DNA of 33,026 nucleotides from Nitrospira sp. CG24E (GTDB taxonomy: Bacteria; Nitrospirota; Nitrospiria; Nitrospirales; Nitrospiraceae). The notes under the pieces are model-generated. The model did not search any database. It worked only from the letters and a program-made list of their open reading frames with translations, and was not told the origin of the DNA. The DNA lies in contig NEWP02000024.1 of the NCBI GenBank assembly GCA_002869895.2, positions 10,259-43,284 on the forward strand, read 5' to 3'. Below, in pieces: positions 1 to 33,026 of this stretch. The position numbers and the translations under genes were made by a program. Numbering within the stretch: the first letter of the stretch is position 1; each line of letters begins with the position of its first letter.

Positions 1-119
1 AAATCGGCCGGGAGATGGGGTTGACCCGTGAGCGGGTCCGGCAGATTGAAATGGCCGCCTTGGCGCGACTGCGCCATACCATTGAACGAAGAACCATGAC
101 ACAATCCGACTTGCTCTGA
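1..119 (+). CDS. RNA polymerase sigma-70 family factor, C-terminal end (partial)
   Basis: The window opens inside this gene; 38 codons and a TGA stop remain. The translation carries the region 4.2 helix-turn-helix signature GLTRERVRQIE followed by an ALARLR helix, which contacts the -35 promoter element. The wording is closer to RpoS-like group 2 factors than to the usual RpoD ending, but the rest of the protein is outside the window, so the class is not settled. The stop lies 3 bases before the apt start codon, so the two genes are probably co-transcribed. Confidence 0.85.
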   Translation, partial: IGREMGLTRERVRQIEMAALARLRHTIERRTMTQSDLL

Positions 120-122
120 TCG

Positions 123-647
123 ATGACCACGATCAATTATCGCGCCCTCATTCGCGAAGTCCCTAATTTTCCCAAGCCCGGTATTCTCTTCTACGACATC
201 ACTACCCTGCTCAAAGACGCCCACGCATTGTCGGCGATTGCCGATGAATTAACGACCTACTATCAGGGACAGAAGATCGCCAAAGTCATCGGCATTGAAT
301 CTCGCGGATTCATTTTCGGAGGGATGCTGGCCAACCGGTTGAACGCCGGATTCGTCCCAGTCCGGAAGCCCGGCAAGCTGCCAGCCGACAGTTTTGAAGT
401 CAAATACAGTCTCGAGTACGGTTCGAACTCCCTGGCCATCCACCGCGATGCGATTGCGATCGGAGAACGGGTACTGATCGTGGACGACTTGCTCGCGACA
501 GGGGGCACGGCAGCTGCGACGGTATCCCTCGTTCGGCAGTTGGGGGGCGAGATCGCGGGGCTCGACTTTCTCGTGGAGCTCCAAGGTCTTAAGGGTCGCG
601 AAAAATTAGTCGGCCACCCCATCCATTCGACTATCCTCTATCCCTAG
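123..647 (+). CDS. apt: Adenine phosphoribosyltransferase
   Basis: Purine salvage enzyme that makes AMP from adenine and PRPP in the cytosol. The 174-residue length is normal for the family. The N-terminus has the typical VPNFPKPGILFYDITTLL segment, IGIESRGFIFG follows at about residues 57-66, and the PRPP-binding loop VLIVDDLLATGGTA sits at about 117-130. The start ATG is 3 bases after the sigma factor stop, indicating translational coupling. No clear terminator follows; a short GGGC/GCCC pair at 648-667 is too weak to call. Confidence 0.97.
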   Translation: MTTINYRALIREVPNFPKPGILFYDITTLLKDAHALSAIADELTTYYQGQKIAKVIGIESRGFIFGGMLANRLNAGFVPVRKPGKLPADSFEVKYSLEYGSNSLAIHRDAIAIGERVLIVDDLLATGGTAAATVSLVRQLGGEIAGLDFLVELQGLKGREKLVGHPIHSTILYP

Positions 648-757
648 GGGCTTTCAACTTTTTGCCCACAACCTCTTGTCAAAGATCATAGCCCCGTGCT
701 ATGAATGCCGAACTTTTTTTCAGCTATTCGACGTTTACAACAGGAGTAGGACTCGTC

Positions 758-1324
758 ATGGCAACAAAAACCCCCGCCAAAAAGAAGCCGGTGGCAAAAG
801 CCAAGGTGCGGGCCAAGCTCGCGAAGCCAGAGAGTAAACCAAAACAGGCTCCAGTTGTGGTTGCCCCAAAACCTGTCAGCATGGCGGTCTCTCCCCTGGC
901 TGCAAGGCCGAAAGAATCGGCAAAAGAACGGGAAGACCGGGAACGCCGCCGCCAAATTCTCCATCAGATGCTGATGCGGAAGCGCCAGGAGATTATCAAG
1001 GAGATTGAGGGGAGTCTCGGCCAGTCCCTCATTGAAGATAAACAACGGCGGCTTGAATCTGCGCGCGACGTCGGCGATCAAGCCCTCATGGATCTGGATC
1101 GCGAGCTTGGCATTTCTTTGATGGAAATGCGCAACCGCCGACGGCAGGCCATCGACGAAGCATTGACGAGGCTCAACGAAGGCACCTATGGGATCTGCGC
1201 GGAGTGCGGTGTCGAGATCAGCGAGCGGAGACTGGACGCCGTTCCGTTTGCAAAACTCTGCGTCGAATGCCAGTCGAAAGAAGAGCTGCTGGAAAAAATC
1301 GAGCGAGAAGAAGACCGCGATTAG
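758..1324 (+). CDS. dksA: DksA/TraR-type zinc-finger transcription regulator
   Basis: A 188-residue protein of the DksA/TraR family, which binds the RNA polymerase secondary channel and works with ppGpp. The C-terminal zinc finger is intact: C147-x2-C150-x17-C168-x2-C171. A charged coiled coil covers about residues 55-140. The first 45 residues are a Lys/Ala/Pro-rich basic extension not found in classical DksA and probably disordered. An in-frame ATG exists at 701, but the start at 758 is preferred because CAGGAG lies just upstream at 741-746 and the extra residues look non-coding. The symbol names the family; specific function is inferred. Confidence 0.88.
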   Translation: MATKTPAKKKPVAKAKVRAKLAKPESKPKQAPVVVAPKPVSMAVSPLAARPKESAKEREDRERRRQILHQMLMRKRQEIIKEIEGSLGQSLIEDKQRRLESARDVGDQALMDLDRELGISLMEMRNRRRQAIDEALTRLNEGTYGICAECGVEISERRLDAVPFAKLCVECQSKEELLEKIEREEDRD

Positions 1325-1470
1325 GCGTTCTCCCGCACGATCGGCCCCTCCCCTGCCTCACAGGGTCCGTATCCCGTCTAGAATAATGCTCCCGACTCCT
1401 GCCTTGTCAGGCAAGACTCGCGTTCTATGACGACGCTTGGTACGCTACGTCGGTTACGGGAGTGGGTGTG

Positions 1471-2163
1471 ATGAAGCCAACCTGTCATCGAGCGGTCGTT
1501 TTGGCAAGCGGAGGGCTGGACTCTACCGTCACAGCAGCTATCGCCAAGCAGGAGGGGTACGAACTCTTCTTCCTCACGCTGGCCTACGGGCAGCGTCATG
1601 CGATAGAGGTGGCGCGGGCCAGACTGGTTGCTGCTTCCTTGGGCGTGGCGAATCATCTGGTGATGAATCTGGATCTTCGTGCCATCGGAGGGTCGGCGCT
1701 CACCAGCCTGACTGCCGTACCAAAGGACCGAACGGGCAAAGAGCGTAGCCAGAACATTCCCGTTACCTATGTGCCTGGGCGGAACCTCATCTTTCTTTCG
1801 ATTGCGGCAGCCCATGCAGAGGCCGTAGGAGCGTCTACCATCTATTTTGGCGCAAACGTGCTCGACTATTCCGGGTATCCAGATTGCCGGCCTGAATTCA
1901 TTCGCGCATTTGAAGCGGCATTGAAGGAAGGCACAAAGGCCGGCGCGGAGGGAAATTCTCTCCATGTTAAAGCCCCCTTACTGATGATGACGAAGGCGGA
2001 CATCATCCGGCAGGGAATCGAACGGCAGGTCCCGTTTCATCTGACCCATAGTTGCTACGACCCGGTGGGAGAGCAGGCTTGTGGGAGGTGCGATAGTTGC
2101 CTGATCCGGCTGGAGGGATTTGCGAAGGCCGGGGTTGTAGATCCCATCGCATATGCGATATAA
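1471..2163 (+). CDS. queC: 7-cyano-7-deazaguanine (preQ0) synthase QueC
   Basis: ATP-dependent enzyme converting 7-carboxy-7-deazaguanine to preQ0 in queuosine biosynthesis. The PP-loop SGGLDST is at residues 13-19, and the C-terminal zinc site is complete (C195, C204, C207, C210; C-x8-C-x2-C-x2-C). The length of 230 residues is typical. An in-frame GTG at 1462 is possible, but the ATG at 1471 has GGGAG 8 bases upstream. No other queuosine gene is adjacent. No convincing preQ1 riboswitch was seen in the 140 bases upstream. Confidence 0.95.
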   Translation: MKPTCHRAVVLASGGLDSTVTAAIAKQEGYELFFLTLAYGQRHAIEVARARLVAASLGVANHLVMNLDLRAIGGSALTSLTAVPKDRTGKERSQNIPVTYVPGRNLIFLSIAAAHAEAVGASTIYFGANVLDYSGYPDCRPEFIRAFEAALKEGTKAGAEGNSLHVKAPLLMMTKADIIRQGIERQVPFHLTHSCYDPVGEQACGRCDSCLIRLEGFAKAGVVDPIAYAI

Positions 2164-2258
2164 GTCCGTGGCTCACGAGATGTGCCAGAAATGCGAGACT
2201 GGCTGGAAGTTTTTTTCGCTCACGATTCACGAATGGTCCAGACAGTGATATTGATTCT

Positions 2259-2657
2259 ATGACAAACCAGATGACGCCAGGATTCAAGCTCGGAGTATGT
2301 TTGCTGGGGCTCGGCCTCCTTGTGGCCTGCGATTCCTCGCAACCGACACAAGCGGTCGTGAGCAGTGGTCCTGTGCCGACCGAGTTCCAAGCGGGCGAAA
2401 CGACGTTCAACACGAACTGTGCTGCCTGCCATGGAAAACAAGCAGCGGGAACCGACCACGGACCTCCGTTGGTGCATAAGGTCTACGAACCGAACCATCA
2501 CGGCGATCAGGCCTTCCAACGGGCTGCGGCCAACGGTGTCCAGGCGCACCACTGGCAATTCGGCAATATGCCGAAGATCGAGAACGTGACTCCGGGAGAT
2601 GTCGATCAGATTGTGAAATATGTGCGCTGGCTCCAACGGCAAGCAGGCATTCAATAG
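2259..2657 (+). CDS. Lipoprotein c-type cytochrome, monoheme
   Basis: A 132-residue exported cytochrome c. The hydrophobic signal segment at about residues 9-23 ends in the lipobox LVAC (C24), so it is probably lipid-anchored on the outer face of the inner membrane or in the outer membrane. The heme motif CAACH is at residues 54-58 and the likely distal ligand is M104 in FGNMPKI. The C-terminal helix DVDQIVKYVRWLQ is typical of class I cytochromes. The ATG at 2271 is an alternative start that keeps the signal. Its redox partner cannot be told from the neighbours. Confidence 0.88.
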   Translation: MTNQMTPGFKLGVCLLGLGLLVACDSSQPTQAVVSSGPVPTEFQAGETTFNTNCAACHGKQAAGTDHGPPLVHKVYEPNHHGDQAFQRAAANGVQAHHWQFGNMPKIENVTPGDVDQIVKYVRWLQRQAGIQ

Positions 2658-3045
2658 ATCCTCCTCCCTCCGTAACTTCTTGATGTGCAACTCGGTTGCC
2701 CAGCCACTCAAGTCTCTTTAATACTCAGGCTCTGTCAAGCGGACAAATCGAGCAAAGCAAGCCGACCAGATAGGCATGGTTCCACCGTGAAACGTGACGT
2801 TAACGGTGGATCGTGGATTGATGCTCATGCCTTAAAATACTGAGCCTATTCAATCAGATAGATCTACCAACCAGGGACTCCTCTTTAATCGTGATGTGCG
2901 AATGCGCTCGCCTGTCCCTCAAGAAATCGAAACTCAAAAAGGACAGGATTCTCTCTTGAACTGGCGGGAAATCGTCCTCAACACCGCGCCATAGTGGAAA
3001 AGGAGCATGGGGATTTGTTAACCTTGCCCGCATGAACGGACACCG
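2658..3045 (+). other. Intergenic stretch with no clear gene
   Basis: This stretch lies between the lipoprotein cytochrome and the small ORF at 3046. A 72-codon minus-strand frame overlaps it but lacks recognisable motifs or a ribosome binding site. I see no tRNA, terminator or repeat. Confidence 0.5.
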
Positions 3046-3264
3046 ATGAAGATACGCATTAGAGTGAACCAATCGGTGGACCGCTCACCCTGCACCCATC
3101 GTGACCTGACCTTGGCAGGTCGGTCCCTGAGGTGGCAGGGGTTTGACCTGAAACGTTCAACGGAACGTTATACCTGCAATGCATGCGGTCAACCACTTAT
3201 CCGCACTCTCAAAACCTCCGTATCCTACGTGCAAAACTCCCATCATCAACCCACTGAGACATGA
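3046..3264 (+). CDS. Small hypothetical protein with possible zinc-binding residues
   Basis: A 72-codon frame of unknown function. It has a C-x-H pair (PCTH, residues 16-18) and a later C-x2-C (CNACG, residues 44-47), an arrangement that could bind zinc. Lys/Arg and aromatic residues between them give it a protein-like composition. No strong ribosome binding site precedes the ATG (only a GGA 7 bases upstream). It lies alone in a 650-base gap between the cytochrome and the convergent thioredoxin-like gene. It may be a real small protein or a chance frame. Confidence 0.35.
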   Translation: MKIRIRVNQSVDRSPCTHRDLTLAGRSLRWQGFDLKRSTERYTCNACGQPLIRTLKTSVSYVQNSHHQPTET

Positions 3265-3304
3265 AACAGGGACTCTCTAGTTTTCTTGAGACTCTACTTT
3301 CCTA

Positions 3305-3880
3305 CTAGGCATCGGATGGAGCGTTACCGGGCTTCCATTTGATGCTGCAGCCGATACTGGCTTTTTGGTCGGCATTGACTGCTGTGCCGGCGAGTACTGC
3401 ATCGATCGCGGCACGAAGATCGCGGCCGGTGACCGGCCTGTTGCCGCCGGGGCGGCTGTCGTCGAACTGCCCCCGGTAGACCAGTCGGCGTTGGGCGTCA
3501 AAGAGATAGAAATCCGGTGTGCAGGCGGCCTTGTAGGCCTTGGCGACTTCTTGGCTGTCGTCGAAGCACAGGGGAAACCGAAACTTGAGCTGTTGGGCCA
3601 TGTTCTTGAGCCGTTCCGGTGCGTCATCCGGATACTGTGCCGGATCGTTGCTGCTGATACCGATAATACCAAGGCCTGTCTCCTGATAATCCTGTCCGAT
3701 CCTGGCAAGCCCGTCCTGAACATGCTCGACGTAGGGACAATGACGGCAGAGGAACATGACCAGTAAAGCAGCCTTCCCAACAAATGAGTCAAGCGAGTAC
3801 ACTTGTCCGGTTACGACATCGTGCAAGACAAATGGAGGAGCTGTAGTTCCGAACGGGAGCATCATCGAAACAACTGCCAT
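3305..3880 (-). CDS. Thioredoxin-like (AhpC/TSA-related) protein
   Basis: A 191-residue thioredoxin-fold protein. The active-site motif CRHCPY (C45, C48) follows strand LLVMFL, and the cis-proline loop is TPDFYLFD (P122). This matches the cytosolic peroxiredoxin-like family in which CxxC replaces the single peroxidatic cysteine. There is no signal peptide. Likely role: thiol-disulfide exchange or peroxide handling; the substrate is unknown. The start is well supported, with GGAGGCG ending 3 bases before the ATG. The gene stands alone on the minus strand between plus-strand neighbours. Confidence 0.85.
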   Translation of the reverse strand: MAVVSMMLPFGTTAPPFVLHDVVTGQVYSLDSFVGKAALLVMFLCRHCPYVEHVQDGLARIGQDYQETGLGIIGISSNDPAQYPDDAPERLKNMAQQLKFRFPLCFDDSQEVAKAYKAACTPDFYLFDAQRRLVYRGQFDDSRPGGNRPVTGRDLRAAIDAVLAGTAVNADQKASIGCSIKWKPGNAPSDA

Positions 3881-4009
3881 AGGCGCCTCCTTCAGTCATA
3901 GGGAACATACAGTGGGGATATTTTACCTATCTGAACTTTCGCCGACTAGCCTGTTCGATGAGTCATGTTTCCTATCCATGCGTCGCATGGGAAGCAAGAA
4001 GGAGCTGTT

Positions 4010-4159
4010 GTGAAAGAAGGCTATCGTTTGATGCTTGTCGACAAAGACGGTGTGTTAGTCAGTGAATTCCAATTGACGGAGAATGCCCTGGCTCAGCCGC
4101 AGGCCTTTGTGGAAGCGCTCAAAGAGTCGATTGAGTATGTCGAAGAAGAAGAGCCCTGA
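4010..4159 (+). CDS. Small acidic hypothetical protein
   Basis: A 49-residue protein if translation begins at the GTG at 4010, which has AAGGAG 5-6 bases upstream. The longer reading from ATG 3965 adds 15 residues that look non-coding. The sequence has a short beta-like stretch (YRLMLVDKDGVLVSEF) followed by an amphipathic helix and a very acidic tail (EYVEEEEP). I do not recognise the family. It lies 63 bases upstream of the aldo/keto reductase and may share its transcript. Confidence 0.5.
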   Translation: MKEGYRLMLVDKDGVLVSEFQLTENALAQPQAFVEALKESIEYVEEEEP

Positions 4160-4222
4160 TGTAGGCGCATCTACCTGGTTGCTCAAGAGAATAACACAAC
4201 AACATAATTCCTGACGGTGTCT

Positions 4223-5194
4223 ATGCAATACGTCCATCTCGGTCGTTCGGGAGTGAAAGTCAGCAGGCTCTGTCTGGGCACGATGAACTTCGGGCCGGAG
4301 ACCGATGAAGCGGAAAGTTTCGCGATCATGGATCGGGCGCTGGAGTTGGGCATCAACTTTTTCGACACGGCGAACGTCTATGGCTGGAAGGTAGGCGAAG
4401 GGTGGACGGAACAGATTGTCGGCCGCTGGTTTGCGCAGGGAGGCGGGCGGCGGAACAAGGTCGTCTTGGCCACAAAGGTGTTTGGCAGGATGGGAGAATG
4501 GCCCAATCAGTCTCGCTTGTCCGCCCTCCACATCAAACGGGCCTGCGAGGAGAGCCTGCGGCGCCTTCAGACTGACTGTATCGACCTGTATCAAATGCAC
4601 CACGTCGATCGGGAGACAAGGTGGGAGGAAATCTGGCAGGCAATGGAGCAACTGGTCCGGGAAGGCAAGATTCTGTATGTCGGCAGCAGTAATTTCGCCG
4701 GCTGGCACCTGGCCCAAGCGCAAGAGCTGTCGCGCAGCCGCCACTTCCTCGGACTCGTGTCCGAACAGAGTCTCTACAATTTGAACGAGCGGACGGCCGA
4801 GTTAGAAGTGATTCCGGCTTGTGAAGCCTATGGCATCGGCCTGATCCCCTGGAGCCCGCTCGCGCGCGGGCTGCTGGCCGGAGCATTGGAGCCGGCGAAG
4901 GTCGGTCGACGCGCCAGCGAGGATTTGAAAAAAGAAATCGAGCAACACCGTCCAAAGCTGGAAGCCTATGACTCATTGTGCAGACAACTCGGCGAACGCC
5001 AGGCCGATGTGGCGCTTGCCTGGCTGCTGCACCAGAAAGCCGTTACGTCGCCGATCATCGGACCTCGCACAATGGAGCAGTTGAACGGCACGATGCGCGT
5101 CCTGAGCCTCACCTTAAGCCAGGACACCTTGAAGCGACTCGACGGCATCTTCCCCGGCCCTGGTGGGCCTGCTCCGGAAGCCTATGCCTGGTGA
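4223..5194 (+). CDS. Aldo/keto reductase
   Basis: NADPH-dependent oxidoreductase of the AKR superfamily, a cytosolic TIM barrel of 323 residues. The catalytic tetrad is visible: D48 and Y53 (FFDTANVYG), K85 (LATKVFG) and H126 (DLYQMHHVD). The cofactor region includes IPWSPLARGLLAG and the late IIGPRTMEQL segment that binds the 2'-phosphate in related enzymes. It is closest in wording to the YghZ/Tas-type reductases; the natural substrate is unknown. A GTG at 4217 is an alternative start; neither has a strong ribosome binding site. Confidence 0.92.
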   Translation: MQYVHLGRSGVKVSRLCLGTMNFGPETDEAESFAIMDRALELGINFFDTANVYGWKVGEGWTEQIVGRWFAQGGGRRNKVVLATKVFGRMGEWPNQSRLSALHIKRACEESLRRLQTDCIDLYQMHHVDRETRWEEIWQAMEQLVREGKILYVGSSNFAGWHLAQAQELSRSRHFLGLVSEQSLYNLNERTAELEVIPACEAYGIGLIPWSPLARGLLAGALEPAKVGRRASEDLKKEIEQHRPKLEAYDSLCRQLGERQADVALAWLLHQKAVTSPIIGPRTMEQLNGTMRVLSLTLSQDTLKRLDGIFPGPGGPAPEAYAW

Positions 5195-5354
5195 GGCAGG
5201 CTTAATCTACCACGAGCGAGGCGAACTGCGCTGATCAAGATTACATAACCATGCCTTTCATGGACAAAACAGAAGAGACGGCAATGCCCTGCTCTGGGTG
5301 AAGCTCGACAAGAGAGCCTGTACGATACCTGCCTTCATGCTTGGTGGAGAATCT

Positions 5355-6083
5355 ATGGCGCAGATTACCGAAGTCGCTCCGGACCTGTTCCGCATCACAA
5401 CATTTCTCGAACCATACAATCTACAATTCAGTCAGTTCTTGGTGCGCGATGACGAGCCGCTCTTATTCCACACCGGCCCACGTGTGCTGTTTCCGGCGGT
5501 GAAGGAAGCCGTGGCTGCGCTCATTGATCTCCAGACGTTGCGATGGATCGGGTTCAGCCATTTTGAGGCGGACGAGTGCGGTTCGTTACCAGAATGGCAG
5601 GAGCTGGCCAGGCATTCCACGGCGGTCTGCAGTCTGGTGGGTAAGCTCGTGAATGTTGATGATTGTCTCGCGATACGGCCGGCAAAAGGGATGACGGACG
5701 GCGAGGTGCTGCAGACAGGCAGATACCGCTTCAGGTTTTTAGCGACGCCGCAGGTGCCGCACTGTTGGGACGCAGGGCTGTTGTTCGAAGAGACACTACG
5801 GACACTCTTGTGTTCGGATCTCTTCCATCAAGCCGGTAATGTGGAAGCGGTGACGCAGTCGGATGTGGTAGGCCGCTCTCGGGAAGTTCTCGTGGAGTAT
5901 CAGCAGAGTCCGTTGGCGAATTATTTGCCCTATGGCCCGCTAACCGATGCGACATTGGCACGGCTAGCAGCTCTGCAACCGAAGACGGTGGCGACAATGC
6001 ACGGATCGGTCTATACCGGAAACGGGGAACAAGCGCTGCAGGACCTCGCCGCGGTCTTTCGAGAGATCTTGGGCACTCCCTGA
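5355..6083 (+). CDS. Stand-alone diiron metallo-beta-lactamase-fold (ODP-type) protein
   Basis: A 242-residue protein with the fold and ligand set of the flavodiiron (FprA/ROO) oxygen or NO reductases. All six diiron ligands appear in order: H69, E71 and D73 (SHFEADE), H136 (VPHCWD), D155 (SDLF) and H216 (MHGS). The flavodoxin domain that normally follows is absent, so it resembles the single-domain ODP proteins linked to oxygen sensing or detoxification. The ATG at 5355 is chosen over an upstream in-frame ATG (5298) because GGTGGAGA lies 4 bases before it. No redox partner gene is adjacent. Confidence 0.87.
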
Positions 6084-6166
6084 TAGTTTCCACACCGAGG
6101 CAAACACAGACGTCAGATGCGAGTGGTTTCCCGAATGTTAAAGACCCTCTCCAGAAGCCAGTGATA

Positions 6167-6943
6167 CTACAAATTAATAAAGAGATTTATCATGATGGTG
6201 TTGTTGATTTGATTGACGAGCTGATCTCTTCGGGTGTTGATTATCTGCATTTGATAGCCTAAATCCACATTGAACTGTGTCATAAACTCGTAATTGAAGC
6301 CGACAAAGAATCTGTTTTGGTCGAATCCTGCCTCAGGACCGAAACGTTGGCCGCTGCTCCCATTGCTAATCCCATTCAAGTTGAAGAAAATTTCATCGAA
6401 CGTTACGAACCCCCAGCTGGGAAACATTGGCAGTGGGACATCCACACGTAACAGCGTTCTGGCGCGCAGAGCAGTGCCACCAGTATGTTCTATCCATCGT
6501 TCTTCTAGTCTGGAGCGGCTCTGAATTTTTATGAATGGAAATGCTTCTAGGAATGAAAACTTGTCTTTGTACGTCAGCTGCTGATATATGCGGTGTTCCC
6601 CGTTAAATTCAGGCTGATAGACCGTGTTCCACGCATACCCCTGCCACACAGACCAGTTATCGTTCAATTTGTACCCGAGGGCTGTGCGAAGAATCAGTTG
6701 ATTGAGATCCGATACGTCCTCCCCCAATCGCGGGTTTACCTCCGCGTACCCGAGAAAAGACGTCGAGAGCGGAACGGTCAGAAAGACCGGCGACCACAGA
6801 CGGAAGTCATTCGACAGGGTCGAGCCGTCAGCGAAGACCTCCGACCCGGCCCCGACCACCAGACCCCATGCCGCTACCCCGATCAATAAATGTGTAAGGC
6901 GGGAACGCCATCCCTTTTCTGAAAGCGAGTTACTCTTTCCCAT
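6167..6943 (-). CDS. DUF2490 outer-membrane beta-barrel protein
   Basis: A 258-residue exported protein. Residues 1-38 form a signal peptide (positive start, hydrophobic core, cleavage near VFA-DG). The mature part is rich in alternating aromatic strands and carries DUF2490 wording such as LRTALGYKLNDNWSVWQGYAW, RSRLEERW and FVGFNYEF, and it ends in a hydrophobic strand as barrels do. The function of the family is unknown. A strong GGAGG precedes the ATG. It is divergent from the hemerythrin gene across a 285-base spacer. Confidence 0.82.
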   Translation of the reverse strand: MGKSNSLSEKGWRSRLTHLLIGVAAWGLVVGAGSEVFADGSTLSNDFRLWSPVFLTVPLSTSFLGYAEVNPRLGEDVSDLNQLILRTALGYKLNDNWSVWQGYAWNTVYQPEFNGEHRIYQQLTYKDKFSFLEAFPFIKIQSRSRLEERWIEHTGGTALRARTLLRVDVPLPMFPSWGFVTFDEIFFNLNGISNGSSGQRFGPEAGFDQNRFFVGFNYEFMTQFNVDLGYQMQIINTRRDQLVNQINNTIMINLFINL

Positions 6944-7103
6944 TTGGTCCTCCCTATAAGACCGATATAAACCGCTGTCTTATAGCGAACTTTTCGGCTG
7001 TATTCAACAGGGAATCTAGAGCAGTACGAAGAACTCCGAATGGTCTGACGGGAGGCTCGCGCTGATTGTCTGATGCATGGTTTATCTGGAATATTCGTTC
7101 GAT

Positions 7104-7184
7104 CCGGCCTATCTGGTCCAACCGGTCCGTCAAACGAAATAAACCAAAGAAACTAAACGAACCAAACAGGCCAGATCAACCAGA
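7104..7184. repeat. Degenerate CCAAA/CCGG-type low-complexity intergenic run
   Basis: About 80 bases made of loosely repeated 4-6 base words such as AACCAAA, ACGAACC, GGCCAGAT and CCGGTCC. Similar runs occur at 8817-8867 (opposite sense) and 25446-25482. All three are outside intact genes. An ATCTGG/CCAGAT pair near its two ends could form a weak stem. Confidence 0.45.
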
Positions 7185-7228
7185 GTGCAAAACAGGGTAG
7201 CTGGCAGTCTGGATAAGAGATCCATATC

Positions 7229-7798
7229 ATGGTGCTTGAACACGACATAGGCCATGGTTGGAATCGGTTGATGGGACAACCAGAGAAAAAGAACGCGGGA
7301 ATGCTCACGGAGTTTCTTGTCGAAGACCACCGGCGGCTCGACGGATTGTTGCAAGCGGCTGCGGCTCATTCCGGGACGATCGATGACCAGGCCTATACCC
7401 AATTCCGTGCAGGGCTCCTTCGGCATATCGGCATGGAAGAGAAGATTCTTCTGCCTGCCGCTCAGCGACAGCGCGGTGGGGAACCCCTTCCTCTCGCGGC
7501 CAAGCTTAGACTCGATCATGGCGCCCTTGCCTCGCTAGTCATGCCGACACCGACTACCGCGATATTGGCAACGATTCAAGAGATCCTTGTGGACCACAAT
7601 GTGTTGGAAGAGGGAGCGGGCGGGTTGTATGAAACCTGCGATGCGCTGGCCGGCCCAGAAGCAGAACCAGTCCAGGCCTCTCTCCGCGCCGCACGGGAAG
7701 TCACTGTGATGCCCTACAACGACAGTCCTGCAGTCATGAATGCCGTTCGCCGTGCGTTGGAGCGGGCGGGGTATCATCTCCGCGAGCAGGATTCGTAG
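7229..7798 (+). CDS. Hemerythrin-like (HHE) domain protein
   Basis: A four-helix hemerythrin-type protein that would bind a diiron or other metal centre. The two HHE repeats are visible: H34 in VEDHRRL with H66-x3-E70 in HIGMEEKILLP, then H97 in RLDHGAL with H123-x3-E127 in DHNVLEEG. Such proteins bind oxygen, NO or iron, or protect iron-sulfur centres; the role here is unknown. The start is uncertain: ATGs at 7229, 7271 and 7301 are in frame and none has a strong ribosome binding site. The XRE regulator gene begins 32 bases downstream on the same strand. Confidence 0.85.
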   Translation: MVLEHDIGHGWNRLMGQPEKKNAGMLTEFLVEDHRRLDGLLQAAAAHSGTIDDQAYTQFRAGLLRHIGMEEKILLPAAQRQRGGEPLPLAAKLRLDHGALASLVMPTPTTAILATIQEILVDHNVLEEGAGGLYETCDALAGPEAEPVQASLRAAREVTVMPYNDSPAVMNAVRRALERAGYHLREQDS

Positions 7799-7830
7799 CA
7801 AGCATGAACCTTCGCCCCCTTTGAGGTGGC

Positions 7831-8250
7831 ATGCGCGCAGCTCAGCGTCTCGGGAAACAACTTCAGAGGATCCGAACCAGCCGTGGTCTCACGCAAGAGC
7901 AGCTCGCGGTGAACGTAGGCCTCTCGCGTACGTTCGTGACGAGACTGGAGCTGGGACAGTACGACCCGACATTGAGCACGTTGGTGAGATTGGCAAAGGC
8001 GCTGAGAGTTTCGGTGACGGATTTGTTGGGTGAGAGCATGAGTGGGAATGTCTGGTGGCAGGTCGGGGAACAGCGTTTTCCGACAAGAGAAGAAGCCGAA
8101 GATCACGCCCGCCCAGCAGGCGACATGTTTGTCGCTCGTTATCAGAATAAACCGGAGGGCCCCCTACGCAGTCTGCTTCCTATCCGGGAGAAGAAAACTA
8201 TCGTGGGGAAAAGAAAGAAATCTGAGCCAGAGTCAGACGTTCCGGAGTGA
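7831..8250 (+). CDS. XRE-family helix-turn-helix regulator
   Basis: A 139-residue DNA-binding protein. Residues 8-66 form a Cro/C1-type domain (LGKQLQRIRTSRGLTQEQLA, then GLSRTFVTRLELGQYDPTLSTL). The C-terminal 70 residues contain no recognised sensor domain and end in a basic, probably disordered tail. GAGGTGG lies one base upstream of the ATG at 7831. It follows the hemerythrin gene by 32 bases, so it may be co-transcribed with it; targets are unknown. Confidence 0.88.
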   Translation: MRAAQRLGKQLQRIRTSRGLTQEQLAVNVGLSRTFVTRLELGQYDPTLSTLVRLAKALRVSVTDLLGESMSGNVWWQVGEQRFPTREEAEDHARPAGDMFVARYQNKPEGPLRSLLPIREKKTIVGKRKKSEPESDVPE

Positions 8251-8298
8251 GCTCCACCCACGATTCGAGCGCCTTCCTCTTTCTGCGAAGATCGTGAA

Positions 8299-8613
8299 TT
8301 ACTGACGATAGCCCAATACATCCTCTTCACGCACCAACACCAAGTCTTCATCGTCGCCTTCCACTTCTCTGGCGGCGTGCTTTTCGTACAGGATATGCTC
8401 ACCTGGCTTGAGGGTGGTCTTCACAAATGTCTTCTTCTTGACCTTCTCCTTGGAATCCTTGTCCCCGACAAGGCGACCAGCTCCCACGGCGAGGACCTCT
8501 CCTTCCTCCGGCTTCTCTTGCGCGGAGTCCGGAATGATAATGCCACCGAAGCTCTTGCCGCTCGGCTCGCCGGCCCGGATCAATACCCAATCATGCAACG
8601 GTTGTAATTTCAT
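8299..8613 (-). CDS. groES: Co-chaperonin GroES, orphan copy
   Basis: A 104-residue GroES. It has the N-terminal strand LQPLHDWVLIRAGEP, the mobile loop GKSFGGIIIPD at residues 19-29, the KPEEGEVLAVG strand and the terminal DLVLVREEDVLGY. A Lys-rich stretch at about 50-65 makes it slightly longer than the usual 95-97 residues. The ATG at 8613 has AGGA about 6 bases upstream; an in-frame ATG at 8631 would add six residues. No groEL lies downstream or elsewhere in the window, which is unusual. Confidence 0.93.
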   Translation of the reverse strand: MKLQPLHDWVLIRAGEPSGKSFGGIIIPDSAQEKPEEGEVLAVGAGRLVGDKDSKEKVKKKTFVKTTLKPGEHILYEKHAAREVEGDDEDLVLVREEDVLGYRQ

Positions 8614-8816
8614 CGACGTAGGTCCTTTCATTCGCGTGCAGACAATACCGGCGGTGCTCCCAAGACACATCAGAACATTATGATGGTAGGCTCCATCAGT
8701 TTAGCACGTCTAGCATTGAAGAAACGAAAATGATCGGGTCTTTTCTCTCCGGTGATTGCGCCGTTACCTGTCTGCGTAACAGACCCGCGTTACCCATCGT
8801 GCCGAAGTTGGCACAT

Positions 8817-8867
8817 ATCTGGTCTGTCTCGTTTATCCGGTCTATTTGGTTTGCTTGTCGGTATGAC
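8817..8867. repeat. Degenerate TTTGGT/TCTGGT-type low-complexity run
   Basis: A pyrimidine-rich run on the plus strand containing TCTGGTCTGTCTCG, CCGGTC and TATTTGGTTTGCTTG. It is the reverse-sense counterpart of the run at 7104-7184. It ends 3 bases before the stop codon of the pseudouridine synthase gene, so it lies in that gene's 3' region. Confidence 0.4.
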
Positions 8868-8870
8868 CGA

Positions 8871-9611
8871 CTACCTCAAGGATCGAAGCGCCTTCCTCAC
8901 GTCCTCAATCGGAATCTCGCGCCATGCGCCAGCCTGGAGATCTTCCAACCTAAATGGACCGTATTGAATCCGCCTGAGCCTGGTCACTTCATGCCCCAAT
9001 GCCTCAAACAGTCTGCGGATTTCACGATTTTTCCCTTGGGTCAGAATCACTTCCAGATGTGATTCTCGTCCGGAACTCTTCTGAATCTTCACACTGTGGC
9101 ACTGAAGTCTCTCTCCCCCCTCAACTATTCCGACTGTCGCCTCTGCTGCCCGCGTCTCAGTGAATTCTCCTCGCACGGAAACCAGGTAAGTCCTCATCAC
9201 CTTACTAACTGGATCGGTGAGGGCGCTGGACAGTGCCGAGTCGTTGGTAAGCAGGAGGAGACCACTGGTCGCCTGGTCGAGCCGCCCGACGGCATGCATG
9301 TACCCCAAGTCTTCCGGCAGTAGGTCGAAAATCGTCTTGCGGCCCTTTTCGTCGCTGTGCGTGGTGACCACCCCTTTGGGTTTATGAAAGAGGACAAATC
9401 GCTTGACCGAGTCTTGAATCGGCCGATCATCGATCGAGACCGAATCCTTTGGCCATAAGACCCACGTGGCCGGATCGTGGATGACTCGACCATTGATGCG
9501 GACTCGTCCTGCGCGGACCCATTCCTGGCTCACTCCACGGGAAGCGATGCCAAGCTTCGAGAGCAATCGATCCACGGTGAGACGTTTTGATGTAGCGGCC
9601 TTATCCGCCAT
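8871..9611 (-). CDS. rRNA pseudouridine synthase, RsuA/RluB family
   Basis: A 246-residue enzyme that isomerises specific uridines in ribosomal RNA. An N-terminal S4 RNA-binding domain covers about residues 11-60 ([13 protein letters not shown]...[10 protein letters not shown]). The catalytic domain follows, with the aspartate motif [16 protein letters not shown] (D112) and the downstream [16 protein letters not shown] segment. The family includes RsuA (16S), RluB and RluE/F (23S); sequence alone does not fix the target. The start has only a weak ribosome binding site. Confidence 0.94.
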
Positions 9612-9689
9612 CCGAGACCCTATCTACTTTAGAAGTTGATGGGTGGATACTGCCTGTATTTCTGGAGGGAACAACGGAAGAATCCACGT

Positions 9690-9921
9690 AGGATGCTCAA
9701 AAAGTCCGTCAGCAAGGCCGCCGGCGAGTCGAAACCGGAGGCGTACCCTTGGGGCGCACGGTGTGACGAATAAGGAACACCACGTCTGTGCGCGCCGCCG
9801 AGTGGTGAGGCGGCCGGGTCCCCGTTGAGGATTTCGACGAGCTGAGAACGCCGCATGGGATAAGGCGCGTCTCGGCGCGCCAGGGTCGGGAGGGTGAGAA
9901 GGGCGGCTTTTTCAGCATCCT
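9690..9921. repeat. 232-bp inverted-repeat element, MITE-like
   Basis: The two ends are near-perfect 15-base inverted repeats: AGGATGCTCAAAAAG at 9690-9704 and CTTTTTCAGCATCCT at 9907-9921 (one mismatch). Inside are further nested inverted segments, for example GCGCAC/GTGCGC and GGTGT/ACACC around 9758-9802. No transposase is encoded. It fills the gap between the pseudouridine synthase start and the ribE stop, its right end lying 3 bases after the ribE stop. I infer a non-autonomous element or a structured intergenic repeat that may also end ribE transcription. The flanking bases 9612-9689 show nothing. Confidence 0.65.
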
Positions 9922-9924
9922 AAT

Positions 9925-10581
9925 TTAGAGAAGGCCGTGTTTTTTGAGATAGTCCTTGTCAATGACGGGGGCCGGTTTAGCTGGCAGCTGTCCCCGTTCC
10001 TGCAGCAAACGTTCAACGTATTTCCCAATCAGATCTGATTCAAGATTGACCTGCTCGCCGACTTGTTTGAGGCCCAGAGTGGTCACCTTCGCCGTATGGG
10101 GAATAATCGAGACGGTGAAACCACGATCGGTTACCTGGTTAATCGTCAGGCTGATGCCGTCCACGGTGACAGACCCCTTCACGATACAGTGGCGAAGAAT
10201 TTCAGACGAGGCTTCTATCGAGAAGAGAATGGCATTCCCATCCTGTTGGCGACTGCGAATCGTGCCAATGCCGTCCACATGACCGGCCACGAGGTGCCCG
10301 CCGAGCCGTTCGTTGAGCTTCATCGCCCGTTCCAGATTCAGCGGTGCACCGGCCGTAAGTTGCCCGAGGGTGGTCACGGACAGTGTTTCGGGAGAGACCT
10401 CCACGGAAAAGTTGTGTTCGGCCTTGTGTACCACGGTCAAACAAGTGCCGTTGACGCTAATGCTGTCCCCGATTTTGAGATCGGCCATCACAGCTGAGGC
10501 TAAGATTACCATCCTCGTTCCAGCCAGGGTCTTATCGATTGAAACGATGGCGCCAAGTTCTTCAACGATGCCTGTGAACAC
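9925..10581 (-). CDS. ribE: Riboflavin synthase, alpha subunit
   Basis: Dismutates two 6,7-dimethyl-8-ribityllumazines to riboflavin. The 218-residue protein has the two tandem lumazine-binding domains of the family: MFTGIVEELG at residues 1-10 with NGTCLTV, then GGHLVAGHVDGIG at about 94-106 with DGISLTIN. The start is GTG, two bases after the stop of a 37-residue membrane ORF, with GAGGAAAG upstream. It ends the same minus-strand gene run as ribD, from which it is separated by four non-riboflavin genes. The symbol ribC is used for the same enzyme in some species. Confidence 0.96.
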   Translation of the reverse strand: MFTGIVEELGAIVSIDKTLAGTRMVILASAVMADLKIGDSISVNGTCLTVVHKAEHNFSVEVSPETLSVTTLGQLTAGAPLNLERAMKLNERLGGHLVAGHVDGIGTIRSRQQDGNAILFSIEASSEILRHCIVKGSVTVDGISLTINQVTDRGFTVSIIPHTAKVTTLGLKQVGEQVNLESDLIGKYVERLLQERGQLPAKPAPVIDKDYLKKHGLL

Positions 10582-10583
10582 AA

Positions 10584-10697
10584 CTATTCTTTCCTCATAA
10601 TCTGTTTCACAATATAGCCAAACATGACGAGCAGCACGAGCACACCGATGCTGGCCAGCACACCGATGACGATATTCTCAGTCGCGATGGTCTTCAT
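10584..10697 (-). CDS. 37-residue single-span membrane microprotein (hypothetical)
   Basis: A short frame that fits exactly between the MFS gene (stop 26 bases upstream) and ribE (start 2 bases downstream). The product is M-K-T-I-A-T-E-N, then about 21 strongly hydrophobic residues (IVIGVLASIGVLVLLVMFGYI), then the basic end VKQIMRKE. That pattern indicates one transmembrane helix with the C-terminus inside. No good Shine-Dalgarno is present; TATAAT at about 10707 could be part of a promoter or chance. Function is unknown. The tight fit and clean topology argue that it is real. Confidence 0.55.
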   Translation of the reverse strand: MKTIATENIVIGVLASIGVLVLLVMFGYIVKQIMRKE

Positions 10698-10723
10698 GAA
10701 GGGTCCATTATATAGCACCGAAC

Positions 10724-11893
10724 CTACACACGTCTCATCGTCATCCAGAACAGCAACGCTGCGATGAGTTGCAGGCCTGCGATGATAGCAAAGGCGTTGG
10801 CATAGTCCAGGTGTGCGATCAGGATCCCAGCCAGGAGCGGCCCGCTGGCATGGCCGATGTCTCCGATCGTCCCTTGCATGCCCATCCCGGCCCCGAGCGT
10901 TTTGAACTCGGAACTATCCGCAACCAGCGCGGAGGAGGAGGAGGAGACGACTGCTTCGCCAAATCCGAAGCCGGCCGAGAGCATCAATAGCAGCCAAAAC
11001 ATCGACACCTGGGGAATACAGACGAAGGTCGCCGCGCAGATCACAAGACCGATGATGATGAGCGGCTGACGCCCTACCCCATCAGATACCCGGCCCATGA
11101 TCGGCTTGGAGACGAGCGACGTGAAGGCCTGAACAGTAAATAGCAACCCGATTTCTCCCGGATTCAATCCCACCGAGACCCCGTAGAGCGGGAGGAAGGC
11201 CATCAGTGCCCCGTTTGCAATCATCTTGGCTGCGTCGGTGGAGCTGGTAATAAGGACCTTGCGATTTTTGGCCACCACCCTGAAGCCCTTCCACATTTCT
11301 GCCATGAGCGGAGTCATCCCCTTCTCCTGAATACGAGGAGGAGGCGGTGTGAGGTGCAGGCTATAGAAAATCGCAATGGCAACACAGCCGAACAGACCGG
11401 CAGTGACGAAGGCGGAAGAGAATCCCGACGCATAGATCAGATAGCCGCCAATGAATGGTCCGAGCAACGCACCGGATTGTGTCGAAGCCGTGTAGGTGCC
11501 GAGCGCGGCGCCTCGCCGTTCTCGATAGAGATCTGCCACGGTCGCCAACGCACTCGGCGCGAAGATGGCAGTGGCCAGTCCATGAAAGAAGCGCAAGCCG
11601 GTCAATACATCGAGGTCGGTCACCCAGGGATATAGAAACGGCGGGAGCCCGAACGCCACCACGCCGATCTGCAGCAGAAACCGTCGACCATAGATATCGG
11701 ACAGGGCGCCGGACGGAAGTTTAAGAAATACTCCCGTGAGTGTAGAAACCGATACGATAAGCCCAATTCGTTCAGGACTGGCCCCCAGCGACTCTGCGAA
11801 CAGCGACAACACCGGCATCCGGACCATGTTGTAGCTGATAAAACAAAACACGCCGACGGTGCAGAGCAGGGTGAAGCTGCGAGATGTCGTCAT
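10724..11893 (-). CDS. Major facilitator superfamily transporter
   Basis: A 389-residue inner-membrane protein with about 12 hydrophobic segments. The MFS loop 2-3 signature is present (GALSDIYGRRFLLQIG, about residues 62-77) and is partly repeated in the second half (GRVSDGVGRQPLIIIG). The family moves small solutes by proton coupling, often drug or metabolite efflux. The start ATG overlaps the stop of the preceding gene in ATGA. Its place in a run with ribD and ribE raises, but does not show, a link to flavin or precursor transport. Confidence 0.9.
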   Translation of the reverse strand: MTTSRSFTLLCTVGVFCFISYNMVRMPVLSLFAESLGASPERIGLIVSVSTLTGVFLKLPSGALSDIYGRRFLLQIGVVAFGLPPFLYPWVTDLDVLTGLRFFHGLATAIFAPSALATVADLYRERRGAALGTYTASTQSGALLGPFIGGYLIYASGFSSAFVTAGLFGCVAIAIFYSLHLTPPPPRIQEKGMTPLMAEMWKGFRVVAKNRKVLITSSTDAAKMIANGALMAFLPLYGVSVGLNPGEIGLLFTVQAFTSLVSKPIMGRVSDGVGRQPLIIIGLVICAATFVCIPQVSMFWLLLMLSAGFGFGEAVVSSSSSALVADSSEFKTLGAGMGMQGTIGDIGHASGPLLAGILIAHLDYANAFAIIAGLQLIAALLFWMTMRRV

Positions 11894-12708
11894 GGTAAAA
11901 GTGCCCTGGATGGCGTCCTGTTGCTGGATTGGCCAAGGCTCTCCAATGCCTGCTTCAAGAAGGCCACTTCTTCGGACGGTAACGATGGGGAGACGGTCGC
12001 TTCAAAAATGATCCGATCGGGGTGTTGCCGCATTTCTTGCCCCAGACGGTTGACGACCGTGATGCCCTTTGTCAGCTTCCGTGCAATGGTGCGGTCGAGG
12101 AGCGGCCTGATGAGCGACACGAGCCCCGCCAACAGGCGGCTGTTCAATTTTGCATAGGCCACCAAGGTCGTTTCGACTGCCTCGTTGCCCTGTCCATCTT
12201 GTCCCGGACCCATTTTCACAAACACGATTGCTTTCCCATTGATATCCGGCAACAGGGTGCTCGTGTGGGTCCCTTCCACATAGTAAATCCGATTGGTGGG
12301 ATCCTGATAGACGAGTTCGATCATCCCCTCCGTTCCCTCACCATCGTTGACGAAAAAACGACCAGGCCCCCTCGCTTCCGACCTGTAGGGACTGAGATCA
12401 AGCCGATTGATCAAAGCCGCGGTCATCGGAGGCCGGTCTAAAAGAAAGCGATAGACTGGTGCGGGAAGCAGCACCTGTATCGGCCCGATCTTGTTGGCCG
12501 TGGTGTAGTCGCTGATGATCGACTGCAGGGAGCAGCCCCAGCCTGCTTCAATCTGTTCGACTGGAAAGGTCACCCCTGCATGCTGAGAGGATAACAGGCA
12601 GGCCTCCGAATGGACCAAGCCTGCATAGATCATCGCACTCAGCCCAATCACGACGAGCAACAATCGTGAGCCTGCCCTCCGCGAATCCAGCGATCCGGAG
12701 ATCATCAC
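11890..12708 (-). CDS. Membrane-anchored hypothetical protein
   Basis: A 272-residue protein I do not recognise. Residues 15-32 form a signal anchor (LLLVVIGLSAMIYAGLV); the rest would be periplasmic. The mature part has strand-rich stretches such as IYYVEGTHTSTLLPDINGKAIVFVKMG, and a helical C-terminal half. Starts GTG 12708 and ATG 12705 both overlap the esterase stop (GTGATG), and the stop overlaps the MFS start. This tight coupling suggests a shared function with the esterase and transporter. Confidence 0.7.
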   Translation of the reverse strand: MMISGSLDSRRAGSRLLLVVIGLSAMIYAGLVHSEACLLSSQHAGVTFPVEQIEAGWGCSLQSIISDYTTANKIGPIQVLLPAPVYRFLLDRPPMTAALINRLDLSPYRSEARGPGRFFVNDGEGTEGMIELVYQDPTNRIYYVEGTHTSTLLPDINGKAIVFVKMGPGQDGQGNEAVETTLVAYAKLNSRLLAGLVSLIRPLLDRTIARKLTKGITVVNRLGQEMRQHPDRIIFEATVSPSLPSEEVAFLKQALESLGQSSNRTPSRALLP

Positions 12709-13991
12709 GGCTGCGTTCGAACTCGGATGGCGAGATGGATGGGAAAGAGTTGCCGAGGGTCCTGCCGCACACGCGCCTGTCTCAGCAAAGTTTCAAGCGA
12801 TGGCGTCACGGGACCTTCGAAGGAGACCTGCCCGTTGGTAAGCACGACAAGCGGTTTGGACGGATCGATGAGCTGTTCGTTCAGAAAGAGGCTGTAGCGC
12901 TGGACCCGGTCCGCTTGAACTTCAATGCGGTTCGGCGCCACGATGGAGACGTTCAATCGCGCATATTCCCGGCGCTTGATCAGATCGTCCCGCTTACTGA
13001 CCAGATCTTCGGAGAAGGCGGCAATGGCGTCAGTCGCATCGATGCGTACCCATCCAAACGGTTGAAAGTGGCTCGCTTCTCGCACCACCGTCACAGTCGT
13101 CGGCAAGGGGTTACGCCGTTGGGCATTGAACCAGTTGACCAGCTCAAGCAATTCCTCCTTAGGGAAGTAATGCCCTCCCGCCATGGGATGCTCACGATCA
13201 TGCTCTCGATAGACAAAGGGATAGCCCAGCCTAATCAATTCCTTTGTAATGGTGCGGCTGAGTTCCACCGGCATGACCTCGTCCTTGGCTCCGTGGATGA
13301 TATAGATCGGCGTAGAGCGAAGATTCGCCAGGAACGGCATCAGCACGTTGTCGAGGCCGCTGGCCATTGGTGCGATGCCGGCGAACAGCGGCGCATCGTG
13401 CATACCGATAACCCAGGTGCCGATTCCGCCGTTGGACATGCCGGTGAGAAAAATCCGATCGGGGTCGATGCGATAGCGCCGTTGCACGGAACGAATTGTC
13501 GCCAGCACCAAATCCTCCGCACCCCTCGTATACCATGCGCCCATCGGAACAGTCGGGCAGGCCAAGACATAGTCTTCCCCCAATCGCGCCTGCCAGCGTT
13601 CCAAGTAGGCCTCGCCGCTAAATCCCGCTCCATGCAAACAGACTACCAATCCATACTCCTTCGTCGGCTGATAGGTCTGGGGAATGGACAGCGCCAGATG
13701 ATAGGCACGTCCCCGTACCTCGATTCGCTCGTCTGGAATAGTCCCTGTCGGCTGCGGGGCATAGTCCCGCTCGGTTTGAATAATCCGTACCACCCGATCA
13801 ATTGTCGCATTTGGATCTGACACGATGGATAAAAGGGTGCGAGTTGGTTCGTCCGTGCCCGTGCTATCCAGGTAACGGAAGACCTGCGTCTTTAGCTCAG
13901 CAGAGGGAACTCCAACGGTCGCATCCGTTTTATGACCGGTGAACGCCGTAAAGATCACGGCAAGCACAGCACAGAGGAGGAGCCTCGTCAC
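12705..13991 (-). CDS. Exported alpha/beta-hydrolase (esterase / PHB-depolymerase-like)
   Basis: A 428-residue protein with a signal peptide (about residues 1-24). The hydrolase domain has the oxyanion segment CLHGAGFSGE (119-128), the nucleophile elbow GMSNGG (S186), the acid in GAKDEV (D237) and a histidine in HPMAGGH (H274 or H268). This resembles the LpqC/poly-hydroxybutyrate depolymerase group of secreted esterases. The last 150 residues form an extra domain of unknown type. The start is a GTG overlapping the ribD stop as GTGA, so it is translationally coupled. The substrate is unknown. Confidence 0.85.
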   Translation of the reverse strand: MTRLLLCAVLAVIFTAFTGHKTDATVGVPSAELKTQVFRYLDSTGTDEPTRTLLSIVSDPNATIDRVVRIIQTERDYAPQPTGTIPDERIEVRGRAYHLALSIPQTYQPTKEYGLVVCLHGAGFSGEAYLERWQARLGEDYVLACPTVPMGAWYTRGAEDLVLATIRSVQRRYRIDPDRIFLTGMSNGGIGTWVIGMHDAPLFAGIAPMASGLDNVLMPFLANLRSTPIYIIHGAKDEVMPVELSRTITKELIRLGYPFVYREHDREHPMAGGHYFPKEELLELVNWFNAQRRNPLPTTVTVVREASHFQPFGWVRIDATDAIAAFSEDLVSKRDDLIKRREYARLNVSIVAPNRIEVQADRVQRYSLFLNEQLIDPSKPLVVLTNGQVSFEGPVTPSLETLLRQARVRQDPRQLFPIHLAIRVRTQP

Positions 13992-15106
13992 AGATCTCCC
14001 TCCACAACCAGATCCTTTCCAATGCGTCGAACTCTGACATGGCGCAAGGTCGGCGCCTGGGCCAAGAGCTTTGGGCTGTGGCCGCCGATCATTGCCTTGG
14101 CATCCTGCCCTCCCATTAGAATAGGAGCCACATACAGCACGACATGGTTGACGAGTTTCTCGCGTACTGCTGAGGCATTCACTGTGCTGCCTCCCTCAAT
14201 GAGCAGAGAGGTGATGCCGCGCTTGCCCAGCATCGTCAGCAGGGCAGGAAATGACACCTGCCCATTCTTCAGAGGGAGAGTGGCCAGTTCCACCCCTGCC
14301 TGTTCAACGAGACGGCGGCGTGACTGAGATGTACGACTCGTGGTCACGATCAACGTCTTCGCCTGGCCCTGCTTGGTACAGACCGCTGCTGCCGCTGGCG
14401 TCCTGAGCTTGCTATCAAGCACGACGCGTAACGGTTGTCGTAGGGCCAGCTTACGTGGGCGGCCGGACAGTCGCGCTGTCAGTGCAGGATTATCCTTGAG
14501 CACTGTGCCAACCCCGACGAGCACTGCATCCACCTGACTCCTGAGTCGATGCGCATCTTGTCGCGCGAGCGGACCGGTGATCCATCGGGACTCTCCCTTC
14601 GCTGTCGCCACCTTTCCATCCAAAGTCATTCCGGCTTTCAGGACCACATAGGGACGTCCGGTCGTCACCCAGTGGAGATAGGCGCGATTCAACTCTACTG
14701 CTTTTTCTTGTGCGACTCCCGACGTCACCATGATCCCGGCCCTGCGTAAGGCGGCAATTCCCTGTCCTTTGACCATCCTATTGGGATCGGCCATGGCCAC
14801 CACCACCTGCCTCACGCCGGATTGCACCACTGCCGGCAGGCAGGGGGGAGTTCGTTTGAGGAGATGGCAACAGGGTTCGAGCGTGACATAGAGGGTCGCG
14901 CCCCTGGCGCGCGACCCTGCTTGATTGAGCGCAAGAATTTCTGCGTGAGGTTGCCCAGGACCGTGGTGATAGCCACGGCCAATAATGCATCCGTTCTTGA
15001 CGACGAGGGCGCCGACCATCGGATTCGGGCTGGTCTTACCCCGACCCTTCGCTGCGAGGCGAAGAGCCAGGGTCATGAAGTGGAGGTGCGGTGTAGTGGC
15101 AGTCAC
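13988..15106 (-). CDS. ribD: Bifunctional riboflavin deaminase/reductase RibD
   Basis: Catalyses deamination then reduction of the pyrimidine intermediate in riboflavin synthesis. The zinc deaminase domain covers residues 1-145, with HAE (H54, E56) and EPCCHLLKRTPPC (C79, C89). The reductase domain follows from about 150 (YVVLKAGMTLDGKVAT, later LLIEGGSTVNAS). I choose the GTG at 15106: it overlaps the ppdK stop as GTGA and gives 372 residues, the family length. The frame extends upstream to 15304 but those residues are the shadow of ppdK. ATG 15076 would cut into the first helix. Confidence 0.94.
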   Translation of the reverse strand: MTATTPHLHFMTLALRLAAKGRGKTSPNPMVGALVVKNGCIIGRGYHHGPGQPHAEILALNQAGSRARGATLYVTLEPCCHLLKRTPPCLPAVVQSGVRQVVVAMADPNRMVKGQGIAALRRAGIMVTSGVAQEKAVELNRAYLHWVTTGRPYVVLKAGMTLDGKVATAKGESRWITGPLARQDAHRLRSQVDAVLVGVGTVLKDNPALTARLSGRPRKLALRQPLRVVLDSKLRTPAAAAVCTKQGQAKTLIVTTSRTSQSRRRLVEQAGVELATLPLKNGQVSFPALLTMLGKRGITSLLIEGGSTVNASAVREKLVNHVVLYVAPILMGGQDAKAMIGGHSPKLLAQAPTLRHVRVRRIGKDLVVEGDL

Positions 15107-17937
15107 CGTTTCTTGCGCGTGACGCGCGGTCGGCTGCGAGGCAACTGAGCCGACTTCGTCTTCGTAGTCTTCGTCGTCGCTTTCTTCACCGTTGCACGAG
15201 ATCGTGACGCCTTGTGCCTGGGAAGGGAACGGCTCGATCCAGTTTCGGCCAACGATGCATGGGCTGCCGCGAGCCGCGCAATCGGAATACGATAGGGCGA
15301 ACAACTCACATAGTCCAATCCGAGCTCATGACAGAACTCGACAGAACTGGGATCGCCTCCGTGCTCACCGCAAATGCCGAGCTTAATTCCAGGACGGGTT
15401 TTCCTGCCGCCGGCGATGGCCTGCTTCATCAAAGCCCCCACCCCTTCTCGATCGAGCACCGCAAAGGGATCCGCCTCCATAATGTTGGCCGTCCGATAAA
15501 AATCGATAAACTTCGCCGCATCGTCGCGAGAAAATCCGAACGTAGTTTGTGTAAGGTCGTTCGTCCCGAACGAAAAAAACTCCGCCTCTGTCGCAATACG
15601 ATCGGCCGTCACGGCGGCACGAGGCAACTCAATCATCGTGCCGACAAGATAGGAGAGCTTGACGTTGTACTGCTTCATGGTCTCCTGCGCCACCTCGCGG
15701 ATCAAGTCTTTCTGCGCCTTCATTTCCGACACCATCCCCACCAGCGGGATCATGATCTCCGGGACGATCGTCTTCCCTTCCTTGGCCAGCTCGCACGCGG
15801 CCTCCATGATCGCCCGCGCTTGCATACGGGTAATCTCCGGCATCGTAATCCCAAGCCGGCACCCGCGCGACCCGAGCATCGGATTAAACTCGTGGAGTTC
15901 TTCGACTCGAGCCAACAATCGACGCTTTTCTTGCAGCTTGGCTCCGTCGCGCCCGGTCAGCTCCAGCTGCGCGATCTCCACCATCAACTCTTCACGCTTC
16001 GGCAAAAATTCGTGCAGCGGCGGATCGAGCAAACGAATGGTGACCGGGTAGCCGGCCATCTCGCGATAGAGCCCGATGAAATCAAGCTTTTGCAGAGGCA
16101 AGAGCTGATCCAGAAATTTTTCCCGCTCTTCTTTTGTCCGCGCCAAGATCATTTTCTGCATGATCGGGATGCGATCCTCGGCGAAAAACATATGCTCCGT
16201 CCGGCAGAGGCCGATTCCTTCTGCACCGAAACCACGCGCGATGTTCGCCTGATCCGGCACATCTGCATTGGCGCGGACGCGCAACCTCCGCACGCGGTCG
16301 GCCCACGAGAGAATCAATGCAAACCGCTGGTACTTATCGGACTTACTCGCATCCAACTTACCTTGGATGACTTGAATGATTTCAGATTCGACGACGGGAA
16401 GATCCCCCTCGTACACATTGCCGGTCGATCCGTTGATCGATAGGTAGTCTCCCTCGCGGAATACCTTGGCCCCGATGCGAACGGACTGGCCATCCAACAC
16501 TTCTACTGCATCGCAGCCGGCCACACAGACCTTACCCATCTGCCGGGCGACCACCGCCGCGTGGGACGTCATCCCTCCCCGCGCCGTCAGAAACCCCTCT
16601 GCAGCATTCATCCCATGAATATCGTCAGGACTCGTTTCCTGCCTGACCAATACCACACGGATACCGGACTCTTTCATCGCCACAGCACGATCCGGAGTGA
16701 GAGCGATCTTCCCTGCTGCTGCGCCAGGACCGGCCGGAAGCCCTTTCCCCAACGGATTGGATCTTGCCTCTTCTTTCGTGTCGAAAATCGGGTAGAGATA
16801 TTGCGCCAATTGTTCAGGCCCAATCCGCTGGACCGCTTCCTCCTTCGAAATCAGGCGCTCTCTCACCATGTCGACCGCAATCTTCACGGCAGCGATACCG
16901 GTCCGCTTACCGACCCTGGTTTGCAACATGTAGAGCTTGCCCTCTTGGATCGTAAATTCCAGATCGAGCATGTCCCGGTAATGTTTTTCGAGTCGCTTGT
17001 AGGTATGCTCCAATTCCTTGTAGGCCTCCGGTACATTCTTCGCGAGCGCCGTCACTGGAAGCGGAGTCCTGATGCCGGCGACGACATCCTCGCCTTGGGC
17101 ATTCATCAAACACTCACCGAAAAAGTTTTTGTCGCCGGAAGCCGGATCGCGCGTGAATGCCACACCGGTTCCGCTCGTCTCTCCCATGTTTCCGAAGACC
17201 ATCGCGACCACGTTGATCGCCGTACCCCAGGAGTCGGGAATTCCGTAGAGACGCCGGTAGGTGACAGCCCGCGCCCCAAACCAGGAGGAAAAGACGGCAT
17301 TGACCGCCAAGCGAAGCTGCTCGAGCGGCTCATCGGGGAACTCTTTCTTGGTTTCTTCCTTGATGAGTGTCTTAAAGCTGGCGACCAATTCACGGAGACG
17401 CCGGGCATCAAGATGGGTCTCGTGCAAGACGCCGACCTCGGCCTTCTTATGCTTGAGGATCGCTTCGAAATGTTCGCGCGGCACGCCCATGACAATGCTG
17501 CCATACATAGCCACAAAGCGGCGATAGCTGTCCTGAGCAAATCGATCGTTGCGCGTTTTTGCCGCCAGCCCCTCGACCGTCTTGGTTGTGAGACCGACGT
17601 TCAAGACCGTATCCATCATGCCGGGCATCGAAGCCCTGGCGCCGGACCTGACCGAGACCAACAATGGCCGCTCAGGATCGCCGAACCCCATCCCCATCGA
17701 CCGCTCGACCCGCTTGAGCGATTTCAGCGCGGCATCCCACATGCCGGAAGGATACTGCTTGCCATTTTTGTAATATTCGACGCAGGCCTCAGTTGAAATC
17801 GTAAAGCCGGGCGGAACGGAGATACCGAGATTCGTCATTTCGGCAAGTCCGGCGCCCTTCCCACCGAGAAGCTCTTTCATGTTGGAAGTCCCTTCGGCCA
17901 CACCGTCGCCGAAGTAGTACACATATTTCTTAGCCAC
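15103..17937 (-). CDS. ppdK: Pyruvate, phosphate dikinase
   Basis: Interconverts pyruvate, ATP and phosphate with PEP, AMP and PPi in the cytosol. The 944-residue protein has the nucleotide-binding part (LLGGKGAGLAEMTNLG; SVRSGARASMPGMMDTVLN), the swivelling phosphohistidine domain GGMTSHAAVVARQMGK (H459) and the PEP-binding barrel ending GICGEHGGDP and SPYRIPIARLAAA. Beyond the normal family end is a tail of about 46 residues, very rich in Lys, Arg, Ser and Thr with no acidic residue after its start. The start is GTG with AAGGAG about 8 bases upstream. Its stop overlaps the ribD start. Confidence 0.96.
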   Translation of the reverse strand: MAKKYVYYFGDGVAEGTSNMKELLGGKGAGLAEMTNLGISVPPGFTISTEACVEYYKNGKQYPSGMWDAALKSLKRVERSMGMGFGDPERPLLVSVRSGARASMPGMMDTVLNVGLTTKTVEGLAAKTRNDRFAQDSYRRFVAMYGSIVMGVPREHFEAILKHKKAEVGVLHETHLDARRLRELVASFKTLIKEETKKEFPDEPLEQLRLAVNAVFSSWFGARAVTYRRLYGIPDSWGTAINVVAMVFGNMGETSGTGVAFTRDPASGDKNFFGECLMNAQGEDVVAGIRTPLPVTALAKNVPEAYKELEHTYKRLEKHYRDMLDLEFTIQEGKLYMLQTRVGKRTGIAAVKIAVDMVRERLISKEEAVQRIGPEQLAQYLYPIFDTKEEARSNPLGKGLPAGPGAAAGKIALTPDRAVAMKESGIRVVLVRQETSPDDIHGMNAAEGFLTARGGMTSHAAVVARQMGKVCVAGCDAVEVLDGQSVRIGAKVFREGDYLSINGSTGNVYEGDLPVVESEIIQVIQGKLDASKSDKYQRFALILSWADRVRRLRVRANADVPDQANIARGFGAEGIGLCRTEHMFFAEDRIPIMQKMILARTKEEREKFLDQLLPLQKLDFIGLYREMAGYPVTIRLLDPPLHEFLPKREELMVEIAQLELTGRDGAKLQEKRRLLARVEELHEFNPMLGSRGCRLGITMPEITRMQARAIMEAACELAKEGKTIVPEIMIPLVGMVSEMKAQKDLIREVAQETMKQYNVKLSYLVGTMIELPRAAVTADRIATEAEFFSFGTNDLTQTTFGFSRDDAAKFIDFYRTANIMEADPFAVLDREGVGALMKQAIAGGRKTRPGIKLGICGEHGGDPSSVEFCHELGLDYVSCSPYRIPIARLAAAHASLAETGSSRSLPRHKASRSRATVKKATTKTTKTKSAQLPRSRPRVTRKKR

Positions 17938-17971
17938 GCCGCATTCTCCTTCGCGTTGACGTCAGTTCAAT

Positions 17972-18463
17972 TCAATGGGCGACTGATGCTCCATGGCCGG
18001 CAACGGATTCGAGATGCAACCGATACCGTCCAACGAGATACCATTTCGCCACCAGCCCACAGGCAATGACTGCCACGAGAATCAGCACCATGAAAAGCAG
18101 CCGATAATCGGCGTGTACTCCCCGATCCGCATAATACTGCCCGTCCGGTCCATGCCGAAGCTTGAGATCCGGTTGAATCTGATGAGTCTTGCCGGATTTG
18201 TCTGAGAGATTGATCCACTCCATGCAGAGGCGCACCGGCTCTGCCGCTCCCGTAACGGACTGCCAGCCGAGTTTAAGGCAAATATCTTGTTTGGAATTGA
18301 ATACATCGGGGGCCGTTGCCAGTTCATCGAGATTGATTCCACTGGCCCATAACCCAACCAACACGATCGCGTTGCAGAACAGGATCAGGGCAAGAGATAC
18401 GCCGATGGTGAACCGACGGATTTTCTTCGCCCGACGTTGATCGTCTGACAATGAGTGATCCAT
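17972..18463 (-). CDS. Two-span membrane protein, hypothetical
   Basis: A 163-residue protein of unknown family. A basic N-terminus (RRAKKIRR) leads into a first transmembrane helix at about 18-41, then an 80-residue external loop with two cysteines (C62, C80) that could form a disulfide, then a second helix at about 121-143. The ATG at 18463 and a GTG at 18469 are alternative starts. It lies between glyS and ppdK on the same strand, 34 bases before ppdK. Confidence 0.7.
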   Translation of the reverse strand: MDHSLSDDQRRAKKIRRFTIGVSLALILFCNAIVLVGLWASGINLDELATAPDVFNSKQDICLKLGWQSVTGAAEPVRLCMEWINLSDKSGKTHQIQPDLKLRHGPDGQYYADRGVHADYRLLFMVLILVAVIACGLVAKWYLVGRYRLHLESVAGHGASVAH

Positions 18464-18491
18464 CCCCACACCCGATCGCTTTGTCTCACTT

Positions 18492-18590
18492 GATAGGTGG
18501 TCCGGATGAGTCCCCTACTGCGCGCGTCCAACGAGGGCCTTCTGAGGCCGCGCGTTGCGCGAGCACGGGGGACTTATCGGACCACCTATC
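18492..18590. repeat. 99-base near-perfect hairpin (intergenic structured repeat)
   Basis: The outer arms are GATAGGTGGTCCG at 18492-18504 and its exact complement at 18578-18590, continuing inward with AGTCCCC/GGGGACT after a one-base slip. The apex is GGCCT-TCTG-AGGCC, and the middle is GC-rich (GCGCGCG/CGCG). It starts 2 bases after the glyS stop. I infer a terminator, mRNA-stabilising element or member of a dispersed repeat family. The lack of a clear T-run argues against a plain intrinsic terminator. Confidence 0.7.
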
Positions 18591-18592
18591 TC

Positions 18593-20782
18593 TTACCCTC
18601 CTTGTACCACAATCTGCGAGAAGTCCGCGAATGACATAAACAAATCATCCACGTGTTTGAGCAGCGACAACCGGTTACTTCGGACGATCGGATCCTCTGC
18701 ATTGACCATGACAGCCGTGAAGAACGCATCGATGGCAGGCTTCAGACGCACCAGCGCGTCCAGAGCTTGGCCATAGTCTCCACGGGTCATCGCGGACTTC
18801 ATCTTCTCCTGCTCTTCTGTCGTGGCCTGGTAGAGCGCCGACTCCGTAGGATGCTCGAACCGCGTCAGATCGACCGGTTTGCGATCCCACTGCTCTTTTT
18901 CGACGAGCCGGTGCGCACGCTTGAACCCGACGATCAACGGATCAAACTCCGGCTTCGTGGTCACGGATTCAAGCGCCTTCATTCTCAGCACGAGATCGAC
19001 GAGATCCAACGCCTGGTCATGAGCCGGCTTGAGCACCGCTTCGATGACATCATCTCGCAATGCATAGATGACCCGACCATAGTGCCGAACCCGTTCGAAG
19101 ACGAATTCCGTCATGCGCCGCAGGCCCTGCTGTTCGGAATCTGGCATCCCCTTGAAGCCATCGTCGGAAACGAAGTTTCTCGCATTGCTAATGTAGCGCC
19201 CCAAGTTGGTGCGCAGGTTTCCCTCAAGAACAATCCGGACAATGGCCGTGGCATTCCTGCGCAACGCAAAGGGGTCTTCCGATCCGGTGGGTATGACTCC
19301 TACGTGGAAGAACGCCGCGATGGAATCCATCCGATCGGCCAACGACAGGACTTGACCGGCCAGGGTCCGAGGCAATTCGCCTTCGATCGATCGCGGGAGA
19401 TACTGTTCCCTGATCGCCTGACTGACCGCATCAGGCTCACCGTCATGTTTTGCGTACTCGCCCCCCATGAGGCCCTGCAGTTCAGGAAACTCACCGACTA
19501 CACCGGTGAGAAGATCGGCCTTGCACAGATCCGCTGCCCTCTCGCAGGCCCGTTTCAGTTCGCCGTCATGAGGTCGCAAACTTGAGGCGATGAAGCCGGC
19601 CAGCTTCCTGACCCGTTGCTGTTTCTGAGCCATGGTTCCGAGCTTCTGATGGAATGTGACACCAGCAAGCTTCTTCACACGGTCTTGTAACTTCACCTTG
19701 CGGTCTTCGTCGAAGAAAAATTTGGCATCGGCCAAACGCGCCGCCAGAACCCGTTCGTTGCCTTCACGGATGAGAGTCATGTCTTTCACTTGGTTGTTGG
19801 CCACCGCGATGAAATGCGCCACAAGTCTGCCAATATCCTTGTGCATCAAGGAGAAGAACCCCTGATGTTCTTTCATGGAGGTGATCAAAATCTCTTGCGG
19901 CACCTCTAGGTAGGCATCCTTGAAGGATCCGACAATGGCATTGGGACATTCGGTCGTATAGACCGCCTGATCCAGCAGATCGACATCGACGTTCAGACTA
20001 AAATTGGTCTTCTTGCAGATCAGGGCAATCTGATCTTCGATCACGCGTCGCCGACGCTGAGGATCGGCAATGACCCCGTGACGTTCAAGCCCCTTCACAT
20101 AGGATCCGTAGTCTCGGACCGTAATCCCTCTTGCACTCCCTAACACGCGATGGCCTTCCGTCCGATTCCCAGCGGTAATCCCCGCGGCTTCGATGGGAAG
20201 CGTGGCCCCTCCGTACAACGCCACCAGCCACCGTATCGGCCGAGCGAACCGTGCGCCGGTGTGATTCCACTTCATCGCCTTTGGAAAAGAAAGTTTTGCG
20301 ATCAACGGCGGAAGAAGTTCTTTCAAAACCACGCTGGCGGGCTGCCCGAGTTCCTGCTTCACTGCAAAGAGATACTCCCCCTTCGGGGTCTGTCGAATCT
20401 GCAACTCGTGGACGGTAACTCCTTGCCCTGCGGCAAACCCTGTCGCGGCTCTGGTCGGTAGGCCAGCCTGATCGAATGCCACCGCTTTGGAAGGCCCCAT
20501 CGCCTCCTTGACCATAGAGGTTTGCTGAGTTGCGAGCCCCTCAACCACTAGAGTCAATCTTCGTGGAGTTCCCAGCGTACGGACGGACTGAAACGTGAGA
20601 CGTTGGTCTTTCAACAGCTGCTCAGCAGAGTCTTTGAGAGAAGACAAGGCAGGAGCGATAAACTGGTAGGGAAGTTCTTCGACGCCGATCTCAAGCAACA
20701 ACTCAGCAGCGGTTACCGAAGAAGGACGCCCACCCTTCTTCGTAGCAAGAACGGAACGTCGACGTTTCTGAGCCTTTGGCAT
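18593..20782 (-). CDS. glyS: Glycine--tRNA ligase, beta subunit
   Basis: Subunit of the alpha2-beta2 bacterial glycyl-tRNA synthetase that binds tRNA-Gly. The family start LLLEIGVEELP is visible at about residue 28, with GPSKAVAFDQAG, LARPIRWL-type (FARPIRWLVALYGG) and the anticodon-binding C-terminus (VMVNAEDPIVRSNRLSLL). With the ATG at 20782 the protein is 729 residues. A 26-residue basic leader (PKAQKRRR...TKKGGR) precedes the usual N-terminus. AAGGA lies about 5 bases upstream of that ATG, so the longer frame to 20992 is rejected. It follows glyQ by 16 bases. Confidence 0.96.
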   Translation of the reverse strand: MPKAQKRRRSVLATKKGGRPSSVTAAELLLEIGVEELPYQFIAPALSSLKDSAEQLLKDQRLTFQSVRTLGTPRRLTLVVEGLATQQTSMVKEAMGPSKAVAFDQAGLPTRAATGFAAGQGVTVHELQIRQTPKGEYLFAVKQELGQPASVVLKELLPPLIAKLSFPKAMKWNHTGARFARPIRWLVALYGGATLPIEAAGITAGNRTEGHRVLGSARGITVRDYGSYVKGLERHGVIADPQRRRRVIEDQIALICKKTNFSLNVDVDLLDQAVYTTECPNAIVGSFKDAYLEVPQEILITSMKEHQGFFSLMHKDIGRLVAHFIAVANNQVKDMTLIREGNERVLAARLADAKFFFDEDRKVKLQDRVKKLAGVTFHQKLGTMAQKQQRVRKLAGFIASSLRPHDGELKRACERAADLCKADLLTGVVGEFPELQGLMGGEYAKHDGEPDAVSQAIREQYLPRSIEGELPRTLAGQVLSLADRMDSIAAFFHVGVIPTGSEDPFALRRNATAIVRIVLEGNLRTNLGRYISNARNFVSDDGFKGMPDSEQQGLRRMTEFVFERVRHYGRVIYALRDDVIEAVLKPAHDQALDLVDLVLRMKALESVTTKPEFDPLIVGFKRAHRLVEKEQWDRKPVDLTRFEHPTESALYQATTEEQEKMKSAMTRGDYGQALDALVRLKPAIDAFFTAVMVNAEDPIVRSNRLSLLKHVDDLFMSFADFSQIVVQGG

Positions 20783-20798
20783 GGATCCTTCTGCTGGG

Positions 20799-21740
20799 CT
20801 AAGACCGACCAGCGACAGTTCTTGAACGTGCGCCCGATAACTTTGCTCCGCCACGCTCCATCCTACGATTGAGCAGCGGATGCCCCATCGCTGCGCGCTC
20901 TTCGATGTAACGTTCGGCACATTGGCGCGCGAGGGCGCGAACTCTCGCGATGTATCCTGTCCGCTCTGCCACACTGATCGCACCACGGGCATCCAGTAGG
21001 TTGAAGAGATGCGAAGACTTGATACAGAACTCGTAGGCCGGCAGCGTCAATCGTTTCTCGGTTTTGGCCAGCAACCTCTTACATTCTCCTTCGAACGATT
21101 GGAATGTGGCCATGAGCATCGCCACATCGCCCTCTTCGAAATTATAGGTCGAAAACTGGACTTCAGTTTCGTGATGGATGTCGCGGTAGGTAATCGAATC
21201 GTTCCACGCCAGATCGAAAACGCTATTCACCTGTTGCAGATACATGGCAATCCGTTCCGTCCCATAGGTAATCTCGACGGTAATCGGATTCAGTTCTATG
21301 CCGCCGATCTCTTGGAAGTAGGTGAACTGGGTAATTTCCATCCCGTCGAGACGCACCTCCCAACCAAGGCCCCAGGCGCCTAATGTGGGAGACTCCCAAT
21401 CGTCCTGAATGAATCGGATGTCGTGCTGCTTCGGGTTAATCCCCAATTGAGCCAGACTCTCCAGATACAACGCTTGAATGTTGTCGGGCGCCGGCTTTAG
21501 GACAACCTGATACTGATAGTAATGTTGCATGCGGTTCGGATTTTCTCCATAGCGTCCATCTGTGGGACGCCTGCATGGTTGGGGGTAAGCCGCCCGCCAT
21601 GGCTCAGGACCCAGGGACCGGAGAAACGTAGCCGGGTGAAAGGTGCCTGCCCCCATCTCGAGATCATAGGGCTGATGGATGACGCAGCCTTGCTCGGCCC
21701 AATAATGATGCAACGTGAGGATGAGATCCTGGAATGTCAC
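20799..21740 (-). CDS. glyQ: Glycine--tRNA ligase, alpha subunit
   Basis: Catalytic subunit that forms glycyl-adenylate and charges tRNA-Gly. The 313-residue sequence begins with the conserved [20 protein letters not shown] and contains [32 protein letters not shown] and [18 protein letters not shown]. The start is GTG with AGGA 8 bases upstream. It is the first gene of the long minus-strand run and is divergent from the Rrf2 gene across 279 bases, so the promoter for the run is probably there. Confidence 0.97.
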
Positions 21741-21947
21741 GAATAGTCCTGTCGTTGATATGGGAAGCTGAAGGATTCTCCGCTAAAAGCAGTAGGACGA
21801 GCACAGAAACTAACAGGACGCGCAGAAGCTGTCAAGGCATAACCCCTCTATGATCAATGGCTTGTGGAAGATTACAGGGGCACGAACGGATAACCATTTA
21901 GAGCCAGATCCTTTGAACTGCTTTATTCATATCTTTCACATTCACCC

Positions 21948-21977
21948 TTGACGAAACCAGAGCTGATCCTCTATTGT
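21948..21977 (+). promoter_or_regulatory. Possible sigma-70 promoter for the rrf2-tauE pair
   Basis: TTGACG (21948-21953) and TATTGT (21972-21977) are separated by 18 bases, about 40 bases upstream of the Rrf2 start. The surrounding spacer is AT-rich compared with the genes. Not experimentally shown. Confidence 0.4.
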
Positions 21978-22019
21978 ATTTCTTGTTGATAAACTTACTC
22001 ATGATTAGCGACACACAGA

Positions 22020-22454
22020 ATGAAACTCTCGAAGAAAAGTGAGTACGGACTTCGTGCGCTACTGGAACTCACGCTCTTCCATGGAAAGGCAACACTACAA
22101 CGACACCATATCGCAGAGCGCCAGCATATCCCGGTAGAGTTCCTGGAACAGATCCTTCTCGCCTTGAAGCGCGCTGGACTAGTCACGAGCCGCCGTGGAA
22201 TGAACGGCGGCTACGCACTACTTAAGCCTCCAGGAGAGATCACCCTCGGCCAGGTGATTCGCATCTTGGATGGCCCCCTTGCTCCCATCGGATGCGTGAG
22301 CAAGACGGCCTACCAGAAATGTGTAGACTGCCCCTATGCTAAACATGCCCAATGTCCGGTGCAACATGTGATGGGTACGGTGCGTGATGCCATTGCCGAT
22401 ATCCTGGACCACTACACACTCGACGACTTCGTCTCCAGCCATCGCAAAGGATAA
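22020..22454 (+). CDS. Rrf2-family transcription regulator, probable Fe-S sensor
   Basis: A 144-residue winged-helix regulator. The N-terminal MKLSKKSEYGLRALLEL and recognition-helix region IPVEFLEQILLALKRAGLVTSRRGMNGGY are typical of Rrf2/IscR/CymR. Four cysteines (C92, C101, C104, C112) sit where IscR-type proteins bind an iron-sulfur cluster. The start has no strong ribosome binding site. The tauE-type gene begins 2 bases after the stop, so the regulator probably controls that exporter, perhaps in answer to sulfur or redox state. Confidence 0.92.
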   Translation: MKLSKKSEYGLRALLELTLFHGKATLQRHHIAERQHIPVEFLEQILLALKRAGLVTSRRGMNGGYALLKPPGEITLGQVIRILDGPLAPIGCVSKTAYQKCVDCPYAKHAQCPVQHVMGTVRDAIADILDHYTLDDFVSSHRKG

Positions 22455-22456
22455 TC

Positions 22457-23290
22457 ATGGACGTCGTCGTACTTGTACTGATCACCTTCGCAGCGGCCAC
22501 CGTCAATGGTGCTTTAGGATACGGTTTCTCTTCAATCACAGTTCCCGTCGCACTGCTGTTTTATACGAATCGTATTCTGAATCCGGCGTTAGTGCTCGTC
22601 GAATTGGTCATCAATGGATACGTCCTCTTCATCAACCGCAAGAGCGTCCCGAACATTTGGTGGCGTGTAGCGCCTATCCTGATAGGCCTCGTGATCGGAG
22701 TCGGGATCGGCAGTTATATTCTCTCCCTCGTTCACCCGTCCTGGGTCAAGTTTGTGACTTACGTCATGCTGTTGCCTCTGATTCTGCTCCAAGCAGCCGG
22801 TATTAGAAAACCTATCAAAGCCGAAAAGGCCATCGCGATCCCCTTCGGAGTGGGAATTGGAACTCTCTATTCCATCACCACCATCTCAGGCCCTCCCCTT
22901 GCGGTTCTCTTCAACAATCAAGGATATGTCAAACAGGATTTCCGGGCCGCGCTAGGCGTCATTCGAGTGGGGGAAGCGGTCATGACGGGAATCGCCTACT
23001 ACTTCATCGGACTCTACAGTTCGGCCAGCATGGAGGTCATTCTGTATATCGTCCCCAGCGTCCTCTTGGGAATTCCGCTCGGAACCTTTCTCATTCGTTG
23101 GATGGACCCTGAAACCTTCAGGCGAATCTGCATGGCCTTTGACGCCTTGATCGTCGCATTCGGATTGTCCAGAGTGCTTACCGAGCTAAACCTGGCCAAC
23201 GCGATCACCACATATAGCATCTTCACGATCATGATGATGGTGAATGTCTACTTGCTGTATCGATTTTTCCGGGACAGGACCGTTCCATGA
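22457..23290 (+). CDS. TauE/SafE-family sulfite or organosulfonate exporter
   Basis: A 277-residue polytopic inner-membrane protein with about eight hydrophobic spans. The two half-repeats typical of the family are visible: NGALGYGFSSITVPVALLF near the start and GTLYSITTISGPPLAVLFNNQG in the middle. Members export sulfite, sulfoacetate or related anions; the substrate here is not fixed. It is translationally coupled to the Rrf2 gene. An IS element sits 83 bases downstream. Confidence 0.88.
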   Translation: MDVVVLVLITFAAATVNGALGYGFSSITVPVALLFYTNRILNPALVLVELVINGYVLFINRKSVPNIWWRVAPILIGLVIGVGIGSYILSLVHPSWVKFVTYVMLLPLILLQAAGIRKPIKAEKAIAIPFGVGIGTLYSITTISGPPLAVLFNNQGYVKQDFRAALGVIRVGEAVMTGIAYYFIGLYSSASMEVILYIVPSVLLGIPLGTFLIRWMDPETFRRICMAFDALIVAFGLSRVLTELNLANAITTYSIFTIMMMVNVYLLYRFFRDRTVP

Positions 23291-23373
23291 GAGGGAAAGA
23301 TGGACAAACCCAACCTCCTAAATCCGAGCATCGACCGACAATCTCGCGTACTTCGCTTACTGAGCCGACCACC

Positions 23374-24455
23374 AAATAGTGCGTAGTTTCTCACGCGGCA
23401 TAGCGGACATGTTTCTCACGACAGAGGTTGGTGATCACCTGCGGTTGTTTCTGGCGCCGATACAAATGGCTGCGCACGATGGCCAGGAGTTCGGTCCGGT
23501 TGGTCGGACGGCTCTTGCCGGGCCCGTTGGTTTTGACGTCTTGATTCAACAATTCATCGGGGTTCAGTTCCGGGCAGTAGCCCGGCAGCCGAATTAGCCG
23601 CAGCCGCAACGAGTGCTTGGCGGCCACGCGCGTAGCGGCTCCGGATTTATGCACCGGATGCCCATCCACGATGAGATAGATCTTGCCGGCCACCTGTTTG
23701 AGCAGCCGCTGCAGGAACGTCACAAACACCGACGCCTTGAACGTGCCCTCAAACACCATGAAGGCGAGCGCCCCCTTGTTGGTGATGGCCGAGAGCATGT
23801 TGCATCCGAAGCGCTGGCCGGTGGCCCGCACGACCGGGGTTCGTCCGACCGGCGCATAGCTCGTCCCGGGTACATGGTCACTGCGTAGCCCCATCTCGTC
23901 CCCCCAGTAGATCGCCGCTTTGTCCCGCTTGGCCTGCCGGGCAAGCGCCGGGTATTCCTGCTTCAACCACCGCGTGATGGCCGCATCGTTCCGTTCGTAG
24001 GCACGCCGCACCGGCTTCTGCGGGCTCAAGCCCCACGCCCGGAGGTACCGCCCCACCGTCACGAGCGACACGGCCATCCCGTATTCCCGCGCAATCAGGC
24101 TCGCCACGGCGGCCCGCGTCCAGAGATAGAACGGCAGCTTCAGCTGATCGGGCAGCTTGCCCACGATCAGCGAGCGGATACGCGCCGCGCGCGTCCGGGT
24201 CAGGCGGCCCTCGCCCGGGCGCCGGCCCCGCCGCTTGAGCGTGAGCGCTCGCAGCCCGCCGTCCCGGTCGAGCCGCCTCCATGTGCTGACCGCTCGCAGG
24301 CTGGCCCCGAACGTGCGCGCGGCCTCAGTCTGCGGCATGCCGCCGCGCACCGCTCGCACCACCTGTCGACGCAACAGGTGCAGCGCCGACGGCTCCAAGG
24401 TCCTGGCATCCGTTCGTCTGGGCATGCCAGCATGATAGCACACTACGCACTATTT
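23374..24455 (-). mobile_element. IS630-family insertion sequence, complete
   Basis: A 1082-base element with 14-base perfect terminal inverted repeats: AAATAGTGCGTAGT at 23374-23387 and its complement at 24442-24455. One transposase fills the interior. Its GC content is clearly above that of both flanks, suggesting recent arrival. IS630 elements target TA; a TA is present at the right edge (24455-24456) but the left edge reads CCA, so the target duplication is imperfect. Confidence 0.9.
23391..24425 (-). CDS. IS630-family transposase
   Basis: A 344-residue DDE transposase, apparently intact. The N-terminal half holds a helix-turn-helix/winged-helix region (TEAARTFGASLRAVSTWRR; ASLIAREYGMAVSLVTVGRYL). 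The catalytic triad is D176 (YWGDEMG), D254 (LIVDGHP) and E291 (PELNPDE), with 36 residues between the last two. The ATG at 24425 (MPRRTD) is preferred over the upstream frame start at 24443, which lies in the terminal repeat region. Confidence 0.93.
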   Translation of the reverse strand: MPRRTDARTLEPSALHLLRRQVVRAVRGGMPQTEAARTFGASLRAVSTWRRLDRDGGLRALTLKRRGRRPGEGRLTRTRAARIRSLIVGKLPDQLKLPFYLWTRAAVASLIAREYGMAVSLVTVGRYLRAWGLSPQKPVRRAYERNDAAITRWLKQEYPALARQAKRDKAAIYWGDEMGLRSDHVPGTSYAPVGRTPVVRATGQRFGCNMLSAITNKGALAFMVFEGTFKASVFVTFLQRLLKQVAGKIYLIVDGHPVHKSGAATRVAAKHSLRLRLIRLPGYCPELNPDELLNQDVKTNGPGKSRPTNRTELLAIVRSHLYRRQKQPQVITNLCREKHVRYAA

Positions 24456-24802
24456 AGTGAACTGATCAGTAAGTCACATCTCACTCACTCTGTCATACGA
24501 CTGCGGATTCTACAGGCCCACTTCTTAGGAAACAGAAACCTTCCCGCGTTACCCAGTCTGAGCTCCCACCTATCCCAACCTCTTGCTGATTTGGATCCCC
24601 GCTCATTTATAGGCCCTCATGGTTGGGGGATGGAGATGGATGGGCGTAAAAGCGCTCTGGGAGCCGAATGCGCCTGTATGGGCACCCCTTCAGACTGTAC
24701 AGATTCAACATATCCACACCGTTGCGCCACTATCGAACTCTGTAGATAGATTAAGAGGTTACGCCATCACGCCATGGCACATGCCTTGCTCTGCTATCAA
24801 GC

Positions 24803-25345
24803 ATGTTTAACTTCTTGTTCATCCGCAAGCACGAAGTAGCCGGAACATCCATCAACAAAACCCAATCGCACCGTATGGAGCAGATCTTGAGCGCATCCAC
24901 CAAGCAGCCGTGCTTCCCACGGACCAGCGGCTCAAAGATCCCTCGCACACCCTTGCATCTTGCCTCCATCATTACCGGGCTTCTCCTGACGATGATACCC
25001 CTGCTGACAGGATGCGCGCCAGAAGAACAGACCGGCAGCGGGTCAACAGCGACATCGGTAGGAGCCACCGCGTCTCTCGAATGGCAGCCGGTTCAGGACC
25101 CCTCAGTCATTGCCTATTTCGTCCATTACGGTCGGCAATCACCGGGTCAGCCTGGTAGCTGCACATACGAAAGTTCCATGTATGTCGATTCTCCGTCAGC
25201 CATGATCACTAACCTTGACCCTAATACTCTTTATTACTTTTCGGTCAGCGCCTATAACGGTCTAGAAAGCCCCTGTTCAGAGGAGGTCTCGACCGTCACA
25301 GTACCCCCTACCTCCTTGCCCAATCAGTCAGTCCCCCTCGCATAG
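24803..25345 (+). CDS. Fibronectin type III-like lipoprotein
   Basis: A predicted lipoprotein of up to 180 residues. The hydrophobic signal (LHLASIITGLLLTMIPL) ends in the lipobox LLTGC at C71. It is followed by a Gly/Ser/Thr linker and one FN3-type domain at about 86-168 (LEWQPV...VIAYFVHYG...ITNLDPNTLYYFSVSAYN). The 50 residues before the signal are unusually long, so the true start is probably later: ATG 24875 gives 156 residues, though no start has a good ribosome binding site. Function unknown; likely cell-envelope adhesion or carbohydrate contact. Confidence 0.65.
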   Translation: MFNFLFIRKHEVAGTSINKTQSHRMEQILSASTKQPCFPRTSGSKIPRTPLHLASIITGLLLTMIPLLTGCAPEEQTGSGSTATSVGATASLEWQPVQDPSVIAYFVHYGRQSPGQPGSCTYESSMYVDSPSAMITNLDPNTLYYFSVSAYNGLESPCSEEVSTVTVPPTSLPNQSVPLA

Positions 25346-25445
25346 CCCCGCGACGCTGAACACAATCCGTATCATCGGGCGCACCCGAATGACAACGGTT
25401 CATGCCTCCTCTCGCGCGGGGCAAGTCAGATAGATTCATAGAAAC

Positions 25446-25482
25446 AAGATAGGCCAGGCAGACCGAACAGACCAGCTGAACA
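25446..25482. repeat. Degenerate GACC/AGACC-type low-complexity run
   Basis: Contains AGGCCAGGCAGACCGAACAG and ACCAGCTGAACAG. It is similar in style to the runs at 7104-7184 and 8817-8867. It lies directly 3' of the TolC-like remnant. The rest of 25346-25445 shows nothing. Confidence 0.35.
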
Positions 25483-25483
25483 G

Positions 25484-25740
25484 TTAGTTCAACCGGTTCA
25501 GACTTCCCGTCGATCGGGCGAGATTCACGCGCGCGGCATTGAGCTGGAAGAGGGCGTTGACGAGATTTTCTCTGGCGCGGGCTACGGAAGGAAGTCCATT
25601 GGTCAGTTCGAAATGACTCGCCGTCGTAATTGCAGCATAGCGCTCGTCCGCGAGATCCAGTTCCTTAGTCGCAGCCTGCATGCCGATTCGAGCGATCCAG
25701 ACTTGTTCCTCCACAGCCGCCAAGGATGCAACGGCATCGG
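25484..25740 (-). pseudogene. C-terminal remnant of a TolC-family outer-membrane efflux protein
   Basis: About 85 codons to a normal stop. The sequence reads [20 protein letters not shown], then [50 protein letters not shown]. The LADERYAA...[18 protein letters not shown]...AARVNLARSTG pattern matches the last coiled-coil helices of TolC-type type I secretion outer-membrane factors. The upstream 350 or so residues of a normal TolC protein are missing. It abuts an ABC-transporter remnant in another frame, so the two were joined by deletion. Confidence 0.7.
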
Positions 25741-25962
25741 CAATTCCAGAATGAATTCATGCGCACCGGCCAGCTTGGCCGCCTGCATCACCTGCTCCAT
25801 CGCCAAGCCTGGATCGGTCAGCACAATGTTGTCGCGCACGGAACAATTGAAGAGAAAGTTTTCTTGGAGCACCACGCCCACCTACCGGCGGAGCCACGCC
25901 GGATCCACCTGCGCGAGGTCTGCACCGCCTACCAGAATACGTCCCCGCTCCGGCACATAGGA
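25741..25962 (-). pseudogene. Fragment of a HlyB-type ABC transporter ATPase domain
   Basis: About 74 codons from the nucleotide-binding domain of a type I secretion ABC exporter: YVPERGRILVGGADLAQVDP, WLRR, a TAG stop, then [20 protein letters not shown] and [12 protein letters not shown]. In the family the residue at the stop is normally Gln ([15 protein letters not shown]), so a CAG-to-TAG change is likely. The Walker A half upstream and the signature and Walker B motifs downstream are missing. It is inactive. Confidence 0.75.
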
Positions 25963-26414
25963 GCCTGTTGCACAATCCCCTTGACTACTAGTTAGTTCGT
26001 ATGATAAATCGCGTCCCACGTGGCGAGAGAAGGGCGCAATGGGAGACAACTTTCCCGCTGTGTGGTTGTCCCTAGACGGTCTCTTATGCCGTCGGTATGG
26101 CAGGACTGGCTTGTCCCGGATGTGGTGGCCCAAAGGGGAACACAACGAATAAAATTCTGATGCCAACGGTTGGATCAAGAGTCTGTTATCGAGTATTATA
26201 GAGGCGGAACTGTTGATCTAGAACAAGGGTTATTCCTCACCTGAGAATTAACCATGACCACCAGCACACATGGACTATCCGCAGGCAATGCAGGAATCAT
26301 CGACTACGGAAGGGCGTGAGGTATCTTGAGCTCCCTTCTTTTTATCGTCAGCCATGGCTGGTATCGTAATTTTCGATGGTCGCGTTACTTGAATCACAGA
26401 CACATTTCCAAAAC
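25963..26414. other. Unassigned intergenic stretch beside the transporter scar
   Basis: No gene is convincing here. A 34-codon plus-strand frame at 26097-26201 contains CPGCGG, as zinc ribbons do, but is too short to assign. A 21-codon frame sits at 26253-26318. The stretch may be foreign or rearranged sequence left by the deletion that truncated the transporter genes. Confidence 0.4.
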
Positions 26415-26451
26415 AATCGGCCTCTTCCTATCAACCAGTTCAAGGCCGATT
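26415..26451. promoter_or_regulatory. Inverted repeat upstream of the cytochrome c gene
   Basis: AATCGGCCT at 26415-26423 and AGGCCGATT at 26443-26451 form a perfect 9-base inverted repeat with a 19-base spacer, about 100 bases upstream of the cytochrome start. It could be a regulator site or an RNA stem. Confidence 0.4.
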
Positions 26452-26484
26452 AGCATGTGTTATCCTAATTGTCACCTGTGATGT

Positions 26485-26496
26485 GCCCCATGGGGC
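26485..26496. promoter_or_regulatory. 12-base perfect palindrome GCCCCATGGGGC
   Basis: The palindrome lies 53 bases upstream of the cytochrome c start, in the likely 5' untranslated or promoter region. It is suggestive of an operator but could be chance. Confidence 0.3.
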
Positions 26497-26548
26497 GGGA
26501 CCTCGTCGATAGACCAGACTCACCATTTAGAAAAACAAGGAGGCGTGA

Positions 26549-27016
26549 ATGACGGGAAGGAATTTCGGGATGTCGATCATGATGATGGGGAGCGCTCTGA
26601 TTCTGTCAGGAGGCATGGCCTTCGCTGAAGATGATCCCCCTTTGCCCCCGATTCCAGCCGAGTATGCAGACAAACATATGCCGGCTGGAGGGTGGACGGA
26701 TGCTAAGGCTATAGCAGAGGGAGGGCTGATTTACAGCGGCGAGGCGAATCCGCAGGTCAACTGTGGAAGCTGCCATGGCAAGGATGGTGCGCCGGTAAAG
26801 AAGGGTGCGCGGGATCTTCGTGACCAGAAAAATGTCGGTCGCTTTTCAGACAGCTTCTGGTTCTGGCGAATAGCGGAAGGTATCCCGAAGACGAAAATGA
26901 AAGCCTGGAAGAGCATGCTGTCGGAGGAGCAGATCTGGCAAGTGATGGCGTATGAGCACCAGTTTTCGCACGGAGGCCACCCATCCGAACATACGGATTA
27001 CAAACCTGCTAAATAA
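26549..27016 (+). CDS. Periplasmic monoheme cytochrome c
   Basis: A 155-residue exported cytochrome. Residues 1-26 are a signal peptide (MMGSALILSGGMAFA-ED). The heme motif is CGSCH at about residues 72-76, and the likely axial methionine is in PKTKMKAW. A pattern of conserved aromatics (FSDSFWFWRIAEGIP, EEQIWQVMAYEHQF) matches small soluble cytochromes that deliver electrons to periplasmic reductases. The start has an excellent AAGGAGGCG. The next gene downstream is a fragment resembling NirK, so it may once have served that enzyme. Confidence 0.9.
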   Translation: MTGRNFGMSIMMMGSALILSGGMAFAEDDPPLPPIPAEYADKHMPAGGWTDAKAIAEGGLIYSGEANPQVNCGSCHGKDGAPVKKGARDLRDQKNVGRFSDSFWFWRIAEGIPKTKMKAWKSMLSEEQIWQVMAYEHQFSHGGHPSEHTDYKPAK

Positions 27017-27125
27017 GCAGGGGACACATCCGAATGCCCTGAGAGTAGGGCTGAAATCATTCGGTTCGTCCCACGTCGAATGAGAGAAGAAACCGTCAGG
27101 GCAGTCCAAAATCAAAGGAGGCGTC

Positions 27126-27311
27126 ATGTCCAAGAGTATTTCACGTAGCGTGCGTCATGCCGGATTGATCAGCGCATTGGTCATGGCTCCGTGTCTTGCC
27201 ATCACTGCAGGCGTGGTGTCAGCGGAGACCATCAAAGGCCAACTGGCGACCGCACCCAATGTTCCCCCTCCCATCACACGAACCCAGCCCGCCACCGTCC
27301 TGGTCACTTGA
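27126..27311 (+). pseudogene. N-terminal fragment resembling copper nitrite reductase NirK
   Basis: A 61-residue frame behind a strong AAAGGAGGCG. It has a complete signal peptide (residues 1-33, cleavage near VSA-ET) and then AETIKGQLATAPNVPPPITR and TQPATVLVT before a TGA. The PPPITRxQPAxVxV wording is what I recall from the mature N-terminus of NirK-type multicopper proteins just before the first cupredoxin domain. None of the copper ligands is left. The stop overlaps the end of an oppositely oriented gene, so a rearrangement probably removed the rest. Assignment is moderate. Confidence 0.5.
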
Positions 27312-27588
27312 CGGTTGTGTGGGGCTTGTAGAAGCTAAGAGGATCCAGGTACTTACTGAATGGGATCGGCTCCCAATACTGGCCGTACTGCCCTTTCCCC
27401 GCACCTCTGCCTGGATCCAGATAGCGCTTGGTCAACGCCTCATGCAACTCCTTGGGGCTGGCGGACCGATCAAGGTTCAGCGCCTGGTAGGTTTCCTGGG
27501 GGACGCTGGGAAAGTTTGCCTGAGCTGTTGCCGCAAGCAACACCCCGCAAACTACCAGGCCACATCTCAACCAGAATTTGTTGGTCAT
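27304..27588 (-). CDS. Small secreted protein, possibly a truncated longer protein
   Basis: A 94-residue frame with a clear signal peptide (LVVCGVLLAATAQA-NF) behind GGGAGGG. The mature part is YQALNLDRSASPKELHEALT, then YLDPGRGAGKGQYGQYWEPI and PFSKYLDPLSFYKPHTTVK. I do not recognise it for certain. The abrupt end at the junction with the NirK-like fragment suggests it may be the start of a larger periplasmic protein, perhaps a multiheme cytochrome, but no CxxCH is present. Its signal peptide matches that of the gene at 27885-28340 at 14 of the first 20 residues. Confidence 0.6.
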   Translation of the reverse strand: MTNKFWLRCGLVVCGVLLAATAQANFPSVPQETYQALNLDRSASPKELHEALTKRYLDPGRGAGKGQYGQYWEPIPFSKYLDPLSFYKPHTTVK

Positions 27589-27718
27589 ATTAACCCTCCC
27601 ACAGATGATAATTGCCCTATTTATAAGTCAGCCACTCTAATGATCGTTACGTGTGTATGTGCCAGTATTCACATCTACTATTGTTCATATTAGCGGTCAC
27701 TAATTAGCGTGACGCGCA

Positions 27719-27747
27719 TATATATCGCAGCATATATTCGATGTCAA
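27719..27747 (-). promoter_or_regulatory. Probable sigma-70 promoter of the small secreted gene
   Basis: On the minus strand TTGACA (27747-27742) is followed after 17 bases by TATATA (27724-27719); GATATA at 15 bases is an alternative. It lies about 130 bases upstream of the start at 27588, in an AT-rich 285-base spacer. The same sequence block recurs at 28414-28443. Confidence 0.55.
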
Positions 27748-27884
27748 TATATTAAGTGGGTTTTATGTAAAAAATATGCATGTATTTTCGCATTAGGCAA
27801 ATTTGCAGCCATCAGAACTCACACAAAGCTTTGCAATAAATAATCGGACTTGGGACGAAAAGAGAAAACCCTTGTTTCCCTTCG

Positions 27885-28340
27885 CTAGGGCCTTTCACGA
27901 TCGATGAGGATAGTGACTCCATCCGCTCCAGGCATCACCGGCTGGCTTGTCCCCTCTAGATCTCCACTTTGCGGCATAGCTTGGCCGGACTTGGACAGGC
28001 GAGCCACAATTACCACCGTCCCCACATCAGAAAGCTTCCTGGACGGCATCATACTATTCGAGTCATCAAGCCGAAATGTGAAGGGCAGATCCTTTTTTGT
28101 CGCCCGAACAATGGCTACGGGCATTGGTGGACCATTCGCCTCGCGGGCAAACACAAATAATGTGTCCGTCGCGGATCCCTTCCCAGCCAGGCTCGGCGCT
28201 ATCGTGACCTTGCCGCTAATCGTAAGTGACTGTCCGACTAGCCGCACAGATGCAGGAGACTCCGCATATACTGGCACTGCCGCAGCGAACAACACACCGC
28301 AGACCAAGAGACCACATCCCAACCAAGATTTGTCGACCAT
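27885..28340 (-). CDS. Secreted stand-alone CcmI C-terminal domain (chimeric gene)
   Basis: A 151-residue exported protein: signal peptide at residues 1-26 (LLVCGVLFAAAVPVYA-ES), then one domain of about 115 residues. That domain is about 80 percent identical by eye to the C-terminus of the CcmI protein encoded 235 bases upstream; both contain TDTLFVFARE, GPPMPVAIVRATKKDLPFTF and LSKSGQAMPQSGDLEGTSQP, and both end IDRERP. The promoter and signal peptide instead match the gene at 27304-27588. GGGGAG lies 8 bases before the ATG. Likely role: periplasmic, possibly in apocytochrome handling, or a paralog with a new task. Confidence 0.85.
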   Translation of the reverse strand: MVDKSWLGCGLLVCGVLFAAAVPVYAESPASVRLVGQSLTISGKVTIAPSLAGKGSATDTLFVFAREANGPPMPVAIVRATKKDLPFTFRLDDSNSMMPSRKLSDVGTVVIVARLSKSGQAMPQSGDLEGTSQPVMPGADGVTILIDRERP

Positions 28341-28413
28341 GCGCGTACTCCCCGTTTGTTAAAACACAATATTATGGCTTTGAGTGAACTAATGCTTTAG
28401 CGGACAGCGCGCA

Positions 28414-28443
28414 TATATCTCAGCATATATCGGAAGATGTCAA
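28414..28443 (-). promoter_or_regulatory. Probable sigma-70 promoter of the CcmI-domain gene
   Basis: On the minus strand TTGACA (28443-28438) is followed after 18 bases by GATATA (28419-28414). The block GCGCATATAT...CAGCATATAT...GATGTCAA around it is shared with the promoter region at 27719-27747. Confidence 0.55.
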
Positions 28444-28574
28444 GTGGACTTGCACAAAAATCATATTGCTTAACGCAATAAGCAGAGTACTCGACTGATG
28501 CATGCCAAATCAGCGGCAGGAGCTATCGTAACGTGTGGAGCAATCGAAGAGCACGACGAGCGGACTTCTCAGTA

Positions 28575-29876
28575 TTAAGGTCTTTCACGATCAATGACTA
28601 TGTTAATCCCATTTATCCCAGATTGTATCGGCTGACTCGTCCCCTCTAAATCTCCGCTCTGGGGCATGGCCTGGCCAGACTTCGAGAGACGGGCAACAAT
28701 CACCACTGGTCCTGCGCTGGAAAGTTTTCTAGAGGGCATCGGGCTCGTCGAGTCATCGAGTTGGAACGTAAAGGGCAGATCTTTCTTCGTCGCCCGTACG
28801 ATAGCCACAGGCATCGGTGGCCCACTCATCTCGCGAGCAAAGACAAACAATGTGTCTGTTGAGGACCCCTTGCTAGCCAGGCTCGGCGACATGGTTACCG
28901 TGCCTCTGATCGCGCGTGGCTGTCCAGCCTGCTTGGCCGGCTGGACCGGCGCTACCGGTTCTGTATATTCCGTATTCGCGGATACCATCCCTTGGCCGCC
29001 ACTAAGGTGGCTCTTAGCTTCTTCAATCGCAGCCACCAGTTGCTGCGTCATCTCCGGATCGACGTCCGCAGGAAGATTCGCACGAGCGAGCTCCCAGTCC
29101 TTGGCTGCACGCGCAAAGTTATTCCGATTGAACGCCACAGTCCCTGCCAGCATCAGCGCCTTCACATTGCGTGGATCAATCTTCAACGCCTGTTGAATCA
29201 AGGCCTCAGGCCTCCCTTCCAACTTGCGACCATGGAGCACGCCCATGGCATCTGCGTAATCGGCAAGTAGCTGGGCATCATCTGGAATCAGTTTTGTGGC
29301 ATTCTCGTAAGCCAGAGCGGCTTCGGCATGGCGCCCCATCCCCATGTATGAACGAGCGAGCAATGCCCACCCCGTACCATCATTCGGATTCTGCTCCATT
29401 TTCTGCTTGAGCCGTTCGATCAACGGGCCAAGTCCGTCAGCGAATGGACTACCATCTTCCCCTCCCGTTTGCGCAGACAACGAGGCAGCAGGCGGCTCTG
29501 TCATCGCGAGTGGATTCCCAATTTGCCAATAGAGTAACCCGCTGACTGTCGGGACGATGATGGCGATGGCGATGGCAACCGCCACCGGCCTGGCATGCAT
29601 TTGCTGCCAGGCTATTTTAGGTGTTGGTTCCGTCGTACCGGTCTCTTCCAACAAACGGCGTTCAAGCTCGCGTCGCGCTTGTTGATACAGTTCGTCGGTA
29701 AGCACGCCATTTGCGCGGTCCTGTCCTAATTCTGCGAACTGCTGTCGGTAAATAGACAGGGTCTTTTCTTCCTCTCCTTTTGCAATGACCGCCTTATGCC
29801 TTAGCAGGGGCCACAGCAGCAGACCGAGGACGAGAAGGGTCATCGTCGATGCGATAAACCAAAATAGAATGGTCAA
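28575..29876 (-). CDS. ccmI: Cytochrome c biogenesis protein CcmI (CycH)
   Basis: Chaperone that holds apocytochrome c for heme ligation. The 433-residue protein has two transmembrane helices (about 3-24 and 97-118) around a coiled-coil loop (YRQQFAELGQDRANGVLTDELYQQARRELERRLL), then TPR repeats (about 155-290), then a C-terminal periplasmic domain from about 325. The start is TTG, overlapping the ccmH stop as TTGA. Its last domain is duplicated as a free-standing secreted protein just downstream. Confidence 0.93.
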   Translation of the reverse strand: MTILFWFIASTMTLLVLGLLLWPLLRHKAVIAKGEEEKTLSIYRQQFAELGQDRANGVLTDELYQQARRELERRLLEETGTTEPTPKIAWQQMHARPVAVAIAIAIIVPTVSGLLYWQIGNPLAMTEPPAASLSAQTGGEDGSPFADGLGPLIERLKQKMEQNPNDGTGWALLARSYMGMGRHAEAALAYENATKLIPDDAQLLADYADAMGVLHGRKLEGRPEALIQQALKIDPRNVKALMLAGTVAFNRNNFARAAKDWELARANLPADVDPEMTQQLVAAIEEAKSHLSGGQGMVSANTEYTEPVAPVQPAKQAGQPRAIRGTVTMSPSLASKGSSTDTLFVFAREMSGPPMPVAIVRATKKDLPFTFQLDDSTSPMPSRKLSSAGPVVIVARLSKSGQAMPQSGDLEGTSQPIQSGINGINIVIDRERP

Positions 29877-30340
29877 GGGCGATTCGCTCCTTCGGAGAGC
29901 ATTTGTGCAACACGGTTATGCTCTGCTTCCGACAATGACACCTCGATCAACTTCTTCTGCCTCCTGCGTAGCGCAAATACCAATGCCGTCGAGCCTCCAA
30001 TCAGCAGGAGGAAGGGTCCCACCCAGAGTAAGGTGGTTGAGGTCTTGAGAGGGGGACGATATAACACGAAATCTCCATATCGTGTGACGAGGAAATCAAT
30101 GATCTCCTTGTCGCTCATATCTTTGACGATCATTTCACGGACTTCTCGGCGCAGGTCTTCGGCCAATGGCGCGTTCGAATCAGCCAACGTCTGGTTCTGA
30201 CAAACCAGGCAGCGAAGCTCTACAGCGAGCGCTTTTAACCGGGCTTCAACCTGAGGGTTCTCAGCGAGCGGGATGGCTTCATAGGCCGCCGCAGCAAGAC
30301 CCGGAAGAAGAAGAATGATTACTAAGTAGAACCACCTCAT
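29873..30340 (-). CDS. ccmH: Cytochrome c biogenesis protein CcmH (thiol oxidoreductase)
   Basis: Reduces apocytochrome CxxCH cysteines in system I. The 155-residue protein has a signal peptide, the LRCLVCQNQTLADSNAPLA motif with C44 and C47, the helical region RREVREMIVKDMSDKEIIDFLVTRYGDFVLY, and a transmembrane helix at about 104-124. It overlaps the ccmG stop (ATGA) and the ccmI start. It corresponds to the N-terminal part of E. coli CcmH, with CcmI separate. Confidence 0.96.
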   Translation of the reverse strand: MRWFYLVIILLLPGLAAAAYEAIPLAENPQVEARLKALAVELRCLVCQNQTLADSNAPLAEDLRREVREMIVKDMSDKEIIDFLVTRYGDFVLYRPPLKTSTTLLWVGPFLLLIGGSTALVFALRRRQKKLIEVSLSEAEHNRVAQMLSEGANRP

Positions 30341-30864
30341 TGATTCTGCAGCTCCCTGATCAGCGGCAAAATTTTCGTTTGCAAAATATCCTCGCGCAAC
30401 GGACCAATTTGCTTATAACGAATAACCCCCGCCTTATCGATTACATAGGTTTCCGGTACGCCATAGACACCATAATTAATGCCGGCACGCCCCGACTCAT
30501 CCACCGCGACGATCGGATAGGGATTACCCCACTCTTTCAACCAGGCCAGCGCCTCTTCCCTTCGATCCTTATAGTCCATGCCGTAGATAGGCACGACGCC
30601 TGATTGTGCAAGCTGGATGAGGACAGGATGCTCTGTCTTACAACCACCACACCAGGAAGCCCAGAAATTGAGCAGCCACACCTGGCCCTTCAAATCGTTC
30701 GTCGACAGCACTTTCTGCTGATCGTGGAGTTGCGGAAGCGAGAATTCAGGCGCCGGCTTTCCCACCAAGGGCGACGGCAATTCACGCGGGTTGAGCGTCA
30801 GGCCGATACCAAGAAAAACGACCACGACGACAAAGATCCCGAGCGGGATGAGGAACCGATTCAT
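30337..30864 (-). CDS. ccmG: Thiol:disulfide interchange protein CcmG/DsbE
   Basis: Membrane-anchored periplasmic thioredoxin that keeps CcmH and apocytochrome reduced. The 175-residue protein has an N-terminal anchor (about 5-24), the active site WASWCGGCKTEHP (C72, C75) and the cis-proline loop GVPETYVID. WCGGC differs from the more usual WCxxC variants such as WCPTC, which may tune its redox potential. It overlaps ccmF as ATGA. Confidence 0.95.
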   Translation of the reverse strand: MNRFLIPLGIFVVVVVFLGIGLTLNPRELPSPLVGKPAPEFSLPQLHDQQKVLSTNDLKGQVWLLNFWASWCGGCKTEHPVLIQLAQSGVVPIYGMDYKDRREEALAWLKEWGNPYPIVAVDESGRAGINYGVYGVPETYVIDKAGVIRYKQIGPLREDILQTKILPLIRELQNQ

Positions 30865-32852
30865 GAGACTGTCTGCCGAGCCATCTGTGTCGTGGCTGGC
30901 ACTTCGACATCTTTACGCCGCCACGCAAGCCGATACCGGCGATCGCTGATAGCCAAGACACCGCCCATCGCCATGACTAAACATCCACCCCAAATCCAAT
31001 CGATAAAGGGCTTGTGGTAGAGCCGCACACTCCAGGCTCCATCGTCGAGTGGCTCACCCAATGACACATAGAGATCGCGCAACAGCCCGGGAGAAATCGC
31101 AGCTTCGGTCATGGTCTGATTCTGCACAGTATATCGTCGTTTTTCCGGATACATCACCGTCACATCATGCCCGTCCTGGCTCACGTGAATCGTTCCACGC
31201 GCTGCGATATAGTTTGGTCCCTTGTACTGTTGAGTTCCGTCAAACCGGAAGGTATAGCCGCCAAGCGTGGCCGTCTGTCCGACATTCATCCGTACGTCCT
31301 GCTCAACTTCAAAGCCCTTCACCATGGTCACACCTGTGATAAACAGGGCGAGTCCAAAGTGGGCCACAACCATTCCCCAATATGATCGAGGCATCGAGGC
31401 CAGTCGGCCAAAGAGACTGTTTCCATCCGTATGGGCAAGGCGTTCACGCAAGTCCGTAGCGATCGTCGTCGCAATCCAGATAGCCAACAAGAGACCCAGA
31501 CTGACAAGGGGGGACCAATGGCCCAAGACAATCGGTAACACCAGAGCCGTTGTAACACTCACCCCGAATGCCCAACGCAGGCGCATGGCTAATTCCGGCA
31601 GGCTGGCTTTTTTCCACTGGGCCAGAGGGCCGATCCCCATCAAAAAGATAGCGGGTGTCATCAGCGGGACAAAGACGGTGTCAAAATAGGGTGGCCCGAC
31701 AGAAATTTTCCCGAGGTCCAACGCGTCCAAGAATAGAGGATACAGGGTGCCCAACAGCACCGACCCCAAGGCCGCGACCAGTAACACATTATTCGCCAGC
31801 AGCATCCCCTCGCGCGAGATGATGGAGAAACCACCGCCCAGTCCCACGCGCGGCGCGCGCCACGCGTACAACATCAGTGAGCCTCCGGTCACCACAGCCA
31901 GGAACACCAGGATAAACAGACCACGCTTTGGGTCAGTGGCAAACGCATGCACTGAGGTCAACACGCCAGAGCGGACCAAGAAGGTTCCAAGCAGGCTAAG
32001 GGAAAACGCCAAAATGGCGAGCAACACACTCCAGGCTTTAAAGCTGCCCCGTTTATCCGTGACCGCCAACGAGTGAATCAACGCGGTTCCAGCCAACCAA
32101 GGCATGAATGAGGCATTTTCAACCGGATCCCAGAACCACCACCCGCCCCAACCCAGTTCGTAATAGGCCCAGCCGCTCCCCATCGCGACGCCAATAGTCA
32201 GAAAACACCACGCAACCGTAGTCCAGGGACGTGACCAACGTGCCCAGGCCGCATCCAGTGTTCCCCCGAAAAGTGCCGCGATCGCAAAAGCAAAGGCGAC
32301 GGAGAATCCCACGTAACCCATGTAGAGCATCGGTGGATGTATGACCATCCCAGGATCCTGCAACAGAGGATTGAGATCTCGCCCATCGAATGCAGCCGGG
32401 ATCAACCGCTCGAATGGATTGGAGACCGTCAGCATGAATAGGAGAAATCCCATGCTGACCAAACCCATCACGCCAAGAATACGGGCACGCATCGCTTCGG
32501 GCAGATGGGCTGACAGGAACGAGACCGCAACCATCCATATCGTGAGAATAAATACCCAGAGAAGTAACGATCCCTCATGGGCGCCCCAAATGGCTGCGAG
32601 ACGATAATGAAGGGGGAGCTGAGAATTCGACGTGGCCGCGACATAGAGCACAGAAAAATCCTTGGCCGCGAAGGCATATCCCAGACAACAAAATGCCAGC
32701 AGGACCAAGAGAAATTGCCCGCGCGCGGCCGGTTTTGCTACGGACATGAGCGCGGAGTTTCCAACCGCGGCACCGTAGATAGGAAGACTCCCCTGCACCA
32801 CCGCCACACAAAGCGCGAGAATCAAAGCAAAATGACCGATCTCTGGAATCAT
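30861..32852 (-). CDS. ccmF: Heme lyase CcmF
   Basis: Large inner-membrane protein of system I that transfers heme from CcmE to apocytochrome. The 663 residues include many transmembrane spans, the tryptophan-rich WWD domain (WGGWWFWDPVENASFMPWL), conserved histidines such as HPPMLYMGYVG and LIHSLAVTDKRG, and a periplasmic domain near 530-615 with YPEKRRYTVQNQTMTE. AGGAGCC precedes the ATG, and the ccmE stop lies within that ribosome binding site. Confidence 0.97.
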   Translation of the reverse strand: MIPEIGHFALILALCVAVVQGSLPIYGAAVGNSALMSVAKPAARGQFLLVLLAFCCLGYAFAAKDFSVLYVAATSNSQLPLHYRLAAIWGAHEGSLLLWVFILTIWMVAVSFLSAHLPEAMRARILGVMGLVSMGFLLFMLTVSNPFERLIPAAFDGRDLNPLLQDPGMVIHPPMLYMGYVGFSVAFAFAIAALFGGTLDAAWARWSRPWTTVAWCFLTIGVAMGSGWAYYELGWGGWWFWDPVENASFMPWLAGTALIHSLAVTDKRGSFKAWSVLLAILAFSLSLLGTFLVRSGVLTSVHAFATDPKRGLFILVFLAVVTGGSLMLYAWRAPRVGLGGGFSIISREGMLLANNVLLVAALGSVLLGTLYPLFLDALDLGKISVGPPYFDTVFVPLMTPAIFLMGIGPLAQWKKASLPELAMRLRWAFGVSVTTALVLPIVLGHWSPLVSLGLLLAIWIATTIATDLRERLAHTDGNSLFGRLASMPRSYWGMVVAHFGLALFITGVTMVKGFEVEQDVRMNVGQTATLGGYTFRFDGTQQYKGPNYIAARGTIHVSQDGHDVTVMYPEKRRYTVQNQTMTEAAISPGLLRDLYVSLGEPLDDGAWSVRLYHKPFIDWIWGGCLVMAMGGVLAISDRRYRLAWRRKDVEVPATTQMARQTVS

Positions 32853-32860
32853 GGTGGCTC

Positions 32861-33026
32861 CTAGCGTGGATTGACGACCAGCGTCTTGCTGGGTTGGGCG
32901 CCTGACGCCTTGGCTTTGGCCAGCGCATCCGCGGCTTCTGGCGGCATGTAATTTTCATCGTGCTTGGCCAGCACTTCGCTGGCGAGGAATGTCCCATCAG
33001 GCCCGAGTTGCCCCTGGGCCACCACG
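32861..33026 (-). CDS. ccmE: Heme chaperone CcmE, C-terminal part (partial)
   Basis: The gene runs off the window end; 54 codons and the stop are present. The heme-attachment region [12 protein letters not shown] is intact, with the histidine that binds heme covalently and the tyrosine four residues later. The sequence ends in a short Ala/Lys-rich tail ([21 protein letters not shown]). It is 8 bases upstream of ccmF, and would be the first gene of the operon seen here. Confidence 0.95.

Follow-up and report, generated by a model that had tools for sequence, protein, structure and literature searches.

The hairpin that follows glyS in Nitrospira sp. CG24E is, on our best reading, one copy of a dispersed, REP-like hairpin family of the Nitrospiraceae at mRNA 3′ ends, a REP-like 3′-UTR element of new architecture. 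Overall, comparison of the sequences leads us to regard it as probable that these are 3′-UTR hairpins in the mRNA of the upstream gene, which would slow ribosome release and/or block 3′ exonucleases.

The window, which is the whole 33,026-nucleotide stretch of DNA that was analyzed, holds one copy according to the covariance-model search. Folding places this element at 18492..18590 on the minus strand, with a covariance-model match of 106 bits over 18487-18593, and when the minus strand is folded from 18610 to 18470 a single hairpin forms from 18590 to 18492 at -66.1 kcal/mol, compared with a mean of -47.0 for dinucleotide shuffles (z -5.36, with 0 of 200 as good); the plus strand of the hairpin region folds at -71.2 (z -6.74). 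A preliminary description had placed a long hairpin after glyS with exactly these end points, and the folding energy bears it out. The conserved 50-nt tip, or core, is at 18517..18566 (minus strand), and in the alignment its internal stem, GA bulge and mismatches are kept in nearly all aligned copies. It is flanked by a 5′ arm at 18567..18593 (minus strand; model positions 1-27, from alignment A1 and the ortholog comparison, with pairing from 18590), whose sequence is peculiar to the glyS copy and the orthologs of that copy, and by a 3′ arm at 18487..18516 (minus strand; model positions 78-107), which the alignment shows to be complementary to the copy's own 5′ arm. Pfam identifies the genes upstream of the hairpin as glyQ and glyS, the latter encoding the glycyl-tRNA synthetase beta subunit (18593..20992, minus strand; PF02092) and ending in a TAA at 18595-18593, and the stem starts 2 nt past that stop. 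Downstream on the same strand is a 165-codon ORF without a Pfam match (17972..18469), which also follows glyS at most orthologous loci that were read and which sits between the hairpin and ppdK (pyruvate phosphate dikinase; 15103..17937, minus strand; PF02896, PF01326 and PF00391), so that ppdK, previously taken for the next gene, is the next but one. Rfam 15 gave no family above its curated score in the window; at E<=1 it returned mir-637 alone, at E 0.5 and far under its cut-off, and nothing credible.

The element is a repeat, as had been guessed from the one copy. Within the 3.45-Mb genome of the strain, blastn finds 44 places that match the hairpin, and the covariance model, which was built from 35 of the 42 collected copies, finds at least 107, 99 of them across the whole model; this copy number is a lower bound as 150 of 1575 candidates were scored, and copy numbers generally are lower bounds given that 12, 15 or 150 candidates were scored per genome, depending on the search. 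A 399-kb sample, consisting of one whole contig and part of another that were picked for their size and in which copies were known beforehand, contains 15 model places after two opposite-strand echoes are dropped, or about one per 27 kb. Across the class, 150 of 246 genomes match the model at E 1e-6, of which 147 are in the Nitrospiraceae and three, with single hits, are in two other families of the same order; at least 12 genomes of the Nitrospiraceae are without a match at this threshold among the negatives listed from the 246-genome sample. A pattern scan of named genomes returned at least 116 stretches, and all 80 of those listed come from Nitrospira, Nitrospiraceae, Nitrospirae or Nitrospirota records; viral contigs (pattern scan) and plasmids and phages (blastn) gave no match to the element. 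Our literature search, which was judged from titles and abstract starts and left most subscription journals outside its scope, found none on such a Nitrospira repeat among the papers listed; for N. moscoviensis, a bulk count of palindromes is reported in the RepRanger paper.

The architecture of the family is defined by a 50-nt tip, with the common form (G/T)TGCTCGCGCAACGCGCGGCCTCAGAAGGCCCTCGTTGGACGCGCGCAGT, that is nearly unchanged across most dispersed copies, mismatches and GA bulge included, and by flanking arms of 23-27 bp that differ widely between copies and are mostly paired within each copy. Measured on a structure drawn by hand from the same alignment as was tested, the 39 copies with full flanks (the 42 collected minus three at contig ends) have 82.4% of cells paired versus 71.8% when shuffled and 37.7-46.1% in slid registers, with both-side changes in 28 of 41 pairs versus 22.5 in shuffles. 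The mean pairing energy in these 39 copies is -38.5 kcal/mol for a copy's own arms and -26.6 for swapped arms (573 combinations). An initial count on 35 of the 42 copies gave 83.8%, and it left out four badly fitting copies along with the three at contig ends, a choice favoring pairing, which the 39-copy count undoes by restoring those four; arms are plainly ill-fitting in 4 of the 42 copies (one each in L021, L022, L024 and L031). RNAalifold, run unaided, proposes 31 pairs, of which 19 stay paired through changes on both sides. The preliminary description had named an absence of conserved pairing among the observations that would speak against it; pairing instead covaries among copies and among orthologs. 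Related tip types exist, such as TTGCTCCCGG...TCGACGGGCGC, and compensating changes are found inside the tip too; counts from alignment A2, which holds 150 of 184 matches, are inflated by the echoes among them. At six loci (L011, L015, L030, L058, L119 and L159) a larger palindrome of the type CAGGATGCTGAAAAA...TTTTTGAGCATCCTG runs from or near the stop and seemingly hosts the core hairpin, one repeat nested in another.

Position relative to genes was scored for 231 copies at 152 loci, comprising all 105 rows of one model listing and 126 of the 184 of another; the 58 rows dropped scored below 37 bits and consisted for the most part of opposite-strand echoes, plus a few weak but distinct places. 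Genes were called with a simple, codon-based, home-made finder, whose stop positions may err by one or two bases and which gave a coding density of 0.74 for this count and 0.76-0.81 when applied a further time. Setting aside 41 copies at a locus edge and 1 in a called ORF, 189 copies could be classified by gap type, with 94 in co-directional gaps in the sense orientation, 23 antisense, 40 in convergent gaps and 32 in divergent gaps, the last figure being one that depends on the crude gene finder. If a gene ending toward the copy's 5′ side is counted as a sense opportunity and one ending toward its 3′ side as an antisense opportunity, then the copy lies <=20 nt from the stop or overlaps it in 77 of 134 sense cases and in 3 of 63 antisense cases (Fisher 6e-14), with the copies partly non-independent, some being tandem and some coming from related genomes. 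The same count in the strain's own genome gives a weaker bias, 17 of 31 versus 2 of 12 (Fisher 0.04). Seventy of the 134 sense copies start <=15 nt past the stop or overlap with it. The family is therefore REP-like in the functional sense of being extragenic, present in many copies and downstream of coding regions. Six loci (L072, L087, L094, L117, L140 and L160) have genes with similar ends (...GWQ* as translated in L072), each then followed by an element, and the arm begins within the coding end in some of these and past the stop in others.

A strong GC-rich hairpin past a stop codon would suit an intrinsic or degenerate terminator or attenuator separating glyS from the genes downstream, which we nonetheless consider most improbable from the sequence that follows the stem and from the genes that follow the copies. 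The 20 nt past the stem consist of 36% A, 33% G, 15% C and 16% T, or 69% purine, in 224 of the 231 copies (the remaining seven have a short or lacking flank); TTTT occurs after the stem in 4 of the 224 and at least five T in 8 nt in 5 of the 224. The window copy has no T-tract, its flank 3′ of the stem being CAAGTGAGACAAAGCG, and this lack had been correctly remarked on from this copy alone. With TTTT after so few copies there is no intrinsic terminator, and we reject that assignment on the strength of 224 purine-rich, T-poor 3′ flanks. Near-stop copies have a co-directional or a convergent next gene in a ratio of 58:19, and gene 3′ ends in the same loci do so in ratios of 584:210 for all adjacent pairs and 290:134 for gaps >=110 nt, from which the near-stop ratio does not differ; operon ends, and convergent gaps among them, are thus not preferred. 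Attenuation of ppdK, which had been offered as one role for the hairpin, finds no support in the form proposed, given that there is no terminator tract, that the 165-codon ORF intervenes, and that the gene neighbors of near-stop copies are like those of ordinary 3′ ends. Factor-dependent termination may occur at the hairpin.

Orthologous sites allow the rates of change of tip and arms to be compared with those of the adjoining genes. Three ortholog sets were chosen for a shared arm lineage, glyS (8 of 20 loci), an RND transporter gene (6 of 17) and nuoD (5 of 26), and in that order the tip has diverged by 0.126, 0.091 and 0.024, the arms by 0.287, 0.319 and 0.333, and the fourfold sites of the upstream genes by 0.411, 0.323 and 0.291. 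Among the outer pairs that have changed, 71, 53 and 42 carry a change on each side and remain paired, 46, 5 and 11 remain paired after a change on a single side, and 57, 35 and 21 are broken, a fair share of the changed pairs, all of these being sums over genome pairs in which shared events are recounted. For the glyS set, the one with a null from shuffles, both-side changes are found in 11 of 41 pairs versus 5.3 when shuffled. The arms change roughly as fast as fourfold sites do, with their pairing largely kept, and the tip is restrained or homogenized by recent exchange. The L026 flank was excluded from the ortholog comparison since the query contained another repeat. Across species, the glyS gap holds related-arm hairpins in several and either hybrids or different tip types elsewhere; the element is absent from this gap in G004, G019 and G024 (L179, L181 and L182). 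Copies in the glyS gap (L168 and L169) and in the RND transporter gap (L244) look chimeric by eye, with left and right arms from different lineages, a pattern that recombination within the shared tip, or deletion between tandem copies, would produce.

The gap between nuoD and nuoE (PF00346 and PF01257) was found in 26 of the 32 genomes searched, and 13 of these carry inserts with this type of tip (12 identified by pattern and L232 by eye), 12 carry a tipless insert of 83-115 nt, and one (L230) is empty, as read from the sequence, with the folded stretch there being coding sequence. Nine of the 12 tipless inserts fold at z -2 or lower, the exceptions being L218, L235 and L236, and so do 10 of the 13 core-type inserts, the exceptions being the truncated L222 and L227 and the composite L237, of which the first 110 nt alone were folded. 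The tipless inserts were judged by eye to be unrelated to the tip and partly to each other. In a comparison for target-site duplications of the MITE kind, the empty L230 site was seen by eye to share TGAGG with both sides of some filled sites, and deletion is as likely there as original absence. Orthologs of the RND transporter gene (PF00873) carry different tip types and unrelated arms in their 3′ gap, among 17 loci read (L243-L259), of which L259 is without a usable end. In a census of 432 kb that includes the window, 29 of 226 post-stop stretches have strong hairpins (z <= -3, >=14 pairs), versus 7 of 147 pre-start stretches, which were drawn mainly from longer gaps (Fisher p 0.011); 4 of the 29 have the tip, and the others include further palindrome families and ordinary terminators. 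Other palindromes, partly AT-rich, were seen in the same post-stop niche, including recurrent GGTCAATG, GTGAAACGT and TTTGGTTTGTTTGG units together with their complements (L214, L217, L218, L219, L220, L221, L223, L224, L231, L235, L236 and L238, and post-stop stretches of G000 C14 and C20).

The closest comparators are the REPs and REPINs (GTAG- or CGTC-tagged and RAYT-associated), which resemble this element in being high-copy, extragenic, hairpin-forming and mostly downstream of coding regions. Two papers describe REPs as mainly downstream of coding regions and as sometimes supplying the stop codon (PMC3733652, PMC12306157). REPs have a GTAG or CGTC tetranucleotide at the foot and stems of 6-13 bp, whereas the Nitrospiraceae element has about 41 model pairs, a strong excess of the sense orientation and no conserved foot; within 16 nt around the foot, GTAG occurs in 15 of 224 copies, GTGG in 32 and CGTC in 0, and alignment columns 1-4 are unconserved. 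REPs are also linked to Y1 transposases, and for this element no such link was found. We rejected a Y1 (RAYT-type) association because no flanking was found in the loci examined: the strain's genome has three Y1 transposase genes, none flanked by the element, a Y1 hit is absent from 13 of the 32 genus genomes, and 31 Y1 loci (90 kb; of 43 matches listed) contain two core fragments, which does not exceed the background density of roughly one copy per 27 kb. REPINs have conserved ends and a variable middle; here, in contrast, the tip is conserved and the base is variable. As the REP hallmarks tested are lacking, the element is not filed as a REP despite its REP-type position and look.

The Ype, Efa, NEMIS and ERIC repeats are similar in being dispersed and larger than REPs, and one study reports that Ype and Efa prefer the 3′ ends of coding regions and that NEMIS and ERIC are foldable and co-transcribed with flanking genes (PMC1590033). 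The present element differs from all four in that its outer ends are unconserved, its tip is conserved and its arms are free to change, and in that its named records are all Nitrospirota (the 80 listed of at least 116). Terminal inverted repeats of the MITE kind were likewise not found, as the outer columns of alignment A1 are unconserved between copies. Integron attC sites are imperfect hairpins with sequence-variable stems that lie directly past stops in a fixed orientation, and their boxes read RYYYAAC ... GTTRRRY. The post-stop position, orientation and variable-stem hairpin are alike, and we rejected an attC assignment because the core GCG(C/G)AAC does not fit RYYYAAC; GTTRRRY fits most A1 rows (GTTGGAC, GTTGAAC) and not the GTTCGAC tips. 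In further contrast to attC, the conserved part is here the tip and not the base, and the copies are spread over many contigs with no cassette array.

Since copies differ between species, a mobilizer must exist or have existed. The element could be a selfish DNA hairpin that moves by a single-stranded or repair-based route and survives past stops as the least harmful place, with its tip read by the mobilizing enzyme and neither tip nor arms useful to the host. Dispersed copies, their presence or absence at the same site, the chimeric-looking L168, L169 and L244 (by eye), the nested and tandem arrangements found among the collected copies, and the other palindrome families in the same niche would all suit such an origin. 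We rate it as rather unlikely, however, because neutral insertion past stops predicts both orientations and 77 of 134 versus 3 of 63 are seen, because the arms drift with partial compensation after insertion, and because no partner enzyme was found, with Y1 missing from 13 of 32 genomes and Y1 loci not enriched in copies. A more restricted proposal is that the arms are not mobile with the tip and that the right arm arises on site by fold-back synthesis, which copies the left flank in inverted form; this would explain how one tip comes to have many well-paired, unrelated stems. At L072, L026, L056, L121 and L129 the left arm enters the coding end and the right arm is approximately its inverted copy, and the ...MGECDR* region of nuoD is kept whether the gap holds a core-type insert, an unrelated insert or nothing. 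A register-anchored test on 24 of the 27 stop-in-arm copies (three were dropped since the element itself supplied the gene end) gave a score of 23.0 for the right arm against its own coding tail versus 18.7 when permuted (0 of 5000), and 8.25 versus 7.55 paired bases (14 of 5000). Some of these 24 copies are relatives, however, and two looser, fold-based tests did not show the effect, one on 76 copies (5.0 versus 4.8 paired bases) and one on 24 copies (380 of 2000 permutations as high); in addition, one subfamily has arms that are found again at many loci in alignment A1, so arms travel at least sometimes, and selection for pairing would yield the same pattern. On balance we find on-site synthesis quite improbable as a general account, and the right arm either had the flank as its template or was favored by selection for pairing with the flank.

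The reading that we favor, a hairpin in the 3′-UTR of the upstream gene's mRNA, draws on three features that jointly point to RNA, namely the way copies are oriented at stop codons, the partial compensation in the arms and the slow change of the tip, and the sense orientation at stops itself suggests that the element acts in messenger RNA. The element would be transcribed with the upstream gene and would fold at or over its stop codon, where the folded hairpin would most likely slow the release of ribosomes and/or block 3′ exonucleases, and slowed release or blocked decay would then set the expression and stability of the upstream cistron. Protection of the glyQS mRNA, which was among the roles raised for the window copy, fits the sense-oriented, post-stop position of the copies. 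A precedent is offered by E. coli, in which REPs <16 nt from a stop reduce translation (PMC12306157). The tip sequence would be kept by recognition, whether by a protein, the ribosome or copying machinery, and its recognition by some factor is possible. It could also be that the orientation bias stems from the mechanism of insertion instead of function, and that the tip is conserved through recent spread or conversion and not through constraint. Other points against the favored reading are the 32 copies in divergent gaps, the four with ill-fitting arms, and the absence of the element in some species from glyS (L179, L181, L182) and nuoD (L230) sites that are filled in others. More speculatively, the hairpins may constitute a post-transcriptional regulon, in which a Nitrospiraceae factor (a protein, an sRNA or the ribosome) would read the tip at around a hundred hairpin landing sites per genome, many of them in sense at stops, with the stem kept only for length and pairing, so that it could be remade or even replaced by an unrelated hairpin. 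We put forward this extension as doubtful.

Bacterial hairpin repeats are usually regarded as transposition debris with occasional effects on mRNA. The Nitrospiraceae family is one repeat type that has the comparative marks expected of selection on RNA structure, namely arms with partial compensation, a slow tip, a biased orientation at stop codons, and unrelated hairpins that replace one another in orthologous gaps. The role of post-stop hairpins thereby becomes directly testable in an environmentally important group, for which the repeat would also be a useful genomic marker.

Follow-up and report, generated by a model that had tools for sequence, protein, structure and literature searches.

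The window, by which we mean the whole stretch of 33,026 nucleotides analysed from Nitrospira sp. CG24E, carries a haem-ligation cluster, and between its ccmI gene and a short neighbouring gene on the same strand lies a small gene for a free Ig_CycH domain (Table 1).

Table 1. Features at the free Ig_CycH locus, with positions in the window
Feature	Position	Strand	Remarks
nirK remnant, first 61 codons	27126..27308	+	abuts haoA remnant tail to tail; 72% identical to the intact nirK of L130, in the same place
haoA remnant (by sequence), first 94 codons of hydroxylamine dehydrogenase	27304..27588	-	orthologues ~570 aa with 8 CxxCH
Promoter-like element upstream of haoA (parent copy)	27712..27747	-	same element as that of the free gene; kept in 14/14 haoA genes
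Free Ig_CycH gene, 151 aa	27885..28340	-	haoA-type signal peptide, CcmI linker and Ig-like domain; 14 further genomes of the genus have orthologues
Ig_CycH domain, residues 42-147	27900..28217	-	Pfam PF23892, 1.6e-36; AF2 model
Fusion zone, ~codons 20-26, haoA-like/CcmI-like border	28263..28283	-	free, HaoA and CcmI linker sequences compared in many genomes
Signal peptide, codons 1-26 (MVDKSWLGCGLLVCGVLFAAAVPVYA)	28263..28340	-	matches haoA codons 1-24; cleavage site by eye
Promoter-like element of the free gene, TTGACAT-N-GATATATGCGCG	28408..28443	-	kept in 15/15 free genes
ccmI: TPR and one C-terminal Ig_CycH domain (~28590-28910)	28575..29876	-	source family of the free domain; Pfam
ccmH, ccmG, ccmF, haem-ligation cluster	29873..32852	-	Pfam

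The free gene and its neighbour

The free protein is a member of the Ig_CycH family, as its Pfam match scores 124.8 bits against a curated cut-off of 27 and spans profile positions 2-108 of 108, and the initial annotation had correctly read the gene as a signal peptide followed by a CcmI C-terminal domain. In an AlphaFold2 model, pLDDT is mostly >90 over residues ~41-151, with seven strands, and the first 36 residues are unordered. Judged by eye, the N-terminus shows an n-region, an h-region and an AxA-like c-region. Although the C-terminal Ig-like domain, a trait of CcmI/CycH, is present (Pfam, model), membrane helices such as those of the CcmI N-terminus are absent, a haoA-like signal peptide alone standing in their place, and Pfam revealed no TPR region (PF23914 or TPR), Ig_CycH being the sole family in the free protein whereas CcmI has TPR families; lacking membrane helices and TPRs, the free protein is not a CcmI. 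Over residues 23-151 the free protein shares 75% identity with the Ig domain of the CcmI next door, a little below the "about 80 percent" first estimated; the genome encodes another CcmI elsewhere, and with its Ig domain identity is 68%. A search of solved structures by sequence found no relative of the free protein. A fold search with residues 37-151 placed secretin pilotins closest (AspS, a T2SS pilotin; 5wec, Z 9.2; 2yjl, Z 8.1), at ~15% identity and with only middling Z below 5wec, and the modelled likeness to pilotins is a weak lead only.

Pfam gave no match for the 94-aa neighbouring gene alone. In relatives, a protein of ~570 aa begins with this N-terminus and contains eight CxxCH motifs and the multihaem domain PF13447 (2e-140), and downstream lie genes at the haoB, cycA and cycB positions, the last two with four CxxCH each; by this comparison of sequences, the neighbour is a truncated haoA of a comammox HAO cluster. 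Although PF13447 had no match anywhere in the window's genome, part of an ammonia-monooxygenase gene at the edge of a contig indicates that the genome is that of a comammox Nitrospira. The presence of cytochrome c biogenesis genes beside amo and hao in comammox genomes is already known (PMC6311188; PMC8115096).

The nirK (+) and haoA (-) remnants meet near 27304-27312, and in intact relatives two nirK genes, an orf, cycB, cycA, haoB and the remaining haoA lie between the ends of this junction, which reflects either a genuine deletion that removed the HAO cluster or a chimeric assembly. The window also contains, ~3 kb from the junction, an ORF of 350 aa (23391-24443, -) that by eye is IS630-type transposase-like.

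A 5' end shared with haoA

Alignment of the 5' end of the free gene with that of the truncated haoA gave a DNA score of 47, as against a shuffle maximum of 32. When the 94-aa neighbour was used as a query against whole genomes, the only matches besides haoA were to the N-terminus of the free protein, in 9 genomes. In 12 of 14 genomes the match between the free and haoA signal peptides was better, in both DNA and protein, than that of any of 136 unrelated signal-peptide-like starts, the exceptions being G007 and G028.

Upstream, the two genes share a promoter-like element (TTGACAT...GATAYATGYGCG), present at 29/29 sites (15 free genes and the 14 haoA genes with readable upstream DNA). It is laid out as TTGACA(T), 15 to 18 nt, GATAYA and TGYGCG, lies at about -90 to -104 of the free gene and about -131 to -160 of haoA, and is followed in both by a GGAG ribosome site and then the signal peptide. 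A strict pattern for the element (TTGACATN{7,14}GMGATAYA), run over 25 whole genomes, yielded 15 matches, 14 of them upstream of haoA or the free gene and one elsewhere, with zero matches in those of the 25 genomes without the locus. No general regulon with this element came to light, the strict pattern showing no other targets in the 25 genomes. A generic promoter scan did not report the element because its -10-like part departs from TATAAT and its spacing varies. We infer from these sequence features that the element acts as a promoter.

Further downstream, the fusion zone is HaoA-like on one side (...CGVLLA) and resembles the CcmI linker on the other (Y[AT]EPxAPxxxxGQ), most clearly in G005, G006 and G014. 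The chimeric origin proposed by the initial annotation, from the 5' end of the neighbour and the C-terminal domain of CcmI, is right, and the case is stronger than was claimed. The upstream match on which it drew is a conserved element found in every orthologue, and the signal-peptide match withstood comparison with unrelated signal-peptide-like starts in 12 of 14 genomes. What had gone unnoticed was the identity of the 5'-end donor as a truncated haoA and the conservation of the free gene in relatives. Convergence or chance could in principle produce similar signal peptides and AT-rich upstream DNA, leaving an ordinary exported domain unlinked to haoA, and in two genomes, G007 and G028, a few controls do equal or exceed the signal-peptide match taken alone; however, element, spacer and signal peptide match jointly, in the same order and with genome-wide specificity, and this explanation, to which we give next to no chance, is already refuted for most genomes.

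Distribution, phylogeny and origin

Proteins joining a signal peptide to the CcmI C-terminal domain, which the initial annotation had thought worth seeking in Nitrospira, were found in 15 of the 32 genomes of the genus, the gene usually lying between ccmI and haoA. Twelve of the 32 have a HAO match and all 12 carry the free gene; the three carriers without one are the window's genome (haoA truncated), G017, in which the contig ends inside haoA, and G026, in which a deletion spans from inside the free gene to inside cycB. Neither HAO nor the free gene was found in the other 17. The hypergeometric probability of this co-occurrence would be ~2e-6 if the genomes were independent, and since they are not, the figure is a descriptive one. 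Named carriers include Nitrospira sp. RCB ("cladeB" in its record), CG24A, RSF3, RSF6, RSF11 and palsa_1310.

Three other HAO-bearing genomes, LK70, RCA and UBA2082, are without the free gene, indicating that it is not needed for HAO generally. A HAO region with two nirK genes is reported to be common to clades A2 and B via horizontal transfer and absent from A1 (PMC9714041). G019 and G005 have two intact nirK genes close to hao and the LK70 contig does not, so the free gene may be part of the HAO island exchanged between A2 and B. Its absence from at least three HAO-bearing genomes may in turn help to follow how the HAO region passed between comammox clades, an exchange that is already known (PMC9714041).

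Two further genomes show the locus in a reduced state. G026 (Nitrospira sp. CG24C; L067 and L211) is another genome in which the HAO cluster is deleted: there the free gene runs into cycB in the wrong frame, a nirK 3' end is attached to the cytochrome c gene, and ~15 kb away an AMO-family gene is intact. In Baikal-deep-G158 (L130, 4396-5832), a haoA-type promoter element after ccmI runs into an oppositely oriented nirK; with no haoA near this ccmI and no strong HAO match in the genome, L130 has the look of what is left of the same locus after hao was lost.

In FastTree nucleotide trees of the full alignments, the free copies formed one clade (support 0.979 and 0.939), which sits beside or within the Ig domains of the hao-locus CcmI. 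Trees from codon positions 1+2 and from protein also gave one free clade, with lower support (0.78 and 0.50, respectively). When the distant anchored Ig_CycH proteins served as outgroup, the root of the protein tree fell within the free clade, across a long branch, and rerooting on betaproteobacterial CcmI resolved this misplacement, the support from the protein alignment being low (0.50). The window's CcmI domain groups with the CcmI domains of sister genomes and not with its own free copy. As the free form is one clade in 15 genomes, nested among CcmI domains of the same locus, the event is ancient. The supposition that the gene derived from the CcmI of the window's own genome therefore fails, and the stand-alone form turned out to be in part what had been named as evidence against a local fusion, namely a widespread form with its own lineage (15 genomes, one clade). 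A recent private fusion in the window's genome was rejected too, since 14 further genomes carry orthologues.

Within the free clade dN/dS is ~0.10, compared to 0.07 for the CcmI domains of the locus, and the window's free gene differs from its nearest relative by 3 non-synonymous and 25 synonymous changes. Such a substitution pattern indicates that the free gene is functional, under purifying selection, and no fresh by-product. That the gene is a by-product of duplication with little or no function, kept similar by recombination with the adjacent CcmI domains, is a disfavoured and very improbable reading. Tandem repeats can be homogenised, and Ig copies inside one CcmI do sometimes group by genome (G005, G023, G030); the free copies, however, group together and not with the CcmI of their own genome, purifying selection on them is strong, promoter, ribosome site and signal peptide are all retained in 15 genomes, and no frameshift or loss was seen among 12 HAO-positive close relatives.

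The spacer between ccmI and the free gene and that between the free gene and haoA proved to be homologous beyond the promoter in several genomes. In G014 they match from the first base after both stop codons over 126 nt (score 34.5; shuffle maximum 17), in G006 the score is 46.5 (shuffle maximum 16.5), and in G030 nt 6-59 of both match (33 vs 15.5). Similarity was well above shuffles in these three and in G000, G023 and G017, and near or at chance in G019, G025, G027 and G028. Homologous spacers allow the gene to be explained by a single tandem duplication, which would have occurred once, in the ancestor of part of comammox Nitrospira. The duplicated segment would have run from the ccmI Ig domain through the spacer and the haoA promoter and closed with the haoA signal peptide. 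An additional CcmI Ig domain would thereby have come to stand in frame behind an additional copy of the haoA promoter and signal peptide, exactly the arrangement observed. LK70, a comammox genome, has haoA directly after ccmI and no free gene anywhere; UBA2082, also without the free gene, has the same adjacency by coordinates, and this ccmI-haoA order is the expected precursor state. The initial annotation had the neighbour's promoter fused on; its reading is revised in age, donor and mechanism, as the promoter donor is haoA and the simplest route is one tandem duplication and not promoter capture. The locus offers a clean example of gene birth, in which one tandem duplication would yield promoter, signal peptide and domain together and the precursor order is visible in relatives.

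Multiplication of Ig_CycH was also seen inside CcmI: L057, L060, L062, L063 and L054 have a CcmI with two or three tandem Ig_CycH domains (frames of 550-700 aa), and in these genomes this occurs solely in the hao-locus ccmI. A second, solitary ccmI is present in L053 (G000:C56), L068 and L070, with no ccmF, ccmG or ccmH detected within the ~10-13 kb examined.

Possible role in HAO maturation and comparison with known systems

Each HAO subunit carries eight haems, with a cross-linked haem P460, and maturation of the enzyme is poorly known; comammox bacteria, moreover, are hard to manipulate. A conserved small gene tied to haoA by promoter and position is a concrete candidate for a part in HAO maturation. 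Searches of the openly licensed literature on comammox with CcmI or CycH turned up no account of the free gene, which is real, conserved, chimeric and apparently undescribed so far.

We consider it somewhat probable that one ancient tandem duplication created a soluble copy of the CcmI Ig domain that assists apo-HAO at the CcmFGHI lyase. The free protein would be exported to the periplasm when haoA is transcribed and would serve there as a soluble extra Ig copy, helping the lyase to receive, hold or fold the eight-haem apo-HAO and aiding haem attachment to HAO or its folding; it would be expected to bind apo-HAO or CcmFHI and to affect HAO maturation. Our best guess is accordingly close to one of the roles first suggested, a soluble partner in cytochrome c maturation, with HAO now as the specific client. 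In the window's own genome, where haoA is broken, this client may be absent. The presence of 1-3 Ig copies in the hao-locus CcmI, together with a free copy bearing the haoA element, suggests selection on the dose of the domain around HAO. A real possibility, though short of probable, is that the free protein is a dedicated HAO maturation factor, a CcmI Ig domain taken off the lyase and put under the HAO promoter, matching assembly capacity to synthesis. We found no established function for the CcmI Ig domain itself in the literature, and such a factor, if real, would give it its first assignable one. Unfolded apocytochromes are bound by the TPRs of CcmI, which acts together with CcmF and CcmH (PMC3884852; PMC12285233); it speaks against assistance to apo-HAO that the free protein is without TPRs, the known apocytochrome contacts (PMC3884852).

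A protein of the same origin might instead act on the lyase, competing with or replacing the CcmI Ig domain as a dosage or decoy regulator of CcmFHI, with an effect on all c-type cytochromes made during ammonia oxidation. Free proteins are 75-81% identical to the tethered Ig domain of the hao-locus CcmI, and the repeated change of Ig number in that CcmI, from 1 to 3, points to selection on Ig dosage in the lyase; but promoter and gene position tie the free gene to haoA and not to ccm or other cytochromes, making a lyase regulator unlikely. Quite improbable is a new periplasmic role at the HAO complex unrelated to haem attachment, in P460 cross-linking, trimer assembly or cytochrome docking. 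The gene has its own signal peptide and, by sequence, HAO's promoter, and the fold resembles partner-binding pilotins (a weak lead, as above), yet the domain is still very near the CcmI form and under similar constraint, which argues against a wholly new partner, and some HAO-bearing genomes do without the gene.

Assistance to apo-HAO, the reading we prefer, has parallels in known systems. CcmI/CycH, the System I apocytochrome chaperone, belongs to the same PF23892 family, and the free gene adjoins ccmFGHI; unlike CcmI, the free protein has neither transmembrane helices nor TPRs and has its own signal peptide and a haoA promoter-like element. Small Ig_CycH proteins of ~145 aa from Nitrospira without HAO (L084, L085, L090; for L085, Pfam 5.7e-16) are likewise stand-alone and are 36-44% identical to it, but they have an N-terminal anchor instead of a haoA-type signal peptide, come without haoA and form a separate, much more distant lineage in the tree. 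Anchored proteins of this kind (L084-L097) occur in HAO-less Nitrospira, and none was matched in HAO-bearing carriers of the free gene, a complementary distribution.

In Shewanella, SirG works with CcmI for the sulfite reductase SirA (PMC6976685). Going by its description, SirG similarly accompanies a specialised multihaem enzyme as a further protein of the apocytochrome-chaperone type, in addition to the general CcmI; it differs in that the haem site of its client is unusual, the eight CxxCH motifs of HAO here being ordinary, and in that the free protein is an Ig domain. NrfG, of NrfEFG, is a paralogue of CcmI that serves a single multihaem enzyme, the nitrite reductase NrfA (PMC12285233; PMC3884852), and its gene adjoins that of the enzyme, although it binds NrfA through TPRs, of which the free protein has none. 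By analogy with these systems, the free protein is most likely a soluble HAO helper comparable to SirG or NrfG.
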